Shown here: piece by piece, positions 1 to 64,000 of the stretch
Position numbering within the stretch: the stretch's first letter is position 1
Layout: every line of letters starts with the position of its first letter
DNA from: Mucilaginibacter robiniae
Lineage (GTDB): Bacteria > Bacteroidota > Bacteroidia > Sphingobacteriales > Sphingobacteriaceae
DNA: 64,000 nt
Direction: 5' to 3'
Assembly: GCF_012849215.1 (NCBI RefSeq)
Contig: NZ_CP051682.1
Location: 4,030,001-4,094,000, forward strand
The notes under the pieces: generated by a model
Database searches by the model: none
The model's input: the letters and a program-made list of their open reading frames with translations, nothing else
Told to the model about the DNA's origin: nothing
Made by a program: the position numbers and the translations under genes

Positions 1-399
1 ATAGCGGTCAGCTAGAGTTTGGCTATTATCATAAGCTGTAAGTAAAGTAGCTTTAATTAGTTTATGGCTTTTTATAAGTTCCTGCACATTATCGCCAGCT
101 AAAACGCCGTTAGTTCCACCTAGTAAATCCATATTTAAACCAAACTGCCCAGCTAGAGCAGCTAACCCGCTACTACCTCCTGATGATTTCGAATCATCAA
201 CTACAAATGTGAGGCGGGCAGTATAGGTAGGTTTCCAGAGCCACGCAGTTAAAGCACCTAAGGCAGCACCTACAATTAATACAGCTACCAATGTTTTTCT
301 AAATTGTAGAACATATTTAATGTCGTTTAATCGATCATTAAATAGTTTTTTAAATGAAAACTCTGGTTCGTAGGGGTAGGGAATATTTTCCTGAATCAT
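1..399 (-). CDS. Wzz-like polysaccharide chain-length determinant (partial)
   Basis: The first 133 residues are present; the rest lies beyond the left edge. The ATG is at 399, 4 bp after the stop of the SLBB exporter gene, so the two are co-transcribed. The protein has a short cytoplasmic N-terminus, one membrane segment at about residues 36-54, then the beginning of a periplasmic domain (KPTYTARLTFVVDD) as in Wzz/GumC-type chain-length determinants. Such proteins set polysaccharide chain length and couple the inner-membrane polymerase to the outer-membrane exporter. Whether it ends in a tyrosine-kinase domain cannot be seen. Family is confident from the layout and position next to a Wza-like gene; exact subtype is not. 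Confidence 0.85.
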   Translation of the reverse strand, partial: MIQENIPYPYEPEFSFKKLFNDRLNDIKYVLQFRKTLVAVLIVGAALGALTAWLWKPTYTARLTFVVDDSKSSGGSSGLAALAGQFGLNMDLLGGTNGVLAGDNVQELIKSHKLIKATLLTAYDNSQTLADRY

Positions 400-403
400 G
401 TGC

Positions 404-2743
404 TTATTTATGTATAATAGCTACTAAACTTACTATGGCGGTAAGTATTGCGGCCACACCACCTAAATCGCCAAAATTGATTTTGAACCTGCTGTCTGGA
501 GTTTTTTCCGGAACCACAATCTTACTTCCAGGTTTTACAGAAGGGTAGTTTCGGAAAAATAAAAAGTGTCTCACCGGTTTGTTTAAACCGTCAGCATACT
601 TGATATATGAGCCTTTTAAGCGTGCATTTTGTGTTACACCGGCAGCTGCGTTAATATAATATTTAAATCTGCGTCCGTGATAGCTGATGTACTGTGGATT
701 ATTAACAGCCCCTGATACTTCAACATACGATATTACTCTTGGAATGTAAATACTATCGCCAGGGAGTAAAATCATATCCTTGTTGTTTTTAATGTTACCG
801 TTTTTAGCCGTCAAATCTAGGTTAACACGAGTGCCTCTACGAAATACCTGTGCATTTTCAACGGAACCATATGGGGTAATGCCACCAGCTCTCTTCAAAA
901 AGTCAAGTGCTGTTTCATCTCTTTTCTGTACAGCATAGTCGCCTGGAAATACCACTTCACCTTTTACGCTCACGTTTCCTAATGAACGGTAATTAACCAA
1001 TCTTGGAACGTAAATGTAGTCCATTGGCTGTAGCTCTATATCTTGATTATGGGCGGTAACATCATCTATGTCTACAACAAACGTATTCACTAGCTGGTTA
1101 GCCACACTATCCGATTCGTTTTTAATAATGCGGGAGATTTCAATATGATGATCAGCTGCTTCATTGCTAAAACCACCTGCCATAGCAATTGCATCAGCCA
1201 GTTTTAATCCTTTTCGATAAGTGAAAATAGAAGGTTTTTTAACAAATCCATTTACGGTTACTTTCTGGTTATTAACAAATACGTCACGATTCAATATAAC
1301 TACCGAATCTTCGCGCAATAAAGCAACATCGTTCAATCCATTTGATATATCTCCTGGTTTAAAAGAAATGAAATCTTTTTCCAGGTTAGGTAAGGTCCGT
1401 TTGATGTAGCCACGCTCCATGTAAGCTTCTGGTTTTAAACCTTCGGCAGTCTTGAGGAGTTGCGACAGCGTTAAACCAGCGGTAAGCTCATATATTCCAG
1501 GGCGGTAAACAGCGCCTTCCAGCACTATACGGTTTGTGTACCGGTTGGTAATTGCACCAATCTTTACCATATCGCCATTACGCGGAACATAGTTAGAAAA
1601 AAGATTAGCTGGTACATCTTTTACTTCTCTTTCCTTAGCAGCCACCTGATCTATTTTGGCAATGCCTTTATAAGCAACATCAGTATAACCACCAGCGTAG
1701 CTAATTAAATCTTCTAAAGTTTCATTATCCTTCAACTCATATAAAGCGGGCCTTTTTACCTCGCCACTGATTCCTGCTCTTTTACGATAAACAGGAATGT
1801 GAATCACATCCTGATCTTCTAAGCGGATGTTGCCATCTAATAAACCTTTTTGTAAGAAAGCATAGAAATCAACTGTTTTATAAACCCTGTTGTTTCTAAT
1901 GAGCTCAATGTATCGTAATGAACCATTTGGAGTAGGGCCACCAGAAGTGTACAAGGCATTGAATAAGGTAGATAGAGAGGATAAGGTGTACGAACCTGGC
2001 GTTTTAGCCTCCCCAACTATAGTAATCTTGATAGTTCGAGTATTACCCAAGTTTACGGCCAAATGGGTTTGCCCGGAATTTAATGCCGGGTAAACTTTAA
2101 CCATTTTGCTCCTGATTAGGCTAGTAGCTTGTTCAATAGTAAAGCCATTTACGTAAACAATACCGGCATACGGAATTTGAAGATTTCCTTCTGGTGTAAC
2201 TTTGGTACGAACTGTGCTTTCGTTAAGGCCGGTTAAAAGTACAATAACTTCATCACCAGGACCTAGTACATAGCCTTTGGGTGTAGCCAAAGAAAAATTA
2301 GGTTCAAACTTAATAGTAGTCTGGTTAAAAAAGTCGGTTCCATAAATGTTAAGTATAGGCGGAGCTGGTGGAGCTGGTTCAGGTTTAACCGGCTTAGGTA
2401 CGATAACAGAGTCATTAGTGCCTCTTGAATAATCAATATTTTTGTTATCAGTAGCGGCGGGTTTAGCGGCAATAGGCTTGTTTAAACCTAACAGTGTCAC
2501 TCGTTCTTTCAAAGCTTCCACTTCAGTAGCAGGAGCACCTTTTTGAATTAGCAATTTATAGGCATCTTGTTCAGAAATTCCAGAAGCTTGAAGTTTTTTC
2601 CAGGCTTGTGTAATTTGTTCATCATTAAGCTGACTTACTTTCAAGTTTGGTATATCAGCCATAGACATACCTTGAGCAGCGAGATGTTGAGGAAATTGAA
2701 TCAGCAGGAAAAAGAGTATAATAAGTAGATGTTGAATGCGCAT
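404..2743 (-). CDS. Polysaccharide export outer-membrane protein (Wza-like, multiple SLBB domains)
   Basis: A 779-residue secreted protein with a signal peptide (residues 1-23, ending LAAQ). A Poly_export domain begins near residue 155 (LGPGDEVIVLLTG) and is followed by a series of SLBB beta-grasp repeats up to about residue 720. It ends in a hydrophobic helix (GGVAAILTAIVSLVAI) that could be the outer-membrane-spanning helix, as in Wza. The N-terminal 130 residues include a low-complexity Pro/Ala/Lys stretch. It is much longer than Escherichia coli Wza (about 380), which is usual for Bacteroidota. It is the first gene of the exporter/chain-length pair, with a -7 promoter element 28 bp upstream. 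No lipobox Cys is visible, unlike classical Wza. Confidence 0.9.
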   Translation of the reverse strand: MRIQHLLIILFFLLIQFPQHLAAQGMSMADIPNLKVSQLNDEQITQAWKKLQASGISEQDAYKLLIQKGAPATEVEALKERVTLLGLNKPIAAKPAATDNKNIDYSRGTNDSVIVPKPVKPEPAPPAPPILNIYGTDFFNQTTIKFEPNFSLATPKGYVLGPGDEVIVLLTGLNESTVRTKVTPEGNLQIPYAGIVYVNGFTIEQATSLIRSKMVKVYPALNSGQTHLAVNLGNTRTIKITIVGEAKTPGSYTLSSLSTLFNALYTSGGPTPNGSLRYIELIRNNRVYKTVDFYAFLQKGLLDGNIRLEDQDVIHIPVYRKRAGISGEVKRPALYELKDNETLEDLISYAGGYTDVAYKGIAKIDQVAAKEREVKDVPANLFSNYVPRNGDMVKIGAITNRYTNRIVLEGAVYRPGIYELTAGLTLSQLLKTAEGLKPEAYMERGYIKRTLPNLEKDFISFKPGDISNGLNDVALLREDSVVILNRDVFVNNQKVTVNGFVKKPSIFTYRKGLKLADAIAMAGGFSNEAADHHIEISRIIKNESDSVANQLVNTFVVDIDDVTAHNQDIELQPMDYIYVPRLVNYRSLGNVSVKGEVVFPGDYAVQKRDETALDFLKRAGGITPYGSVENAQVFRRGTRVNLDLTAKNGNIKNNKDMILLPGDSIYIPRVISYVEVSGAVNNPQYISYHGRRFKYYINAAAGVTQNARLKGSYIKYADGLNKPVRHFLFFRNYPSVKPGSKIVVPEKTPDSRFKINFGDLGGVAAILTAIVSLVAIIHK

Positions 2744-2770
2744 GTAAAAACTACATTAAATTGATAGGTG

Positions 2771-2778
2771 CAAATATA
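2771..2778 (-). promoter_or_regulatory. -7 promoter element of the SLBB exporter gene
   Basis: TATATTTG on the minus strand matches the Bacteroidota TAnnTTTG element exactly. It lies 28 bp upstream of the ATG at 2743, giving an expected leader of about 24 nt. No clear TTTG -33 box is seen at 19-20 bp spacing. Confidence 0.6.
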
Positions 2779-2977
2779 AAATATTAAATTAGTCTGTAGC
2801 TACAAGACTATAGTGCCAAGTCTGTTGTATGTGGAAGATAACTAAGATTAAAAAAGATTTTTTACTTGATGAAGTCACAACAAAATTATCGAATCTTGAA
2901 CGTTGGTAGTTAAATTATAGTGTAAGCTCAGCTTGTTTAAAATGAACCTGAATGTGGTAGAGGAAATTAGCAGTTGA

Positions 2978-4210
2978 TTATAAGGATGGTATTAATTGTT
3001 GTAAACCCGCAAAGTGTTTTTCCGTGTTGATAAGTTGAGTGATATGTTTGTAAGCATTTTCACCCAATTTTGCTACCAGATCAGGATTAGCATTAAGAAG
3101 TTTGATTTTATCAGCCAGCTCTATAGCATTGCCGGGCTCGTATAACAGTCCTGTATAATTGTCAATCACCATTTCAGGTATAGCTCCAATAGCCGATCCG
3201 ATGACCGGCTTACTTAAAGCCATAGCTTCAACTATTGTAAAGCCTAAAACTTCATACCACTCTGACGCACAAACCAAAAACTGAGAATTATTAATAATCT
3301 GCAAAGTTTGTTGCCTACTTTGTTTACCCAAAAAGTTAACCTGCGTTAACTGATGAGTAGAGGCAAATGCTTTAAGTTCTTCTTCCTGCGTACCTGTACC
3401 CAGTATTTTGAGTTGTACTCCTGGGCAATACTGCATAGCTACCAATAATGTATTTGCTCCTTTTATTTTTTCGAGGCGACCTACAAAGACAATATATTTT
3501 TCTTTGCTGGCAGGTGTAGTAGCTTTCGCAGTTTCAATTTCAGCATAATCGTATCCATGATAAAGCTGCACCAGTTTATCGGTGAAAAAGTTAAAAGCTT
3601 TAAACTTCTCGTATAAAAACACAGAGGGGCATACATAATAATCTACATAGGCATAGTAGTTAAGGTATTTATGAACGTAATTTTCAAGAGCAGCTACGGT
3701 GCTGGCTAAAAGGGAACCTTTTTTACAAGTATGGGTAATGCACTGGTAAAACTTTCCACCAAAACATTTTTCACATACTTGCCCGTGGCTTATAAAGGTA
3801 CTATCAGGACATAGAGGTGTATATTCGTGAAAAGTCCAGATAATCGGAATGTTCCTTTTTTTGATAATTTTTAAGATAGTAGGGGTGATGTAGTGATGAA
3901 TAACATTGATATGTACAAAATCTATATGTACATCTGTTAATAGCTTTTCTAAGTTCTTTTGTGCTTCAAAAGAATAAATACTTTTACTAACTACTTTTAA
4001 TCCGGCTGTTAAGCTTCGCTTATTTACTTTTTTATAGTCAATGTTTTCAATAAAGTAGTTACTATAAGCAGAAGGGTAGTTCCTTTCATCTTTCATTGAA
4101 AACGGAATTACATGGTGTCCTTTCTGCTCATATAATTTACATACATTTTCAACATATGTCCAATCACCACCACTTGGATACCAGGTCCAGTTTACAACAA
4201 GAATATTCAT
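2978..4210 (-). CDS. Glycosyltransferase family 4
   Basis: A 410-residue GT-B fold enzyme. The N-terminal half carries a Cys-rich loop after the acceptor-binding region (CPDSTF, CEKCFGGKFYQC, around residues 137-165) common in GT4 enzymes of polysaccharide loci. The C-terminal half has the Glyco_transf_1 domain with VGRLEKIKG and the EX7E motif (EVLGFTIVE). It should add a sugar from a nucleotide-sugar donor to the lipid-linked repeat unit at the cytoplasmic face; donor and linkage cannot be read from sequence. It lies downstream of the divergent rmlD-like gene, and 234 bp separate its stop from the exporter gene start. Confidence 0.88.
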   Translation of the reverse strand: MNILVVNWTWYPSGGDWTYVENVCKLYEQKGHHVIPFSMKDERNYPSAYSNYFIENIDYKKVNKRSLTAGLKVVSKSIYSFEAQKNLEKLLTDVHIDFVHINVIHHYITPTILKIIKKRNIPIIWTFHEYTPLCPDSTFISHGQVCEKCFGGKFYQCITHTCKKGSLLASTVAALENYVHKYLNYYAYVDYYVCPSVFLYEKFKAFNFFTDKLVQLYHGYDYAEIETAKATTPASKEKYIVFVGRLEKIKGANTLLVAMQYCPGVQLKILGTGTQEEELKAFASTHQLTQVNFLGKQSRQQTLQIINNSQFLVCASEWYEVLGFTIVEAMALSKPVIGSAIGAIPEMVIDNYTGLLYEPGNAIELADKIKLLNANPDLVAKLGENAYKHITQLINTEKHFAGLQQLIPSL

Positions 4211-4585
4211 TTACAACAAGAAATTCAATAGCGAAGGTAAAGATGAATAAAATAAAATGATTATATGGAGGGATGCTTAATAAACAAAAAGCTTATTATT
4301 TATGTATAATGTAATGTTAAGCCTTCTTATATAAATAAGTAGCTCAAAATACCACATTTTTCAGTCAGTAATAAACATAAAATGAATGGTTTGAGCGTTA
4401 TTGATACTGGCATGTGCCAGCATAAAAGCGGCATATATTGCATGGTGGTTAAAGTTGTGTTTAAAAAAACATTCTTGCTGTCAGTAAAAAAAGCTTATTT
4501 TTGGGGTTAGCACTATTTATATAAAAACATATTCTGCTGCTTGTAGAACACTAAACCAAAGTGTTGTAGTAGCTTTACATTTTAC
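4211..4585. other. Divergent intergenic region, 375 bp
   Basis: AT-rich gap between the minus-strand GT4 gene and the plus-strand RmlD-like gene; it must hold both promoters. Visible items: an inverted repeat CTGGCA-TG-TGCCAG at 4407-4420, two copies of AAAAAGCTTATT (4286-4297 and 4488-4499), and an imperfect -7 element TAGCTTTA at 4570-4577, 9 bp before the plus-strand ATG. No ORF or RNA gene is recognised. Confidence 0.5.
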
Positions 4586-5530
4586 ATGAAAAAACGAATT
4601 TACATCGCGGGTGCAGGTGGAATGCTTGGGGAAGCCTTTTATCGCATATTTAATAATGATTATGAACTTAAATGTACTGATAAAGATGTAAATGAAAAAT
4701 GGCTTAACTTTTTAGATTTTCGAGATTTTGAAAAGTATAAAAGTGATGTAGAAGCTTTCAACCCCGATTATCTGTTTCATTTAGGCGCTTATACGGATCT
4801 GGAGTTTTGCGAACTTAATCCGGATGATACATATTTAACCAACACCACATCGGTAGAAAATGCTGTTTTTATAGCTAATAAGTTAAACATACCACTACTT
4901 TATATTAGTACGGCAGGCATATTTGACGGTAAAAAAGATTTTTACGACGATTGGGATGAACCTAATCCACTTGGCCATTACGCTCGTTCCAAATACATGG
5001 GTGAACGTTATGTTCGTGAAAATGCAAAACGGTATGTGGTATGCCGCGCTGGCTGGATGATGGGGGGAGGACCAAAAAAAGATAAAAAGTTTATTAATAA
5101 AATAATTAAACAACTTATTAGCGGCAACCGTAGCCTGCATATTGTAAACGATAAAGATGGTACACCTACCTTTACTGTTGATTTTGCTAAAAATGTAAAG
5201 TTATTGATTGAAAACGAGTACTGGGGCTTGTATAACATGGTTTGTAATGGTGAAACCAGCAGACTTGAAGTGGCGCAGGAACTGGTTAAAATATTAGGTA
5301 TGGAAAATGAGGTAGCTTTTCATGAAGTGCCTTCCGGCTATTTTGAAGATACCTATTTTGCACCCCGACCACCCTCAGAAAGGCTTATTAATAAAAAGCT
5401 GCAGCTCAGAAATATGAACATTATGCGCGAATGGAAAATAGCGTTACGCGAATATGTGCAAGATTACTTCGCCGATTACCTAAAAGAGAATATTTCTTCT
5501 GAAAAAGAGGGTACTCTTATTCAACACTAG
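4586..5530 (+). CDS. RmlD-like NAD(P)-dependent sugar reductase/epimerase (SDR)
   Basis: A 314-residue extended SDR. The Rossmann motif is at residues 8-14 (GAGGMLG), and the catalytic S/T-YxxxK set is visible as S108-T109 and Y132-x3-K136. It resembles RmlD (dTDP-4-dehydrorhamnose reductase), the last step of dTDP-rhamnose synthesis. However, rmlA, rmlB and rmlC are not in this window, so the substrate is uncertain; it may act on another 4-keto sugar. It forms a two-gene unit with the following GT4 (13 bp gap), which argues that it makes or modifies the donor for that transferase. Confidence 0.8.
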   Translation: MKKRIYIAGAGGMLGEAFYRIFNNDYELKCTDKDVNEKWLNFLDFRDFEKYKSDVEAFNPDYLFHLGAYTDLEFCELNPDDTYLTNTTSVENAVFIANKLNIPLLYISTAGIFDGKKDFYDDWDEPNPLGHYARSKYMGERYVRENAKRYVVCRAGWMMGGGPKKDKKFINKIIKQLISGNRSLHIVNDKDGTPTFTVDFAKNVKLLIENEYWGLYNMVCNGETSRLEVAQELVKILGMENEVAFHEVPSGYFEDTYFAPRPPSERLINKKLQLRNMNIMREWKIALREYVQDYFADYLKENISSEKEGTLIQH

Positions 5531-5543
5531 GCATATATCAGAT

Positions 5544-6647
5544 ATGCGTATTGCTGCTTTTGGTTTTCGTTCTATGCCGCCGGCAAAAGGTGCCGCTGGT
5601 GCTGATAAATTTGCTATTGAACTTTTCCCAAGATTAGTAAAAAGAGGACACAGTGTTGTTGCCTACAACAGAAGGTACCCTGATGTATTTGTGGATGTTA
5701 AAGAGTACCAGGGTGTAAAAATAAAAACGATCAAAACTATACCTAAGAAAGGTTTTGACACATTATGGCATTCTTTCCGGTGCACATTTGATATTATCTG
5801 GCACAATACAGCCGATATTGTGCATATTCAAAATGGAGGTAATAGTATTTGGGCGCTGCCATTAAGGCTGTTTGGAAAAAAGGTATTCATTAGTCAGGAT
5901 GGGGTAGATTGGAAACGTGATAAGTGGCCTTGGTATGGTAAAATGTATCTGAAGTTATCCGCTTTTCTAACAGCTCACTTACCGAACGAGGTTATTTTTG
6001 ATAATGTAATTGCCAAGCGGCTTTTTGAAGAGCGCTTCAAAAAACAATATGAGTTTATCCCCTTTGGCAGCGAAGTAGATACCAGTAAGGCTAATACCGA
6101 CATTTTACAGAAATTAGATTTGACTAAAGGCGAGTACTACTTGTTTGTTGGCCGTTTTATACCCGATAAGGGGTTGCATTATTTGATACCCGCGTTTAAA
6201 AAGTCGGACTCAACGAAGAAGCTGGTTTTAATTGGCGGTTCGCCCAACCCTTCGCCATACGAAAGCGATTTGCACAATATGGCTGATAGTCAAATTATAT
6301 TTCCGGGTTATGTGTATGGGGATGATACCAATACGCTAATGGTAAATGCTTATTGTTATATCCAACCGTCGGATGTGGAAGGGCTTTCTCCTGTAGTTTT
6401 AACCGTAATGGGGCTGAAGGTTCCACTTATTGTGAGTGATATTGAAGAAAATGAGTATGCTGTTTTAGATACGGCCCGTAAATTCAAGCAAGGTAATATT
6501 GAATCGCTTACGAAGGAAATAAACTTCTGTGAAAGTCATTACCCTGAAATGCTTAGTTTGGCAGAAAAAGCTCAACAACGGGCGTTAAGCGTATTCAATT
6601 GGGAAAAGGTTGCTGATCAGCACGTACAGGTATTTCAAAACAGTTGA
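5544..6647 (+). CDS. Glycosyltransferase family 4 (DUF1972-like N-terminus)
   Basis: A 367-residue GT4. The N-terminus (RIAAFGFRSMPPAKGAAGAD) has the early Gly/Pro-rich loop found in DUF1972-type rhamnosyltransferases. The donor-binding half contains VGRFIPDKGLHYL and a C-terminal EX7E-like region (EGLSPVVLTVMG, where the second Glu is replaced by Gly). Translationally close to the RmlD-like gene, so a deoxy-sugar donor is plausible but inferred. It converges on the next minus-strand GT4; the 43 bp between the stops contain no obvious terminator hairpin. Confidence 0.85.
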   Translation: MRIAAFGFRSMPPAKGAAGADKFAIELFPRLVKRGHSVVAYNRRYPDVFVDVKEYQGVKIKTIKTIPKKGFDTLWHSFRCTFDIIWHNTADIVHIQNGGNSIWALPLRLFGKKVFISQDGVDWKRDKWPWYGKMYLKLSAFLTAHLPNEVIFDNVIAKRLFEERFKKQYEFIPFGSEVDTSKANTDILQKLDLTKGEYYLFVGRFIPDKGLHYLIPAFKKSDSTKKLVLIGGSPNPSPYESDLHNMADSQIIFPGYVYGDDTNTLMVNAYCYIQPSDVEGLSPVVLTVMGLKVPLIVSDIEENEYAVLDTARKFKQGNIESLTKEINFCESHYPEMLSLAEKAQQRALSVFNWEKVADQHVQVFQNS

Positions 6648-6690
6648 TGTATTGTTAATTCCTCAAGCCCCAAGTTCTGCATCTAGCATA

Positions 6691-7830
6691 TTATTGCAGG
6701 TATGCTGCTTTCTTGAACACCTCAATCAACTGCAAAGCTGTTTTTTGCCAGGAAAATTCTTTTAAGCGTTCCTGACCTTTCACAATCATTGTTTTACGTA
6801 AATCAGCATCCTCCAAAACTCTTTGTATCTGCATAGCTATATCATTTACATCAAAGGGGCTGAAGGTTAAAACAGCATTACCGCCAACTTCCGGAAGGCT
6901 GGTGTTGTTAGCTACTAATACAGGCAGGTTAAAATTGAATGCCTCTAACACAGGTATGCCAAAGCCTTCATTTACAGAGGGAAATACATACAATAAGGCA
7001 CTTCGATAAAGCTGACTTAGTTCATCATTCGATAAGTACCCGGTAACTATAATGTCTTGCTTAAAAACCGAGCTTTCAATAGCATCTAAAATGAGCTGAT
7101 AATCATTCTCTGTATTGCTGGATGTTAGCGGACCTGCCAGTGCCAACTTTAGATCAGGATAGCCTTGCTCTTTCAATATTCCGAAGGCTTGGATTAATGC
7201 CGGAATATTTTTCCGCTTAAACATGGAACCCACGTGTAAAAGATAGTTGCCCGGACTTAGAGCATATTGGTTTAATACCTGCTCATGTCCTGTACTAGTG
7301 GGTGGATGCGATAATGTTTTAGGGCCTTCTGGTACAACAATTAGTTGCTGGTTGGATATTTGGGTAAAATGATGGATCTGCTTTTGGGCGTGTGCACTGG
7401 GGGTAATTATAAATGGTGACCTTCTGGCTGCAGGAAGAGCTGTTTTTTTGTACAACCATAACCATAATTTACCATATTGTTCCGGCGATTCAAAAAAGAA
7501 GGCATCATGGAAAACCGGAATGGTTTGGTATCCCAGATGCATGATAGGCACAAAATTATCTGTACAGAAAACAATATCACAGCTGTTCATCCAAGCTTTT
7601 AGTGGTAAAAGAACTTGTTTCCATAGTTGATACTTGAAGTGCTCAATCCACTTCAAAGCTTTGTTTTTGCCGGTATAAACCGGAAAATTACTATCCAAAA
7701 ATTTAAATTGAACTTCTGAGCTCTGTAGCGCTTTAAACGCAGCACATAGTTCGGCCAGGTAGGTTTGGGTACCTGTTTTAGCCACATGCAGGTCACGTAT
7801 ATCTATGCCAATAATTAGAGGTTTGGGCAT
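6691..7830 (-). CDS. Glycosyltransferase family 4
   Basis: A 379-residue GT-B enzyme beginning MPKPLIIGIDIRDLH. The GT1 domain shows HVGSMFKRKNIPAL and the EX7E motif in NEGFGIPVLEAFNFNLPV near residue 290. This is the mannosyl/rhamnosyl-transferase type of GT4 frequent in O-antigen and capsule loci. It is the last gene of a tightly packed minus-strand run (wzi, GT2, wzy, acyltransferase, GT4): its start is 3 bp from the stop of the acyltransferase gene. Sugar specificity cannot be assigned. Confidence 0.87.
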   Translation of the reverse strand: MPKPLIIGIDIRDLHVAKTGTQTYLAELCAAFKALQSSEVQFKFLDSNFPVYTGKNKALKWIEHFKYQLWKQVLLPLKAWMNSCDIVFCTDNFVPIMHLGYQTIPVFHDAFFFESPEQYGKLWLWLYKKTALPAARRSPFIITPSAHAQKQIHHFTQISNQQLIVVPEGPKTLSHPPTSTGHEQVLNQYALSPGNYLLHVGSMFKRKNIPALIQAFGILKEQGYPDLKLALAGPLTSSNTENDYQLILDAIESSVFKQDIIVTGYLSNDELSQLYRSALLYVFPSVNEGFGIPVLEAFNFNLPVLVANNTSLPEVGGNAVLTFSPFDVNDIAMQIQRVLEDADLRKTMIVKGQERLKEFSWQKTALQLIEVFKKAAYLQ

Positions 7831-7833
7831 ATG

Positions 7834-8532
7834 CTACAGATCCTCCCGCTGTTTAATCACTTTAGCTGGTACACCCGCTACTATGGAATTTGGAGGTACA
7901 GATTTATTAACTACACTGCCGGCTGCAATCACGCAACCATCACCAATGGTAACTCCAGCCAGTATGGTGGCCCCAGCACCTATCCAGCAGTTGTTACCAA
8001 TAATAACAGATTGCCTGGCAACACCTTGATCTTTAATCGGAATTACTAAATCTAAAAAATTATGGTTTTCTGAAAATATCTGTACGTTAGGTCCCATGAT
8101 TACATCATTACCTATAGTAATTCCTCCCTGGCCGCCAAAGTAAGCCCTTGCATTAATACCTGTTCGGTCGCCAATAGTAATACCTGTTCCTTTCTGTGCA
8201 ATAATACCCGTGCAAAACAGGATAGAGTCCCGAGCAATAGATACCTGATTACCCAACTGAATACCATTTTCTGACAAGGCATTAATGCTGACGTTATCTT
8301 CCAATATCAAGTTTTTGCCGGCTGTTAATTGGTAACCATGCCTTACTTTTACACGATGCCCTACAAACAACAAACCGGATGATTTCTTAAGGAAAGGCTT
8401 TAAAAACAATCCTCTTACCACTTGCATAAGCCTTACGCTGGTAATGCTGAAAAGGTCGCGGGCTGCGTAAGAGCTTTCCCACTTATAATCCTGCTTCCCT
8501 TTTAGTTTTCTAATCAGCTTTTCAATTATCAT
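7834..8532 (-). CDS. Hexapeptide-repeat acyltransferase (LbH, WbbJ/maa-like)
   Basis: A 232-residue left-handed beta-helix protein. Hexapeptide repeats run from about residue 75 to 215 ([69 protein letters not shown]). The catalytic His of this family lies in the SENHNF segment. It probably O-acetylates a sugar of the repeat unit using acetyl-CoA. Its ATG overlaps the end of the wzy-like gene by 11 bp, indicating translational coupling. Confidence 0.87.
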
Positions 8533-9913
8533 GTTCCGTATAGAGTTGAGGTAATTGGGGTTGCATAATCACGCTGATAAGTAAACCAGACAAAAACCAG
8601 TTCATGTATGAAATATAAGAAGAAGATTCAACCTCGGAGGTAAACAGTGGGATAGATAATCCAATTTTTAGCAGTACTACCGTCATGCACAGCTTTCTTT
8701 CTTTACCCTTTAGTTTAGGTAGCCATTTTAAACCGGTTTTGATAAATACAACATAAATGTACATGTACAGTAATAAAGCTAACACACCAGCCTGTACACC
8801 GATAATGATAAATTGGTTTTCGCCTCCTATATTTTCACCCAAACTGCCACCTACACGACCGGATGAACCTAAGCCCAGACCCAAAGGTTTCTCAATCATG
8901 GCTAAAATGCCCTGTACCCATTCTACCAGGTGACCTACGCTGGATGGATTACTGAAATCAACGGTGTTCATTAATACTTCAACTAATCCCGTATTATTAC
9001 TTTCGAATCTGGTGAATAGATAAATTAAATAAACTCCAGCCAAGCCGGCGCCTAAATGGATAGTTTTAGTAATGTATTTACGTTTGGTAATTAAAGCCCA
9101 GGCGTAAATAATTAAAAAATAGCTGGCTAAGGGAGCACGTGATAGGGCAAACAAGATAGAAAGGAAAGAGGCTCCTAAAGCCAGAATGCCCATGGTATTG
9201 ATGCTTAGTTTATTATCATCACGGGTATATAACCCACCTATTACCGATAAAGCCAGCAGGGTAGCTGCCGCATGCTCAAGTGGGTTAGCAAAAAAGCTGG
9301 CAAAACGCTTGTAACCACCTTCTGATTCAAAAGTCCAGCTTAAACCATAATTACCGCTAGGTTCAAAATTGAAAAAGTAGTAGGTGTAATCGGCATAGCC
9401 AGTTTGGGTTTGCAATTGCCGATCGGTAACTACCTCCATTACCAAAATAGCACCTGCTGCAATAGTGAGTAAAATGACGTAGTTAAAGTATTTACTAATG
9501 TAAATGGTACGAACATCAAATAAGCGGCCTGTAAAATAAACCACCACAAAGAACGATGTGCTTTTTAACGCTATTAATCTGTTTACAAAGCTTTGTTCGC
9601 CAATAGGTAAAATGGCGTACAGGCAGGTATAAGCCAAAAAAGCCAATAAAGCATAATCCAGCAAATGAAATCGGGGGCGTGTTTTTAGATTAACAATATT
9701 TAAAGCCAGTACAATGAGTACGAGTATTTCTTTAAAAAACTGAAAAAATGGAATGATACTTTTTAACCCTAACAAGTAGGCAACCGACATAGCGGTAGTG
9801 TAAATAGATAAGCCAAATATTAGAAATACAAATATACCTTGTCGGTTTCCACCATAAATTTCCTTGACAGCTACAACAAAAGAGGTAATAAAAACCAGCG
9901 TAAACAAAAACAT
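8522..9913 (-). CDS. O-antigen ligase/polymerase-like membrane protein (Wzy/WaaL family)
   Basis: A 463-residue polytopic protein with around ten to twelve hydrophobic segments and the large polar loop typical of Wzy_C/O-antigen ligase proteins (residues roughly 300-365, including [25 protein letters not shown]). Within a polysaccharide locus lacking another candidate it is the best fit for the repeat-unit polymerase. Wzy and WaaL cannot be separated by sequence alone. No Wzx flippase is visible in this window, so one should lie beyond the left edge or elsewhere. Confidence 0.8.
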
Positions 9914-9931
9914 CAGGGTTGCTGTATTGGA

Positions 9932-10861
9932 TTAATTTTTGGGCCAAATTAAAGCTTTTGGTGTAAAAAGCCCATCTTTTAAGCCTTTAATCAAACTAGA
10001 AGCCTTTTCATTACGACTTCGCAGCTTAAAATATACCCATAATGCTGAATAGTAACTTCCATTATAAAGCAGGTAAACTAAATAAAAAACTGGGTTACCA
10101 TAACGGCGCAAAATCCAGATATGGTTACGGCTGATATAGTAATGAATAATCGGACTTAGAAAGCCTTCTTTTTTAGGTGCGCCTTTCTTAGCCGACACTC
10201 CGGCTTCATGGTACATTTTGCAAGAAGGCAAATAATGCAATTCGTATCCTGCCTCACGCAACCGGAATGATAAGTCTACATCCTCAAAGTACAAGAAGAA
10301 TGCTGGTGCAAATAACCCGCTTTTATTTAAAGCCTCATTCCGGATCAGCATACAACAGCCGGTTACCCATTCGGCAATCTCGTAGGCGTCTGCTTGAGTA
10401 AGTTGAGGCTTTTGGGTGTCAGATATGGTTAAACCTAATATTTTATTAAACCGGCCTTTACCATTCCAAATCTTACTTTTTTCATGCATCCAGTAAATGG
10501 CTGGTTGTACGGCACCTACCTCCGGATGCTGATTTAAGTGCTTGCTTAGCTTATAAACAATATCTTCATCAACCAGGGTATCTGTATTCAATAATAATGA
10601 ATAGGTGTAATCATGTTGAAGGCTATAGGCTAAAGCTCGGTTATTGCCTTTAGCGAAGCCCAAATTTTGTTGATTATCTATAAAAATGAGATCAGGAAAT
10701 TGGGATTGTAATACCGACAAAGAATTATCGGTTGAGCCATTATCAGCAACTATAATATCAAATAGCTCTGGATTACAATATTGCTGTAATGAAGAAATAC
10801 AATCGGCTGTGTAGGCTGCTGTATTCCAGTTTAACAGAATTAAGGCAACTGGCTTAGGCAT
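9932..10861 (-). CDS. Glycosyltransferase family 2 (rhamnosyl/GlcNAc-transferase type)
   Basis: A 309-residue GT-A enzyme starting MPKPVALILLNWN. The N-terminal DXD-type motif is visible as NTDTLVDED, and the acceptor region has FLYFEDVDLSFRLREAG, typical of WbbL-like GT2 proteins. The frame stays open to 10924, but the ATG at 10861 is preferred because it directly starts the conserved fold and begins 1 bp beyond the stop of the wzi-like gene; the longer form would add 21 non-homologous residues. Adds one sugar to the growing repeat unit; specificity unknown. Confidence 0.85.
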   Translation of the reverse strand: MPKPVALILLNWNTAAYTADCISSLQQYCNPELFDIIVADNGSTDNSLSVLQSQFPDLIFIDNQQNLGFAKGNNRALAYSLQHDYTYSLLLNTDTLVDEDIVYKLSKHLNQHPEVGAVQPAIYWMHEKSKIWNGKGRFNKILGLTISDTQKPQLTQADAYEIAEWVTGCCMLIRNEALNKSGLFAPAFFLYFEDVDLSFRLREAGYELHYLPSCKMYHEAGVSAKKGAPKKEGFLSPIIHYYISRNHIWILRRYGNPVFYLVYLLYNGSYYSALWVYFKLRSRNEKASSLIKGLKDGLFTPKALIWPKN

Positions 10862-10862
10862 A

Positions 10863-12554
10863 TTAATGCGTCCGGTAACTAGCCAAATCCTGATATAAAT
10901 TGCGGAATGAACTTCGTACCCCAATGGTCAGCATTCGTGTATTATCGGTGAAACTGGTATTGGTTTCGCGGCGGTATAAAGCACCAAGCTCAATTCGCAA
11001 ATTGTATTTGGGGTTAAGCAGGTAGGCTACTTTACCTTCTGCATAATACATATGCGTAGTTAAGCCCTGGCCAATATAGTTGCCGTTGGTAGCATAAGCA
11101 TTGTTAAACAGGGTAGGGTCGAACGGGCCAGTGTAGCGGGCTTGTGTACGATAATCTAAGAATACATCTTTACCGTAGTTCATGTTGTTTACATCAAGAC
11201 CGTAATACCCGTAATCAAACTCTCCGGAAAAATCGAAACGCTTATAGCTATAATTTAGCAGGCCAACAGCTTCCTTAAAATTAGCTCCCCAAGGATGAGC
11301 CAGTGGTTCATTTTGCTGAGCATAATTGATGATGGAACTGGTTTGACTATAAGTATAAGGTGAAGCCTCGTTAAACTCAGCCAAATAATTCAAGTTTTTG
11401 ATGCCAAATACATTTGCCCCACGTACCCCTACCTGCAAACCATACTTGTTGCGTGAGCTGCCTTTACCCGAAAAAAAGTTTTTGGCTTCAAACTCGTCTA
11501 GTGCAAACTGCCCGTAAGCAGTTATTTGATCTGATATCTTGTATTTGCCGTTAAAGCCTAAAAATGCATTATCCGGCGATCCGTTGCTGGCTTCCAAAGG
11601 GCGTAAAAAGATGATAGGGTTGCCGTAAGAAAAATCAAATCCACGCTTATGGCCTGCATCATCTGCATCAGCCCAAATTACAGCATCAAAAAAGCCTAAG
11701 GATAGTCGATTGGTTGCGTTCCAATCCAAGTAATGGAATACGCCCCATTTTTTACGGTAGCCCACATCAAAGCTCAATTTGCTAGCCATCGGGTCTTGCA
11801 TGTAGCTCCACATGACCATGTAGGTCACATTACCTAAATTACCGGTTAATTTAAAAAAGGGATAAGGTGAACTATTATCTGATAATAATAAAGAACGATA
11901 GCCATCGCCAATAAAGTTTTTATCCTGTCCGGCTGTAATGTTCAGGTACTTATTAGGGGTGTAAGAAATCAACGCCGTAACGTACGACCAATCTTTGGTG
12001 CGTTTACCCTGATTACGATCATAAGCCTGGCCAGGTACAATATTTAGCTGATCAATATAATTGGTTAAGTAATTGGCGAAAACACCTTGGTTTTCAAAGC
12101 CGCTGCTATAAAAGTAGAATTTTTTACCAATAGTTCCACCTACTTGATATCCCCTGGTGTTAAGCCAGGTGGTGCGCGAGTTTGAAAAATCGCGCCCTAT
12201 GGTTAAATCCGGCAAGAAGTCGGCAAAGAAGGTGTAGTCAGATTTACGGATGTCGATTAAATGTTCATTAAACAGTTTTCGGTGTAACCAGCTATGGTGG
12301 TTTACCGTATCAGTTCCATAGTTGATCAAGTCATTATATCGCTGATATAAGGTACTGTCAGTAATCAGGTAGGGTTTTAAGGAACTATGAAAGCGGGTGT
12401 GAATAGAGTAAACAGAATCATTTAACTTCTGATAGAACTGATAACTGTAAGGTTGATATTGTACCTGAGCAAAGGAAGCGGAGCTTCCGGTAAGCAATAG
12501 GAGAAGTACAATATATAAACGTGCTGTTTTACTGTAGGGCAGGTATTTTTTCAT
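10863..12554 (-). CDS. Capsule assembly Wzi-family outer-membrane protein
   Basis: A 563-residue protein with a signal peptide (MKKYLPYSKTARLYIVLLLL, cleavage after SFAQ) and many alternating aromatic strands, as in an outer-membrane beta-barrel. The family (Wzi/capsule assembly) anchors or organises capsule polysaccharide at the cell surface. The ATG at 12554 is chosen over an upstream start at 12581 because it begins the signal peptide and the upstream codons overlap the promoter. First gene of the wzi-GT2-wzy-acyltransferase-GT4 unit. Confidence 0.78.
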   Translation of the reverse strand: MKKYLPYSKTARLYIVLLLLLTGSSASFAQVQYQPYSYQFYQKLNDSVYSIHTRFHSSLKPYLITDSTLYQRYNDLINYGTDTVNHHSWLHRKLFNEHLIDIRKSDYTFFADFLPDLTIGRDFSNSRTTWLNTRGYQVGGTIGKKFYFYSSGFENQGVFANYLTNYIDQLNIVPGQAYDRNQGKRTKDWSYVTALISYTPNKYLNITAGQDKNFIGDGYRSLLLSDNSSPYPFFKLTGNLGNVTYMVMWSYMQDPMASKLSFDVGYRKKWGVFHYLDWNATNRLSLGFFDAVIWADADDAGHKRGFDFSYGNPIIFLRPLEASNGSPDNAFLGFNGKYKISDQITAYGQFALDEFEAKNFFSGKGSSRNKYGLQVGVRGANVFGIKNLNYLAEFNEASPYTYSQTSSIINYAQQNEPLAHPWGANFKEAVGLLNYSYKRFDFSGEFDYGYYGLDVNNMNYGKDVFLDYRTQARYTGPFDPTLFNNAYATNGNYIGQGLTTHMYYAEGKVAYLLNPKYNLRIELGALYRRETNTSFTDNTRMLTIGVRSSFRNLYQDLASYRTH

Positions 12555-12566
12555 AGTAAATGCAGG

Positions 12567-12574
12567 CAAATATA
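12567..12574 (-). promoter_or_regulatory. -7 promoter element of the wzi-led operon
   Basis: TATATTTG on the minus strand, 12 bp upstream of the preferred ATG at 12554, predicting a leader of about 9 nt. Exact match to TAnnTTTG; no good -33 box seen. Confidence 0.6.
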
Positions 12575-12581
12575 ACAACAA

Positions 12582-12952
12582 ATATTAATGCTGCATGACT
12601 TTAAAAACAGGTGTGTTTTCAAATAGAAAAGTACCGAATAGGTATAAAGAAATTTGCGCAGTAATTATGTTTTAGCAAGTTGGTTTCCTATACAATAAAT
12701 AGATTTTAATTATTCTTTAAATATGATAATAGTTGATACTTTTATAGAACAATTCTAAATTTTGATTATCACAATTAATGAACAAGTTGATTACGATGCC
12801 TACACAAAAGCAGGGGTTTATATGCCAGAAGTTTACTTTAGCAGTAATATAAAGCTCCAGCTATCTTAAATTTGACGCTTTATCTGAAAATAGATTTTAA
12901 ACTTTAGAAAGCCTTTCCTATCAAACTATTGATCGTACCAAATTAATTTAAC
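12582..12952. other. Divergent intergenic region, 371 bp
   Basis: AT-rich gap between the wzi-led minus-strand operon and the plus-strand glycosylphosphotransferase gene. A plus-strand -7 element TAAATTTG sits at 12867-12874, about 79 bp before the ATG at 12953. No ORF, RNA gene or strong hairpin is seen. Confidence 0.45.
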
Positions 12953-14350
12953 ATGAGTCACAGATACGCTACCTTCATCAAGGCTATAAATCTTTCTATT
13001 GATTATGTCGTTTTGAATGTAAGCATGATACTGGCTTATCTAATTGTTGATAAATCATATATCATCTGGATCAATAACAAAAACTATTTGCCCATAGTTT
13101 TGGTGTTCAACCTAATTTGGCTATTGTCTGCCAATATTACCCGGTTTTATGAACAGGTACTTACAAAAGATTCTATACATACCTACCGGGGCGTGTTTAA
13201 AACCTATTTATTATTTCTCAGCTTAATCTGTTTTACCGTACTAATCATTATTGGTACAAAAGCTTACTATATTACTCGTCAGTATCTGTTTTACTCATTA
13301 GCCCTGTTTGCAATATTGCTGGGCTTATGGAAGTTGATTTTTCTAGCTATACGTAAAAGCGACCGGGCATTGTTGACAGATTTCAGGAAGGCCGTAATTA
13401 TTGGTGCCGGCCGCATAGGTACCGATTTATATAACTTCATTAATTACAACCCCGAAAGAGGTTATAAAATTGTAGGCTTTTTTGATGATAATACCCCTAT
13501 TGCAAATGTCAGCTTGTACCTCGGCCATACGGATGAATGCATACAATATGTAAAGAGCCATAACATTGATGAGATATTTTGTACGCTACCGAATAGCCAA
13601 TCAGATAAAATAGAGCAGCTGATGATGGCGGCCGACCAGAATTTAATTCGCTTTAAGTTGGTGCCCGAATTTTATTATACCCACCGGCCAACATTCGTGC
13701 AAAACTTTGGCCACATACCGGTGATCTCTATCAGGCCTGAGCCGCTGGAGAATATGCTAAACCGCTTTTTTAAACGACTGTTTGATATGGCGTTTTCTCT
13801 ATTTATTATCCTGTTTGTTTTTAGCTGGTTGTTTCCAATTATGGCCATATTGATTAAGCTGAGCTCGCCCGGACCTGTGTTTTTCGTTCAAAAACGTTCT
13901 GGTCGTGATAATTTGGCATTTAATTGTTACAAGTTCAGGAGCATGCAGGTAAATACCGATTCAGATAACAAACAAGCTACCCGTGGTGATGCTCGTATTA
14001 CGAAAATAGGTGCCTTTATGCGCCGTACAAACTTGGATGAGCTGCCGCAGTTTGTCAACGTATTATTGGGCAACATGACGGTGGTTGGCCCACGCCCTCA
14101 CATGCTGAAACATACTGAAGAATATTCTAAACTGATTGACAAGTTTATGGTTCGGCATTTTTTAAAGCCGGGTATCACTGGTTGGGCACAAGTAAACGGT
14201 TTAAGGGGTGAAACTAAAACCACTGCTGATATGCTGCAAAGGGTAGAAGCCGATGTATGGTATTTGGAAAACTGGTCGTTTTTACTGGATTTAAAAATTA
14301 TTTTCCTGACGTTTTGGGGTACGGTAAAGGGTGATAAGAACGCTTTTTAA
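12953..14350 (+). CDS. Undecaprenyl-phosphate sugar phosphotransferase (WcaJ/WbaP-type)
   Basis: A 465-residue polyprenyl glycosylphosphotransferase. Four N-terminal membrane helices (about residues 10-130) precede a CoA-binding-like Rossmann domain (VIIGAGRIGTDLYNF, about residue 146). A further helix near residue 280 leads into the bacterial sugar transferase domain (KLSSPGPVFFVQKRSG, YKFRSM, RRTNLDELPQFVNVLLG, VGPRPH, KPGITGWAQVNG). It transfers hexose-1-phosphate from UDP-sugar to undecaprenyl phosphate and so starts repeat-unit synthesis. Transcribed away from the rest of the locus; its donor is probably UDP-glucose by family, which is inference. Confidence 0.9.
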   Translation: MSHRYATFIKAINLSIDYVVLNVSMILAYLIVDKSYIIWINNKNYLPIVLVFNLIWLLSANITRFYEQVLTKDSIHTYRGVFKTYLLFLSLICFTVLIIIGTKAYYITRQYLFYSLALFAILLGLWKLIFLAIRKSDRALLTDFRKAVIIGAGRIGTDLYNFINYNPERGYKIVGFFDDNTPIANVSLYLGHTDECIQYVKSHNIDEIFCTLPNSQSDKIEQLMMAADQNLIRFKLVPEFYYTHRPTFVQNFGHIPVISIRPEPLENMLNRFFKRLFDMAFSLFIILFVFSWLFPIMAILIKLSSPGPVFFVQKRSGRDNLAFNCYKFRSMQVNTDSDNKQATRGDARITKIGAFMRRTNLDELPQFVNVLLGNMTVVGPRPHMLKHTEEYSKLIDKFMVRHFLKPGITGWAQVNGLRGETKTTADMLQRVEADVWYLENWSFLLDLKIIFLTFWGTVKGDKNAF

Positions 14351-14428
14351 ATCTTATTTTTAATACTACGTTGATTGTCAATATTATACACGGAAAGATT
14401 TGCTGTTCAAGCAAAAAATGCAAATTAG

Positions 14429-14459
14429 TTTTACAATCTGGTATTTAACACTATCTTTG
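14429..14459 (+). promoter_or_regulatory. Promoter of tRNA-Leu
   Basis: TTTT at 14429-14432, a 19-bp spacer, then TATCTTTG at 14452-14459: a full Bacteroidota -33/-7 promoter. The mature tRNA starts 19 bp downstream. Confidence 0.65.
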
Positions 14460-14477
14460 CCAGCACAAATCCTAACT

Positions 14478-14559
14478 GCGGAAGTGGCGTAATTGGTAGC
14501 CGCACCAGACTTAGGATCTGGCGCCGCGAGGCGTGGGGGTTCGAGTCCCTTCTTCCGCA
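14478..14559 (+). tRNA. tRNA-Leu (anticodon UAG)
   Basis: An 82-nt class II tRNA. The acceptor stem GCGGAAG/CTTCCGC is perfect, with discriminator A at 14559. The anticodon stem-loop CCAGA-CTTAGGA-TCTGG gives anticodon UAG (codon CUA and, by wobble, other CUN). A long variable arm (GCGCCGCGAGGCGT region) and T-loop GTTCGAGTC are present. The 3' CCA is not encoded. Monocistronic, with its own promoter and terminator. Confidence 0.96.
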
Positions 14560-14567
14560 CAGTTATT

Positions 14568-14597
14568 AAAAGCCTTGTACACAACAAGGCTTTTTTT
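14568..14597 (+). terminator. Intrinsic terminator of tRNA-Leu
   Basis: Stem AAAAGCCTTGT/ACAAGGCTTTT with a 5-nt loop followed by a run of T. Confidence 0.85.
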
Positions 14598-14631
14598 ATG
14601 CCCAACAATTTCTATAACTTAGCCATCACAC

Positions 14632-15954
14632 ATGGAAATCAAAAACAACCCGAAAACCATTCGTGCCTGGGCGATGTTCGATTGGGCTAATTCGGCTTAC
14701 AATCTGGTTATAACTTCTACTATATTTCCAGCTTATTATACCGCTATAACCACCACTAAAGAACATGGTGATACAGTTATGTTTTTCGGTCATCCGTTTG
14801 TGAATACAGCCTTATCTAACTACGTGCTGGCTGCAGCTTACTTTTTAGTAGTGTTAATATTGCCCATCTTAACCTCCATTGCCGATTATCGGGGTAATAA
14901 AAAAAACTACATGCAACTCTTTACCTGGATAGGAGGGGTGGCTTGCTGTGGCTTATTCTTTTTTAAACTGGATACACTCGAAATAAGTATGCTGTTTTTT
15001 GCTTTGGCTGCTATTGGTTATTGTAGTGGAGCCGTGTTTTACAATTCTTATTTGCCTCAAATAGCCAGTATAGATCAACAAGATGGTGTTAGTGCCAAAG
15101 GGTTTACGTATGGTTATATAGGCAGTGTACTGTTGCAAATTATATGTTTCGTGTTCGTTTTAAAACCAGAGTGGTTTCATATTACCGATGGTACATTGCC
15201 AGCACGCTTGTCGTTTTTGCTGGTAGGTATTTGGTGGCTGGGCTTTGCACAAATACCTTTTAATCGTTTACCTAAAGGTGAGCCAAATACTGGAAGTCAA
15301 AACTATAATGTAATAAGTGGCGGCTTTAAAGAGCTGGGCAAAGTGTGGCAAAAAATCAAGAATATGCCCGTGCTGATACGTTATTTAACAGCTTTCTTTT
15401 TTTACTCTATGGGCGTGCAAACCATCATGCTGGTAGCTGCCAACTTTGGTGCTAAAGAGTTGAAATTACCGGATGCAAGTTTAATTGGTGTTGTGTTAAT
15501 AATACAATTAGTAGCTATAGGTGGTGCATACCTGATGTCAAAACTATCAGACCGATATGGTAACGTTAAGGTGCTGATAGGTGTAGTTATCATCTGGATC
15601 GGTGTGTGTGTAGCAGCTTACTTTACAGCTAACGCTACCCAATTTTATATACTGGCGGTAGTAGTAGGTATGGTAATGGGGGGGATCCAGTCCCTTTCGC
15701 GTTCAACATATTCTAAATACCTGCCGCAAAATATTACCGACACTGCTTCTTATTTTAGCTTTTATGATGTTACCGAAAAACTGGCTATCGTAATTGGCTT
15801 ATTTACTTTCGGCTTTATTGAATCACTTACGCACAGCATGCGTAATTCGGCGTTAACGTTAAGTGTTTTCTTTTTAGCAGGCCTGGTTTTATTGTTATCC
15901 TTGCTGGGTGTGCAAAAAAAGCAAAAGGAATATGTAATATTGAACGCTGAATAA
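14632..15954 (+). CDS. MFS transporter, UMF1 (Atg22-like) family
   Basis: A 440-residue transporter with twelve predicted membrane segments. The N-terminal motif AMFDWANSAYNLVI is the hallmark of the UMF1/Atg22-like MFS subfamily (bacterial proteins related to the yeast vacuolar amino-acid effluxer). The usual cytoplasmic MFS loop is seen at SKLSDRYGN. Substrate is unknown; amino-acid or small-molecule efflux is a family-based guess. The ATG follows the tRNA-Leu terminator by about 35 bp, and the gene is followed after 15 bp by the lutA-like gene. Confidence 0.85.
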   Translation: MEIKNNPKTIRAWAMFDWANSAYNLVITSTIFPAYYTAITTTKEHGDTVMFFGHPFVNTALSNYVLAAAYFLVVLILPILTSIADYRGNKKNYMQLFTWIGGVACCGLFFFKLDTLEISMLFFALAAIGYCSGAVFYNSYLPQIASIDQQDGVSAKGFTYGYIGSVLLQIICFVFVLKPEWFHITDGTLPARLSFLLVGIWWLGFAQIPFNRLPKGEPNTGSQNYNVISGGFKELGKVWQKIKNMPVLIRYLTAFFFYSMGVQTIMLVAANFGAKELKLPDASLIGVVLIIQLVAIGGAYLMSKLSDRYGNVKVLIGVVIIWIGVCVAAYFTANATQFYILAVVVGMVMGGIQSLSRSTYSKYLPQNITDTASYFSFYDVTEKLAIVIGLFTFGFIESLTHSMRNSALTLSVFFLAGLVLLLSLLGVQKKQKEYVILNAE

Positions 15955-15969
15955 TTTGGTAAGATAAGG

Positions 15970-16698
15970 ATGAAGGTTGAATTGTTTATACCCTGCTACG
16001 TTGATCAGTTTTTTCCGGATACAGGGTTCAATACTGTTAAGTTATTGGAAAAGGCTGGCTGTGATGTGCATTATAAGGCGGCACGAACCTGTTGTGGAAG
16101 GCCAGCTTTTGATACCGGCTTTTGGGACGATGCCAAAGCGCTAGGCAGTAAATTTTTAAACGACTTTACCGAAGAAGACATTATTGTTTCACCTTCAGCA
16201 GCCTGCACCGGTATGGTTCGCAATAGCTATACCGATTTGTTTACCAATACCATTGCACACAATAAGTGCCGCACTGTGCAGGGTAACATTTATGAGCTGT
16301 CCGACTTTCTGGTTAACATCTTACAATATGATTATTTCGGCGCCGAACTGGAAGGCCGGGCCGTTTATCATGATAGTTGCAGCGCTTTGCGCCAATGTAA
16401 AATTAAGGATGAACCTCGTCAGCTTTTATCCAAGGTGTATGGCTTGGAGGTTGTGGAACTGAAAAATAGCGAAACGTGTTGTGGCTTTGGTGGTACCTTT
16501 TCGGTAAAGTTTGATGCTATATCAAGCGCATTAGCACAGCAAAAAGTAGAAAATGCTTTAGCTGCTCAAGCTGACTATATTATCTCAACAGATCATTCCT
16601 GCTTGATGCATCTGCAAACGTATATTAATAAAAATAACTTACCTATCAAAACCATGCATATTGCTGATGTACTGGCTAATGGTTGGGGAAATATATAA
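15970..16698 (+). CDS. LutA/YkgE-like Fe-S oxidoreductase subunit (two CCG domains)
   Basis: A 242-residue protein made of two Cys-rich CCG domains: TCCGRPAFDTGFW near residue 41 and ETCCGFGGTFSVKF near residue 173, each with an additional upstream/downstream Cys (PCYVDQFF; DHSCLMHLQ). This is the LutA/YkgE subunit of the LutABC L-lactate oxidation complex, related to heterodisulfide reductase subunit B. The lutB and lutC partners are not adjacent in this window, so the complex would have to be completed by distant genes. Probably co-transcribed with the MFS gene 15 bp upstream. Confidence 0.85.
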   Translation: MKVELFIPCYVDQFFPDTGFNTVKLLEKAGCDVHYKAARTCCGRPAFDTGFWDDAKALGSKFLNDFTEEDIIVSPSAACTGMVRNSYTDLFTNTIAHNKCRTVQGNIYELSDFLVNILQYDYFGAELEGRAVYHDSCSALRQCKIKDEPRQLLSKVYGLEVVELKNSETCCGFGGTFSVKFDAISSALAQQKVENALAAQADYIISTDHSCLMHLQTYINKNNLPIKTMHIADVLANGWGNI

Positions 16699-16770
16699 TA
16701 GATAGACGTGAGGAAACCAAAAGCAAGCAATATTGAAAAACTCTCCTGTTCAAAATCTCAACAATAATTC

Positions 16771-16778
16771 TATTTTTG
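16771..16778 (+). promoter_or_regulatory. -7 promoter element of the thrS operon
   Basis: TATTTTTG, 78 bp before the thrS ATG, giving a leader of roughly 75 nt that contains a small hairpin at 16792-16809. Confidence 0.55.
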
Positions 16779-16791
16779 CCACACCATATAA

Positions 16792-16809
16792 ATCACTTTC
16801 GTAAGTGAT
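16792..16809 (+). promoter_or_regulatory. Hairpin in the thrS 5' leader
   Basis: ATCACTT-tcgt-AAGTGAT, 7 bp with a 4-nt loop, directly followed by ATATTTTTA. The layout resembles a weak intrinsic terminator inside the leader, so an attenuation or autoregulatory role is possible but unproven. Confidence 0.4.
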
Positions 16810-16855
16810 ATATTTTTAGTATATTTATTTAATAAATTAAAAATCATAGTTGTAG

Positions 16856-18781
16856 ATGATTAACATTACACTTCCTGATGGTTCCGTACGTCAGTACGAC
16901 AAAGGAATCACTTCCATGCAGATTGCACAATCCATTTCCGAAGGTTTAGCCCGTAACGTTTTAGCAGCTGAAGTAAATGGCCAGGTTTGGGATGCCAGCC
17001 GACCTATTGAAAATGATGCTAATATAAAGCTACTCACCTGGAATGATGAACAAGGTAAATCTACCTTTTGGCATTCATCCGCTCACTTAATGGCCGAAGC
17101 GCTTGAAGCTTTGTATCCGGGTACTAAATTCGGTATTGGTCCGGCTATTGAAACCGGCTTTTATTATGATGTAGATTTTGGCGAGCGTATTTTTTCGCAA
17201 GAGGATTTTAAAGCGGTTGAAGACAAAATGCTGGAACTGGCGAAAGCCAAACAAGATTATATCCGCAAACCGGTAAGTAAAGCCGAAGCGGTTGAATACT
17301 TTACCGAAAAAGGCGACGAGTACAAGCTGGATTTGATTAAAGATTTACCCGATGGTTCTATTACGTTTTACACCCAGGGTAACTTTACCGATTTATGCCG
17401 CGGCCCGCATATTCCTAATACCGGGTTTGTAAAAGCTATAAAGCTGATGAACGTAGCCGGAGCTTACTGGCGTGGTGATGAAACCCGCAAGCAGCTTACC
17501 CGTATTTACGCCGTAACTTACCCTAAGCAAAGCGAATTAACTGAATACTTGCGTGTACTGGAAGAGGCCAAAAAACGCGACCATCGTAAGTTGGGTAAAG
17601 AATTAGAATTGTTTGCCTTTTCTGAAAAGGTAGGCATGGGCTTGCCGCTATGGTTGCCTAAAGGAACCGCCTTGCGCGAACGTTTGGTTAACTTTATGCA
17701 ACGCGCACAAGTAGCCGCCGGGTACGAGCAGGTAATTACCCCACATATTGGCCATAAAAGTTTGTATGTAACTTCTGGCCACTATGAAAAATATGGTAAG
17801 GATAGTTTCCAGCCTATACAAACCCCGCAAGAAGGTGAGGAGTTCTTTTTAAAACCGATGAACTGCCCGCACCATTGTGAAATTTATAAAACTAAACCGC
17901 GTTCGTATAAAGATTTGCCGGTACGTTTTGCTGAGTTCGGTACCGTTTACCGGTACGAGCAAAGTGGTGAGTTGCACGGCTTAACCCGTGTACGCGGCTT
18001 TACACAAGATGATGCTCACTTATTCTGCCGCCCTGACCAGGTGAAGGAGGAATTCAAGAAGGTGATTGATTTAGTTTTGTATGTGTTTTCGGCTTTAGGT
18101 TTTGAAGATTACACTGCACAGGTATCCCTGCGCGATCCTGAAAATAAAGCAAAATATATTGGTACCGACGAGAACTGGCACTTGGCTGAAACGGCTATTA
18201 TGGAAGCCGCTGCCGAAAAAGGTTTGCCTACTGTAGTAGAGTTAGGTGAAGCTGCATTTTACGGTCCTAAATTGGACTTTATGGTGAAGGATGCATTGGG
18301 CCGTAAATGGCAGTTAGGTACTATACAGGTTGACTATAACTTGCCGGAACGTTTTGAACTGGAATATACCGGTAGTGATAACCTGAAACATCGCCCGGTA
18401 ATGATTCACCGTGCGCCATTTGGCTCATTAGAACGCTTTGTGGCTGTGCTTATTGAGCACTGTGCAGGTAACTTCCCGCTGTGGTTATCGCCCGAACAGT
18501 ATGTGATTTTGCCTATTTCGGAAAAATATGAAGATTATGCAAAAAAACTTTCAAATGAGCTAAGAACTTCCGATATTCGCGGGCTAATTGATTTCAGAGA
18601 TGAAAAAATAGGCCGGAAAATCCGGGATGCTGAAGTCAAGAAAGTTCCGTACATGCTGATTGTAGGCGAGAAAGAAGCAGCCGATGGCACGATTTCTGTT
18701 CGTAAGCACGGCGTAGGAGATTTGGGCAGCATTAGTATAGAAGATTTTAAACAACAATTAATTAAAGAAATAACAGTATAA
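16856..18781 (+). CDS. thrS: Threonyl-tRNA synthetase
   Basis: A 641-residue class II synthetase of full length. The TGS domain covers residues 1-60 ([18 protein letters not shown]). The editing domain holds [11 protein letters not shown] and LCRGPH. The catalytic core has the zinc-binding [10 protein letters not shown], motif 2 ([21 protein letters not shown]) and motif 3 ([11 protein letters not shown]). The C-terminal anticodon-binding domain is intact. It attaches threonine to tRNA-Thr and edits mis-charged Ser. First gene of the conserved thrS-infC-rpmI-rplT operon, with infC starting 3 bp after the stop. Confidence 0.97.
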
Positions 18782-18784
18782 CAC

Positions 18785-19354
18785 TTGGCATTAAACAAAC
18801 CAAATTTCAGCAGAGGTCCACGGCCTCCTTTTAAGAAAAAGGAAGCTGAGCATAACATTAATAATTTTATCAAAGCTCCGGAAGTTCGTTTGGTGGGCGA
18901 TAACGTGGAGCAGGGGGTATATCCTACCCGCGAAGCGCTGGCTATAGCACAGGAACAGGAGCTGGATCTGGTTGAAATATCTCCAAATGCAGTTCCGCCG
19001 GTTTGCCGTGTAATTGACTATAATAAATTCATTTACGAGCAAAAGAAGAAGCTGAAAGAGATCAAGAGTAACGCCAAGCAAACCGTTATTAAAGAAATCC
19101 GTTTCGGCCCGAATACTGATGATCATGACTTTAATTTCAAACTAAAGCATGCCATTAGCTTTTTGGAAGCCGGAGAAAAAGTAAGAGCTTACGTACACTT
19201 TAAAGGCCGTGCTATTGTTTACAAAGAGCAAGGTGAAATTTTGCTTTTGAAGTTTGCTCAAGCATTGGAAGAAGTAGGTAAAGTTGAACAATTACCTAAG
19301 TTGGAAGGTAAACGGATGTTCTTGATTGTTGGCCCTAAATCAGCTAAAAAGTAG
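18785..19354 (+). CDS. infC: Translation initiation factor IF-3
   Basis: A 189-residue IF-3 with a basic N-terminal extension, the N-domain ([20 protein letters not shown]) and C-domain ([22 protein letters not shown]). IF-3 binds the 30S subunit and enforces correct start-codon selection. The start appears to be TTG at 18785: no in-frame ATG exists between the thrS stop and the conserved N-domain, and there is only a 3-bp gap after thrS, implying coupled translation. A non-ATG start on infC echoes the AUU start of the E. coli gene, used there for autoregulation; the same logic here is inference. Confidence 0.93.
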
Positions 19355-19436
19355 TGACATTAATGATAGCCTCTTAACCGGGGTCTATGTAAAGATAATA
19401 CGCTGTGGAAGCGTAGACATTAAATAAATAAGTGTT

Positions 19437-19637
19437 ATGCCAAAAATGAAAACCAATTCCAGTGCTAAAAAGCGTTTTAAGCTTACTGGAACCGGTAAAA
19501 TTGCAAGAAAAAACGCATACAAAAGCCACATCTTAACCAAGATGTCAACTAAACGTAAGCGTGCTTTAGGTCAGACCAGCTTAGTTGCTGACGCTGATTT
19601 AGGTAACGTAAAACGTATGCTTTGTATCGGAAAGTAA
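19437..19637 (+). CDS. rpmI: Ribosomal protein bL35
   Basis: A 66-residue, strongly basic protein with the L35 signature [20 protein letters not shown] and a C-terminal VKRMLCIGK. Large-subunit ribosomal protein. Sits in the usual place between infC (82-bp gap, no recognised L20 leader) and rplT (80-bp gap). Confidence 0.97.
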
Positions 19638-19717
19638 TTCATTTAAATTTTTAACCAGGTATTCGAGTAACTAAGCTCCGTTAAGTTTCGGACACTCACT
19701 ACCAAAAAAGCAACAAA

Positions 19718-20062
19718 ATGCCACGTTCAGTTAACGCAGTTGCGTCGAGAAGACGCCGGAAAAAAATCATGAACCTTGCCAAAGGTTATTATGGTTCACG
19801 CAGCAAGGTTTACACCATTGCTAAAAACACAGTTGAAAAAGGTTTACAGTACGCTTACCGCGACCGTAAAACTAAAAAAAGAGAGTTCCGCGCTTTATGG
19901 ATTCAGCGTATCAACGCTGGTGCTCGTCAGCATGGTATTTCTTACTCTCAGTTAATGGGTAAATTAAACGCTAGTGAAATCGGATTAAACCGTAAAGTAT
20001 TAGCTGATTTAGCTATGAATCACCCAGAAGCTTTCCAAGCTGTGATTGATGCTGTAAAGTAA
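19718..20062 (+). CDS. rplT: Ribosomal protein bL20
   Basis: A 114-residue basic protein with [18 protein letters not shown] and [21 protein letters not shown], diagnostic of L20, an early 23S rRNA-binding assembly protein. In other bacteria L20 represses its own operon by binding the leader; no such site was identified here. Last gene of the operon, ended by a strong terminator 18 bp downstream. Confidence 0.97.
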
Positions 20063-20079
20063 TTATTACTAGATAGTTT

Positions 20080-20123
20080 AATAATAAAGCCGCTTTGCTT
20101 ATGCAAAGCGGCTTTATTATTTT
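20080..20123 (+). terminator. Intrinsic terminator of thrS-infC-rpmI-rplT
   Basis: A perfect 19-bp stem (arms 20080-20098 and 20103-20121, core AAAGCCGCTTTGC) with a TTAT loop, followed by T residues. Confidence 0.92.
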
Positions 20124-20131
20124 AGTAGTAC

Positions 20132-20542
20132 ATGAAGTCTAAATATCGCCTGATAGTAGTTTTAATGTTCTTAGTCGTTATTATAAACTCCTGTAACAGC
20201 AAAAAAAGAGGACATTACACATTGCATTATTTTAAAAGAACTCGTGTAAGTGATAGTGCAGTAATAAGCAGTAGTTTTTTTGAGGCAAATAAGATTCATG
20301 AACCTTTAATGAGTGCAGCTTTTCAGGTGATTTACCAAGTACAAGCTGGCAAAATTGTTCAATCAAAACTGATAAGAACCCGAGCCAACTATTATAACAG
20401 TAACATTGAGGTCGGAAAGTTAAAGGTGAGGGGAGTAGCTATAGGTTACTGGTCACGATATGTAAAACATCTACAAACCCATGCTGGTGATTCAATCTTA
20501 TTAAATTTTTACTTGCAGCCTGATACACGGCCTTTGTATTAA
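20132..20542 (+). CDS. Small putative lipoprotein, unknown function
   Basis: A 136-residue protein not recognised as a known family. It has a hydrophobic N-terminus and a lipobox (VVIINSC, Cys at 21), so it is probably exported and lipid-anchored. The mature part is basic, with a predicted beta-rich composition (FQVIYQVQAGKIVQSKLIRTR). It starts 9 bp after the rplT terminator and ends before a shared bidirectional terminator. No promoter matching TAnnTTTG is seen; some readthrough from the ribosomal operon is possible. Confidence 0.7.
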   Translation: MKSKYRLIVVLMFLVVIINSCNSKKRGHYTLHYFKRTRVSDSAVISSSFFEANKIHEPLMSAAFQVIYQVQAGKIVQSKLIRTRANYYNSNIEVGKLKVRGVAIGYWSRYVKHLQTHAGDSILLNFYLQPDTRPLY

Positions 20543-20582
20543 AATAAGTTAATAGAATCCGGTTTCATAATTTAGTATATGC

Positions 20583-20628
20583 TATAATAACAAAGCCCAC
20601 CATAATTATGGTGGGCTTTGTTATTATA
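20583..20628. terminator. Bidirectional intrinsic terminator
   Basis: A near-perfect palindrome centred on CCATAATTATGG, with a stem of more than 20 bp containing ACAAAGCCCACC/GGTGGGCTTTGT. It lies between convergent genes (stops at 20542 and 20646). Confidence 0.88.
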
Positions 20629-20645
20629 ATTAAACTTGTAACAGT

Positions 20646-21413
20646 TTATAATACAGCGCTATTGTGGTTATGAGCCTCATCAGCATGGGTATCATTTAAC
20701 GTATAGTGTGTGCCTTCAACATCCAAATATTGTTTGAAGTTACGTACATCCTCATCCACCATTTTCTTGAATAATGGATTCAAAACATGACCCAGTGCAG
20801 TACCTACACCACCAGCAGGAGGAGTATAAGAGATTACCACATCTACTACGGTGCCTTCGCTTTCAGTTGCGTCTTCAAAACGTACTTTGCCGGCATTGTT
20901 AATGGTTGAGCCTGGTAACGAACTCCAACCGATAGCATTGCCTGGTTCATCATTTACAATTTCAGCATCCCAGCTTACTTTAGCTACGTTAGTTGGTAAC
21001 TTTAATACCCAATGTGAGCGTTTCTCATCAATCAATTCTACCGTTTGTAAGTGTTTCATGAACTTAGGCAAGTTATCCAGTTTACGCCAAAAATCATAAA
21101 CTTCCTGACGTGGTTTGTTTACGGTGAATGAGGTGCGAATATTTACATTAACAGGGTTGGTATTTACTTTACCCATACGTGAGTATAACTCGCAATGGCC
21201 GGTAACACCCCGGTTTAACAAATAACCGCCGGCACCCACTTTTAAAATACTGGTAAACGGACTGGAAAAGATATGCGTTAAGCCGGAGAAAGCTAATTTT
21301 ACACCAGCTGCAATGGATATATAGCGTTCAGGCCATTCCAGGTTAATCGGACCTTTTTCTTCTTCACTCGGACCTTTAAAAAAGGTGGTTTCTTCTAATG
21401 CTGTAGTTGCCAT
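20646..21413 (-). CDS. SRPBCC/COQ10-type protein with N-terminal DUF2892-like membrane region
   Basis: A 255-residue protein. The N-terminal third (residues about 25-75, WPERYISIAAGVKLAFSG and VGAGGYLLNRGVTGHCELY) resembles the DUF2892/YgaP-like membrane segment. The rest is a START-like helix-grip domain (RTSFTVNKPRQEVYDFWRKLDNLPKFMKHL, then a WSSLPGSTINNAGKVRFED strand pair). This two-part layout is common in Bacteroidota and proteobacterial stress-response loci. A hydrophobic ligand is expected; its identity is unknown. Monocistronic, sharing a terminator with the convergent lipoprotein gene. Confidence 0.8.
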   Translation of the reverse strand: MATTALEETTFFKGPSEEEKGPINLEWPERYISIAAGVKLAFSGLTHIFSSPFTSILKVGAGGYLLNRGVTGHCELYSRMGKVNTNPVNVNIRTSFTVNKPRQEVYDFWRKLDNLPKFMKHLQTVELIDEKRSHWVLKLPTNVAKVSWDAEIVNDEPGNAIGWSSLPGSTINNAGKVRFEDATESEGTVVDVVISYTPPAGGVGTALGHVLNPLFKKMVDEDVRNFKQYLDVEGTHYTLNDTHADEAHNHNSAVL

Positions 21414-21561
21414 ATTATGTTTTTATAGGTAAAGGGTAAACACTGGTAAAGAGAGTATAGTTTTCCTTTAATGAAAATATATTCTAGTTATGGTTAATAT
21501 GCATCAGCATAAAACCGCAAAAAACGAATGTCTTTATAAGCGTTAAATGGCGTATTTATAA

Positions 21562-21569
21562 TAAATTTG
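21562..21569 (+). promoter_or_regulatory. -7 promoter element of the DUF6580 gene
   Basis: TAAATTTG, 18 bp before the ATG at 21588. The last three bases form an in-frame TTG that could be mistaken for a start codon. Confidence 0.55.
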
Positions 21570-21587
21570 CGCTATAAAATTCTTAAT

Positions 21588-22184
21588 ATGTCGTTACAAA
21601 GAGTAAACTTGAGTATTGGTGCATTGCTGCTGGTTATATTGGCTTTTATAATTTCAACTGGAGCTATGCGCCTGGTAAGTTTTAACTTTTGGGCGTTTAG
21701 TAATTTTACACCGCTGGGTGCTATGGCTTTATTTACCGGAGCTTATTTTAATAACAAGTTTAAGGCTGCTTTGGTGCTAATTGCTACTTTGTTTATTACC
21801 GATATTTTTATCAATTATCTGTACACTTCAAAAATAGTATGGTTTAATACCAGTTCATTGTGGCTGTATGCAAGCTTCATGATTATGATATTAATTGGTA
21901 GCTTGATTAAAAAAGTGAACATTACTAATGTGTTGTTAGCTTCGTTAGCTAGCGTAGCGGTACATTGGCTGCTTACGGATATTGACCCATGGTTGCATGG
22001 CAATTTGTATGCTAAAGGATTATCGGGCTACGGCGAATCATTATTTATGGCGTTGCCTTTCGAACGTAATATGTTGTTGGCTGATGCTGCTTTCGGTGCG
22101 GTATTGTTCGGCGGCTTTGAGCTGATTAAAGGCCGTTGGGGAGCTACCCGTTATAGCAAGCCCGTAGTAGTGAGCAGTAAATAA
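21588..22184 (+). CDS. DUF6580-type integral membrane protein
   Basis: A 198-residue protein with about five membrane segments (ALLLVILAFIISTGAM; FTPLGAMALFTGAYF; AALVLIATLFITDIFINYLY; LYASFMIMILIGSLI; and a C-terminal hydrophobic part). The FTPLGAMALFTGAYF segment and the intramembrane Asp are characteristic of DUF6580 putative transport proteins. Substrate unknown; the fold suggests an ECF S-component-like carrier, which is inference. Start chosen at the ATG because the upstream in-frame TTG belongs to the promoter. Followed by a terminator. Confidence 0.75.
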   Translation: MSLQRVNLSIGALLLVILAFIISTGAMRLVSFNFWAFSNFTPLGAMALFTGAYFNNKFKAALVLIATLFITDIFINYLYTSKIVWFNTSSLWLYASFMIMILIGSLIKKVNITNVLLASLASVAVHWLLTDIDPWLHGNLYAKGLSGYGESLFMALPFERNMLLADAAFGAVLFGGFELIKGRWGATRYSKPVVVSSK

Positions 22185-22202
22185 GTAAATTACTGTATAA
22201 GT

Positions 22203-22246
22203 AAAATGGTGAATATTTAGGTACTATTCACCATTTTGTTTTTTAA
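22203..22246 (+). terminator. Intrinsic terminator of the DUF6580 gene
   Basis: 13-bp stem AAAATGGTGAATA/TATTCACCATTTT with a 9-nt loop and GTTTTTT tract. It overlaps the last bases of the convergent ypdA gene. Confidence 0.85.
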
Positions 22247-23214
22247 GCGTTTATGTTTCGTTTACGCACAATATCGTTCATAATCATTTCAGCATGAATA
22301 CGTGAGTTTTCAATGAACCACAGGTGCGTATCCATACCACCCACCACTACACCAGCCAGGTAAATGTTAGCCATATTGGTTTCCATTGTATCAGGGTTAT
22401 ACTGCGGAATGTATTTACCATCATCAGAAAGGTTAATTCCTACAGCACCTAAAAAATCGAAATTGGGTTTATAACCCGTCATGGCCATTACAAAATCATT
22501 AGCAATGGTAACCACACCATCCGGTGTTTCTATGTCAACTTCGTTCTCTCGAATCTCTTTCAGCCTTGAATTAAAATAAGCTTGTATGCTGCCTTCTTTA
22601 ATTCGGTTAATAATATCGGGCCGAACCCAGTATTTTACTCTACTACCAATTTCGTTACCTCGAATCACCATGGTTACTTCGGCACCTTTGCGGTAAGTTT
22701 CTAACGCTACATCAACCGACGAGTTACTGGCACCTACCACCACTACTTTTTGTAATGTGTAATAATGCGGATCCTGATAGTAGTGCTTCACTTTAGGCAG
22801 GTTTTCACCGGGTATGTCCAAATTAACTGATATATCATAAAAGCCGGTAGCTACAATTACGTAACGGCTTTGGTATTGAGCTTTCTTGGTGGTAATGGTG
22901 TAACCCTCACCAGCAGGCTGTACCGACGTAACTTCTTCAAATAAGTGTAAAGGTAGCTGGCGCGATAAAGCCAAACGTCTATAGTACTCCAGCGCATCAC
23001 CGCGGTTGGGTTTAGGGTGCGTAGTTACAAAAGGCAGTCCGCCTATTTCCAACCGTTCTGAAGTCGAAAAGAAGGTCATGGTTGCAGGGTAGTTATACAA
23101 TGAATTAACCAACGTCCCTTTTTCCAGTATCAAAAACTTCAGACCTGCTTTTTCAGCTTCTAGTCCGCAGGCTAAGCCAATAGGGCCGCCACCAATAATA
23201 ATTAAATCTAACAT
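22243..23214 (-). CDS. ypdA: YpdA-family bacillithiol disulfide reductase
   Basis: A 323-residue flavoprotein. The FAD-binding motif is at the N-terminus (IIGGGPIGLACGLEAEKAG) and the NAD(P)H-binding motif near residue 155 (VVVGASNSSVDVALETYRKG). It ends with the FAD-contacting region MANIYLAGVVVGG. The family reduces oxidised bacillithiol with NADPH and acts in thiol redox balance in the cytoplasm. Bacillithiol synthesis genes are not in this window. It follows a (broken) GNAT gene by 13 bp, probably in one transcript. Confidence 0.85.
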   Translation of the reverse strand: MLDLIIIGGGPIGLACGLEAEKAGLKFLILEKGTLVNSLYNYPATMTFFSTSERLEIGGLPFVTTHPKPNRGDALEYYRRLALSRQLPLHLFEEVTSVQPAGEGYTITTKKAQYQSRYVIVATGFYDISVNLDIPGENLPKVKHYYQDPHYYTLQKVVVVGASNSSVDVALETYRKGAEVTMVIRGNEIGSRVKYWVRPDIINRIKEGSIQAYFNSRLKEIRENEVDIETPDGVVTIANDFVMAMTGYKPNFDFLGAVGINLSDDGKYIPQYNPDTMETNMANIYLAGVVVGGMDTHLWFIENSRIHAEMIMNDIVRKRNINA

Positions 23215-23227
23215 GAGTAATAATCAA

Positions 23228-23508
23228 TCAGGCGAGTACATCCCGGTAATCTTTATTCCGGGCAAAAACTGTTTTCGCAAAGGTACACGATGGTGCTATT
23301 TTCAAATGATTTTCACGGGCATAATTTACACCGGCTTCTACCAGCTTTTTGCCCATATTTTGTCCACGTAACTGGTCTGCTACTTCTGTATGGTAAATGT
23401 CCATAGTATGGTCATCCATTAAGGCATGCGCATTTCGCCTAAACGATTGCCTTGATCGTCAATATAAAAGCAGCCTTCGTTGGCATCGGTTTCCAGTTCA
23501 ATATTCAT
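23228..23508 (-). pseudogene. GNAT N-acetyltransferase (YjdJ/Gcn5-like), split by a -1 frameshift
   Basis: Two adjacent frames together spell one short GNAT domain. Frame 1 starts at the ATG at 23508 (MNIELETDANEGCFYIDDQG) and ends after EMRMP at a TAA at 23419-23421. Frame 2 continues with LMDDHTMDIYHTEV, the acetyl-CoA loop RGQNMGKKLVEAGV and CTFAKTVFARN, ending at 23228. Loss of one G in an ATGGCC to ATGCC at about 23424-23427 would explain it. The stop overlaps an ATG (TAATG), so reinitiation could still make the C-terminal 63 residues. Real mutation, sequencing error and coupled translation cannot be separated here. Upstream of ypdA. Confidence 0.75.
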
Positions 23509-23648
23509 CAGTGCTATATTTTGCTATTAGTTTAACACCGAATTATATAAAATGATTAGCTGCATGAGCAGAATGATGCTGAAATGATAAATAATGTTTA
23601 TTGATAGCTAGCAGGAACTGCATCAACCTAAAGGTAAGAAAATAAAAA

Positions 23649-23746
23649 TGGGTAAGCTACTTCTATCGCACCGCTCAACTCTCTACCCTTGCTGCGTTCC
23701 CACCCTGGGGGAGTTCAAGAGGAGCTGGTCGTAGAAGACTTACCCA
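23649..23746 (-). ncRNA. ffs: Signal recognition particle RNA, small bacterial type
   Basis: A 98-nt RNA on the minus strand. The terminal stem pairs TGGGTAAG with CTTACCCA. The apical domain contains CAGG-GTG-GGAA-CGC-AGCAAGG: a GGAA tetraloop over the asymmetric AGCA internal loop that binds Ffh. The -7 element is immediately upstream, with the G 4 nt before the first base of the predicted RNA. No Alu domain, as expected for this phylum. Works with Ffh and FtsY in co-translational membrane targeting. Confidence 0.9.
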
Positions 23747-23749
23747 CCG

Positions 23750-23757
23750 CAAATATA
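23750..23757 (-). promoter_or_regulatory. -7 promoter element of ffs
   Basis: TATATTTG on the minus strand ends 3 nt before the predicted 5' end of the SRP RNA. This fixes the usual distance from -7 element to transcription start and serves as an internal ruler for the other promoters in the window. Confidence 0.75.
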
Positions 23758-24078
23758 GAAAAAAAATGGAGTTTGGTTGAAAAATTTAATGAATACGGCT
23801 ATGTAGGCGGATGAATAAAGATGTTTAAGCAAATTATTTGATCTAATCAACTGATATTCAATAGCACATTCACGAGTGTGATGATGGAAAATATTTTGAT
23901 GCTAACCCATTTTTGGATTAATGATCGCTTTTTACCGCATAAAAGCAGCTGTTTTCTGCACGTTCATTTGCACCTTTCTTTGGAAAGCTTGAGTAAGGCA
24001 GTAGATTAAACATAGTATTTACAGATACGTTGACAAAGCCTTGTTAAAACTATACCTATAATCAATTGTAAACTTACT
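23758..24078. other. Intergenic region, 321 bp
   Basis: Between ffs and the acidic orphan gene. AT-rich; no ORF, tRNA or strong hairpin recognised. The plus-strand promoter for the orphan must be here, but no clean TAnnTTTG was found. Confidence 0.4.
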
Positions 24079-24354
24079 ATGAGCGAAGATAATTTAGACG
24101 ACTTAGACTTTGACCAGAAGCAGTCAGAGCAGTCATTTCATATTGAAGTTGATTTTTATGATACCGGCGATTTTAGCAGCATGCTGGTTATTCCCTGCAA
24201 TGATGCTTATATAGTAGTATCTAACAACGAACATCTGTGTACGCTGGTACATACCTGTAAAGAAATAGAGTGTTGGGAACAGCAGGAAGGAACGTTAGAT
24301 GATGAGTTGGTAGAAAGAATAGGAGCGGCTATACAAGGGCAAACTGCACAATAA
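24079..24354 (+). CDS. Small acidic protein, unknown function
   Basis: A 91-residue protein not recognised as a known family. It is strongly acidic at both ends (MSEDNLDDLDFDQKQSE; GTLDDELVERIG) with a central beta-like segment (FHIEVDFYDTGDFSSMLVIP) and four Cys (NDAYIVVSNNEHLCTLVHTCKEIECW). No signal peptide or membrane segment, so cytoplasmic. It stands alone and ends in a terminator shared with convergent rpoN. Confidence 0.65.
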   Translation: MSEDNLDDLDFDQKQSEQSFHIEVDFYDTGDFSSMLVIPCNDAYIVVSNNEHLCTLVHTCKEIECWEQQEGTLDDELVERIGAAIQGQTAQ

Positions 24355-24356
24355 AT

Positions 24357-24390
24357 AAAAAGACCGACTTTTCTAGAGTCGGTCTTTTTT
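24357..24390. terminator. Bidirectional terminator between the acidic orphan and rpoN
   Basis: Stem AAAAAGACCGACT/AGTCGGTCTTTTT with a 7-nt loop, A-rich on one side and T-rich on the other. Confidence 0.9.
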
Positions 24391-24401
24391 ATGTATAACT
24401 T

Positions 24402-25874
24402 TTATAACTCTTTACGCAGTCGTGCAACCGGAATGTTCATTTGTTCACGGTATTTGGCTACCGTACGCCGGGCTATGTTGTAACCAGCATCTTTCAAAAT
24501 TTCGGTTAACTTTTCATCAGCCAGCGGATGGCGTTTATCTTCCCGGCCTATATGTTCTTCCAATATTTTTTTCACTTCCTTGTTAGATACCTCCTCACCA
24601 CTTTCGGTTTGGATAGCTTCTGAGAAGAAAGATTTAAGCAAATACGTACCATGTTCAGTTTGCACATATTTAGAGTTGGCCACACGTGATACAGTTGAAA
24701 TATCCATACCGATACGGTCGGCAATATCTTTCAATATCATGGGCCGTAAGTTCTTTTCATCACCAGTTAAAAAGAACTCATATTGGTACTGCATAATGGC
24801 ATTCATGGTTTTCAGCAAAGTTTGCTGACGTTGTTTGATTGCATCAATAAACCACTTGGCCGAATCCAGCTTTTGTTTTACAAACTGGACAGCTTCTTTC
24901 ATCTTTTTATCGCGTTGTGAAGCTTTATCGTAATGTTCAAACATCTCCTGATAAGAACGACTTACACGAAGTTCGGGAGCATTTTTGGCATTCAGGGTTA
25001 ATACCAGCACACCATCGTTATTCGAAATATGAAAATCTGGAATTACTTGCTGTTGCTTGGTATTTACTTCGTTAGAGTCGCCTGGCTTAGGGTTCAGCTT
25101 CAAAATTTCATTAACTACGCCCCGCAGTTCAAGCGAGTTCATGTTTAATGCTTTTTCCAGCTTATCGTAATGTTTACGGGTAAACTCTTCCAGGTAGTGT
25201 TCTACTACCAGAATTGCTTTTTTGATAATAGGATCATTAACATCTTTGCGCCGTAATTGAATCAGCAAGCATTCTTGTAAGCTGCGGGCACCTACACCCG
25301 GCGGATCAAAGCTTTGAATTATCTTCAGCATTTCCTCCACTTCCTCATCTTCGGCCATTACATTTTGTGAAAAAGCCAAGTCGTCAGTTAACGACATAAT
25401 GGGGCGGCGCAAATAGCCGTCATCATCTAAACTACCTATAATTTGTTGCCCAATCACGAAGTGGCGGTCATCCATAGGTACCAGATCTAACTGGTTTTGC
25501 AGGTTTTCAAAAAAGGAACTCTGTATGGCAATGGGCATTTCTTTACGATCTTCCTCATCATCACCATTTTGGTCGTAGCGCGAGCCATATTCGTTTACGT
25601 TATCTTCTTGCAGGTAATCGTCAATATTAAACTCGTCGTATTCACTACTCTCGTCTTGGCTGCTGTAGTCATCATCGGGGTCACGATCCGGATATTGCTC
25701 TTCCGGTTCGTTCATGTTTGTTAAACTTAAATCTTCCAGCGCTGGGTTATCTTCCAATTCTTCTTTTATACGAGTATCCAACGATACAGTAGGTACCTGT
25801 AACAGCTTGATGAATTGAATTTGCTGTGGAGAAAGTTTTTGTAATAGTTTTTGTTGAAGATTTTGCTTTAACAT
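24402..25874 (-). CDS. rpoN: RNA polymerase sigma-54 factor
   Basis: A 490-residue sigma-54. Region I is Gln/Leu-rich (MLKQNLQQKLLQKLSPQQIQ), followed by an acidic region II (about residues 50-120, rich in Asp/Glu), the core-binding domain, and the C-terminal RpoN box seen as ARRTVAKYREQMNIP. The extended frame to 25889 begins with TTG; the ATG at 25874 is preferred because it begins region I. Sigma-54 directs transcription from -24/-12 promoters and needs an AAA+ activator; none is encoded nearby. Confidence 0.95.
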   Translation of the reverse strand: MLKQNLQQKLLQKLSPQQIQFIKLLQVPTVSLDTRIKEELEDNPALEDLSLTNMNEPEEQYPDRDPDDDYSSQDESSEYDEFNIDDYLQEDNVNEYGSRYDQNGDDEEDRKEMPIAIQSSFFENLQNQLDLVPMDDRHFVIGQQIIGSLDDDGYLRRPIMSLTDDLAFSQNVMAEDEEVEEMLKIIQSFDPPGVGARSLQECLLIQLRRKDVNDPIIKKAILVVEHYLEEFTRKHYDKLEKALNMNSLELRGVVNEILKLNPKPGDSNEVNTKQQQVIPDFHISNNDGVLVLTLNAKNAPELRVSRSYQEMFEHYDKASQRDKKMKEAVQFVKQKLDSAKWFIDAIKQRQQTLLKTMNAIMQYQYEFFLTGDEKNLRPMILKDIADRIGMDISTVSRVANSKYVQTEHGTYLLKSFFSEAIQTESGEEVSNKEVKKILEEHIGREDKRHPLADEKLTEILKDAGYNIARRTVAKYREQMNIPVARLRKEL

Positions 25875-26037
25875 AAGTTGACTGGCCAAAAATACACCAA
25901 TAGCTTGTATATAGCAATAAATAAATTTGGATTGGCTTATTGGGTAAAAGGTTAAAGCTATTTATTTGTTTGGTATTCCTCAAATTATTCTAGTAGTTTT
26001 AGGTTCAAATATTGATGCAAAACCCAATAGATTAGCT

Positions 26038-26427
26038 ATGTCGTTTATTAAAGATTTTAAAGAATTTGCCATTAAAGGCAACGTGTTGGATTTGGCTGTA
26101 GCCGTAGTAATAGGTGGTGCTTTTGGTAAAATTGTAAGTTCATTGGTAGAAGATATTATTACCCCAGCTATACTTACACCAGCGCTTAAAGCTGCCAACC
26201 TTTCTAACCTGAGCCAATTAGTAGTACCGGGCACTGCTATTAAATATGGCAACTTCTTATCACAGGTAATTTCTTTCTTTATTATTTCCCTGGCATTGTT
26301 TGTTGTTATTCAAGCCATAAACCGTTTTCAGAAAAAAGAGGCTGTGGCTCCAACAGTAACTCCGGCACCATCTAAAGAAGAAATACTGCTTACCGAAATA
26401 CGAGACTTGCTGGCTAAAAAGCAATAG
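26038..26427 (+). CDS. mscL: Large-conductance mechanosensitive channel
   Basis: A 129-residue MscL. The N-terminal helix and TM1 are visible (FKEFAIKGNVLDLAVAVVIGGAFGKIV), then a periplasmic loop with an insertion (ILTPALKAANLSNLSQLVVPG), TM2 (FLSQVISFFIISLALFVVI) and a C-terminal coiled helix (KEEILLTEIRDLLAKK). It opens on hypo-osmotic shock. The open frame begins at a TTG at 25966, but the ATG at 26038 matches the family N-terminus and length. It converges on the ChaN-like gene with 2 bp between stops. Confidence 0.95.
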   Translation: MSFIKDFKEFAIKGNVLDLAVAVVIGGAFGKIVSSLVEDIITPAILTPALKAANLSNLSQLVVPGTAIKYGNFLSQVISFFIISLALFVVIQAINRFQKKEAVAPTVTPAPSKEEILLTEIRDLLAKKQ

Positions 26428-26429
26428 GT

Positions 26430-27299
26430 TTAGTTTTCCTGTTTGTTAAGCTGTGGTGGTGTGAGTATAATATAATCAGCCATTTTGCTTAATTTGCTCC
26501 AGTCGGGTTGGTTAAAGTTTTCGCTGGCATAAGCGGCAACATTGAGTACACGTAGCTGAGGTGCATAATGCTTTACCTGAGCTGCGGCACCCAGTTTTTC
26601 TTCGCTATGGAAGCCGCCGTTTATCTGCAATATTTTACTACCCGGATGTGTCTGATAATACCGGGCTATTGACCAGCCCATGGTAGCATCCCATAAATTT
26701 TGTGCTTGGTAAAGCTGCATACCGCCCATACTGCCATGTCCACCCATAATGTTGCTGAATTTATTGTAGTAAGCACCCGTAGCAGTATCAATTGGCAGGG
26801 GAGGAAGCCAGCTTTTACCTGTAGCATCCAGTTGTTGCAGGCTGGCCAAGCCCAAACGATTAACGCGGTTGGTATAACGTGCAGGTGCATTAGCTGCTAT
26901 CACCGACAAGTGTTTTTCTTTAGCTAACTCTATTAAAGGACGATAGTCATTATAATTAGGCCAGGCACGGGCATCAGTCAGCATGTTTTTTTCGCGTATT
27001 AGTCCGTTCAGGTATTCGTTTAAAACAGGCTGGCAATCGGTTTCAAACATCTCCATGGATAAGGCAGCTTGCTTGGGGTACTTCGCAGCAAGTTTAGTCC
27101 ATATGGCTAACTCTACAATATGGCCAATAGAATCGTTATGTTCTTCACCGTAGAATAGTACATCGGCTTTGCCCATGTCATTAATCAGGTCATCTACAGT
27201 AATTGTTTTTTGGCGGGCTGTACTGTAAATTTTGTAAGATGGCTGTGCCATGCAAGGCAATAAGTATAAGGAGAGCAGGATTGCAGTAAGTATTTTCAT
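26430..27299 (-). CDS. ChaN-family (heme-regulated) lipoprotein-like protein
   Basis: A 289-residue exported protein with signal sequence MKILTAILLSLYLLPCMAQ; the Cys in LPCMAQ could serve as a lipobox. The body is a ChaN/PF04187 domain (VLFYGEEHNDSIGHIVELAI, MEMFETDCQPVLNEYL, GGFHSEEKLGAAAQVKHY) with the conserved E/H residues that bind haem or metal in the family. The ATG at 27299 is taken because the 26 codons upstream do not form a signal peptide. A role in iron/haem handling is family-based. Confidence 0.82.
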   Translation of the reverse strand: MKILTAILLSLYLLPCMAQPSYKIYSTARQKTITVDDLINDMGKADVLFYGEEHNDSIGHIVELAIWTKLAAKYPKQAALSMEMFETDCQPVLNEYLNGLIREKNMLTDARAWPNYNDYRPLIELAKEKHLSVIAANAPARYTNRVNRLGLASLQQLDATGKSWLPPLPIDTATGAYYNKFSNIMGGHGSMGGMQLYQAQNLWDATMGWSIARYYQTHPGSKILQINGGFHSEEKLGAAAQVKHYAPQLRVLNVAAYASENFNQPDWSKLSKMADYIILTPPQLNKQEN

Positions 27300-27368
27300 A
27301 AATAGCAAAGGTGTTAAAATAAGGAAGGTTTTAGCTATTGGTAACAAACACAAATAGTAACATTTATA

Positions 27369-27399
27369 TTTGAACATAAAAATAAAAATACTACATTTG
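27369..27399 (+). promoter_or_regulatory. Promoter of the rpmH-rnpA operon
   Basis: TTTG at 27369-27372, a 19-bp spacer, then TACATTTG at 27392-27399: a full -33/-7 match. The leader to the rpmH ATG is about 38 nt. Confidence 0.75.
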
Positions 27400-27440
27400 C
27401 GCTCCGTTTTTTAAGCAATAACGAATACAATTTTACAATC

Positions 27441-27599
27441 ATGAAAAGAACGTTTCAGCCGTCTCAACGTAAAAGAAGAAATAAACACGGTTTCCGTGAG
27501 CGCATGGCAACTGCCAACGGCAGACGAGTATTAGCTTCAAGAAGAGCTAAAGGCAGAAAAAGATTATCTGTTTCTGACGAGCGTCGTCATAAAGCATAA
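27441..27599 (+). CDS. rpmH: Ribosomal protein bL34
   Basis: A 52-residue, strongly basic protein ([41 protein letters not shown]). The sequence is diagnostic for L34. It sits in the conserved rpmH-rnpA-yidD order, which in many bacteria lies near dnaA and the origin; no dnaA or origin is seen in this window. Confidence 0.97.
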
Positions 27600-27613
27600 T
27601 TTAGGGTTGCTTT

Positions 27614-27658
27614 CTCCGCATCATCGGAGGCCGGAACCAATATTTTAGTTTGTTCCGG
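27614..27658 (+). other. Two tandem hairpins between rpmH and rnpA
   Basis: CTCCG-catcat-CGGAG at 27614-27629 and CCGGAAC-N14-GTTCCGG at 27631-27658. No U-tract follows, so these are not obvious terminators; they may set relative rpmH/rnpA mRNA levels by processing or partial termination. Confidence 0.5.
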
Positions 27659-27677
27659 TTAGTAATGTAAAGCAATC

Positions 27678-28076
27678 ATGTACACTTTTAAAAAGGAAGA
27701 GCGGTTATGTAATAAAAAGCTTATTAGTGGGCTTTTTCATAGCGGCTCTTCCTTTTTGTGCTATCCATACCGTATTTCATGGATGGCCGTTCCGCATCAG
27801 TCTGTACCGGTGCAAGTATTGTTTGCTGTAGCCAAAAAGCGCTATAAACGCGCTGTTGACCGTAACTTGATTAAACGCCGTATGCGTGAAGCATACCGTT
27901 TGCATAAACAACAAAACTTGTATGCTGGCCTACCTCAGTCAGAGCAGCAGATTATCTTATCTGTTTCTTATATTGGTAAGGAAATTACTGATTCTGTGTT
28001 TATGGAAAAAAAGATGCTGAAACTGCTGGCTCAACTTACTGAACAAATCCATGCAAAGTTTGCTGAAACCCATTAA
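27678..28076 (+). CDS. rnpA: Ribonuclease P protein component
   Basis: A 132-residue basic protein with the RNR signature ([22 protein letters not shown], about residues 54-75) that contacts RNase P RNA. The N-terminus ([17 protein letters not shown]) is typical. It processes tRNA 5' ends. It overlaps yidD by 26 bp. Confidence 0.95.
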
Positions 28077-28293
28077 AGCAGCTTTGGGTGCCTTGTTTAT
28101 TGCCCTAATCAGAGGCTATCAGTTCTTGATTTCGCCAATATTAGGTGCTTCCTGCCGTTACACGCCTACCTGTTCACAGTACGGGTTAGAAGCTATAAGA
28201 AAATATGGACCTTTTAAAGGCGGATGGCTAACTTTAAAGCGGATTGTACGTTGCAACCCTTGGGGTGGCCACGGGCATGATCCGGTACCTTAA
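28051..28293 (+). CDS. yidD: Membrane protein insertion efficiency factor YidD
   Basis: An 80-residue protein with the conserved Cys-rich motif [19 protein letters not shown] and the C-terminal [19 protein letters not shown]. The N-terminal amphipathic helix binds the inner leaflet. It assists YidC/Sec insertion. Its start lies inside rnpA, as in many genomes. yidC is not adjacent here. Confidence 0.95.
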
Positions 28294-28299
28294 ACTACT

Positions 28300-28980
28300 A
28301 TGGCTTTACTACTGCAAATTGAAACAGCTACTACCGCCTGCTCTGTTGCCTTAGCGCAAAATGGAAACCTTTTAGTTGTTAAAGAATTAAATGAGCGTAA
28401 CATTCATGCCGAAGTCATTACTCTTTTTATTGAAGAGGTAATGACAACAAGCGGTAAACAACTATCTGAGCTAGATGGTATAGCCGTAAGCAGTGGCCCA
28501 GGTTCATATACGGGCTTGCGTATTGGGGTATCTACAGCTAAAGGCTTATGTTTTGCTTTAGATAAACCTCTTATTGCTATAGAAACTTTACAGGCTATGG
28601 CCGCAGGCATAAGCTCTTCCATAAACGATACGGACGTACTGCTTTGCCCCATGATTGATGCCCGGCGTATGGAAGTTTATACCGCAATCTTTGATATACA
28701 AGGTGATCGGGTAAAATCAACCTCGGCCGAAATCATTGATGAAAATAGTTTTGCTGAATTACTGCATCATCAAAAAGTATTGTTTTTTGGCGATGGTGCA
28801 GCTAAGTGCAAAACAGTATTGTCACAACAGCCTAATGCCTTGTTTGACGATAATTTCATAAACTCTGCCCGGCATTTAACCTCGCCTGCAGCTCATCGCT
28901 TTACAACAGCACAGTTTGAGGATCTGGCTTATTTCGAGCCTTTTTACTTGAAAGATTTCGTTGCCGGCAAAAAAGCCTAA
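28300..28980 (+). CDS. tsaB: tRNA threonylcarbamoyladenosine biosynthesis protein TsaB
   Basis: A 226-residue ASKHA-fold protein with LQIETATTACSVAL at the N-terminus and the diagnostic GPGSYTGLRIGVSTAKGLCFAL near residue 66. It is the non-catalytic partner of TsaD in t6A37 modification of ANN-decoding tRNAs. It lies 6 bp after yidD, extending the rpmH-rnpA-yidD operon. Confidence 0.93.
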   Translation: MALLLQIETATTACSVALAQNGNLLVVKELNERNIHAEVITLFIEEVMTTSGKQLSELDGIAVSSGPGSYTGLRIGVSTAKGLCFALDKPLIAIETLQAMAAGISSSINDTDVLLCPMIDARRMEVYTAIFDIQGDRVKSTSAEIIDENSFAELLHHQKVLFFGDGAAKCKTVLSQQPNALFDDNFINSARHLTSPAAHRFTTAQFEDLAYFEPFYLKDFVAGKKA

Positions 28981-29004
28981 ATATTTTCTTCTTGCTTGAT
29001 TGTC

Positions 29005-30468
29005 TTAGTTAGTATGGAATATACGTGTCCATGCTTTACCTAACGGACCTTGCTCGCCACCTGTAGGACTGTAAGTTTCATTGCGCCAGCGTTCAATCAG
29101 GCGGCCAAACTTTAACGAAAAGCCCAGGTAAACGCCTGCACCTGAATAGGCAGCCGAGTTGTTGACGGCTGATAGATTATTACCGCTACTAGCATTTAAA
29201 AAGTTTAATGATCGGGTTAATTGCTCGCTACCAATAAAGAACTCAGCATTAGGGGTCTGGTAGGCTAATTGCAAACCTAAATCAAATGTTTTGTAATTGT
29301 AAATACCACTGACGGTAGCACCTACGCTTTTGTATTTCACATTATTCACCCAAGCGCCGCCTAAGTTTTGGCTAAAGGTTTGTTTAGAAACTATTAAGGT
29401 AGGCGTATAAGTTAAATCGTCACCAAACATAAACTTTTTAGCGGCCGAGAAGTCAGCATATCCAGTAATAGGAGCATTAAAGCTGGTGTAAACAGGAGCC
29501 GCATTAACCATATCACCTAAACTATTCACTACATTGCTCTCACGATTTGGAGTAGTTAAACCTATAATGTGTGCTGGTGTGGTTCTGTTATCAAAATTAT
29601 CAATAAAAGTTCCACCTCTGGCTCGCCAGCGTATAAAGCCCAAATCTCGTAAATTACCTTGTAGTATAATACCGCCTGGAGCTACATAGGTCATGCCTAT
29701 GCTAATAGCTGCACCGGGGTTCTGGAACGATTCAATTTTTTTATGTACATTAAATTCTCCTGGTAAAAAGTTACTCCGGAATGAACCTGCCAATCCCCAC
29801 TCTGCATTGTTGTAGTATCCGTTTGTGTTGCCAGGTTCACGACTAAATTGAATAGATGAACCTGTAATATCGATCTTGTTATAAGCTACACCCAACAAGG
29901 CGCTTAATTTTACACCTACCGAAAAGTTTTTGGTTACCTGCTCGCGGTAGGTAGCACTAAACTGATGGTAAGCTTCGTAGGAGCCATTGCTGTTAAAAAC
30001 ATTAGTATAGTTAGGTTGAGTAAAGCTTGGACTTCCATTAAACAATGCAATAGTTTCATCAGTTACATTCGCCCGACCATCAGCCCGTACTTGGTATGAC
30101 ACGCCGATTTCTTGTTTGCCGTTTGAACTGGTGTAGGCTTTAAACATAAACACATAAACGTTTAAATCTGCATGCGTCGGGTTCAAACGACCTTGCCCAA
30201 TTTCTAAATTTTTATTGTTGTAATAACCCAGAAAAGCTCTTGATTTCAATGTTGCCTGTGCATTACCTTTCAGGTAACTATTAATATAAAAGTTGGGAAC
30301 AAAGAAGTTGGAGGCAAATTGCCTGCTGGAATCGGGTATGAATGCTGCTTGCGATGGATTTTCAAACGAGCCGTACAAAGTGCCACTGTTATACTGTTGA
30401 AAACGTTGTGCAAAGCCCACTAAATAAAAAAACAAGAAGGGAAGTAGTAGTAGTAAAGTCTTTCTCAT
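29005..30468 (-). CDS. DUF5723-family outer-membrane protein
   Basis: A 487-residue protein with a signal peptide (MRKTLLLLLPFLFFYLVGFAQ) and long runs of alternating strands with aromatic ends (FNVHKKIESFQNPGAAISIGM, YSGAGVYLGFSLKFG). The N-terminal YGSFENPSQAAFIPDSSRQFASN is characteristic of the DUF5723 family of Bacteroidota. An outer-membrane beta-barrel role is inferred; function is unknown. The start is the ATG at 30468; two codons upstream lies an in-frame GTG that I consider unlikely. Confidence 0.78.
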   Translation of the reverse strand: MRKTLLLLLPFLFFYLVGFAQRFQQYNSGTLYGSFENPSQAAFIPDSSRQFASNFFVPNFYINSYLKGNAQATLKSRAFLGYYNNKNLEIGQGRLNPTHADLNVYVFMFKAYTSSNGKQEIGVSYQVRADGRANVTDETIALFNGSPSFTQPNYTNVFNSNGSYEAYHQFSATYREQVTKNFSVGVKLSALLGVAYNKIDITGSSIQFSREPGNTNGYYNNAEWGLAGSFRSNFLPGEFNVHKKIESFQNPGAAISIGMTYVAPGGIILQGNLRDLGFIRWRARGGTFIDNFDNRTTPAHIIGLTTPNRESNVVNSLGDMVNAAPVYTSFNAPITGYADFSAAKKFMFGDDLTYTPTLIVSKQTFSQNLGGAWVNNVKYKSVGATVSGIYNYKTFDLGLQLAYQTPNAEFFIGSEQLTRSLNFLNASSGNNLSAVNNSAAYSGAGVYLGFSLKFGRLIERWRNETYSPTGGEQGPLGKAWTRIFHTN

Positions 30469-30564
30469 TATCACAATTTAATCGTATGAGCAAAGTATAG
30501 TAACGTAGCATTTACGTTTATAGCGTATTGCTTAACGTTATACTTTTGCACATATAGGGTTAAA

Positions 30565-32175
30565 TTATTTAATTGTAGATTGAACAGTACCGGCTTGATT
30601 TAGTTTTGCACAAAAGGCAGTATAAAATTGTTGGTCTGAAGAGGTAAGCTGATAGGAAGCAGCATAAAAATTCTTAAATCCGCCGTTATGCTGCTGATAA
30701 TTCTTGTAAAAAGCTTTTTTTAAGGTGTTTTTTAACACATAATCGGCATTTTTAAAATGAATAAAGAAGGAGATGTTACAACGTTCCGCTAATAAATCAT
30801 CGAAAGAATTATACTCATCTATTTTGCTTAGAAAACGTCCGTTTAAGTAATTGTCGTTGTAATTTTTTAACTCTATAGGCGTATTAGCCAGAATAAGGTA
30901 ATTATCCACAATCATGAAATAGGGCCTTCTTAAAAAAGCAAAAGCATCGCCAAGCAGGTAGAAAGGCAGTCGGTCATAATTTAACTGTCCGGTCAGTCCA
31001 TCATCTGCCATGCTGCTAATGTTGGTAATTACCGGGCGTAAGTTTGAACCATTCTTCAACGCAATAATGGCTAGCCGCTCCTGAAAGCGCGTAGTAACCA
31101 CGGCAAATTCATGCCCCAGTAAGGAGTTAAATTCTTTTTCAAAACTAACACCTGTTTCTGATTTGATTTTTTTGTATAAAGCCAGTTTGCTGTTACGCAG
31201 ACCGGCCTTGTTTTGCCAGTCACTTAGCAATTGTTCAAAATGGGTAACATCTTCTGCTGCAAAGCTGCTGCTATACGCCGTAGTAGCCGGAAAAATGTTT
31301 TTCAGTTCGTTCACCACCGGCTTTAGCGATTGAAACAAATTAAGGTAGCTTACTGCTTGTTGATCTTTCAGTGTAGTAAAACCATTAAACATCAAGGCAT
31401 CGCTCTTGTAGTTCAAGCTTAGCGCTGCGGTAGCAGGTAGCAATTGCAAAGGCTTAACTAAATCCGGATCGTCATGGTTTCTATACCACTGGTTGAGCAA
31501 TGGTTTAAGCTGCTGGTAATTAACGTACAAATTAGCCAGCGAATTGGAGGTTTGCTCTTCAGGCAATAAAGTAAATATGGTTGTAGCTTTTTTAGACGAA
31601 TACTGGGCACTCTCAGTAACCAAGCTTAACGAAAAGCTACCTGAAATAACAGCGTTTGCTTTCTCAACAAAGTAAAAGTTTCTTTTTACACTATCCAAAT
31701 ACAAGCTGTATATGGTGGGCTTGGTTGTGCCATTAACCACAACCAGGCCGCTGGTTTTATTAGTGGTACCTGGGTGTAAAAATTGCTTGAAACCATTTGC
31801 ACTTTGCTGTTTTCCAGCTGGTAAAGTGATCAGGAAATCGGTGGTGTCACCTTGTTGCGGGTGCAATGAAAGATAAATGTTCTGGTTAGCAAGTACGGAT
31901 TTAAGCAATGAGTTGTGGGTTACATACTGCTGCAAAGCTTTCAACTCGTGTATATTCTGTTCGCCTATAACAGTCTGCCATATGGTACTGCTATCGTAGA
32001 TGTCGTGAAAGCCTTGATCATTGTTGAACTTCAATATCAGTGCAGCCGTACTCGGAATAGTATTAATTACTTGATGATTGAGCCTGCCTGGTACATTCAG
32101 GCTTTTAAAGTAGGTAACTGTAATCATTACCGTAACAATCAAAAGTATCAGTGTGGTAATAATTAATCGTTTCAT
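30565..32175 (-). CDS. Membrane-anchored protein, unknown function
   Basis: A 536-residue protein that I do not recognise. One N-terminal membrane segment (residues 4-23, LIITTLILLIVTVMITVTYF) is followed by a large extracytoplasmic domain rich in short beta motifs (TAALSLNYKSDALMFNG, LGHEFAVVTTRF, YFMIVDNYLILANTPIELKN). The LILANTP-type ending recalls DUF3352-like envelope proteins; this similarity is weak. It may be expressed alone: a TACCTTTG element is 21 bp upstream. Next to DUF5723 on the same strand but 96 bp apart, so functional linkage is uncertain. Confidence 0.65.
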   Translation of the reverse strand: MKRLIITTLILLIVTVMITVTYFKSLNVPGRLNHQVINTIPSTAALILKFNNDQGFHDIYDSSTIWQTVIGEQNIHELKALQQYVTHNSLLKSVLANQNIYLSLHPQQGDTTDFLITLPAGKQQSANGFKQFLHPGTTNKTSGLVVVNGTTKPTIYSLYLDSVKRNFYFVEKANAVISGSFSLSLVTESAQYSSKKATTIFTLLPEEQTSNSLANLYVNYQQLKPLLNQWYRNHDDPDLVKPLQLLPATAALSLNYKSDALMFNGFTTLKDQQAVSYLNLFQSLKPVVNELKNIFPATTAYSSSFAAEDVTHFEQLLSDWQNKAGLRNSKLALYKKIKSETGVSFEKEFNSLLGHEFAVVTTRFQERLAIIALKNGSNLRPVITNISSMADDGLTGQLNYDRLPFYLLGDAFAFLRRPYFMIVDNYLILANTPIELKNYNDNYLNGRFLSKIDEYNSFDDLLAERCNISFFIHFKNADYVLKNTLKKAFYKNYQQHNGGFKNFYAASYQLTSSDQQFYTAFCAKLNQAGTVQSTIK

Positions 32176-32196
32176 ACAAAAAGTAAGCTTATCTTA

Positions 32197-32204
32197 CAAA
32201 GGTA
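32197..32204 (-). promoter_or_regulatory. -7 promoter element of the 536-residue membrane protein gene
   Basis: TACCTTTG on the minus strand, 21 bp upstream of the ATG at 32175, with TTTA 20 bp further upstream as a possible -33 box. Confidence 0.5.
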
Positions 32205-32271
32205 GATTTTTTACTTTGTGGCTATAAAGTAATTGTTGGGTTTGGTTAATTTAGCTGCCAGCTAACCCCAT

Positions 32272-32658
32272 ATGAACAAACAAATCATTTTAACAGCGGC
32301 TGTGTTTGGTATGCTGGCTGTTATACTCGGCGCCTTTGGCGCCCATGCTCTTAAAGCAGCCTTGCCACCGCAGCAAATTCAAATTTGGAATACCGGTGTG
32401 CAATATCAGTTTTATCATGTTTTTGCGTTATTGTTTTTGTCAACCTTTGGTCGGTTTAAAAACAATCTCATTTTTGCCAGTTACTGTTTATTTAGCTTAG
32501 GTATTTTGTTTTTTTCCGGATCGTTGTATTTGCTGTCTTGCAGCAGTATTTTACAATGGAGTTGGCTGCATGTTTTAGGTCCGATTACCCCGGTAGGCGG
32601 CTTGCTGTTTATAGCCGGCTGGATTACTTTGGCATTGGCCGCCATCCGTTACCGATAA
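32272..32658 (+). CDS. DUF423 (YgdD-like) membrane protein
   Basis: A 128-residue protein with four membrane segments and the family motif GAFGAHALKAALPPQQIQIWNTGVQYQ at residues 21-47. DUF423 proteins are small inner-membrane proteins of unknown function. It is followed after 7 bp by priA, so the two may be co-transcribed. Confidence 0.88.
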   Translation: MNKQIILTAAVFGMLAVILGAFGAHALKAALPPQQIQIWNTGVQYQFYHVFALLFLSTFGRFKNNLIFASYCLFSLGILFFSGSLYLLSCSSILQWSWLHVLGPITPVGGLLFIAGWITLALAAIRYR

Positions 32659-32665
32659 TAATGAT

Positions 32666-35155
32666 ATGCTTGAACTAGCCGATACTCACAATACATCCAG
32701 CCGCAAAACTTGGTTTGCCGAGGTGGTATTGCCTTTGGCTATTGCTAAAAATTACACCTACCGTGTGCCGTTCGAGTTAAACGATGCTGTAGCGGTAGGG
32801 AAAAGGGTAGTGGTGCAGTTTGGTAAAAGCAAATTGTACACCGCTGTTATTCATAGTTTAACCGAACGAGCTCCCGAAAGATACGAAGCCAAGTATTTGA
32901 TGGATGTGCTGGATGATAGCCCCATCGTTACTGAACAGCAATTACAATTTTGGCAATGGCTGGCTGATTACTACTTGTGCTATACGGGCGAGGTCATGAA
33001 TGCTGCCCTGCCTGCCGCCTTTAAGCTGGCTAGTGAAACCCGTATCATGCTCAATCCGGACGAAAGTGTTGACCGATCTACGTTGCATGATAAAGAGTTT
33101 CTGATTGTAGATGCATTGGATTTACAACCCGAGCTTACCATTAGTGATATTGTAAAGCTACTGGGGCAAAAAATTGTTATGCCGGTGTTAAAAACGATGT
33201 TCGAGAAGAACATCATTCATATTTCAGAAGCAGTTAATGAAAAGTATAAGCCCCGCAAACGCACCTATATTAAGTTAAATCCGATTTACAGTGATCCGGA
33301 TATGTTGCGTGCTTTGTTTACGCAATTGGAACGCCGGGCGCCTAAGCAGGCTGATGCCGTGTTGGCTTTTATCAAGTTATCGCGCGAGCAGGAGCTGGTA
33401 TCTAAAAACGATTTAATGGAAGCCAGTGGCGCCAATGCTGCTGTGGTAAAAACATTAACGGATAAGCAGATTCTGATTGCCGAAGAAAAAAACGTTAGCC
33501 GCTTATATTACGAAAACTTTGAAGAAGCGGCTACTTTTCAGCTGAATGAAGCGCAGCAAGGGGCATTGGATAGTATACGGCAGCAATTTCAGGAAAAAGA
33601 TGTAGTATTGCTGCATGGCGTAACTTCATCGGGCAAAACTCAAATTTACATCCGGCTGGTGGAAGAAGCTATTCAGGCTGGTAAACAGGTATTGTATCTG
33701 TTGCCTGAAATTGCATTAACTACGCACGTTATTGAACGTTTGCGTAAGTATTTCGGTAATGATATTGGGGTGTACCACTCCCGGTTTAATGATAATGAGC
33801 GGGTTGAGGTTTGGCACAGAGTACTTAACCACCAGTACAAAGTAATACTAGGCGCACGCTCGTCGGTATTTTTGCCTTTTGATAATTTAGGGTTGATTAT
33901 CATTGATGAGGAACACGAAACCTCTTACAAGCAATTTGACCCTGCACCACGTTATAATGCCCGTGATGCTGCTATTTACCTGGCCAGCCGTTACCAGGCT
34001 AAGGTATTGTTAGGGTCGGCCACGCCAGCATTCGAAACATATTTTAATGCCCGTAACCACAAGTATGGCTTTGCCGAATTAACGGAGCGTTTTGGTGGTG
34101 TAAGCATGCCTCAAATTGAGGTAGTGAGTATTACCGAAGAAACTAAGCGCAAAACCATGCAATCACATTTTACCAGCGTATTGATGCAAGATATGCAGCA
34201 GGCGCTGAACAATAAAGAACAGGTGATTCTGTTTCAAAACAGGCGAGGTTATGCACCTGTATTAATTTGTCGGGTGTGTGCTTTTACCCCTCGTTGTATT
34301 AATTGCGATGTTAGCTTAACTTATCATAAAAGCAGTAGCCATTTGCATTGTCATTACTGCGGCTACAAGGAAGAATCCATGACGGTATGCCCGGCTTGTG
34401 GTTCTACCCATTTGGAGTATAAAGGTTTTGGTACTGAGAAGATAGAGGATGAGTTGAGCATATTGTTGCCCGAAGCACGTATAGCCCGTATGGACCTCGA
34501 TACCACTCGTGCCCGCAATGCTTACCAAACTTTGTTAAACGATCTGGAAGAAAAACGGATTGACATTCTGGTAGGTACCCAAATGGTAGCTAAGGGGCTG
34601 GATTTTTCGGACGTTACCGTAGTAGCTATTATTAATGCCGATAGCCTGCTTAAATACCCTGATTACCGGGCTAATGAGCGCAGTTTCCAGATGCTGGCTC
34701 AGGTAAGCGGGCGAGCTGGTAGGCGTGGTAAAACCGGTAAGGTAGTGATACAAACGTATAACCCGCACCATAGGGTAATAGAGCAGGTAATTGCCAATGA
34801 TTATAAAGATTTATACCTGACCGAAATTGACGAGCGCCGTAATTTTAAGTACCCGCCATTTTATCGCATAATTCAGTTGTATGTAAAGCATAAAGATGCC
34901 GAGCAGCTTTATCATCAATCAGAATACCTGGCTAATGAATTACGTAAGCATTTTGGTGAGCGTGTAATTGGTCCGGAGTTTCCGCTTATTAGCCGAATAC
35001 GGAATATGTACATCAAATCTATCATGCTTAAGTTTGAAAAAGATAGTGTATCTATTGCCAAGGTAAAGCTACTTATTCGTGAGGTGATTCTGCAATTTCA
35101 AACTACTAAGCTCAGCAAAGGCTGCATTGTACAGCCGGATGTGGATCCGTATTAG
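32666..35155 (+). CDS. priA: Primosomal protein N', replication restart helicase PriA
   Basis: An 829-residue SF2 helicase. The N-terminal 3'-end-binding domain spans residues 1-115. Walker A appears as GVTSSGKTQIYIR, motif II as IIIDEEHETSYKQ, and the paired zinc sites as CRVCAFTPRCINCDVSLTYH and CHYCGYKEESMTVCPACGS. Motifs V/VI are visible (VGTQMVAKGLDF, QVSGRAGRRGK). PriA reloads the replisome at stalled forks. Full family length. Converges on the next lipoprotein gene with 1 bp between stops. Confidence 0.96.
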   Translation: MLELADTHNTSSRKTWFAEVVLPLAIAKNYTYRVPFELNDAVAVGKRVVVQFGKSKLYTAVIHSLTERAPERYEAKYLMDVLDDSPIVTEQQLQFWQWLADYYLCYTGEVMNAALPAAFKLASETRIMLNPDESVDRSTLHDKEFLIVDALDLQPELTISDIVKLLGQKIVMPVLKTMFEKNIIHISEAVNEKYKPRKRTYIKLNPIYSDPDMLRALFTQLERRAPKQADAVLAFIKLSREQELVSKNDLMEASGANAAVVKTLTDKQILIAEEKNVSRLYYENFEEAATFQLNEAQQGALDSIRQQFQEKDVVLLHGVTSSGKTQIYIRLVEEAIQAGKQVLYLLPEIALTTHVIERLRKYFGNDIGVYHSRFNDNERVEVWHRVLNHQYKVILGARSSVFLPFDNLGLIIIDEEHETSYKQFDPAPRYNARDAAIYLASRYQAKVLLGSATPAFETYFNARNHKYGFAELTERFGGVSMPQIEVVSITEETKRKTMQSHFTSVLMQDMQQALNNKEQVILFQNRRGYAPVLICRVCAFTPRCINCDVSLTYHKSSSHLHCHYCGYKEESMTVCPACGSTHLEYKGFGTEKIEDELSILLPEARIARMDLDTTRARNAYQTLLNDLEEKRIDILVGTQMVAKGLDFSDVTVVAIINADSLLKYPDYRANERSFQMLAQVSGRAGRRGKTGKVVIQTYNPHHRVIEQVIANDYKDLYLTEIDERRNFKYPPFYRIIQLYVKHKDAEQLYHQSEYLANELRKHFGERVIGPEFPLISRIRNMYIKSIMLKFEKDSVSIAKVKLLIREVILQFQTTKLSKGCIVQPDVDPY

Positions 35156-35156
35156 T

Positions 35157-35480
35157 TCAGCGTTTCTCAATACTTTTAATGTGAATTACCGGTAAAGTAT
35201 TCGCATTAATTCCACAGCCAAATTTAGTTGAGTTATCCAAGGTGTATTTTACATGAACATTCAGGTTATTAACTTCATAGTTGCCCATCAAATTATCAGG
35301 GTGATAATAAATGGAGTTAATAACGATTATCCAGCCACAGCCATCGGCAGCCACACTGCCTGTATCTTTAATTGCACCGTCTGCTTCTATCACATTACTG
35401 GTTTTTTTGCAGCCTAGAATAGTTAGTAATGCTACTAGTATTGGGCTGATAAATAAGCCATTAAGATTGAGGTTCTTCAT
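35157..35480 (-). CDS. Small putative lipoprotein, unknown function
   Basis: A 107-residue protein with a hydrophobic leader and lipobox (LLTILGC, Cys at about 24) followed by KKTSNV. The mature part has two further Cys (DGCGWIIVINS and KFGCGINANT) that could pair. Not recognised as a known family. Alone on the strand; no terminator or clear promoter is visible. Confidence 0.7.
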   Translation of the reverse strand: MKNLNLNGLFISPILVALLTILGCKKTSNVIEADGAIKDTGSVAADGCGWIIVINSIYYHPDNLMGNYEVNNLNVHVKYTLDNSTKFGCGINANTLPVIHIKSIEKR

Positions 35481-35622
35481 TGTAAAAGGTATTTGTTTAC
35501 CATTATGGGCATTGTGTAGTTAATGCTACAAGTGAAGAAAAAAATCAGGCTAACGCTCAAGTGATTACCTTTTATAATGGGGTTAATGCCATTTAGCATA
35601 GCAGATGCCTGCACAATTTGCC

Positions 35623-35630
35623 TAAATTTG
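35623..35630 (+). promoter_or_regulatory. -7 promoter element close to the pcm start
   Basis: TAAATTTG ends 8 bp before the ATG at 35639. Using the ffs spacing as a ruler, the leader would be about 5 nt. No good -33 box seen. Confidence 0.45.
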
Positions 35631-35638
35631 CTTTACAA

Positions 35639-36295
35639 ATGGCTTATAAGTTTATTGACAAATACCGCGAAAAAGGTGCGCGCAAACGCTTGGTTGAACT
35701 CTTGATGAAGAAAGGTATAGAGGATGAACACGTATTATATGCCATAGGTAAAGTGCCTCGTCACTACTTTTTTGATGAAACGTTCTGGAACCAGGCTTAT
35801 AAAGATATTGCATTCCCGATAGGTGAGGGGCAAACCATTTCACAGCCTTATACAGTAGCTTACCAATCTGAATTACTACATGTAAAACGCGGCGATAAGG
35901 TGCTGGAAATAGGTACAGGTTCGGGTTATCAAACTTGTGTTTTGTTGGAACTGGGTGCTGACGTTTATACCATTGAGCGGCAAGAAAAAATATATGAGCG
36001 CACTATACAGGTGCTGCCTTACATGGGGTATAAGCCACATTTTTATTTGGGTGATGGTTCCAGAGGAATAGAAACCCATGCACCTTATGATAAAATTATT
36101 GTAACTGCCGGTGCACCAACCGTACCTGAAGTTTTGCTGAAACAGCTTAAAGTAGGCGGTCTGCTGGTAATACCTGTAGGTAATGAACAGGAACAAAAAA
36201 TGGTAACTATCCTGAAAGTTGGTGAAAATGACTACGAAAAGGTAGTGCTGGATACTTTTCGGTTTGTGCCTTTAGTGGGTGATAAGGCATGGTAA
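35639..36295 (+). CDS. pcm: Protein-L-isoaspartate O-methyltransferase
   Basis: A 218-residue SAM-dependent methyltransferase. Seen are the family region HYFFDETFWNQAYKDIAFPIGEGQTISQPY (substrate site) and SAM motif I VLEIGTGSGYQTCVL. It repairs isoaspartyl residues in damaged proteins. The frame opens at a TTG at 35618, but the ATG at 35639 is preferred since the upstream codons overlap the promoter element. Flanked downstream by a structured inverted repeat. Confidence 0.9.
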   Translation: MAYKFIDKYREKGARKRLVELLMKKGIEDEHVLYAIGKVPRHYFFDETFWNQAYKDIAFPIGEGQTISQPYTVAYQSELLHVKRGDKVLEIGTGSGYQTCVLLELGADVYTIERQEKIYERTIQVLPYMGYKPHFYLGDGSRGIETHAPYDKIIVTAGAPTVPEVLLKQLKVGGLLVIPVGNEQEQKMVTILKVGENDYEKVVLDTFRFVPLVGDKAW

Positions 36296-36400
36296 TTTGG
36301 GGCTGCGAGCGTTGTGTTATAATATTTGGAAATAAAGGTGAGTATCACTTTTTTTAGTAAAGTAATATGACTACCTGCAAATACTCACTCGCAACCCAAA
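36296..36400. repeat. Intergenic inverted repeat of the CTCGCAAC type, with internal hairpin
   Basis: TTTGGGGCTGCGAG at 36296-36309 pairs imperfectly with CTCGCAACCCAAA at 36388-36400. Between them is a small hairpin with T-tract (AAAGGTGA-gta-TCACTTTTTTT, 36334-36355) that may terminate pcm. Similar CTCGCAAC arms recur at 48942-49020 and 54911-54957. Confidence 0.55.
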
Positions 36401-36406
36401 GTGCAC

Positions 36407-36856
36407 TTAGCGTTTCATGGCTCTATCCATTTCTACTTTTACATCACGCTCTTTCATGGTTTCGCGTTTGTCGAAAGTCTTTTTACCTTGAGCCAGAGCT
36501 ATTTTCAATTTGGCGAAGCCACGCTCGCTGATAAACATGGCTAAGGGCACAATGGTAAGGCCCTTTTCTTCGCCACGGGTTTGCAGCTTTTTCAATTCTT
36601 TTTTGGTAAGTAGCAATACCCGGTCGCGCTTAGCTTCATGATTATAGAATGAACCATGTGAATATTCGGAAATGTGCAGGTTACGCACATAAAGCTGCTC
36701 GCTGATAAATGTACAGAAAGCGTCATTCAGGTTTGCCTTACCTTCCCGGATGGATTTTATTTCAGTACCGAGCAACTTAATGCCGGCTGTGTATTCATCC
36801 AGTATATGGTATTCAAAGTAGGCTTTCTTATTTTTTATATATAGTTGTTCACTCAT
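36407..36856 (-). CDS. smpB: SsrA-binding protein
   Basis: A 149-residue SmpB with NKKAYFEYHILDEYTAGIKLLGTEIKSIREGKANLNDAF and the C-terminal basic tail KKTFDKRETMKERDVKVEMDRAMKR. It delivers tmRNA to stalled ribosomes in trans-translation. The start is the ATG at 36856; the TTG upstream is part of a -7 element. tmRNA itself (ssrA) is not in this window. Confidence 0.95.
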   Translation of the reverse strand: MSEQLYIKNKKAYFEYHILDEYTAGIKLLGTEIKSIREGKANLNDAFCTFISEQLYVRNLHISEYSHGSFYNHEAKRDRVLLLTKKELKKLQTRGEEKGLTIVPLAMFISERGFAKLKIALAQGKKTFDKRETMKERDVKVEMDRAMKR

Positions 36857-36865
36857 GGTTGGCTG

Positions 36866-36873
36866 CAAATATG
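36866..36873 (-). promoter_or_regulatory. Probable -7 promoter element of smpB
   Basis: CATATTTG on the minus strand (one mismatch to TAnnTTTG), 9 bp before the ATG at 36856. It overlaps the stop region of mntH, so smpB may have its own near-leaderless transcript besides readthrough. Confidence 0.4.
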
Positions 36874-36877
36874 CGAA

Positions 36878-38779
36878 TTATTTTTTCTGTGGTTTTACAA
36901 TCAATACCGGCACATTTACCAGGTGGCGTACCGTATCAACAGTTGTGCCATATATTAAATCTTTAACGGCCTTATGCCCGTGCGACCCCATAACCAGAAA
37001 ATCAACTTTCTGAGCTTTAACCATCTTGGCTATGGCATTAGCCCGGCTACCATAATCAATGCAGGAATGGGCATTATAGCCTAATTCTTTCAAAGCGGTT
37101 ACATACTGTTCCAGATTGTTAAAGTCACTTTGTGTTTCGTAATCCATCACCTGTTTGCCATGATAACGTGCACCGGCAGTTTCAACCACATGCATCAGGG
37201 TATAATCAGCCTTTTTGCCACCCTGCATGAGGGCATGTGAGATGGTGTCTTGGTCATTCTTTGAAAAGTCTATAGTAATACCAATGTGCTGGTAATGGTG
37301 TGTCTGTAGGTCTTGGATGGCTATAGCTAAGCCATGTGGTAAGCTTGATACTGGCTTAATAGCGGTTTTACTAACAAATGGCTTAATAAACACATACAAT
37401 AGCAACACACCAACGGCAACAGCAATAGGTGCAATCACAAAATGTACCAGGTTGGCTGATGATGGATTGGCTGCTGCCCACTTGCCAATTTCTTCTACAA
37501 CTAAACGTGCATTTAAAACTACTATAAGTGCAGCACATACCCATGCTGCTATTTTAGTTAACGTTTTCAGGGCAAATTTGCCCATCAGCTGCTTGTCTGA
37601 TGTAAAATGGATGAGAGGTATTACGGCAAAGCCCAACTGTAAGCTTAATACTACCTGGCTTAGTACCAATAACTTGCCTAAGCCATCAACACCGGCATAT
37701 AGCAGGGTAAAGAAGGTAGGAATAATAGCTAACAACCGGGTAAGTAAGCGCCTGAGCCAAGGAGCAATGCGCAGGTTTAAGTGCCCTTCCATAATAATTT
37801 GCCCGGCCAGTGTACCAGTTACGGTTGAGCTTTGACCAGAAGCAATTAAAGCTATAGCAAATAATTTTGGTGCCCATGAACCGAAAATATGATCCAGTAG
37901 TTTATGTGCGTCTTGTATTTCAGCAACCTGATGATAACCATTCCTAAAAAAAGCGCTGGCAGCCAGTACCAAAATTGCGGCATTCACAAAGAAAGCCAGG
38001 TTTAAAGCAATGGTAGTGTCCCACAAGTTAAATTTGATAGCACTGCGTATGCCCTCATCGGTTCGGTCAATTTTACGAGTTTGTACGAGTGAAGAGTGTA
38101 GGTACAAGTTGTGCGGCATTACGGTAGCACCAATAATACCAATTGCGATATACAAGCCATCATGGTTAAGCTCATGCGGTACAAAACCTGCCATTAACTC
38201 AGGCATATCAGGCTTTACGATAATCATTTCCACCAGGAAAGATAAGCCCACTATAAAAATGAGCGAAACAATAAAGCTTTCCAGCTTGCGCATGCCTTTG
38301 TTAAGTAGCAACAACAGTAAAATGGTGTCTGACATGGTTACCATCACGCCCCAAATTAGCGGTAGGTTAAAGAGCAGTTGCAAGCCAATAGCCATACCAA
38401 TAATTTCAGCCAAATCGCAAGCTATAATGGCAATTTGAGCCAGCACGTACAAGCAAAAGTTTATAAAACGGTTGTAAGTGCTTTTGGAAGCCTGTGCAAT
38501 ATCTACCCCTCGCACAATACCTAAACGTGCACTTAACGATTGCAACAGAAGCGCAATAAGGTTAGATAACAACAATACCCATATAAGGCGATAACCAAAT
38601 TGGCTACCTGCCTGTAAATCGGTAGCCCAGTTGCCCGGATCCATGTAACCAACACAGATCAGGTAAGCCGGCCCTATAAAGGCCAAAAACTTGCGCCAGC
38701 CGGTCTTGGTTTCCGTATCTACGGAGTTATGTACATTACCAAGCGATTCGCGATCTGTAGAAGTAGATATTGTACTCAT
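36878..38779 (-). CDS. mntH: Nramp Mn2+ transporter fused to a universal stress protein domain
   Basis: A 633-residue fusion. Residues about 30-455 are an Nramp transporter with eleven or so membrane helices; the TM1 metal site D47-P48-G49-N50 and TM6 motif M221-P222-H223 are intact, so Mn2+/Fe2+ uptake with protons is expected. Residues about 480-633 form a UspA domain with the ATP-binding signature G598-x2-G601-x9-G611-T612. Plain MntH is about 410-440 residues, so the stress domain is an addition. Its ATG overlaps the mntR stop (ATGA), forming an mntR-mntH operon. Confidence 0.93.
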   Translation of the reverse strand: MSTISTSTDRESLGNVHNSVDTETKTGWRKFLAFIGPAYLICVGYMDPGNWATDLQAGSQFGYRLIWVLLLSNLIALLLQSLSARLGIVRGVDIAQASKSTYNRFINFCLYVLAQIAIIACDLAEIIGMAIGLQLLFNLPLIWGVMVTMSDTILLLLLLNKGMRKLESFIVSLIFIVGLSFLVEMIIVKPDMPELMAGFVPHELNHDGLYIAIGIIGATVMPHNLYLHSSLVQTRKIDRTDEGIRSAIKFNLWDTTIALNLAFFVNAAILVLAASAFFRNGYHQVAEIQDAHKLLDHIFGSWAPKLFAIALIASGQSSTVTGTLAGQIIMEGHLNLRIAPWLRRLLTRLLAIIPTFFTLLYAGVDGLGKLLVLSQVVLSLQLGFAVIPLIHFTSDKQLMGKFALKTLTKIAAWVCAALIVVLNARLVVEEIGKWAAANPSSANLVHFVIAPIAVAVGVLLLYVFIKPFVSKTAIKPVSSLPHGLAIAIQDLQTHHYQHIGITIDFSKNDQDTISHALMQGGKKADYTLMHVVETAGARYHGKQVMDYETQSDFNNLEQYVTALKELGYNAHSCIDYGSRANAIAKMVKAQKVDFLVMGSHGHKAVKDLIYGTTVDTVRHLVNVPVLIVKPQKK

Positions 38780-39426
38780 ATAGCAATCAATAATTTTTTA
38801 GCCACCTCACGGCTGATGTTTAGTTCTTTATTTTCGTCTGTAAGCTGTATGCATACATCATAATCTGTAGCTTCAGTAATTTTGATCTTCCGGCCAATGG
38901 TAAGCTGTTGTTTTTCCAGGTATTGTAAAAAGCTAACAGAATGGTCGGACACGCCAGCTATGATACCGCTTTGATGCACCGGCAAATGCAACACACTGGT
39001 AAATGGCTGTGCGGTAATTTCTCCGCTGCTATCAGGTATCGGGTCACCGTGTGGATCAAACCTTGGGCAATCCATAAACTCATCCAAACGGTTAATCAGC
39101 TCGGTTGATGATATATGTTCCAGTTCTTCAGCCATTTCGTGTACTTCATCCCATTTAAACTTTAGCTTTTCTACCAAAAAGTATTCCCATAATCGGTGTT
39201 TCCTGATAATTTGTAAAGCTACCTTCCGGCCAGCGTCGGTTAAGCTTACACCCTGGTATTTGGCATAGTTAATCAGCTTCTTATCAGCCAGCTTTTTTAA
39301 CATATCCGTAACTGAAGCGGCTTTGGTATGTAAAGCTGCCGCAATATCATTTGTACTGGCGCTATGTGTTTCGCATTGCAAATGATAGATGGCTTTCAAA
39401 TAGTTTTCTTCGGTAAACGTGTGCAT
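38776..39426 (-). CDS. mntR: Metal-dependent transcriptional regulator, DtxR/MntR family
   Basis: A 216-residue regulator. The N-terminal winged helix is visible (TNDIAAALHTKAASVTDMLKKLADKKLINY), then the dimerisation/metal domain with conserved His/Glu residues (HRLWEYFLVEKLKF, HEMAEELEHISS) and a C-terminal FeoA/SH3-like domain. The regulator most likely senses Mn2+ and represses its own operon with mntH; a DtxR-type palindrome is present 22-41 bp upstream of the ATG. Mn versus Fe specificity is inferred from the fused neighbour. Confidence 0.9.
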   Translation of the reverse strand: MHTFTEENYLKAIYHLQCETHSASTNDIAAALHTKAASVTDMLKKLADKKLINYAKYQGVSLTDAGRKVALQIIRKHRLWEYFLVEKLKFKWDEVHEMAEELEHISSTELINRLDEFMDCPRFDPHGDPIPDSSGEITAQPFTSVLHLPVHQSGIIAGVSDHSVSFLQYLEKQQLTIGRKIKITEATDYDVCIQLTDENKELNISREVAKKLLIAI

Positions 39427-39444
39427 TTATATGTTTCTAATATA

Positions 39445-39467
39445 ATATTTAGGCTCGTCTAAAATAT
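39445..39467. promoter_or_regulatory. Putative MntR/DtxR operator upstream of mntR-mntH
   Basis: A palindrome with core TTTAGGCTCGTCTAAA (39448-39463), extended by ATA/TAT on the outside. Its shape (TTTAG-N6-CTAAA) resembles DtxR-family operators. It is in the short mntR-lrp gap, 22 bp above the mntR ATG. Confidence 0.6.
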
Positions 39468-39512
39468 AAAAACTATAAGAATATGTTTTTGTTTAACTAG
39501 TTAGATGAAAAA

Positions 39513-39543
39513 TTTTATTTTGATAATTACACGATTATATTTG
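39513..39543 (+). promoter_or_regulatory. Promoter of the lrp-type gene
   Basis: TTTT at 39513-39516, a 19-bp spacer, then TATATTTG at 39536-39543. The ATG is only 6 bp beyond the final G, predicting an almost leaderless transcript. Confidence 0.65.
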
Positions 39544-39548
39544 CAAAC

Positions 39549-40019
39549 ATGGCTGCTGAATTAGACAAAATTGATCTGCAAATATTGAAAATATTACAGG
39601 AGAACGGCCGCATTACCAATCTCCAACTTTCTAACGAAATAGGTTTATCACCCGCACCAACGTTAGAAAGGGTACGTAAGCTGGAAAATGCAGAATACAT
39701 TAAAAGTTATCACGCGCTGGTTGATGAAGAAAAACTTGGGCTGGGTATTAAAACTTTCATTCAGGTATCGCTTGATTTTCATAAAAGCAATACAATTGAA
39801 ATTTTTTTGAATGAAATTCAAAAAATTAAAGAAGTAACCGAGTGTCACCACGTAACTGGACAGTGTGATTTCTTACTTAAGGTATATGTACATGATATTA
39901 AACAGTATGAACAGCTCATTATGGAAAAAATTAGCCGGATTCCGGTGGTTAAAACTTTCCAAACAATGATGATTATGTCCACCAGCAAAAAGGAACCTAT
40001 TGTACCACTGGAATACTAA
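39549..40019 (+). CDS. Lrp/AsnC-family transcriptional regulator
   Basis: A 156-residue protein. The N-terminal HTH is visible (DKIDLQILKILQENGRITNLQLSNEIGLSPAPTLERVRKLE), followed by a RAM ligand-binding domain (VTECHHVTGQCDFLLKVYVHD). It acts as an octamer/dimer responding to amino acids; the target is unknown. The RAM motif GxxD (TGQCDF) is present. Transcribed divergently from mntR. Confidence 0.9.
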   Translation: MAAELDKIDLQILKILQENGRITNLQLSNEIGLSPAPTLERVRKLENAEYIKSYHALVDEEKLGLGIKTFIQVSLDFHKSNTIEIFLNEIQKIKEVTECHHVTGQCDFLLKVYVHDIKQYEQLIMEKISRIPVVKTFQTMMIMSTSKKEPIVPLEY

Positions 40020-40147
40020 TCTTTAATTCAAGTTTCGAATGCCCAATTAAATAAACAGAGTAGAACTTACCACTTTTGAATTTATAAAACTGTAAAAGTT
40101 CAATTTAAAATCTTTCACAAATTCAAATTGAACATTGGAGTAAGCTT

Positions 40148-40825
40148 TTAATGTATTTGCCAATCAATCGGCTGCTTTCCTTCCTGTTGCAGAATGGCGT
40201 TCGTTTTGGAAAAATGGTGGCAACCAAAAAAGCCATTATCGGCTGAATAGGGAGATGGGTGAGCCGCAGTGAGGATATGATGTTTATGGGTATCAATCAG
40301 TTCTGCTTTAGCCTGCGCGAACTTGCCCCACAGTAAGAATACAACGCCTTCCTTCAAATCAGATATTTTGCGGATAACCGTATCGGTAAATATTTCCCAA
40401 CCTTTTTTTTGATGGGAGCCCGGTTTACCTGCACGTACCGTTAGCGTGGCGTTCAGCAACATAACGCCTTGATCGGCCCACTCAGTTAGATTACCATGAT
40501 TCGGGATTTGAAAACCGGGTATATCATCCTGTAATTCTTTATAAATATTACGTAACGAAGGCGGCACTGTAACCCCTTTTTGCACTGAAAATGATAAGCC
40601 ATGTGCCTGGTTTGGGCCATGATAAGGATCTTGCCCCAGAATAACTGCCTTAACGTTGGTAAATGGTGTATGATTGAAAGCATTGAAAATATCGACGCCC
40701 TTAGGATATACTTTTTGCCCAGCTTCTTTCTCTTCTTTTAAAAAAGCTTTTAGTTTTAGCATGTAATCTTTTTCAAATTCATCGTGTAAAACTTCAAGCC
40801 AGGATGATTCTAATTCTATCGCCAT
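40148..40825 (-). CDS. ung: Uracil-DNA glycosylase, family 1
   Basis: A 225-residue enzyme with the catalytic motif GQDPYHGPNQAHGLSFSV (Asp in GQDPYH) and the C-terminal HPSPYS motif. It removes uracil from DNA in base excision repair. Family length. A weak inverted repeat (GTTCAATTT/AAATTGAAC, 40098-40133) lies downstream, between ung and the convergent lrp stop. Confidence 0.95.
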   Translation of the reverse strand: MAIELESSWLEVLHDEFEKDYMLKLKAFLKEEKEAGQKVYPKGVDIFNAFNHTPFTNVKAVILGQDPYHGPNQAHGLSFSVQKGVTVPPSLRNIYKELQDDIPGFQIPNHGNLTEWADQGVMLLNATLTVRAGKPGSHQKKGWEIFTDTVIRKISDLKEGVVFLLWGKFAQAKAELIDTHKHHILTAAHPSPYSADNGFFGCHHFSKTNAILQQEGKQPIDWQIH

Positions 40826-40895
40826 AAATTTTTGTACAGGTAATTGTTTAAAAGTATTATTAAACGGATATTTGCGCTCAATAACAAAATTACAA

Positions 40896-41450
40896 ATGAT
40901 ATCTAATATTGTTCGGTTAATAATTGCCTGTGTGGTGATGGGCGCGGCTGTAGCGTTATGTGTGTTTGGACATTGGGGATGGGGAATACCGTTATTTTTA
41001 ATAGGTGGTTTGATATTATTAAGCTACTTTTTTAACGAAAACATGATTGTTGCGCAATATTTTCTGCGCAAAGAAAATACAGATGAAGCCGAAAAATGGC
41101 TTTTAAAGATTACTGATTACGAAAAGCAATTATACAAAGGTCAGCATGGTTATTATAACCTGCTAGTAGGCTTAATAGAATCACGTAAAGCTCCGTTAAA
41201 ATCAGAAAAATACTTTAAAAAAGCTTTATCATTAGGCATGACCATGTCGCACAATACCGCACTGGCTAAACTAAGCCTGGCAGGTATATCTATGGCAAAG
41301 CGTAATAAACGCGAAGCGCAGCAGTACTTGCAGGAAGCTGCTAAGGATGATAAGAATAAACTACTGGCCGAGCAGATTAAAATGATGAAAGGTCAGATGG
41401 CACAAATGGACAAGCAGCAGGTACAACGAGGCGGCTTCCGAAACTTTTAA
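40896..41450 (+). CDS. Small membrane protein with TPR-like region, unknown function
   Basis: A 184-residue protein, family not recognised. Two adjacent membrane helices form the N-terminus (IVRLIIACVVMGAAVALCVFG; WGIPLFLIGGLILLSYFF). The rest is helical and TPR-like (EAEKWLLKITDYEKQLYK, KSEKYFKKALSLGM, REAQQYLQEAAKDD) with a Gln/Lys-rich tail. An inner-membrane scaffold role is possible. The start is the ATG at 40896; the upstream in-frame TTG at 40872 is in a GATATTTG promoter-like sequence. Confidence 0.72.
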   Translation: MISNIVRLIIACVVMGAAVALCVFGHWGWGIPLFLIGGLILLSYFFNENMIVAQYFLRKENTDEAEKWLLKITDYEKQLYKGQHGYYNLLVGLIESRKAPLKSEKYFKKALSLGMTMSHNTALAKLSLAGISMAKRNKREAQQYLQEAAKDDKNKLLAEQIKMMKGQMAQMDKQQVQRGGFRNF

Positions 41451-41455
41451 AAAAC

Positions 41456-41498
41456 AATAAATAAGGCTTAAATGATACACATTTAAGCCTTATTTATT
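41456..41498. terminator. Bidirectional terminator
   Basis: A perfect 19-bp stem (arms 41456-41474 and 41480-41498, core AAGGCTTAAATG/CATTTAAGCCTT) with a 5-nt loop, between convergent stops at 41450 and 41494. Confidence 0.88.
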
Positions 41499-41709
41499 TC
41501 TCGTCTAAACTACTGAAGTAATCAGGTTCAGCATGGTTATAGCTACTGGTAGTTGCTATAAATCTTTCAGATTGGGTAAACTCATCGTAAGATGATGGAC
41601 TGGCTACTTCCACAATTTTAAGCAGCGTGCGAATAAAGTTCACGTTGAACTTTTTACGGTCCAGCTTAATCAAAAATTCGCTATCAGTAATTTCCAGTGT
41701 AGAGTTCAT
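41494..41709 (-). CDS. Small protein, unknown function
   Basis: A 71-residue protein with a plausible folded first half (STLEITDSEFLIKLDRKKFNVNFIRTLLKIVEVA) and a Ser/Tyr-rich tail. No signal peptide or membrane segment. It is kept because the gap is otherwise empty, because its stop sits exactly in a terminator serving both strands, and because the N-terminus resembles small antitoxin-like or regulatory proteins. No partner gene is adjacent. Could be a chance ORF. Confidence 0.5.
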   Translation of the reverse strand: MNSTLEITDSEFLIKLDRKKFNVNFIRTLLKIVEVASPSSYDEFTQSERFIATTSSYNHAEPDYFSSLDEK

Positions 41710-41828
41710 ATATTTATTCCTGTTTTTCGTAAAACTAACAGGAGTTGATAAAGTGAAGGTTAGGTGTGTTTTAAATTTTAGTTAAATATTGCATCTTATT
41801 CTTCCACCCTAAATAAATACGCGTTTAT

Positions 41829-42437
41829 ATGCCTTACAACAGCTTTACTTCTATCATTGAACTGTTAGGAACTATTGCTTTCACAATTTCAGGTGTTTTT
41901 GCAGCTATGCAGAAACGACTTGATTTATTTGGCGTACTCATTATGGGCTTTGTTACCGCAATTGGTGGCGGTACCATTCGTGATGTGCTGATTGGAGTAA
42001 CACCCGTTAGCTGGATGCTGGATTTAACTACGTTAGGCGTAATTATTACTACAGGGATAATTACTGTTTTATTTAAGAAAACAGTTAAGAACCTGAAAGT
42101 AACACTCTTTTTCTTTGATGCTTTAGGACTGGGATTGTTTACCGTAATTGGAATGCAGAAAGGCGTAGCTAAAAACTTGCACCCTGTTATTTGTGTGGCA
42201 CTCGGAACTATCACCGGTTGCTTCGGTGGGGTAATCAGGGATATTTTATTGAATCAAATTCCGATGATATTTCGGAGGAAAGAGATTTATGCAACCGCTT
42301 GTATAATTGGCGGCGTTATTTACTGGCTTAGCTTAGTATGGCTTGACGAACGCCTGGCGCAAACAATAGCGGTTATCGTTATTTGTACAATCCGCATTGT
42401 GGCCGTTAAACTTAATTGGAAGCTGCCAGCTGTTTAG
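41829..42437 (+). CDS. TRIC-type channel/UPF0126 membrane protein (YicG-like)
   Basis: A 202-residue protein with six or seven membrane helices and two internal copies of the family repeat: GFVTAIGGGTIRDVLIG (about residue 40) and GTITGCFGGVIRDILLN (about residue 126). UPF0126/TRIC proteins are trimeric cation channels in bacteria. Physiological ion unknown. Stands alone; no clean promoter seen. Confidence 0.88.
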   Translation: MPYNSFTSIIELLGTIAFTISGVFAAMQKRLDLFGVLIMGFVTAIGGGTIRDVLIGVTPVSWMLDLTTLGVIITTGIITVLFKKTVKNLKVTLFFFDALGLGLFTVIGMQKGVAKNLHPVICVALGTITGCFGGVIRDILLNQIPMIFRRKEIYATACIIGGVIYWLSLVWLDERLAQTIAVIVICTIRIVAVKLNWKLPAV

Positions 42438-42527
42438 TTTTCGTTCATACCCAACAGCAAACAGAAATCGATCAAGAATATACACGGCCACAATGGGCAG
42501 ATTATATAGTATGGTGGTTTGCTTTAA

Positions 42528-44252
42528 TTAAGCGAACCAAGCCATCACACTCTCTTTTGAAGGTATAGCTAACTCCAGTTTAAGCTTTTTGCGCATACCA
42601 CCTAAATCATTAAATACTTTGTTAGGATTGGCTGCTTTCAATTCTTCAACTGTGTTAAAGCCCATTTTATTGATAACCGGAACCCACTCAGCCGGAACGC
42701 CGATGTTCACAAAATCATCAATGGTCACTACTTTAGCTTTCTTTTCCGGACGCATTTGCGGGAAGAACAATACTTCCTGAATAGTGCTTTGATTAGTCAT
42801 TAGCATTACCAAACGGTCAATACCAATACCCAAGCCTGATGTTGGCGGCATACCATATTCCAGTGCACGTAAAAAGTCTTCATCCATCGCCATAGCTTCC
42901 TCATCACCACGGCCAGCTAGTAATAGCTGCTCTTCAAAGCGTTCGCGCTGGTCTAATGGGTCGTTCAGTTCGCTGTATGCATTGGCTATCTCTTTGCCGT
43001 TCACAAATAATTCGAAACGCTCCACCAAGCCGTCTTCTGTACGGTGCTTTTTAGCCAGTGGCGTCATCTCAATAGGGTAGTCGGTAATGTAGGTTGGCTG
43101 TACCAGATTAGCTTCAACTTTAGCACTGAAAATTTCGTCAATCAGCTTGCCTTTGCCCATGGTACTATCTACCTCAATAGCTAAATCGCGGCAGGTTTGG
43201 CGTAGTTGTGCTTCATCCATTTGCGATACATTAATGCCGGTGTATTTCAAAATAGAGTCATACATCGACAGCTTTTCATAAGGACCGGCAAAGTTGATTT
43301 CCTGTTCGCCTACTTTCACCGATGGTGAACCATGTACAGCTATGGCTACTTGCTCCAAACATTCTTCCACCATGGCCATCATCCAGATATAGTCTTTATA
43401 AGCTACATAAATTTCCATGGCCGTAAATTCAGGGTTATGGGTGCGGTCCATGCCCTCGTTGCGGAACATTTTGCCAAACTCATAAACACCATCAAAGCCG
43501 GCTACAATCAATCGTTTTAGATACAATTCATTAGCTATGCGCAAATAAAGTGGCATATCCAATGTGTTGTGGTGCGTATTGAACGGACGAGCCGCTGCAC
43601 CACCATGTACCGCTTGTAAAATAGGCGTTTCTACTTCCATCCAGCCCTGGCCGTTGAAGTAGTTGCGCATAGTGTTGATGACTTTAGACCGGTTAACAAA
43701 AATCTGCTTGTATTCAGGATTAACGGTTAAGTCCACATAACGCTGACGGTAACGAGTTTCCGGATCAGTTAGTCCGTCGTATACATTACCGTTATCATCA
43801 CGCTTAACCACCGGAAGCGGCTTCAATGATTTAGATAAAATGGTAAGCTCATGTACGTGAATAGAAATTTCACCGGTTTGAGTTAAAAATACGTAGCCTT
43901 TAACGCCTACATAATCGCCAATGTCCAGCAGCTTTTTAAATACGGTATTGTACAGCGTTTTATCCTCACCGGGGCAAATTTCATCGCGCTTGATATAAAC
44001 TTGTATCCGGCCGGTTGAATCCTGCAACTCGGCGAAAGAGGCGTTGCCCATAATACGGCGAGACATGATGCGGCCTGCCAGGGTTACGTTTTTATATTTA
44101 TCAGGTTCAGTATTAAAATGATTAACGATATCCTGCGCCCAGGCATTTACCGGGTAAGCTTCGGCTGGATAGGGGTTAATGCCCAATCCGCGTAGTTGCT
44201 GTAACGACTCCCGGCGTATAATTTCCTGTTCCGATAAGGCTGCAATACTCAT
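42528..44252 (-). CDS. lysS: Lysyl-tRNA synthetase, class II
   Basis: A 574-residue enzyme. The OB-fold anticodon domain covers residues 1-150 ([33 protein letters not shown]), and the class II core contains [19 protein letters not shown] and motif 3 [15 protein letters not shown]. Escherichia coli LysRS ends near residue 505; here a C-terminal extension of about 71 residues (from [10 protein letters not shown]) follows motif 3. It contains a helix-hairpin-helix-like stretch ([19 protein letters not shown]), as in other Bacteroidota LysRS. Confidence 0.96.
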
Positions 44253-44278
44253 AAATTATAAACTTTGCTTTAAAAAGG

Positions 44279-44286
44279 CAAAAGTA
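44279..44286 (-). promoter_or_regulatory. -7 promoter element of lysS
   Basis: TACTTTTG on the minus strand, 26 bp upstream of the lysS ATG; leader of about 22 nt. No -33 box recognised. Confidence 0.45.
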
Positions 44287-44361
44287 ATAATATAGTTTAT
44301 ACTAATGGTTTACGCAACCAACAATATGTATTAGGCAAAAGAATGAGCTTAGCTGTTTGAA

Positions 44362-44913
44362 TTATATTTTTCGGATTACTTTCGCTGGGTTGCCTACAGC
44401 TAGAGAGTGATCGGGAATATCTTTGGTAACTACCGAGCCAGCGCCAATCACACAAGCGTCACCAATAGTTACTCCCGGACAAATAACAGTTCCACCACCA
44501 ATCCAGCAATCATTACCTATGGTAATTGGCTTAGCAAACTCGGTTGAACGGCGTTCCAGTGCATCCAACGGATGAGTGGCTGTATAAACTTGTACGCCCG
44601 GGCCAAAGAACACATTATTGCCGATGGTCACTTTCATTACATCCAACACCACGCAATTCACATTGAAATAGACGTTGGTGCCGCAATACATGTTATAACC
44701 ATAATCGCAATGAAAGGGCGGCTCTATGTATAAATCCTCTGGTGCATTGGGGAGTAGTTCGCGTAAGATGATTTTGGCATTGTCGTTAAACACGTATTCG
44801 GTAACATTTAAACGATGCAGCAAAGTTTTAGCAGCTTTGCGTTCAGCTACCAGTATAGGGTCGTTAGCTAGGTAAGGCTCGCCAGCTAACATCTTTTCTT
44901 TTTCTGTTTTCAT
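44362..44913 (-). CDS. Maltose O-acetyltransferase-like sugar acetyltransferase
   Basis: A 183-residue protein. The N-terminal Mac domain is visible (KTEKEKMLAGEPYLANDPIL), then a left-handed beta-helix with hexapeptides and the catalytic His region (YTATHPLDALERR; GNDCWIGGGTVICPGVTIGDACVIGAGSVV). It acetylates a mono- or disaccharide with acetyl-CoA. The ATG at 44913 is the only sensible start: the longer frame begins with TTG inside a terminator hairpin. That terminator ends exactly at this ATG, so the gene either depends on readthrough or is expressed poorly. Confidence 0.85.
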   Translation of the reverse strand: MKTEKEKMLAGEPYLANDPILVAERKAAKTLLHRLNVTEYVFNDNAKIILRELLPNAPEDLYIEPPFHCDYGYNMYCGTNVYFNVNCVVLDVMKVTIGNNVFFGPGVQVYTATHPLDALERRSTEFAKPITIGNDCWIGGGTVICPGVTIGDACVIGAGSVVTKDIPDHSLAVGNPAKVIRKI

Positions 44914-44954
44914 AAAAAAGGGTACATTGATCAAGATTGTTCAATGTACCCTTT
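44914..44954 (-). terminator. Terminator of the fatty-acid hydroxylase gene, abutting the next ATG
   Basis: A 14-bp stem (AAAGGGTACATTGA and its complement, arms 44917-44930 and 44941-44954) with a 10-nt loop; on the minus strand it ends in TTTTTT at 44919-44914, directly followed by the ATG of the acetyltransferase gene at 44913. Confidence 0.8.
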
Positions 44955-44978
44955 AACTTATAAATTCAGGTAAGAAAA

Positions 44979-45773
44979 TTATTTATTTAAAGCTTGTTTA
45001 CTGAGTTCAGCGCCAAAGCGATTTTCCTGTATGCGGTCATATTCTTTTACATAGTCGGGGTGTTCGGTACCTAATAGGCGGTCCCAAACACGAAAATACA
45101 GGCCGTAATTGCCTTTAAATTTACTATGGTGTAGGTTATGATATACCGACGTGTTTATGATTTCAAACAAAAAAGAATGTCTTAACCAACGTGGCATTAC
45201 TTCATAACCTAAATGCCCGTAAACATTAATTACAAAACCCAGTACTGTAAACAACAGTATGGTTAAAGGATGTATAGGAAATAAAAAGGCAATAACAAAC
45301 AGCACAGCACCTTCTACCCAAGCCTCGATAAACTGGAAAGAATACGATGCCCAAGGCGAAGGGTTGGTAGATTGGTGATGCACCAGGTGCGTTAATTTAA
45401 ATAGCTTTTTGTGGTGCATTATACGGTGCATCCAGTAGAAATAGGTATCATGCACAACAAGGCTTAAGCCTAGGCTAACTCCAATCCACCATAGCGGGTA
45501 GGCGTTTATATCGGTGTAAACAAGCGTATGGTTTTTTAAAGGGCTGAATAAAACAATAAAGCCTATAATACCTAATATTGCTGAGGTTTGTACCGAATGG
45601 AAAATTTCACGCTTGAAATCTTTAATATCTGCATCTCGTTTCTGGATTTTTGATTTGGCAAACCAAGTGGTGAGTACTTTATAGAAAGCGATAAATGGTA
45701 GTCCGGCAATCACAAAATACCGGATAGCCGACATAGTGAAAAGTTCAATTAATATTCTAAGCATCTGTTGCAT
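44979..45773 (-). CDS. Sterol desaturase/fatty acid hydroxylase family protein
   Basis: A 264-residue integral membrane di-iron enzyme. The His-box motifs are present: HDTYFYWMHRIMHH, HLVHHQSTNPSPW and HNLHHSKFKGNYG. About four membrane helices surround them. Substrate is a lipid, but the exact one cannot be told. ATG codons at 45773 and 45764 are both possible starts. It lies directly downstream of the Crp/Fnr gene with a palindrome-overlapped promoter in the 67-bp gap. Confidence 0.88.
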   Translation of the reverse strand: MQQMLRILIELFTMSAIRYFVIAGLPFIAFYKVLTTWFAKSKIQKRDADIKDFKREIFHSVQTSAILGIIGFIVLFSPLKNHTLVYTDINAYPLWWIGVSLGLSLVVHDTYFYWMHRIMHHKKLFKLTHLVHHQSTNPSPWASYSFQFIEAWVEGAVLFVIAFLFPIHPLTILLFTVLGFVINVYGHLGYEVMPRWLRHSFLFEIINTSVYHNLHHSKFKGNYGLYFRVWDRLLGTEHPDYVKEYDRIQENRFGAELSKQALNK

Positions 45774-45795
45774 AACTTCTCTTTGATTACTTATG

Positions 45796-45814
45796 CAAAG
45801 TTAAGCATGCTTAA
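45796..45814 (-). promoter_or_regulatory. Promoter of the hydroxylase gene with overlapping palindrome
   Basis: The minus-strand -7 element TAACTTTG is at 45796-45803. The perfect 14-bp palindrome TTAAGCATGCTTAA is at 45801-45814 and covers the upstream edge of the element, an operator-like position. The adjacent Crp/Fnr-type regulator is a candidate binder. Confidence 0.55.
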
Positions 45815-45840
45815 TACGTTGAAAAATTAACAAAGGTTAA

Positions 45841-46434
45841 TTAATGCTTAGGCTGATGCGTGATTCTTTTGCGAATACGGCTTAAAGATACCGGTGTAAT
45901 GCCCAGCAGGGTAGCCAGGTATTTGTTAGGTACACGGTTATAAATATCCGGTTTTTCTTGAATAAGTTGCAGGTACCTTTCTTCGGACGTGAGCAGCACA
46001 AATGCTTCTGTTCTTTCCAACGATTCGGCTAACATGCGTAGTAAAAAGAAGTTGCGGTGCGAAGATAATTTGGGGTTATGATCCAGAATGCTTTCCATTC
46101 GGGTATAATCCAGTTCCATCAAAACAGTATCTTCCAGTGCCTGGTAAATAAAACGGGAAGGCTGGTTCAGAATGATGTTATCATGTGATGCTACAAACTG
46201 GTTTTCCCAGCGTATAAGCAAGGTAATATCATCGCCATTAGGTTTGATGCAGTAAGCCCGTATTAATCCTTGGCGTATCAACCCTAACTTTTTAGCAGTT
46301 GAGCCTTCATCAATATAAATTCCTCCTGCCGGAATATGGCGTGTATGTGCTAGGTTAAACAGTTCTGTTAAATCCGACAAACTAAGGCCTTGGAAGATGC
46401 TGAGATAAAATTTGATGTCGTCGGAACTGAGCAT
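45841..46434 (-). CDS. Crp/Fnr-family transcriptional regulator
   Basis: A 197-residue protein. The N-terminal cyclic-nucleotide-binding-like beta-barrel (GGIYIDEGSTAKKLGLIRQGLIRAY, residues about 37-110) leads through a dimerisation helix to a C-terminal HTH (KYLATLLGITPVSLSRIRKRI). No Cys cluster for Fe-S is present. The ATG at 46434 is preferred over 46467, because the latter falls within the repeat element upstream. Likely regulates the hydroxylase gene just downstream; ligand unknown. Confidence 0.85.
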   Translation of the reverse strand: MLSSDDIKFYLSIFQGLSLSDLTELFNLAHTRHIPAGGIYIDEGSTAKKLGLIRQGLIRAYCIKPNGDDITLLIRWENQFVASHDNIILNQPSRFIYQALEDTVLMELDYTRMESILDHNPKLSSHRNFFLLRMLAESLERTEAFVLLTSEERYLQLIQEKPDIYNRVPNKYLATLLGITPVSLSRIRKRITHQPKH

Positions 46435-46455
46435 GGTTGGTGAGCTATAAAAACA

Positions 46456-46558
46456 AAAACACGTCATTACGTGGAACGAAGCAATCTCTGAGAAGGTTTC
46501 AGTACAATACTATGTTTTCGCAGAGATTACCACGCTATCGCTCGTAATGACGTGTTTT
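46456..46558. repeat. REP/MITE-like hairpin element (copy 1)
   Basis: A 103-bp element with a perfect 16-bp outer inverted repeat (AAAACACGTCATTACG at 46456-46471 and its complement at 46543-46558) and an inner arm AATCTCTG/CAGAGATT. The end sequence resembles the widespread intergenic CGTCATTGCGAG...GAAGCAATCTC family. Its right arm aligns without gaps to the right arm of the element at 61838-61921 (23 of 33 bases). Confidence 0.75.
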
Positions 46559-46574
46559 ATATTGTTTATTCTAG

Positions 46575-48488
46575 CTAATCCGCATCCACTTCTTGCATAT
46601 ACATCTCATCAATTACTTGCGCGTATTTTTTTTCAATCACTTTACGTTTGGCTTTTAAGGTTACGGTCATTTCGCCTTCTTCCATACTGAAAGAATTGCG
46701 TTTCACTTTGAAATTTTTAATACGTTCAAACTTAGCCAGACCGTTACTTAGTTTACGAATATCCTGGTTCAACCAATCCGTTACCTGTTTATCATGCACA
46801 AAGGCATCGGGTTGTTCAAACCAAGCTTCATCGAAACCAAAGGTTTCCTGTAATGATTCTTTAGGCGGAACGATAATAGCAGTTACGTATTCACGACGGT
46901 CGCCAATCAAAAATATCTGTTCAATTTTAGGGCTTTTCAGGTAAGCGTTTTCTACTGGTGTAGGATAGATGTTTTTACCATAAGCATTTACCAGCATGTT
47001 TTTTAAACGGTCAGTAATTTGCAGATAGCCTTTGTAAAAACGGCCAATATCACCACTGTGAAACCAGCCTTCCGGGTCAATAGCAGCTTTGGTTTCTTCC
47101 GGCTTGTTCCAGTATCCCTTCATCACCGCAACACCTTTCATGATGATTTCACCTTCTTCAGATATCAAGTTCGGGTCTAATGAATCATGTGTTTGAATGG
47201 TGTAGATTTTGCCGGTTTCAATATTCTGAATTGCCATTTCAGTACCCGGTAAAATACGTCCTGCGGTACCATACACCTGGCGGTCAAATTCAGTTACACA
47301 TACCGGACCCGTGGTTTCTGTTAAACCATAACCTTCCAGTACCGGAATACCAATGTTGCCGAAAAACTCGCCTACATTTTTAGGCAATGCACCACCGCCC
47401 GAAATCAGGAACTTTAAGTGGCCACCGGTTTTTTCTTTAATCTTGCTGAATACCAATTTTTCAGCATACTCCCGTTGCTTACGTAACAGGAAGTTTGGCT
47501 TCTTACCGCTTTCCAATGCTTCGCGGTACTTACGGCCCACATCAAACGACCAGTTGAATATTTTAGTTTTGATACCTCCGGCAGTGCTGCCGTTTTTCAT
47601 GGCACGATCGTGAATACGCTCCAGCAAACGAGGTACGCAGTTCATGATGGTAGGCTGTACCTCTACCATATTTTTGGCCAGTAGCTCTAGGCTTTGCGCA
47701 AAAGCAATACGGCTGCCTGCACCCAAACACATATAGTAGGTAGCTGCCCGTTCAAACACATGCGATAAGGGCAGGAATGATAGGAAGGTATCATCTTTAT
47801 CCACATTTGAAATCTGGAACAAACCCGACCACACCGTTTCCACAAAGTTGCTGTGCATCAGCATAACTCCCTTGGGCGTACCTGTGGTGCCTGAAGTATA
47901 AATCAGACAAGAAAGATCAGACGGTAAAATGGCCTCACGTGCAATATCAATTGCTTGATGGTATTGGCTTACTATAGCGCGGCCTTCTTCCAGCATTTCA
48001 TTAAAGCTGATTACGCCGGCATTCAGGCTTACCTTTTCTGTATATTTTTCGTAATCATCAAAAACTGGGATAATGCGCAGCAGCGATGGGCAGTTGTTAG
48101 CTACTTTCAATACCTTACGCAACAAAAATGGGTTGCCAATCAGCAACGCTTTCATACCCGAATCATTAATGATGTATTCAGTTTCGGCTTCGGTAAGGGT
48201 AGGGTATATGGAAGCGTTAATAGCACCAATTTGTTGCAGGGCCTGATCGTAGTAAATATACTCAGGACCGTTTTCTATTACTAATCCTAAGCGGTCACCT
48301 TTTTGAATGCCCATCTCTAAAAACCAAGCCGAAATGGCATCAATCTTTTCCAAGGCTTCACGATAAGATATATCAATCCAGCTATCGTTTACTTTGTGCG
48401 TTAAGAATGGATGGGTGTCGGGATGAATATTTGCTACTACATTCCGTATCAACTGCGGAACAGTGGTTGGTCTTTTAACCGGGTTCAT
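46575..48488 (-). CDS. Long-chain acyl-CoA synthetase (AMP-forming)
   Basis: A 637-residue adenylate-forming enzyme. The P-loop is visible as LIYTSGTTGTPKGVMLMHSN (about residue 196), then the LEGYGLTETTGPVCV and SGDIGRFYKGYLQITDR motifs, and a C-terminal domain with the catalytic Lys region. It activates long-chain fatty acids for degradation or lipid synthesis. The ATG at 48488 is preferred to an upstream TTG. It follows the iscA terminator, so it is a separate unit. Confidence 0.92.
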   Translation of the reverse strand: MNPVKRPTTVPQLIRNVVANIHPDTHPFLTHKVNDSWIDISYREALEKIDAISAWFLEMGIQKGDRLGLVIENGPEYIYYDQALQQIGAINASIYPTLTEAETEYIINDSGMKALLIGNPFLLRKVLKVANNCPSLLRIIPVFDDYEKYTEKVSLNAGVISFNEMLEEGRAIVSQYHQAIDIAREAILPSDLSCLIYTSGTTGTPKGVMLMHSNFVETVWSGLFQISNVDKDDTFLSFLPLSHVFERAATYYMCLGAGSRIAFAQSLELLAKNMVEVQPTIMNCVPRLLERIHDRAMKNGSTAGGIKTKIFNWSFDVGRKYREALESGKKPNFLLRKQREYAEKLVFSKIKEKTGGHLKFLISGGGALPKNVGEFFGNIGIPVLEGYGLTETTGPVCVTEFDRQVYGTAGRILPGTEMAIQNIETGKIYTIQTHDSLDPNLISEEGEIIMKGVAVMKGYWNKPEETKAAIDPEGWFHSGDIGRFYKGYLQITDRLKNMLVNAYGKNIYPTPVENAYLKSPKIEQIFLIGDRREYVTAIIVPPKESLQETFGFDEAWFEQPDAFVHDKQVTDWLNQDIRKLSNGLAKFERIKNFKVKRNSFSMEEGEMTVTLKAKRKVIEKKYAQVIDEMYMQEVDAD

Positions 48489-48547
48489 CAAAGTTTAAAT
48501 TTTTGGCTTATAATTAACAAACTTAGAGTATTTAGTAACAAAAACAA

Positions 48548-48573
48548 AAAAGGGCATCTATGGATGCCCTTTT
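48548..48573 (-). terminator. Intrinsic terminator of the isc operon
   Basis: An 11-bp stem (AAAAGGGCATC and its complement) with a 4-nt loop; T-rich on the minus strand after the stem. Confidence 0.85.
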
Positions 48574-48595
48574 AATATCGGAGTGTAATATAAAT

Positions 48596-48922
48596 TTATA
48601 CCGAAAAGCTTTCGCCACATCCGCAAGTACGGCTGGCATTAGGATTATGGAAGTTAAAACCTTTACCATTCAGACCATCTGAAAAGTCAAGCTCTGTACC
48701 GGCCAAATATAAAAATGACTTCATATCCAGTGCTATACGGACGCCTTTATCCTCAAAAAACTGATCGCCTTTACGGGATTCATTATCAAAATCCATATTG
48801 TAGGATAAGCCTGAACAGCCGCCGCCCTGAACTGATACCCGTAAAAAATACGAGCTATCCAGCTCTGCATCCTGCATCAGGTGTTCAATTTTATCTTTCG
48901 CTTTATCTGTTACAGTAACCAT
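48596..48922 (-). CDS. Fe-S cluster assembly A-type carrier (IscA/ErpA/SufA family)
   Basis: A 108-residue HesB-like protein with the three conserved Cys: GGGCSGLSYNMDF and, near the C-terminus, TCGCGESFSV. It carries Fe-S clusters to target proteins. It is third in iscS-iscU-iscA, after a structured 103-bp gap, and is followed by a terminator. IscA, ErpA and SufA cannot be told apart by sequence. Confidence 0.93.
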   Translation of the reverse strand: MVTVTDKAKDKIEHLMQDAELDSSYFLRVSVQGGGCSGLSYNMDFDNESRKGDQFFEDKGVRIALDMKSFLYLAGTELDFSDGLNGKGFNFHNPNASRTCGCGESFSV

Positions 48923-48941
48923 AGTAATTGCGTGTTAAGAA

Positions 48942-49020
48942 GTTGCGAGTTACGGGTAAAATATTAAACTAAATAAAGTTGCGTATTAAAACTCGCAACC
49001 GACATCCCGAAACTCGTAAC
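48942..49020. repeat. Intergenic inverted repeat of the CTCGCAAC type between iscU and iscA
   Basis: GTTGCGAGTTACGGG at 48942-48956 can pair with AACTCGCAAC at 48990-48999 or with CCCGAAACTCGTAAC at 49006-49020, so two alternative hairpins exist. The same CTCGCAAC core occurs in the pcm-smpB and tpiA-prmA gaps. Confidence 0.6.
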
Positions 49021-49025
49021 CATAA

Positions 49026-49439
49026 TTAATGGTGTGATTTTTCCAGCTCGATAGGGGCTAAGCCGTTTTTAACGCGGTAATCGTTAATGGCAGCTTTGAT
49101 GGCATCTTCAGCTAATACAGAGCAGTGGATTTTTACCGGAGGTAAAGCCAACTCTTCTACAATGTCCATATTGTCGATAGTAATAGCCTCGTCAATGCTT
49201 TTACCTTTTAGCCATTCGGTAGCTAATGATGAAGAAGCGATAGCCGAACCGCAACCAAAGGTTTTGAATTTAGCATCGGTAATTACATTGTTTTCATCTA
49301 CCTGAATTTGCAAACGCATTACGTCGCCACATTCAGGAGCACCTACTAAGCCAGTACCTACCTGGGTACTGCTTTTATCTAAAGTACCCACGTTACGAGG
49401 GTTAGTGTAATGGTCAATTACTTTATCTGAATAAGCCAT
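49026..49439 (-). CDS. iscU: Fe-S cluster assembly scaffold IscU
   Basis: A 137-residue scaffold with the three ligand Cys: GAPECGDVMRLQ, KTFGCGSAIASSS and VKIHCSVLAEDAI. The Asp after the first Cys and the C-terminal His-rich end are as expected. It receives sulfur from IscS and builds [2Fe-2S]/[4Fe-4S] clusters. No hscA/hscB or ferredoxin gene follows in this operon. Confidence 0.95.
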   Translation of the reverse strand: MAYSDKVIDHYTNPRNVGTLDKSSTQVGTGLVGAPECGDVMRLQIQVDENNVITDAKFKTFGCGSAIASSSLATEWLKGKSIDEAITIDNMDIVEELALPPVKIHCSVLAEDAIKAAINDYRVKNGLAPIELEKSHH

Positions 49440-49466
49440 AGCTTTAAAATTTAAGTTTAATGTTGT

Positions 49467-49508
49467 CTGATGTTGTAAATTACTTTGTTTGATAGTTTAC
49501 AACATCAG
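49467..49508 (-). other. Perfect hairpin in the iscS-iscU gap
   Basis: CTGATGTTGTAAA and TTTACAACATCAG form a 13-bp stem with a 16-nt loop. It has no adjacent T-tract and sits inside the operon, so it is more likely an RNA-stability or processing element, or a repeat, than a terminator. Confidence 0.55.
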
Positions 49509-49572
49509 TTAAAAATTATATCTCAATTTACATTCCAAACTCGAACTATACATCCGAAATCTGAAACTAAAA

Positions 49573-50790
49573 TTAATGTTCTGCCCACTCAATAGAGTTC
49601 AGGTCGATGCCTTCTTTAAACATTTCCCACAATGGTGAAAGTTCGCGAAGGTGAGTAACTGCTTTTTTAGTTACCTCGATAGCATAATCTACTTCTTCTT
49701 CGGTAGTGAAACGGCCTAAACCAAAACGGATAGAAGAGTGTGCTAAATCGTCTGATAAACCTAAGCTCTTTAATACATAAGATGGTTCTAATGAAGCTGA
49801 AGTACAAGCTGAACCTGATGATACCGCTAAATCTTTCATCGCCATCATTAAGCCTTCGCCTTCTACATACTTGAAAGAAACATTTGCTACGTGTGGTAAA
49901 CGGTGTGCAACGTTTCCGTTTACATAGCTTTCTTCCAGCTCTGTTAAAGAAGCTTGCAATTTATCTCGCAGGGCTGATAAACGTGCAGCTTCGCTCTCCA
50001 TTTCGTTGTATGCCAGTTCGCAAGCTTTACCTAAACCTACAATACCCGGAACATTTAAGGTACCTGAACGCATACCGCGCTCGTGGCCGCCGCCGTCCAT
50101 TTGAGCGGTAACTTTCACTCTTGGTCCTTTACGACGAACGTATAAAGCGCCTACACCTTTAGGTCCATACATTTTATGAGCTGATAAAGCCAGTAAATCA
50201 ATACCGTCTTTATTGACATCAACCGGAATTTTACCTACTGCTTGTGTAGCATCGGTCATGAACAGGGCACCGTGTTTGTGGGCAATGTCAGCAATTTCTC
50301 TTACCGGCTGAACAACACCAATCTCGTTATTGCCGTACATGATTGAAACCAAAATGGTTTCAGGAGTCATGGCTGCTTCTAAAGCTTCCAGGTCAACTAA
50401 CCCATCTTTTTGTACCTGCAGGTAAGTTACTTTACCGCCTAATTTTTCAACGTGTTTGCACGCATCTAAAACAGCTTTATGTTCAGTAACCGCAGTAATA
50501 ATGTGGTTACCTTTATCTTTGTACATCTCGAATACGCCTTTGATAGCCAGGTTGTCTGACTCGGTAGCGCCCGAGGTGAAAATAATTTCCTTTTCGCTGG
50601 CGCCAATCAGTTTAGCTACCTGCTCGCGTGCATAATCTACGCCCTCTTCGGCTACCCAGCCAAAATGGTGATTACGGCTGGCTGCATTACCAAACTTTTG
50701 GGTAAAATATGGCAGCATAGCTTCCAGCACCCGTGGGTCCATAGGTGTGGTGGCGTTGTTATCTAAATATATCGGAAGATTCATACTCAT
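49573..50790 (-). CDS. iscS: Cysteine desulfurase IscS
   Basis: A 405-residue PLP enzyme. The Schiff-base Lys is in [19 protein letters not shown] (about residue 205), and the catalytic Cys loop is [17 protein letters not shown] (about residue 325). It supplies persulfide sulfur to IscU and other acceptors. ATGs at 50790 and 50784 are both possible; a TTG at 50793 is not favoured. A -7 element TACCTTTG is just upstream. First gene of iscS-iscU-iscA. Confidence 0.95.
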
Positions 50791-50803
50791 CAAATTAACA
50801 TCA

Positions 50804-50811
50804 CAAAGGTA
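50804..50811 (-). promoter_or_regulatory. -7 promoter element of the isc operon
   Basis: TACCTTTG on the minus strand, 13 bp upstream of the iscS ATG at 50790; expected leader about 10 nt. No IscR-type gene is next to it. Confidence 0.5.
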
Positions 50812-50955
50812 AGTAAAGTTTTAGCTTAAAGTTAGCTATATGCCGCCATATTTAGCTATCAACAGTCATGCTTTTGTTATATTTAGAAAGGGTATAAATA
50901 TTATGGTGAATGGTGGGTAGTTACTGGTGAGTAGCTGTTTTTCATAGAGACAGAA

Positions 50956-52185
50956 TCAATGTACCATAATGGCTTCTTCTGCCGGATCAGGTTTGAAGTG
51001 TTCCTTAATATTTTTGCGTCCGATAAATAAAGCCAGTACACCGATAAGGGATGTGCCGGCTATAATGGCTGCCATTGGCATAGCCGAACGTGTGTTAAAC
51101 AAGCTTACACCTGCCGAAGCTAATGCGCCTAAACCTAACTGCATAGCGCCCATTAATGAGGAGGCTGTACCAGCGTTTTTTGAAAACGGCGCAATAGAAA
51201 GTGCCGAAGCATTTGGGTTGATAATGCCCAGGCAACTTAAAAATAGAAACAGCATCACAATAGTTCCGTACAAACCGAACCAGCCTAAACTCGCACCTGC
51301 AAAAAATATAGCAGAAACAATCATCTGCATCAAAAAAGCCACAGGTAAAATGCGCTCACTGTCATATTTTTTCAGCAGTAGGTTATTTACCTGGCTAGAA
51401 CCAATAAAGCCTACTGATAGCAAAGCGAATATCCAACCGTACACTTTGCCATTTACCCGAAATACATCCATAAATACTAATGGTGACCCCGATACATAGG
51501 CAAATAATCCCGAAAAGGCCATAGCTCCGGCAATAGCATAAGTGTAGAACTGAGGTTCGATAATAACCGATTGAAAGTTTTTGAGGATGGGGCCGGGTTT
51601 AAGTGAAAAGGTAGGATCGGGTTGATAGCTATCAGGCAAGCTTACTACCACAGAAACCAGGATCAGTACGGCAATTACTGCCAGAATGATGAACACCCAT
51701 TGCCAGCCAAAAGCGGCTGTTACGTAGCCGCCCACAGTAGGGGCAATCATGGGAGAGGCGCCCACTACCAGCATTAGCAAGGCGAAAACTTTGGCGTTAT
51801 CCTTAACCGGGAATAAGTCACGAACCATAGCTACCGAAGCCACCGCTGCTGCACAACTGCCAATGGCTTGTAAAAAGCGTAAAGCAATCAGCATTTCGAT
51901 GGTTTTGGCCGATATACATCCTACTGATGCAATAATGTAAAGTACCAAGCCAATCAGTAAAGGCTTTTTACGACCGAAACGATCAAGCAAAGGACCGTAC
52001 AGCAACTGACCGGCCGATATGCCGACAAAAAAGCTGGATAAAGACAGAGAAACTTCAGCAACCGAAGTATGTAAGTACTTAGCAATAGCCGGGAAGCCCG
52101 GCAAATACATATCGATAGAAAAGGGCCCCAACGTAGAAAGGGTACCCAGCAGCAGTATTAAAAAGTAGTAGCGTTTTTGAGTCAT
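50956..52185 (-). CDS. Bcr/CflA-family multidrug efflux transporter (MFS)
   Basis: A 409-residue twelve-helix MFS protein. The DHA1 family motif A appears as GPLLDRFGRKKPLLIGL (about residue 64), with motif C-like GSSQVNNLL and AGTASSLMGAMQLGLGALAS in the C-terminal half. The N-terminal LGTLSTLGPFSIDMYLPGFPAIA is diagnostic of the Bcr/CflA subfamily. Proton-driven export of drugs or metabolites such as sulfonamides or bicyclomycin is family knowledge; the real substrate is unknown. Confidence 0.9.
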   Translation of the reverse strand: MTQKRYYFLILLLGTLSTLGPFSIDMYLPGFPAIAKYLHTSVAEVSLSLSSFFVGISAGQLLYGPLLDRFGRKKPLLIGLVLYIIASVGCISAKTIEMLIALRFLQAIGSCAAAVASVAMVRDLFPVKDNAKVFALLMLVVGASPMIAPTVGGYVTAAFGWQWVFIILAVIAVLILVSVVVSLPDSYQPDPTFSLKPGPILKNFQSVIIEPQFYTYAIAGAMAFSGLFAYVSGSPLVFMDVFRVNGKVYGWIFALLSVGFIGSSQVNNLLLKKYDSERILPVAFLMQMIVSAIFFAGASLGWFGLYGTIVMLFLFLSCLGIINPNASALSIAPFSKNAGTASSLMGAMQLGLGALASAGVSLFNTRSAMPMAAIIAGTSLIGVLALFIGRKNIKEHFKPDPAEEAIMVH

Positions 52186-52317
52186 GCAATAAGTTCGTGT
52201 TGAATTTCGATGCTAATTATAGCAGGCGCAAAGATGAGGTTTTAAACTTTCCTTTACCGCTGGAAGAGGTAGATAAAGTCAAACATGTAATACAGATGAT
52301 AATCAATATCTAATAAA

Positions 52318-52427
52318 CACCTACTGACGCGATCTTGTCAGTGTTACAGGTGTTACATGTTTCAGTGTGTAACACCCTGTAACACTGACAAACCATTGGC
52401 AGAGGTGGCATTGTTTTGTCAGTAGTG
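52318..52427. repeat. Overlapping inverted repeats with alternative pairings
   Basis: Hairpin 1: TGTCAGTGTTACAGG... at 52336-52357 with its complement at 52368-52390, about 22 bp with a single bulge. Hairpin 2: ACTGACAAACCATTGGCA (starting at 52384) with GGCATTGTTTTGTCAGT, 15 of 18 positions paired over a short loop. Outer arms CACCTACTGAC (52318-52328) and GTCAGTAGTG (52418-52427) also pair. The middle arm ACTGACA is shared, so hairpins 1 and 2 are mutually exclusive. Confidence 0.65.
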
Positions 52428-52519
52428 GATTCATCTTTACTAATTTTGCAAACTTTTAGGTTCAATTTTTAGTTTTTTAGAGCATTGTTGAAAACTATAC
52501 AAATATTTGTAATCAACTA

Positions 52520-52550
52520 TTTTATAATATCATAACATTAACTATATTTG
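52520..52550 (+). promoter_or_regulatory. Promoter of rpmE2
   Basis: TTTT at 52520-52523, a 19-bp spacer, then TATATTTG at 52543-52550. Leader of about 24 nt; it contains GAAAGGAAAG, one of the few purine-rich Shine-Dalgarno-like stretches in the window. Confidence 0.65.
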
Positions 52551-52577
52551 CGCCTCTTTTGAAAGGAAAGTAAATAC

Positions 52578-52826
52578 ATGAAAAAAGACCTGCATCCATC
52601 AAACTATAGATTAGTGGTTTTTAAAGATATGTCTAACGATTACTCTTTTATCACTAAATCATGCATCGATACCCGTGAAACCGTACAATGGGAAGACGGC
52701 AATGAGTATCCATTGGTTAAATTAGAAATTTCTCACACCTCGCATCCGTTCTATACCGGTAAAATGAAACTGGTTGACACTGCAGGACGTATTGATAAAT
52801 TCCGCAGCCGTTACAACAAAAAGTAA
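52578..52826 (+). CDS. rpmE2: Ribosomal protein bL31, type B
   Basis: An 82-residue protein ([55 protein letters not shown]) typical of type B L31. It has only one Cys and lacks the CxxC zinc site of the C+ type, so it does not bind zinc. Such C- paralogs replace zinc-containing L31 when zinc is scarce in species with both; whether a second copy exists here is unknown. Ends in a strong terminator. Confidence 0.95.
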
Positions 52827-52845
52827 TTTCTGTACTACAATATTT

Positions 52846-52879
52846 AAAAGTCCCGGCCTTAACCGCCGGGACTTTTTTT
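52846..52879 (+). terminator. Intrinsic terminator of rpmE2
   Basis: 12-bp stem AAAAGTCCCGGC/GCCGGGACTTTT with a 7-nt loop and a 7-T tract. The -7 element of the next gene begins inside the T-tract. Confidence 0.9.
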
Positions 52880-52886
52880 ATTTTTG
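52879..52886 (+). promoter_or_regulatory. -7 promoter element of the glmU-like-tpiA-prmA operon
   Basis: TATTTTTG, whose G is 7 bp from the ATG at 52893. It overlaps the U-tract of the rpmE2 terminator; predicted leader about 3 nt. The TTG inside it is in frame and mimics a start codon. Confidence 0.5.
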
Positions 52887-52892
52887 CTCATC

Positions 52893-54074
52893 ATGGCTAT
52901 TATCCTGTTCGACGATAACGCACATTACACCTTACGGCCGCTTACTTTTACGCGTCCGGTAGCCAATCTGCGCATCGGTATATTAACCATAGCCGAAAAG
53001 TGGGCCAAGTACCTGAACACTAGTTTTTCATACCATACGCCAGCTTACCTTAAAGCTAAATTCCCGATCCAGGTAGAAGCACAAAACTTGTTTATTAATG
53101 GTGCGGTTTGCCCCGACGAACACTTGCTGGAAGCTATAGATAAGCTGCAGAACGGTGAAGCACTGTACCATAATAACCAATTGCTGGCTGTAAGGTTATC
53201 AGAAAATGATGCTCGCGAGTTTAACTCTGAACAAGCTTTTGACCGGAAAATTGATTACAGCGCGGCCGTTGTCAGCATCCGTTACCCGGAAGATATTTTC
53301 AGAAAGAATGACACTGAACTTCGGCGCGATTTTGCACTGCTAACACAAGGCCGCACCAGTGCTGTAATCAGTAATACCAATACCATTATTGGTAATCATT
53401 TTTTTGCGGAAGAAGATGCTGTAGCAGAGTGTTCTACTTTTAATACCAACAATGGGCCTATCTATTTGGGTAAACAAACGGAGGTTTGGGAAGGCACTCA
53501 TGTACGCGGCGGCCTGGCTTTATGTAATAACTCGCAGATCAAGATGGGAGCAAAGATTTATGGTGCTACCACCATTGGTCCGAGATGCAGGGTTGGAGGC
53601 GAAATCAATAATGCCGTGCTTTGGGGAAATTCCTCTAAGGGCCATGAGGGGTATTTAGGTAACTCGGTATTGGGCGAATGGTGCAACATCGGAGCCGATT
53701 CCAATAACTCCAACCTGAAAAATAATTATGCAGAAGTAAAACTGTGGGATTATACCACACAACACTTCCGTAAAACCGGCTTGCAGTTTTGTGGCCTGGT
53801 TATGGCCGATCATGCCAAATGCGGTATCAACACTATGTTTAATACCGGTACGGTAGTAGGGGTAAGCGCCAATGTTTTTGGTGCTGGTTACCCGCGTAAC
53901 TACGTGCCTGATTTTGCCTGGGGCGGTGCCCACGGGTACGAGGTGTACCGGATGGATAAAGTATTCGAAACCATTGAACGGGTTTACACCCGACGTAATA
54001 AGCAACTGGATGATGTGGAGAAACAGCTGCTGCAAGACATATTCAATTTAACACAACCCTATAGAAATTTTTAA
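52893..54074 (+). CDS. GlmU-family sugar nucleotidyltransferase-like protein
   Basis: A 393-residue protein. The N-terminus (AIILFDDNAHYTLRPLTFTRPVANLRIGILT) is that of the GlmU-like family common in Bacteroidota. The C-terminal half is a left-handed beta-helix with hexapeptides (LGKQTEVWEGTHVRGGLALCNNSQI, GATTIGPRCRVGGEINNAV, GADSNNSNLKNNYAEVKLWDY). A sugar-phosphate uridylyl- or acetyl-transferase role is family inference; true GlmU may be elsewhere. It is 1 bp upstream of tpiA. Confidence 0.82.
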   Translation: MAIILFDDNAHYTLRPLTFTRPVANLRIGILTIAEKWAKYLNTSFSYHTPAYLKAKFPIQVEAQNLFINGAVCPDEHLLEAIDKLQNGEALYHNNQLLAVRLSENDAREFNSEQAFDRKIDYSAAVVSIRYPEDIFRKNDTELRRDFALLTQGRTSAVISNTNTIIGNHFFAEEDAVAECSTFNTNNGPIYLGKQTEVWEGTHVRGGLALCNNSQIKMGAKIYGATTIGPRCRVGGEINNAVLWGNSSKGHEGYLGNSVLGEWCNIGADSNNSNLKNNYAEVKLWDYTTQHFRKTGLQFCGLVMADHAKCGINTMFNTGTVVGVSANVFGAGYPRNYVPDFAWGGAHGYEVYRMDKVFETIERVYTRRNKQLDDVEKQLLQDIFNLTQPYRNF

Positions 54075-54075
54075 T

Positions 54076-54843
54076 ATGACAAGAAAAAAAATAGTTGCCG
54101 GGAACTGGAAAATGAACCTGGATTATAACGAAGGTTTAAGCCTGTTTTCTGAAATCGTAAACATGGTAAAAGATGAAATAACCGGACAGCAGCAAGTAGT
54201 GGTTTGCCCGCCTTTTATTCATTTACATAGCCTGGTACAACTGGCTAAAGGCACTGATAAGGTTGCTGTTGGTGCACAAAATGCTCATCAGAAAGAATCG
54301 GGTGCTTACACTGGTGAAGTATCAGCTAAAATGGTAAAGTCAACCGGTGCAGCTTACGTAATTTTAGGGCACTCTGAACGTCGTCAGTATTTTAATGAAG
54401 ATAATCAATTGCTTTCTGTAAAAGCAGAAGTGGCATTAAGCAATGGTTTAAAACCAATTTTTTGTATCGGCGAGACTTTAGATGAGCGCGAAGCTGAACA
54501 ATATTTTGATGTGATTAAAACACAGCTGAAAGAAGGCGTATTCGGTTTATCAACCGAGCAGTTTAGCCAAGTGATTATTGCTTACGAACCCATTTGGGCC
54601 ATTGGCACTGGTAAAACCGCTACTGCCGAACAAGCACAAGAAATTCATGCTTTTATCCGCAACGAAATTGCTGATAACTATAATCAGGAAGTGGCCGATC
54701 AAACTACTATTTTGTATGGTGGCAGCTGTAATCCTAAAAATGCGCCTGAGCTTTTTGCACAACTTGATATTGATGGTGGCCTTATTGGCGGTGCTTCTTT
54801 GAAATCACGCGATTTCCTGGATATCGTTAAGGTATTTAATTAA
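54076..54843 (+). CDS. tpiA: Triosephosphate isomerase
   Basis: A 255-residue TIM barrel with KIVAGNWKMNL at the N-terminus, catalytic His in the GHSERR loop, catalytic Glu in AYEPIWAIGTGKTA and the phosphate loop YGGSCNPKN. It interconverts dihydroxyacetone phosphate and glyceraldehyde 3-phosphate. Middle gene of the glmU-like-tpiA-prmA unit. Confidence 0.97.
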   Translation: MTRKKIVAGNWKMNLDYNEGLSLFSEIVNMVKDEITGQQQVVVCPPFIHLHSLVQLAKGTDKVAVGAQNAHQKESGAYTGEVSAKMVKSTGAAYVILGHSERRQYFNEDNQLLSVKAEVALSNGLKPIFCIGETLDEREAEQYFDVIKTQLKEGVFGLSTEQFSQVIIAYEPIWAIGTGKTATAEQAQEIHAFIRNEIADNYNQEVADQTTILYGGSCNPKNAPELFAQLDIDGGLIGGASLKSRDFLDIVKVFN

Positions 54844-54851
54844 TCAAGTTG

Positions 54852-54957
54852 CGGGCAGTTGGTAACAGGTTGTAGATTGTTGCAACTTCTTATAGACTGC
54901 CCGTATTTTTACTCGCAACTTTTCATCCGGCAACCCGCAACAGATCACTCGCAACAC
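54852..54957. repeat. Structured intergenic repeat between tpiA and prmA
   Basis: CGGGCAGT at 54852-54859 pairs with ACTGCCCG at 54896-54903, followed by TATTTTT, a possible weak terminator. Downstream are CTCGCAAC copies (around 54912 and 54949) and related GGCAACCCGCAAC, the motif shared with the gaps at 36.3 and 48.9 kb. Confidence 0.5.
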
Positions 54958-54960
54958 ATC

Positions 54961-55800
54961 ATGAATTACTACGAACTGCTTTTTACTCTCATTACCCCTG
55001 AAGATTATTATCAGGATTTAATGATTAACGCACTGGCTGAAATTGGCTTTGCTACTTTTGAAGAAGCTGATTTTGGGTTTAAGGCTTATATACAATCGCC
55101 GGCGTTTAGTAAAGCAGCTGTAGATGAAGCATTGGAACCTTACCATAGCTTAATTACCTTTTCGTATGATGTAAATTTACTGCCTGCTAAAAACTGGAAT
55201 GAGGTATGGGAAAGCAATTTTCAGCCTATTGAAATTGCCGATCAAGTACGGGTCAGGGCAACGTTTCATGAATCGAAACCAGATTTTCCATACGAAATCA
55301 CTATCGACCCTAAAATGGCTTTTGGTACCGGCCATCATGAAACTACCAGTTTGATGATGGCGAGTATGCTGGAAACTAATTTTAAAGGGAAAAAGGTGTT
55401 AGATATGGGTTGTGGTACCGGCATATTAGCCATACTGGCCGCCAAGCTAGGTGCTACTGATTTAACCGCTATCGATTATGATATATTGTGCTACAACAGT
55501 ACGCAAGAAAATACAGCACTCAACCAGGTGGAAGGGGTAAATATCATATGTGGTTCGAAGGAAGTAATTCCTGATGAACAGTATGATATAGTTCTGGCTA
55601 ACATCAACCGCAATATCCTGCTCGATCAGATGCAACGTTATGGCGAAGTGCTAAAACCTCAGGGCGAAATTTATTTTAGTGGTTTTTACGAATCGCCTGA
55701 TTTGGAGATTATCAAAGAGGCTGCTGCACAGCACCAAATGCATTATATCAGCCATAAAAAGAGTAAAGAGTGGGTAGCTGCTAAATTTGTAAAAGCATAA
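54961..55800 (+). CDS. prmA: Ribosomal protein L11 methyltransferase
   Basis: A 279-residue enzyme with KNWNEVWESNFQPI, DPKMAFGTGHHETT and SAM motif I LDMGCGTGILAILAAKLGA; also VLANINRNILL (NPPY-like). It trimethylates ribosomal protein L11. The frame is open from 54859, but the upstream part comes from a repeat-like sequence; the ATG at 54961 starts the conserved protein (NYYELLFTL). Confidence 0.93.
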   Translation: MNYYELLFTLITPEDYYQDLMINALAEIGFATFEEADFGFKAYIQSPAFSKAAVDEALEPYHSLITFSYDVNLLPAKNWNEVWESNFQPIEIADQVRVRATFHESKPDFPYEITIDPKMAFGTGHHETTSLMMASMLETNFKGKKVLDMGCGTGILAILAAKLGATDLTAIDYDILCYNSTQENTALNQVEGVNIICGSKEVIPDEQYDIVLANINRNILLDQMQRYGEVLKPQGEIYFSGFYESPDLEIIKEAAAQHQMHYISHKKSKEWVAAKFVKA

Positions 55801-55845
55801 AAATAAAGAAGGCCATTGTTATAGTAGCAATGGCCTTCTTTATTT
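55801..55845. terminator. Bidirectional terminator of prmA and the NmrA-like gene
   Basis: A perfect 18-bp stem (AAATAAAGAAGGCCATTG and its complement) with a 9-nt loop; it lies between convergent stops. Confidence 0.92.
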
Positions 55846-56486
55846 TAGTAGCCTACTGTAAAGCGTTGCTTGATAAACTGTTTATTTTCTACTTCATCAA
55901 TTAAAGCTACGGCTAAGTCTTCCGCAGTAATGGCGCATTTGCCAGCTTCGTCAAATACCGGCTCTTCGGTGCCTATACGGAACTGACCGGTACGCTGACC
56001 TGGATAAAGCTCTATAGCAGGGCTTAAAAACGTCCAATTTAATTCTTGTTCCTGGCGTAAGTTGTTCAGGTAATCGCGTGCTGCAGTTGCACCGGTTTTC
56101 CAATCAGCCGGAAACTGTGGCGAATCTACCAGTTGCTCTCCGTTAATAAACAAACTTCCGGCTCCACCTACTACCAACAGGCGTTCAACACCAGCCTGCT
56201 TAGCGGCTTGCTGAATAGCTTCTGAACCTTTTATAAAGTTGTTATACAAATCGGCATCAGTCCACCCTGGGTTAAAGGTGCTGATAACCACATCGTGTCC
56301 TTTTAATATTTGCGCTAAAGCATCAACAGCAAAAACATCGCCTGCTACTTTGGTTAGTTGTGCGTGTTCTGTTTCCAGCTTTTCAGGGTGACGGGCAATA
56401 GCTGTTACGGTGTAATCCCGGTTTAATGCTTCGTTTATTACATTTTTACCGACAAAGCCGGTAGCGCCAATAATTGCTACTTTCAT
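55845..56486 (-). CDS. NAD(P)-dependent oxidoreductase, NmrA/atypical SDR family
   Basis: A 213-residue Rossmann protein with IIGATGFVGKNVINEALNRDYTVTAIARHPEK at the N-terminus. It has the atypical SDR pattern (GXXGXXG present; no YxxxK catalytic pair in the usual place), as in NmrA-like and NADH-flavin reductase-like proteins. Activity is unknown. The Rrf2-type gene is 41 bp upstream on the same strand, so it is probably its target. Confidence 0.85.
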   Translation of the reverse strand: MKVAIIGATGFVGKNVINEALNRDYTVTAIARHPEKLETEHAQLTKVAGDVFAVDALAQILKGHDVVISTFNPGWTDADLYNNFIKGSEAIQQAAKQAGVERLLVVGGAGSLFINGEQLVDSPQFPADWKTGATAARDYLNNLRQEQELNWTFLSPAIELYPGQRTGQFRIGTEEPVFDEAGKCAITAEDLAVALIDEVENKQFIKQRFTVGY

Positions 56487-56527
56487 GTTAATTGTAATTT
56501 TTGTTTGTTGTAGTTTATGTTAAAATG

Positions 56528-56935
56528 CTAATGAAATTGCTGATTGAAGTCTGCCAAGGTTTGCTGGCTTAGTTTATGCAAAACAGCCGTATCAACATCG
56601 GTATATAAGCTGTTTAGGTGCTGGTTAATCTGTTTACCCACCGGACATTTCGGATTAGGCTGATTACGGGCTTGACCCAGCAGTGTGTTTTGCTTTACTG
56701 TTTGATAGATATCGGCCATACTGATTAGCTGCGCTGACTTGGCTATACTATAGCCGCCACTGTTGCCTTCTTTACTGGTTACCAAACCATGCTGGCGTAA
56801 ATTACTTAGCTCTTTTCTAACCAGTACCGGATTGATATTGATGCTTCCGGCAATATAATCAGACGATAGACATTCCCCTTCACTTAAGCTTAGTAAAGTC
56901 ATGATGTGTATTGCTATCTGAAATCTGCCGTTCAT
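56528..56935 (-). CDS. Rrf2-family transcriptional regulator (two-Cys type)
   Basis: A 135-residue winged-helix regulator (MNGRFQIAIHIMTLLSLSEG; NPVLVRKELSNLRQHGLVTSKEGNSGGYSIAK). It lacks the three-Cys cluster that binds Fe-S in IscR/NsrR. Only Cys22 and Cys97 (PNPKCPVGK) remain, which fits a thiol-switch Rrf2 protein such as HypR/YwnA rather than an Fe-S sensor. It likely controls the NmrA-like oxidoreductase downstream; the inducing signal is inferred to be oxidative or electrophilic. Confidence 0.85.
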   Translation of the reverse strand: MNGRFQIAIHIMTLLSLSEGECLSSDYIAGSININPVLVRKELSNLRQHGLVTSKEGNSGGYSIAKSAQLISMADIYQTVKQNTLLGQARNQPNPKCPVGKQINQHLNSLYTDVDTAVLHKLSQQTLADFNQQFH

Positions 56936-57050
56936 CTGTAATATTTTTTATTACAGTACAAAGCTACAGAAAGTTTGATAGGGTTAATCAAATTGAATTT
57001 ATATGATTTTAAAATGACTGGAAGAAGGGAGGGAAGAGAAGAGAAATATT

Positions 57051-57144
57051 ATTGTCAGTGCCAGCCCATAGTGAAAGTTTTGTTTGAACGCTGCTGGACA
57101 ATTCTAAGCAACGTTGTTATTTCACTATGGCCTGGTATAACAAT
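57051..57144. repeat. Nested inverted-repeat element, 94 bp
   Basis: Outer ATTGT/ACAAT, then CCATAGTGAAA at 57066-57076 with TTTCACTATGG at 57120-57130, then inner AACGCTGCT/AGCAACGTT (one G-U pair). It forms a long imperfect hairpin in the gap between the Rrf2 and LOG genes. A short open frame over it (56975-57166) is treated as spurious. Confidence 0.6.
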
Positions 57145-57177
57145 GTTTTTTAAAGGAAAGGAGTAAACTTCTGCTAA

Positions 57178-57885
57178 TTAGAAGTTTGGTTTTAGTACAT
57201 ACTTTTCGTAGAAGCGGAAGATGTGTTCTACAGCTTCATCTGCTGTATCCACAACCCTGTACAAGTTTAAATCATCCGGGCTAACGTTATGCTCAGTGTT
57301 TAGCATTTTTTCTTCTACCCAGTCGAATAAACCTTTCCAGTAATCTACCCCAACAAATACAATGGGGAAGCGGGCAATTTTACCGGTTTGTATCAGCGTA
57401 ATTGCCTCGAATGATTCATCCATGGTGCCGAAACCGCCTGGTAGAATGATAAAGCCTTGCGAGTATTTCATGAACATTACCTTACGGATAAAGAAGTAAT
57501 CAAACTCCAGTAGTTTATCCCGGTCAATGTATTTGTTATGAAATTGCTCAAACGGTAACTCAATATTCAACCCTACCGATTTACCACCGGCTTCGTAAGC
57601 GCCTTTGTTAGCTGCTTCCATAATACCAGGGCCACCGCCTGATATTACGCCATAGCCACGGTCGGTAAGCAGGCGGGCGCAATCTTCTGCCAACTTATAG
57701 TAAGGGTTATCATTATGGGTACGTGCCGAACCGAAGATGGAAACACAAGGCCCAATTTTCGCCAGTTTCTCGAAGCCATCTACAAACTCGGCCATGATTT
57801 TGAAAATCTGCCAAGAGTCGGTTACTTTTATTTCGTGCCAGTCTTGGTTCTGGAACGCTTTTCTTATTTTTTCTTCACCTGTCAT
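57178..57885 (-). CDS. LOG-family (TIGR00730) Rossmann-fold protein
   Basis: A 235-residue protein with SIFGSARTHNDNPYY, the GGGPGIMEAANKGAYEAGG nucleotide loop and the diagnostic PGGFGTMDESFEA (PGGxGTxxE). Members include lysine-decarboxylase-like proteins and cytokinin-activating phosphoribohydrolases (LOG). Here a nucleotide 5'-monophosphate phosphoribohydrolase is the likely activity. 22 bp below the SSS symporter gene, so probably co-transcribed. Confidence 0.88.
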   Translation of the reverse strand: MTGEEKIRKAFQNQDWHEIKVTDSWQIFKIMAEFVDGFEKLAKIGPCVSIFGSARTHNDNPYYKLAEDCARLLTDRGYGVISGGGPGIMEAANKGAYEAGGKSVGLNIELPFEQFHNKYIDRDKLLEFDYFFIRKVMFMKYSQGFIILPGGFGTMDESFEAITLIQTGKIARFPIVFVGVDYWKGLFDWVEEKMLNTEHNVSPDDLNLYRVVDTADEAVEHIFRFYEKYVLKPNF

Positions 57886-57907
57886 ATCTTATTTTTCATC
57901 AAGTAAG

Positions 57908-59392
57908 TTACAAGGCTACTACCCGGCTTTTAGCTTTTGAGGTAAGTAGCAAACCTGCAAAGGTAATAAAACCATTGATTAAGATAAGCTCATTATCAAA
58001 AACATATCCGTTAAAAAGCTCAGCTGAGTTTAGTTTCAGATAGTAGCATATAGCCGGCGATAGTATGCAAATAAAGGGTACTAACTTATCACTTACCTGC
58101 CGGTTACTCATCAATAAACCAAACCCGTACAAACCTAACAATGGCCCATAAGTAAAGGAGGCCATCGTAAAAATTGCACTTACTACGGCATCATTGTTTA
58201 CGCTATTAAAAAACAGAATAGTCAGAAACATCAATCCCGAAAACGAAATGTGCACATAGTGCCGGGTTCTGACCATTGTACGGCTGTTAATGTCTTGCTG
58301 TTTGTTGAAGTTTAAAAAATCAACACAGAAAGAAGTGGTTAAAGCGGTTAAGGCCGAATCGGTAGTGGCGAAAGTAGCAGCGGTGAGGCCCAGCATAAAA
58401 ACGATAGCTGGCAGCAGGCCTAAATACTTTAAAGCAATAGTGGGATACAAGTAATCGGTTTTTTCAACCTGAATACCTTTTTGTGCTGCGTATAAGTACA
58501 ACAAAGCGCCAACACTCAAAAAGAATATATTGATAATCACGAATACTGCCGTAAAGCTGAGCATGTTTTTTTGTGCTTCGCCGATGTTTTTACAGCTCAG
58601 GTTTTTCTGCATTAAATCCTGATCCAGCCCAGTCATAGCAACCGTAATGAACAAGCCTCCTATAAACTGCTTGCTGAAATGTAGCTTGTTGCTTACAAAA
58701 TTGTTGAAAAAGAATATTTTGGAATAGCTGCTGTTTTTGATTGCCTCGGTAGCCTCTGCTACATTAAAGTGCATACTGCGGCAAATGAAATAGATCGACA
58801 AAAAAACTGATGATACCAGGAACAGCGTCTGTAAACTATCAGTAATGATGATGGTTTTGAGTCCGCCTTTAAACGTGTACGACCAGATCAGCAGCAAGCA
58901 AATTAGTACCGTAGCCCAGAACGGGATACCGTAGCTGTCAAAAATAAACTTCTGTAATACAATCACTACCAGGTACAGCCGAAAGGAGGATCCGATAGTG
59001 CGGCTGATTAAAAATATAGTAGCCGCGGTTTTATAGCTCCAGCGCCCTAATGCGCTTTCGATATAGCTGTAAATAGAGGTAAGCTGCATGCGGTAATATA
59101 GCGGCAGTAAAACGCCGGCTATAATCAGAAAGCCTGCGGCATTGCCTAACACGAACTGAAAGTATGCAAACTGATCGCCGGTAGGGGCACCTACTTTGCC
59201 GGGCACCGATATAAATGTAACGCCGCTTAAGGCAGTACCAATCATACCAAAAGCTACCAAATACCATTTGGAGTTACGATTGGCCACAAAGAAGGTATCA
59301 TTATCCGACGTGTTGCGGGACGTGAAATAAGAAATTAAAATCAGAACCAGAAAATATCCGGCTATAAATAAGAGCAGTGTTCCGGGCGCCAT
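57908..59392 (-). CDS. Sodium:solute symporter (SSS family)
   Basis: A 494-residue protein with about thirteen membrane helices. The family signatures are visible: FVANRNSKWYLVAFGMIGTALSGVTFISVPGKVGAP near residue 35, the TM2-3 region and GLTAATFATTDSALTALTTSF near residue 330. It imports a solute with Na+; the substrate (proline, sugar, nucleoside, other) cannot be deduced. First gene of a pair with the LOG-family gene. Confidence 0.9.
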   Translation of the reverse strand: MAPGTLLLFIAGYFLVLILISYFTSRNTSDNDTFFVANRNSKWYLVAFGMIGTALSGVTFISVPGKVGAPTGDQFAYFQFVLGNAAGFLIIAGVLLPLYYRMQLTSIYSYIESALGRWSYKTAATIFLISRTIGSSFRLYLVVIVLQKFIFDSYGIPFWATVLICLLLIWSYTFKGGLKTIIITDSLQTLFLVSSVFLSIYFICRSMHFNVAEATEAIKNSSYSKIFFFNNFVSNKLHFSKQFIGGLFITVAMTGLDQDLMQKNLSCKNIGEAQKNMLSFTAVFVIINIFFLSVGALLYLYAAQKGIQVEKTDYLYPTIALKYLGLLPAIVFMLGLTAATFATTDSALTALTTSFCVDFLNFNKQQDINSRTMVRTRHYVHISFSGLMFLTILFFNSVNNDAVVSAIFTMASFTYGPLLGLYGFGLLMSNRQVSDKLVPFICILSPAICYYLKLNSAELFNGYVFDNELILINGFITFAGLLLTSKAKSRVVAL

Positions 59393-59550
59393 GCAAAAAA
59401 ATGAGGTAAAAGTTTAACTTATGCAAGCTAATATAAAACTATTAAAGCTGCTATACGGTAATACAATTTGTGAGCATTTTACAGGTGAGTAAACAGCTAG
59501 GTAGGGGGCTTGTTGACCTTGTACTGACTGAGAATGCAGCCCATTTTTAT

Positions 59551-59558
59551 TATATTTG
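59551..59558 (+). promoter_or_regulatory. -7 promoter element at the recR start
   Basis: TATATTTG, with its final G only 5 bp from the ATG at 59563. By the ffs ruler the transcript would have a leader of about 1 nt. No -33 box recognised. Confidence 0.55.
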
Positions 59559-59562
59559 ATGT

Positions 59563-60180
59563 ATGAATTTTTCGTCGAAGTTGTTAGAGAATGCAGTAGG
59601 AGAGTTTACTAAATTACCAGGTATCGGACAAAAAACGGCCTTGCGTTTGGTGTTGCACCTGCTGGATCAAGACCGAGAAGATGTTGACCGTTTTAGCCGT
59701 TCCATGACCAAGCTGCGCAATGAAATACAGCATTGCCGGGTTTGCCATAACATATCTGATTATACCGTTTGTGAGGTTTGCTCTTCACACCGGCGAGATA
59801 GAGGAACCATTTGCGTGGTGGAAGATACACGTGATGTGATGGCTATAGAGAATACAAATCAGTACAGTGGAGTGTACCATGTACTAGGCGGCCTTATTTC
59901 GCCCATGGATGGTGTAGGCCCAACTGATCTTCAGGTGGATTCATTAATTGAACGAATTAGAGACGGAGAAGTGAAAGAAGTGATATTTGCCCTAAGTGCA
60001 ACAATGGAAGGGGATACTACCGTCTTCTATTTACATAAAAAACTAAAAGATTTTAACATTAACCTTTCTACCATTGCCCGTGGCATAGCCTTTGGAGGTG
60101 AGTTAGAGTACGTGGATGAAATTACCTTAGGCCGGTCAATTACAACCCGCGTACCTTACGAGAACTCACTTGCCCGATAA
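59563..60180 (+). CDS. recR: Recombination mediator protein RecR
   Basis: A 205-residue protein with the N-terminal HhH (KLPGIGQKTALRLV), a Cys4 zinc finger (C58, C61, C70, C73), a Toprim domain (ICVVEDTRDVMAIE) and the C-terminal region FALSATMEGDTT. It works with RecF/RecO at gaps in DNA. First of a three-gene run with GT2 and SDR genes (3-bp gap, then overlap). Confidence 0.96.
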   Translation: MNFSSKLLENAVGEFTKLPGIGQKTALRLVLHLLDQDREDVDRFSRSMTKLRNEIQHCRVCHNISDYTVCEVCSSHRRDRGTICVVEDTRDVMAIENTNQYSGVYHVLGGLISPMDGVGPTDLQVDSLIERIRDGEVKEVIFALSATMEGDTTVFYLHKKLKDFNINLSTIARGIAFGGELEYVDEITLGRSITTRVPYENSLAR

Positions 60181-60183
60181 CAT

Positions 60184-61023
60184 ATGAAACTGTCTGTCAT
60201 TATCGTTAACCATAACTTATGCAAGCCGTTACGGCACTCGCTGAATGAGTTGCAGCTGGCTTTGCAAACTATCGATAGTGAAATCATAGTGGCAGATGAT
60301 GCCTCGGATGATTCATCTGCAGAAATGGTGAAAAATGAGTTTCCGCAGGTAACATTGCTCCGTAGCGATAAACACCAGGGGTTTACCAAAACAGCCAACC
60401 AAGCTATGGCGGCAGCACAAGGCGAGTACCTGTTGCTGGCCAACCCAGATACCATTAGCAATGCCGATGCTTTGCATAAGATGCTGGATTTTATGGATGC
60501 CCATGCCGATACGGGTGGTTTAACAGTTCGTATGCTGGATGCCGAAGGTAACCATATTATGGATGCTCAAAACGGTATGCCTGAGGCATGGATACATTTT
60601 TTTAAATACACCGGCTTATCCAGACTGTTCCCGAAAACCCGTTTGTTTAGCAACTACTACCAGGGCGGCTGGGTTGAAGCTTTTGAAAGCACCGAGGTGG
60701 ATGTAATTTGCAATACCTATATGTTGCTGCGTAAATCTGTAATTGCGCAAATCGGAGTGTTTGATGAACGTTTTCCGGTTTACGGGCAAGATATTGATTT
60801 ATCATACCGCATACGTTTAGCCGGGTTTAAAAACTACTACTTTGCCAAAACTTTCATTATCTGGCAGCAAGCCCGGCAAACAAATAAATATAGTTGGCAG
60901 CATATCAAATACTTTTATGGTGCAATGCTTATTTTTGCGACTAAATATTTATTCAAGATGCCGGAGTTACGCCTAAAAGGTTTAGGTCGCGGGTCTGCTG
61001 CATTATATGAGTTTAAAATCTAA
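60184..61023 (+). CDS. Glycosyltransferase family 2
   Basis: A 279-residue GT-A protein. The N-terminal KLSVIIVNHNL, an Asp pair IIVADDASDD and the DXD-like LLANPDTISNAD are visible, with an acceptor segment VYGQDIDLSYRIRLAG. It belongs to the WbbL-like GT2 class. Acceptor and donor are unknown; away from the polysaccharide locus. Its end overlaps the SDR gene by 17 bp. Confidence 0.88.
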   Translation: MKLSVIIVNHNLCKPLRHSLNELQLALQTIDSEIIVADDASDDSSAEMVKNEFPQVTLLRSDKHQGFTKTANQAMAAAQGEYLLLANPDTISNADALHKMLDFMDAHADTGGLTVRMLDAEGNHIMDAQNGMPEAWIHFFKYTGLSRLFPKTRLFSNYYQGGWVEAFESTEVDVICNTYMLLRKSVIAQIGVFDERFPVYGQDIDLSYRIRLAGFKNYYFAKTFIIWQQARQTNKYSWQHIKYFYGAMLIFATKYLFKMPELRLKGLGRGSAALYEFKI

Positions 61024-61822
61024 AATCGTTATTATAACCGGCGCTTCATCAGGTATTGGTAAGGCACTGGCTTATGAAGCTGCCCGCCGCGGTGCTAATT
61101 TAGTGCTGGGTGCCCGGCAGTTCGTTACCCTTTGCCAGATTACTCAGGATATTGAAAAGCAGTTTGGCGTAAAGGCCTTAGCTGTACAATGTGATGTAAG
61201 CGTGGAAGAGGATTGTGCCCACCTAATAAAGCAAGCTGTACTTACTTTTGGTAAAATAGATGTGCTGGTGAATAATGCTGGTATGTCTATGCGTGCTTTA
61301 TTTAAAGATCTGGACTTGAAGGTGCTGAAAACCCTAATGGATGTGAACTTTTGGGGAACGGTATATTGCACCAAGTATGCTTTACCAGAAATTATAAAAA
61401 CTCAAGGCAGCATTGTAGGGGTATCTTCTATTGCGGGTTATAAAGGTTTACCTGGGCGCACTGGCTATTCAGCATCTAAATTTGCTATGAATGGTTTTCT
61501 GGATAGCTTGCGGGTAGAAAACCTGAAAACCGGTGTGCATGTACTTACAGCCTGCCCGGGTTTTACAGCATCTAACATTCGCAATACCGCTTTAAATAAG
61601 AATGCTCAGCAGCAGGGGGAAAGTAGCCTGGAAGAAGAAAAAATGATGACGGCTGAAGAAGTAGCTAAAATTATTGTGGATGGCATTGAAACTCGTGCCC
61701 GCACTTTAATTATGACCGGGCAAGGTAAACTTACCGTAACACTCAGCAAGCTATTTCCAGCTTGGTTAGATAAGCTGGTTTACAATGTATTCGCCAAGGA
61801 AAAAGATCCTTTACTGAAATAA
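61007..61822 (+). CDS. Short-chain dehydrogenase/reductase
   Basis: A 271-residue classical SDR with TGASSGIG near the N-terminus, NNAG, and the catalytic YSASKFA (YxxxK) preceded by the Ser of VSSIAG. The C-terminal EEVAKIIVDGIETRARTLIM is common in DltE/YciK-like SDRs acting on lipids. Substrate unknown. Co-transcribed with recR and GT2. Confidence 0.88.
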   Translation: MSLKSKIVIITGASSGIGKALAYEAARRGANLVLGARQFVTLCQITQDIEKQFGVKALAVQCDVSVEEDCAHLIKQAVLTFGKIDVLVNNAGMSMRALFKDLDLKVLKTLMDVNFWGTVYCTKYALPEIIKTQGSIVGVSSIAGYKGLPGRTGYSASKFAMNGFLDSLRVENLKTGVHVLTACPGFTASNIRNTALNKNAQQQGESSLEEEKMMTAEEVAKIIVDGIETRARTLIMTGQGKLTVTLSKLFPAWLDKLVYNVFAKEKDPLLK

Positions 61823-61837
61823 AAAAAGTCACTACAA

Positions 61838-61921
61838 ACGTTAGTGAAACAATGTCTGTATGGATAGCTAAAAAATAGCATAAACTTTATAGACATTGTT
61901 TCACTAACGTTCGTAATGATC
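61838..61921. repeat. REP/MITE-like hairpin element (copy 2)
   Basis: A perfect 20-bp inverted repeat (ACGTTAGTGAAACAATGTCT at 61838-61857 and its complement at 61891-61910) with an inner GCTA/TAGC hairpin, followed by TCGTAATGATCTG, the end shared with the element at 46456-46558. It is downstream of the SDR gene, between convergent genes, and may also end transcription. Confidence 0.7.
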
Positions 61922-61949
61922 TGAATAGGTTTTAGTTACCTATTTACTT

Positions 61950-62810
61950 CTAGCCATTCACTACTTCGCCGCCATTGATATGGATAACCTGGCCGGTGAT
62001 GTACGAAGCATCTTCTGAAGCTAAGAAAACATAAGCCGGCGCAATTTCTGACGGTTGACCTGCACGTTCCATAGGAGTTTCTTTACCAAAGTTCTCAATC
62101 TTTTCTTTCGGAAAGCTGGATACAATCAGTGGTGTCCAAACCGGACCTGGGGCTACGCCATTTACCCTGATTTTCTTTTTAGCCAAATTGGTAGCCAACG
62201 AACGGGTGAATGTTAATATCGCACCTTTGGTGGATGAATAATCAATCAGGTTAGGTGATGAACGGTAAGCAGTTACTGAAGTGGTATTGATTATGCTATC
62301 ACCTTCCTGTAAATGCTCCAGAGCAGCCGATGCAAAATGAAAGTGCGGGAAAATATTAGTTCTGAAAGTGTTTTCCAGTTGTTCCTCACTAATGGCTTCC
62401 AACTCCTGCTGCGGAAATTGTACGGCTGCGTTATTGACCAATATATTTAGCTTACCTAACTCAGCTACGGTTTTTTCAACAGCACTTTTGCAAAAGCTGC
62501 TTTCACGTATATCGCCTTTAATCAGCAAGCAACGGCGGCCTTCTTGTTCTACCAATTGTTTGGTTTCTTCCGCATCCTGGTCTTCATCCAAATATACAAT
62601 AGCTACATCGGCTCCTTCTTTAGCATAGTGTACACTTACGGCACGGCCAATGCCGCTATCACCGCCAGTAATCAAAGCTACTTTACCTTGCAATTTATCA
62701 GCAGCTTTATAATCCGGGTTAATATATTCAGGCTTCAGGCTCATTTCAGCCTCTATGCCGGGTTGATGCTCTTGAGTTTCTCCGGGTAGTTGTGTGGGTT
62801 TCTGTTCCAT
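61950..62810 (-). CDS. YghA-like short-chain dehydrogenase
   Basis: A 286-residue SDR. A Gln/Pro/Glu-rich N-terminal tail (MEQKPTQLPGETQEHQPGIE) precedes the Rossmann fold (GKVALITGGDSGIGRAVSVHY), NNAAV and the catalytic YSSTKGA. It matches the YghA/YhdG type (about 290 residues) that is often induced in general stress. Substrate unknown. The frame is open to 62837 from a GTG, but the ATG at 62810 gives the family N-terminus. It is followed upstream by a KirBac gene on the same strand, 68 bp away. Confidence 0.87.
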   Translation of the reverse strand: MEQKPTQLPGETQEHQPGIEAEMSLKPEYINPDYKAADKLQGKVALITGGDSGIGRAVSVHYAKEGADVAIVYLDEDQDAEETKQLVEQEGRRCLLIKGDIRESSFCKSAVEKTVAELGKLNILVNNAAVQFPQQELEAISEEQLENTFRTNIFPHFHFASAALEHLQEGDSIINTTSVTAYRSSPNLIDYSSTKGAILTFTRSLATNLAKKKIRVNGVAPGPVWTPLIVSSFPKEKIENFGKETPMERAGQPSEIAPAYVFLASEDASYITGQVIHINGGEVVNG

Positions 62811-62877
62811 TGTTGTTGTCGTTTGTAGAGTAACCACTAACTGAAACAGAGGTTTCTTAAAAGTTAAATCAGTTTCT

Positions 62878-63822
62878 TTATGGTAGTTGTATCATCTGAT
62901 GGTTGCTGATTTTAGTTAGGTCTAATGTAACCCTACCATCGGGTTCTGTATAAAATGCTGGTGCAAACTTAGCATCCCAAACCACTTCATTGTATTGGTA
63001 AGAAGTTCGTGAATGTACCGTTTGCGAAAAGGTATCATCAAACGCTTTAATTAGCACCGCAAAGTTGGCCTGACCGTTGGCCAAATCTTCATGCGTCATC
63101 TGGTAAAGAGGACTGCTCTCATCCAGCGGGTGCACCAATGTCCAGCTTAGGGTCATGATGCTAACCTGCCTACGTTCTAAGTTCAGGTTGTAAAACCGGC
63201 GTACTGGTTTACCATTCACCATTTCGTTATAAGAGAAGATGATTTCGGCACTTAAATCAACCAGCATGTTACGGCGGCGGTTGGCTACCCGTACCATCAG
63301 CCCGCGGCTATCATTCAAATACGGCGCCACCAGCATAACATCGCTGTAAGCCATTTTAGCCGAAGGTCGGGAAAAGCGCCCGTACAGTAAACCGGTAGCT
63401 AAGGCAAATACCAGTAATCCCATCATAGACTCCAGCGCAGCTACCAAATTAGTGGCAAAACCTTTAGGGCTGATGTGGCCGTAGCCTACCGTAGATATAG
63501 TTTGTGCCGAAAAGAAGAATGCATCAAAAAAGTGTGTAACAGGAGAGTTTCCATCGGCTCCGTTCAGGTTTTCAACGCCTAAAATAAGATAGAAACATGC
63601 AAAAATGAGGTTGGTACTCAGGTAAGAGCCGATTACTATCAGCCAGAATTTTTTCCAGCTCATGGTAATCAACGTATTGTAATTATCAATGGTGCTGAAA
63701 AGAGGCAGTCCGCGACGGTTAACGTTAATGCTGCCATCGCGGTTAATTACACGCTGACTCACGGCTTGGGTACCGAATCCTAAGTCGTCTTGCGGGTTAA
63801 CCGCTTGTTTCTTAATAGACAT
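62878..63822 (-). CDS. Inward-rectifier K+ channel (KirBac family)
   Basis: A 314-residue channel. Two membrane helices flank the pore helix and selectivity filter TVGYG (SAQTISTVGYGHISPKGF, about residue 105-120). The cytoplasmic Kir immunoglobulin-like domain follows (SDVMLVAPYLNDSRGLMVRVANRRRNMLVDLSAEI). It conducts K+; gating by lipid or ligand is family knowledge. The ATG at 63822 is preferred to a TTG at 63852. Confidence 0.92.
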   Translation of the reverse strand: MSIKKQAVNPQDDLGFGTQAVSQRVINRDGSINVNRRGLPLFSTIDNYNTLITMSWKKFWLIVIGSYLSTNLIFACFYLILGVENLNGADGNSPVTHFFDAFFFSAQTISTVGYGHISPKGFATNLVAALESMMGLLVFALATGLLYGRFSRPSAKMAYSDVMLVAPYLNDSRGLMVRVANRRRNMLVDLSAEIIFSYNEMVNGKPVRRFYNLNLERRQVSIMTLSWTLVHPLDESSPLYQMTHEDLANGQANFAVLIKAFDDTFSQTVHSRTSYQYNEVVWDAKFAPAFYTEPDGRVTLDLTKISNHQMIQLP

Positions 63823-63880
63823 GCTGTAGTGAAAGTAATTACCGGAGTGCAATATTTGAGGGTAAAAATATTATTATGGA

Positions 63881-63912
63881 TTTGCTTTTCGAAAAAACAA
63901 TAATCATATTTG
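63881..63912 (+). promoter_or_regulatory. Promoter of the Trp-leader transcript
   Basis: TTTG at 63881-63884, a 20-bp spacer, then CATATTTG at 63905-63912 (one mismatch to TAnnTTTG). By the ffs ruler the start is near 63916, about 9 nt before the leader ATG. Confidence 0.65.
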
Positions 63913-63924
63913 CCACATAAAGAT

Positions 63925-63966
63925 ATGCAAGTGAAAAATAACAATTGGTGGTGGCTAAACGAGTAA
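63925..63966 (+). CDS. trpL: Tryptophan-rich leader peptide (trp operon attenuator)
   Basis: A 13-residue ORF, MQVKNNNWWWLNE, with three consecutive UGG codons at positions 8-10 and a TAA stop at 63964-63966. It follows a good promoter by about 9 nt. This arrangement is the sensor part of a Trp attenuator; leaders of this kind (Bacteroid-trp RNA motif) precede trp genes in Bacteroidota. The antiterminator/terminator and structural gene (probably trpE) should start just beyond the right edge and cannot be seen. Name is inferred from content. Confidence 0.82.
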   Translation: MQVKNNNWWWLNE

Positions 63967-64000
63967 TCGTAAGGCAATCTCCTGTTTGTTAAAATGATAT

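Follow-up and report, generated by a model that had tools for sequence, protein, structure and literature searches.

The open reading frame MQVKNNNWWWLNE, which carries three consecutive tryptophan codons at the right edge of the window (the whole stretch of Mucilaginibacter robiniae DNA that was analysed, 64,000 nt), is very probably the leader of a ribosome-mediated transcription attenuator that controls a trpD-trpF-trpB-trpA unit. The ORF, promoter box, terminator, alternative pairings, compensating changes, conservation and gene context were all established by computation. A ribosome-stalling trp attenuator had been proposed from the window in the original prediction. That reading was supported computationally, the stalling step itself being deduced from sequence. 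None of the three outcomes that had been named beforehand as speaking against it (no trp gene downstream, no fold, no conservation of the UGG run) was observed. Attenuation of this kind has been known since Escherichia coli. The mechanism is known already, and the more interesting part is the arrangement of two leaders on a split operon.

The window comprises positions 4030001-4094000 of its contig, in a genome of 4.98 Mb. Plain numbers are window positions. Stretch L002 continues past the window (window position = 63000 + L002 position), and stretch L006 holds trpE. Coordinates of the features are collected in Table 1.

Table 1. Positions of the two trp leaders of M. robiniae, their signals and the genes that follow them.
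Feature	Position	Strand	Basis or remark
-33-like promoter element TTTG	63881..63884	+	Read in sequence; position alone
-7 box CATATTTG, Bacteroidetes TAnnTTTG type	63905..63912	+	5/6 specified bases match
Leader peptide ORF MQVKNNNWWWLNE	63925..63966	+	TAA stop 63964-63966; kept in relatives
Three consecutive Trp codons TGG TGG TGG (putative sensor)	63946..63954	+	Read in sequence
1:2 hairpin, Trp-codon region with antiterminator segment	63939..63991	+	MFE fold
Segment 2 GGCAATC, predicted antiterminator 5' arm	63973..63979	+	Truncated-transcript fold, covariation, mask folds
Terminator 5' arm, partner of segment 2	L002 1008-1016 (just past window end)		Fold
Terminator stem	L002 1008-1030 (outside window)		Fold
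Terminator U tract (T-rich)	L002 1030-1038 (outside window)
trpD	Start L002 1135 (ATG)		NCBIfam name above curated cut-off
trpF	Start L002 2126		Best NCBIfam match trpF, below cut-off (160 vs 215 bits)
trpB	Start L002 2748		NCBIfam name above curated cut-off
trpA	Start L002 3934		NCBIfam name above curated cut-off
trpE leader ORF MIIKAHNLTWWHLIKQAAG, two Trp codons	L006 5168-5227		Read before trpE
trpE leader and terminator	L006 5168-5302		T run ends near 5302
trpE	L006 5314-6729		Best NCBIfam match trpE, below cut-off (425 vs 518 bits); above Pfam cut-off

Leader ORF and promoter

The predicted 13-codon ORF with its three Trp codons was present, and its codons were read directly from the window sequence (ATG CAA GTG AAA AAT AAC AAT TGG TGG TGG CTA AAC GAG TAA). 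A -33/-7 promoter had been placed about 9 nt ahead of it. Both promoter elements were found, with 20 nt between TTTG and the CATATTTG box and 12 nt between the end of the box and the leader ATG. The -7 consensus for Bacteroidetes, TAnnTTTG, is quoted in PMC6414381. The position of the box would place the transcription start a few nt ahead of the leader ATG, which would let a ribosome load nearly as soon as the RNA emerges.

The promoter-plus-WWW pattern TTTG-N14-44-TGGTGGTGG was counted in the whole genome and occurred at 39 sites, against 18 for the same pattern read backwards. An in-frame ATG without an intervening stop was present at four of the 39, the leader described here being one. Two of the others lie inside long ORFs of another frame and were rejected as Trp leaders. 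The remaining site reads like an RND transporter gene. Against a chance WWW ORF, conservation in relatives is a stronger argument than this count. Gene callers probably overlook short leader ORFs of the MQVKNNNWWWLNE kind.

Genes, terminator and antiterminator beyond the window

A trp operon with trpE as its first gene had been expected just outside the window. Trp genes did begin there, 168 nt after the leader stop codon, in the order trpD-trpF-trpB-trpA (L002 1135-4728). The first gene of the leader-controlled operon is trpD and not trpE, because trpE-trpG-trpC sit 2.2 Mb away in the same genome. In the list of TrpD relatives from named genomes, the first 22 entries were all Mucilaginibacter, at 75-86% identity.

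Extension past position 64000 also gave the terminator and the competing antiterminator that had been looked for there. The segment L002 917-1040 had a minimum free energy (MFE) of -36.6 kcal/mol, compared with -22.9 ± 3.4 kcal/mol for shuffles (z = -4.08). It folded into two hairpins, a 1:2 hairpin over the Trp codons and the terminator. Within the 1:2 hairpin, L002 939-944, followed by GG, GGU and GCU, paired with bases between 973 and 991. The terminator hairpin (AGGGTTGCC-CGTAA-GGCAACCCT, followed by a T-rich tract; L002 1008-1038 as a whole) had a predicted energy of -15.5 kcal/mol. When the transcript was folded with an incomplete 3' arm (L002 966-1026), GGCAAUC at 973-979 paired with the terminator 5' arm at -13.5 kcal/mol. 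These predicted pairings are those of the classical 1:2, 2:3 and 3:4 scheme. A predicted intrinsic terminator lies between the leader and the first gene, and the predicted antiterminator excludes it and would itself be masked by a ribosome that has reached the stop codon.

From these features we infer a start site, translation of the ORF, ribosome stalling and a response to tryptophan. With ample charged tRNA-Trp, the ribosome would reach the stop codon and its footprint would cover segment 2. The terminator just past the window would then form and transcription would end. With charged tRNA-Trp in short supply, the ribosome would stall on the three UGG codons and the 1:2 hairpin would open. 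Segment 2, left free, would pair with the terminator 5' arm, no terminator would form, and trpDFBA would be transcribed.

The peptide contains Trp, and a leader of this kind could instead sense free tryptophan within the ribosome, as TnaC does. TnaC depends on a Trp, a Pro some way off and the stop codon, all at fixed positions, and it drives catabolism. Here, by contrast, the Trp codons form a run, no Pro occurs in 65 of the 68 trpD leaders (that of M. robiniae included) and the controlled genes are biosynthetic, which makes free-tryptophan sensing a very improbable reading. Sensing of charged tRNA-Trp is the preferred mechanism.

The effect of ribosome position was modelled by folding 68 trpD leaders, each transcript being taken up to the end of the terminator 5' arm. 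Pairing was barred for every base between the start of the leader ATG and a point 12 nt past the ribosome's codon; the 12 nt figure was taken from PMC4833913. Median antiterminator probability was 0.90 with the ribosome on the Trp codons, 0.19 at the stop codon and 0.06 with no ribosome. It was higher with the Trp-codon mask than with the stop mask in 68/68 leaders. The Trp-codon mask gave more than twice the ribosome-free value in 58/68 and no more than twofold in 10/68, and the stop mask left a probability of at least 0.20 in 33/68. For the M. robiniae leader the values were 0.93 (Trp codons), 0.10 (stop) and 0.89 (no ribosome). Its ribosome-free value is unlike that of most leaders, so that by the mask model an untranslated leader would read through and repression would depend on translation. 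Scrambled trpD segments gave a median of 0.30 and reached the observed value in 2.1% of trials.

Conservation and covariation of trpD leaders

A sample of 80 named TrpD loci was divided into 68 trpD-first and 12 trpE-first loci. A locus was called trpD-first when trpE, trpG and trpC were absent from the fetched stretch, which usually reached 4 kb upstream (1.2-1.7 kb for L066, L074 and L078). The WWW run had been held not to be due to chance, and the UGG run was indeed kept in relatives: a short Trp-run ORF followed by a hairpin and T run was present in 67 of the 68 trpD-first loci. The run was WWW in 65/68 and WW in two (L011, L060). No Trp leader was found at the trpD-first locus L074, which comes from a Sphingobacteriaceae MAG. 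The motif NANNTTTG was located no more than 50 nt before the leader ATG in 67/68 leaders, that of M. robiniae included and that of L050 excepted. The full box CATATTTG was present in 46 of these 67, at 5-18 nt from the ATG. Behind trpB, no trpA was seen within the fetched stretch of the Mucilaginibacter loci L010, L019, L020, L021, L024 and L077.

The residues around WWW are also conserved, and NNNWWWLN is common to many Mucilaginibacter leaders. Conservation of this kind would be expected if the released peptide also acted in trans, an activity reported for the Sinorhizobium meliloti peptide peTrpL (PMC7298713). Pairing in the RNA involves these conserved codons too, however, so that constraint on the RNA could explain much of the peptide conservation. 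An additional role in trans is rated as unlikely.

The 68 trpD leaders (M. robiniae and 67 others) were aligned with MAFFT; one row was identical to another and all were kept. In the terminator 96.1% of cells were paired and three pairs were changed on both sides. The antiterminator was 89.0% paired with two such pairs. The upper 1:2 stem P1 was 87.5% paired and the 1:2 stem P2 87.3%; each had one pair with changes on both sides, which in P1 concerned 17 rows. Shuffles of the 3' letters, which ignore the relatedness of the rows, reached maxima of 93.5% for the terminator, 87.7% for the antiterminator, 80.8% for P1 and 84.3% for P2; the antiterminator thus exceeded its maximum by a narrow margin (89.0 vs 87.7%). 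When slid by 1-3 columns, the stems were paired in 24-67% (terminator), 23-54% (antiterminator), 10-45% (P1) and 13-41% (P2) of cells, a comparison that favours the actual structure because it was drawn from the M. robiniae sequence. The lower 1:2 stems P3 (87.3%) and P4 (62.5%) did not beat their shuffles and had no changes on both sides, and several slid versions of them paired better than the actual one.

The words that pair differ between clades and complementarity is kept. In M. robiniae GGCAAUC is matched with GGGUUGCC, and in part of Pedobacter GUAACCC is matched with GGGUUGC. In the upper stem, several Sphingobacterium have CACAACG with CGUUGUG.

Rfam and genus-wide searches

The Rfam family Bacteroid-trp (RF01692) had been suggested as a check. 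It did find the site, matching L002 900-1016 over the full model length, but at 29.8 bits, below the cut-off of 49. The trpD leader was the best RF01692 match in its genome (E 0.52 for the genome), followed by one at 22.9 bits. The leader also has the family's position upstream of trp genes in Bacteroidetes. RF00513 (Trp_leader) gave no row there up to E 10. Weak matches to Phe_leader, GibS and STnc70, all far below cut-off, were taken as chance and rejected.

RF01692 was also searched in 100 genomes of the genus. Matches at E <= 10 were obtained in 93, and eight passed 49 bits (G092, G072, G037, G091, G096, G075, G052 and G086), a value that is a search cut-off rather than a trait of the RNA. 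All eight overlapped sites of model R2, which was built from 66 of 77 distinct leaders, with that of M. robiniae included and the trpE-first leaders left out. Because these sites coincide, the M. robiniae trpD leader is, as judged from these matches, orthologous to accepted Bacteroid-trp RNAs but is itself missed by the cut-off. With 8/100 genomes passing, the cut-off largely misses Mucilaginibacter.

R2 matched 96/100 genus genomes at 71.6 bits or more (range 71.6-104.3), a rate that characterises the genus but cannot serve as an independent test, since the model was built partly from it. The four genomes without such a match (G008, G039, G071 and G076) were 58-71% complete.

Plain terminators can also be picked up by R2. 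The M. robiniae genome had at least three R2 matches. The one listed next after the leader (40.8 bits) and four alike in relatives were fetched and rejected as leaders, since all five were terminators behind other genes. The hairpin and U tract after MQVKNNNWWWLNE might likewise be the mere end of a neighbouring gene, beside a WWW ORF due to chance. There is hardly any room for this reading. The lower matches among those listed did not exceed 42.0 bits (five inspected) and were set apart from the leaders at 71.6 bits and above. ORF and terminator occur together in all but one of the named trpD-first loci, and the promoter box is missing from a single leader. The ORF to the left (62878-63852) lies on the minus strand and is directed away, so that the hairpin is not the end of that gene. 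This ORF resembles a potassium channel by eye, and a search with NCBIfam models at 1e-10 gave no match. The hairpin is read as the terminator of the attenuator.

Relation to known attenuators

The leader shares with E. coli trpL (RF00513) the alternative 2:3 and 3:4 hairpins and, as proposed, the stalled ribosome. It differs in sequence, in its three UGG codons and in its very short predicted 5' UTR; trpL has two UGG codons and a longer 5' UTR. With Bacteroid-trp it shares the Trp-codon leader, the hairpin over the Trp codons, the conserved segment ending in the terminator 5' arm and the occurrence in Bacteroidetes. Unlike the accepted members it scores below 49 bits, and it stands before trpD of a split operon.

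Bacteroid-trp appears in a motif list of 2010 (PMC2864571). For Flavobacterium psychrophilum, PMC6414381 discusses a Bacteroid-trp element that precedes the trp operon, and PMC9723704 deals with attenuation by leader peptides ahead of amino-acid operons. In Bacteroidetes trp attenuation is, going by these sources, known mainly as a computed RNA motif, and it is extended here to the genus Mucilaginibacter. A literature search by title gave, among the matches listed, no description of two trp leaders in Sphingobacteriaceae or of the trpE leader. A search for Mucilaginibacter together with trp operon found nothing.

A second leader before trpE-trpG-trpC

A second Trp-codon leader was read before trpE in the M. 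robiniae genome, in which TrpC and TrpG were named above NCBIfam cut-offs. Like the trpD leader it has Trp codons, a terminator and a competing antiterminator, and most likely it works in the same way. It differs in having two Trp codons, a different segment 2 and a different terminator.

For 39 of the 80 named loci the genome was searched for TrpE, and 38 gave a match at 1e-60. The exception was Pedobacter sp. PAMC26386 (L058, genome G130), which has trpDFBA and a Trp leader, yet no TrpE match at that threshold. A Trp-rich leader preceded trpE in 39/39 cases (38 named and M. robiniae). The putative sensor was WW in 17 (16 Mucilaginibacter and M. robiniae), WWW in nine, WLW in five and WQW in eight. 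In mask folds the antiterminator was more probable with the stalled ribosome than with the ribosome at the stop in 39/39, the medians being 0.61 and 0.03, and 0.31 without a ribosome. In 8.1% of trials scrambled trpE segments did as well as the observed ones, which makes the evidence for a switch weaker than for the trpD leader.

In 20 of the 38 named trpE loci every Rfam family stayed below its gathering score, and the M. robiniae trpE leader scored 21.7 bits with RF00513, below the cut-off of 41. Model R1, for which 16 of the 39 trpE leaders were used, matched 96/100 genus genomes with a best E of 7e-13 or better (exceptions G008, G046, G056 and G076). The second match in the M. robiniae genome was at 31.9 bits. 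Matches to both leader models were present in 94/100 genomes, the other six being 58-87% complete. When the set was restricted to genomes with completeness of 90% or more and contamination of 5% or less, both were present in 79/79.

An unpaired box is shared by the trpE leaders (L006 5252-5263, with its counterpart in L092-L129). It is CAAnnnnAAACC in all 16 rows of alignment A2 and TCAACCTAAACC in several Pedobacter, and it could pair with GGUUU on the 3' side of the terminator.

R2 gave no match to the M. robiniae trpE leader, nor R1 to its trpD leader, up to E 10. The best cross match seen between the two models was 26.9 bits, at two sites of G092. The trpE leader was not among the matches when RF01692 was searched in the M. 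robiniae genome. In six of the 12 trpE-first loci, a search with RF01692 listed nothing up to E 0.5. The trpD and trpE leaders either go back to an old common origin and have diverged, or arose separately.

A wider interpretation is offered tentatively, and is somewhat less likely to be right than wrong. The trp operon of Sphingobacteriaceae may be split into trpEGC and trpDFBA, and the two units may sense tRNA-Trp through separate attenuators that differ in sequence. The leader of trpE might then represent an RNA family outside Rfam, in which the sensors drift (WW, WWW, WLW, WQW) and an unpaired AAACC box is conserved. With Trp codons that differ in number and spacing, the two units would have different starvation thresholds, and the entry and later steps of the pathway would be switched at different levels of charged tRNA-Trp. 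As a natural case of one pathway in two attenuated units, the arrangement allows the relation of sensor codon number and spacing to threshold to be asked directly.

In the 12 named trpE-first loci, the gene order was trpE-G-D-C-F-B-A, with L075 and L084 ending at a contig edge. A WWW leader preceded trpE in 12/12. In Fulvivirga marina (L076 1647-1953) two WWW leaders stand in tandem before trpE, each with a terminator-like hairpin. This was the sole case among 81 loci counted and is possibly a double attenuator in series.
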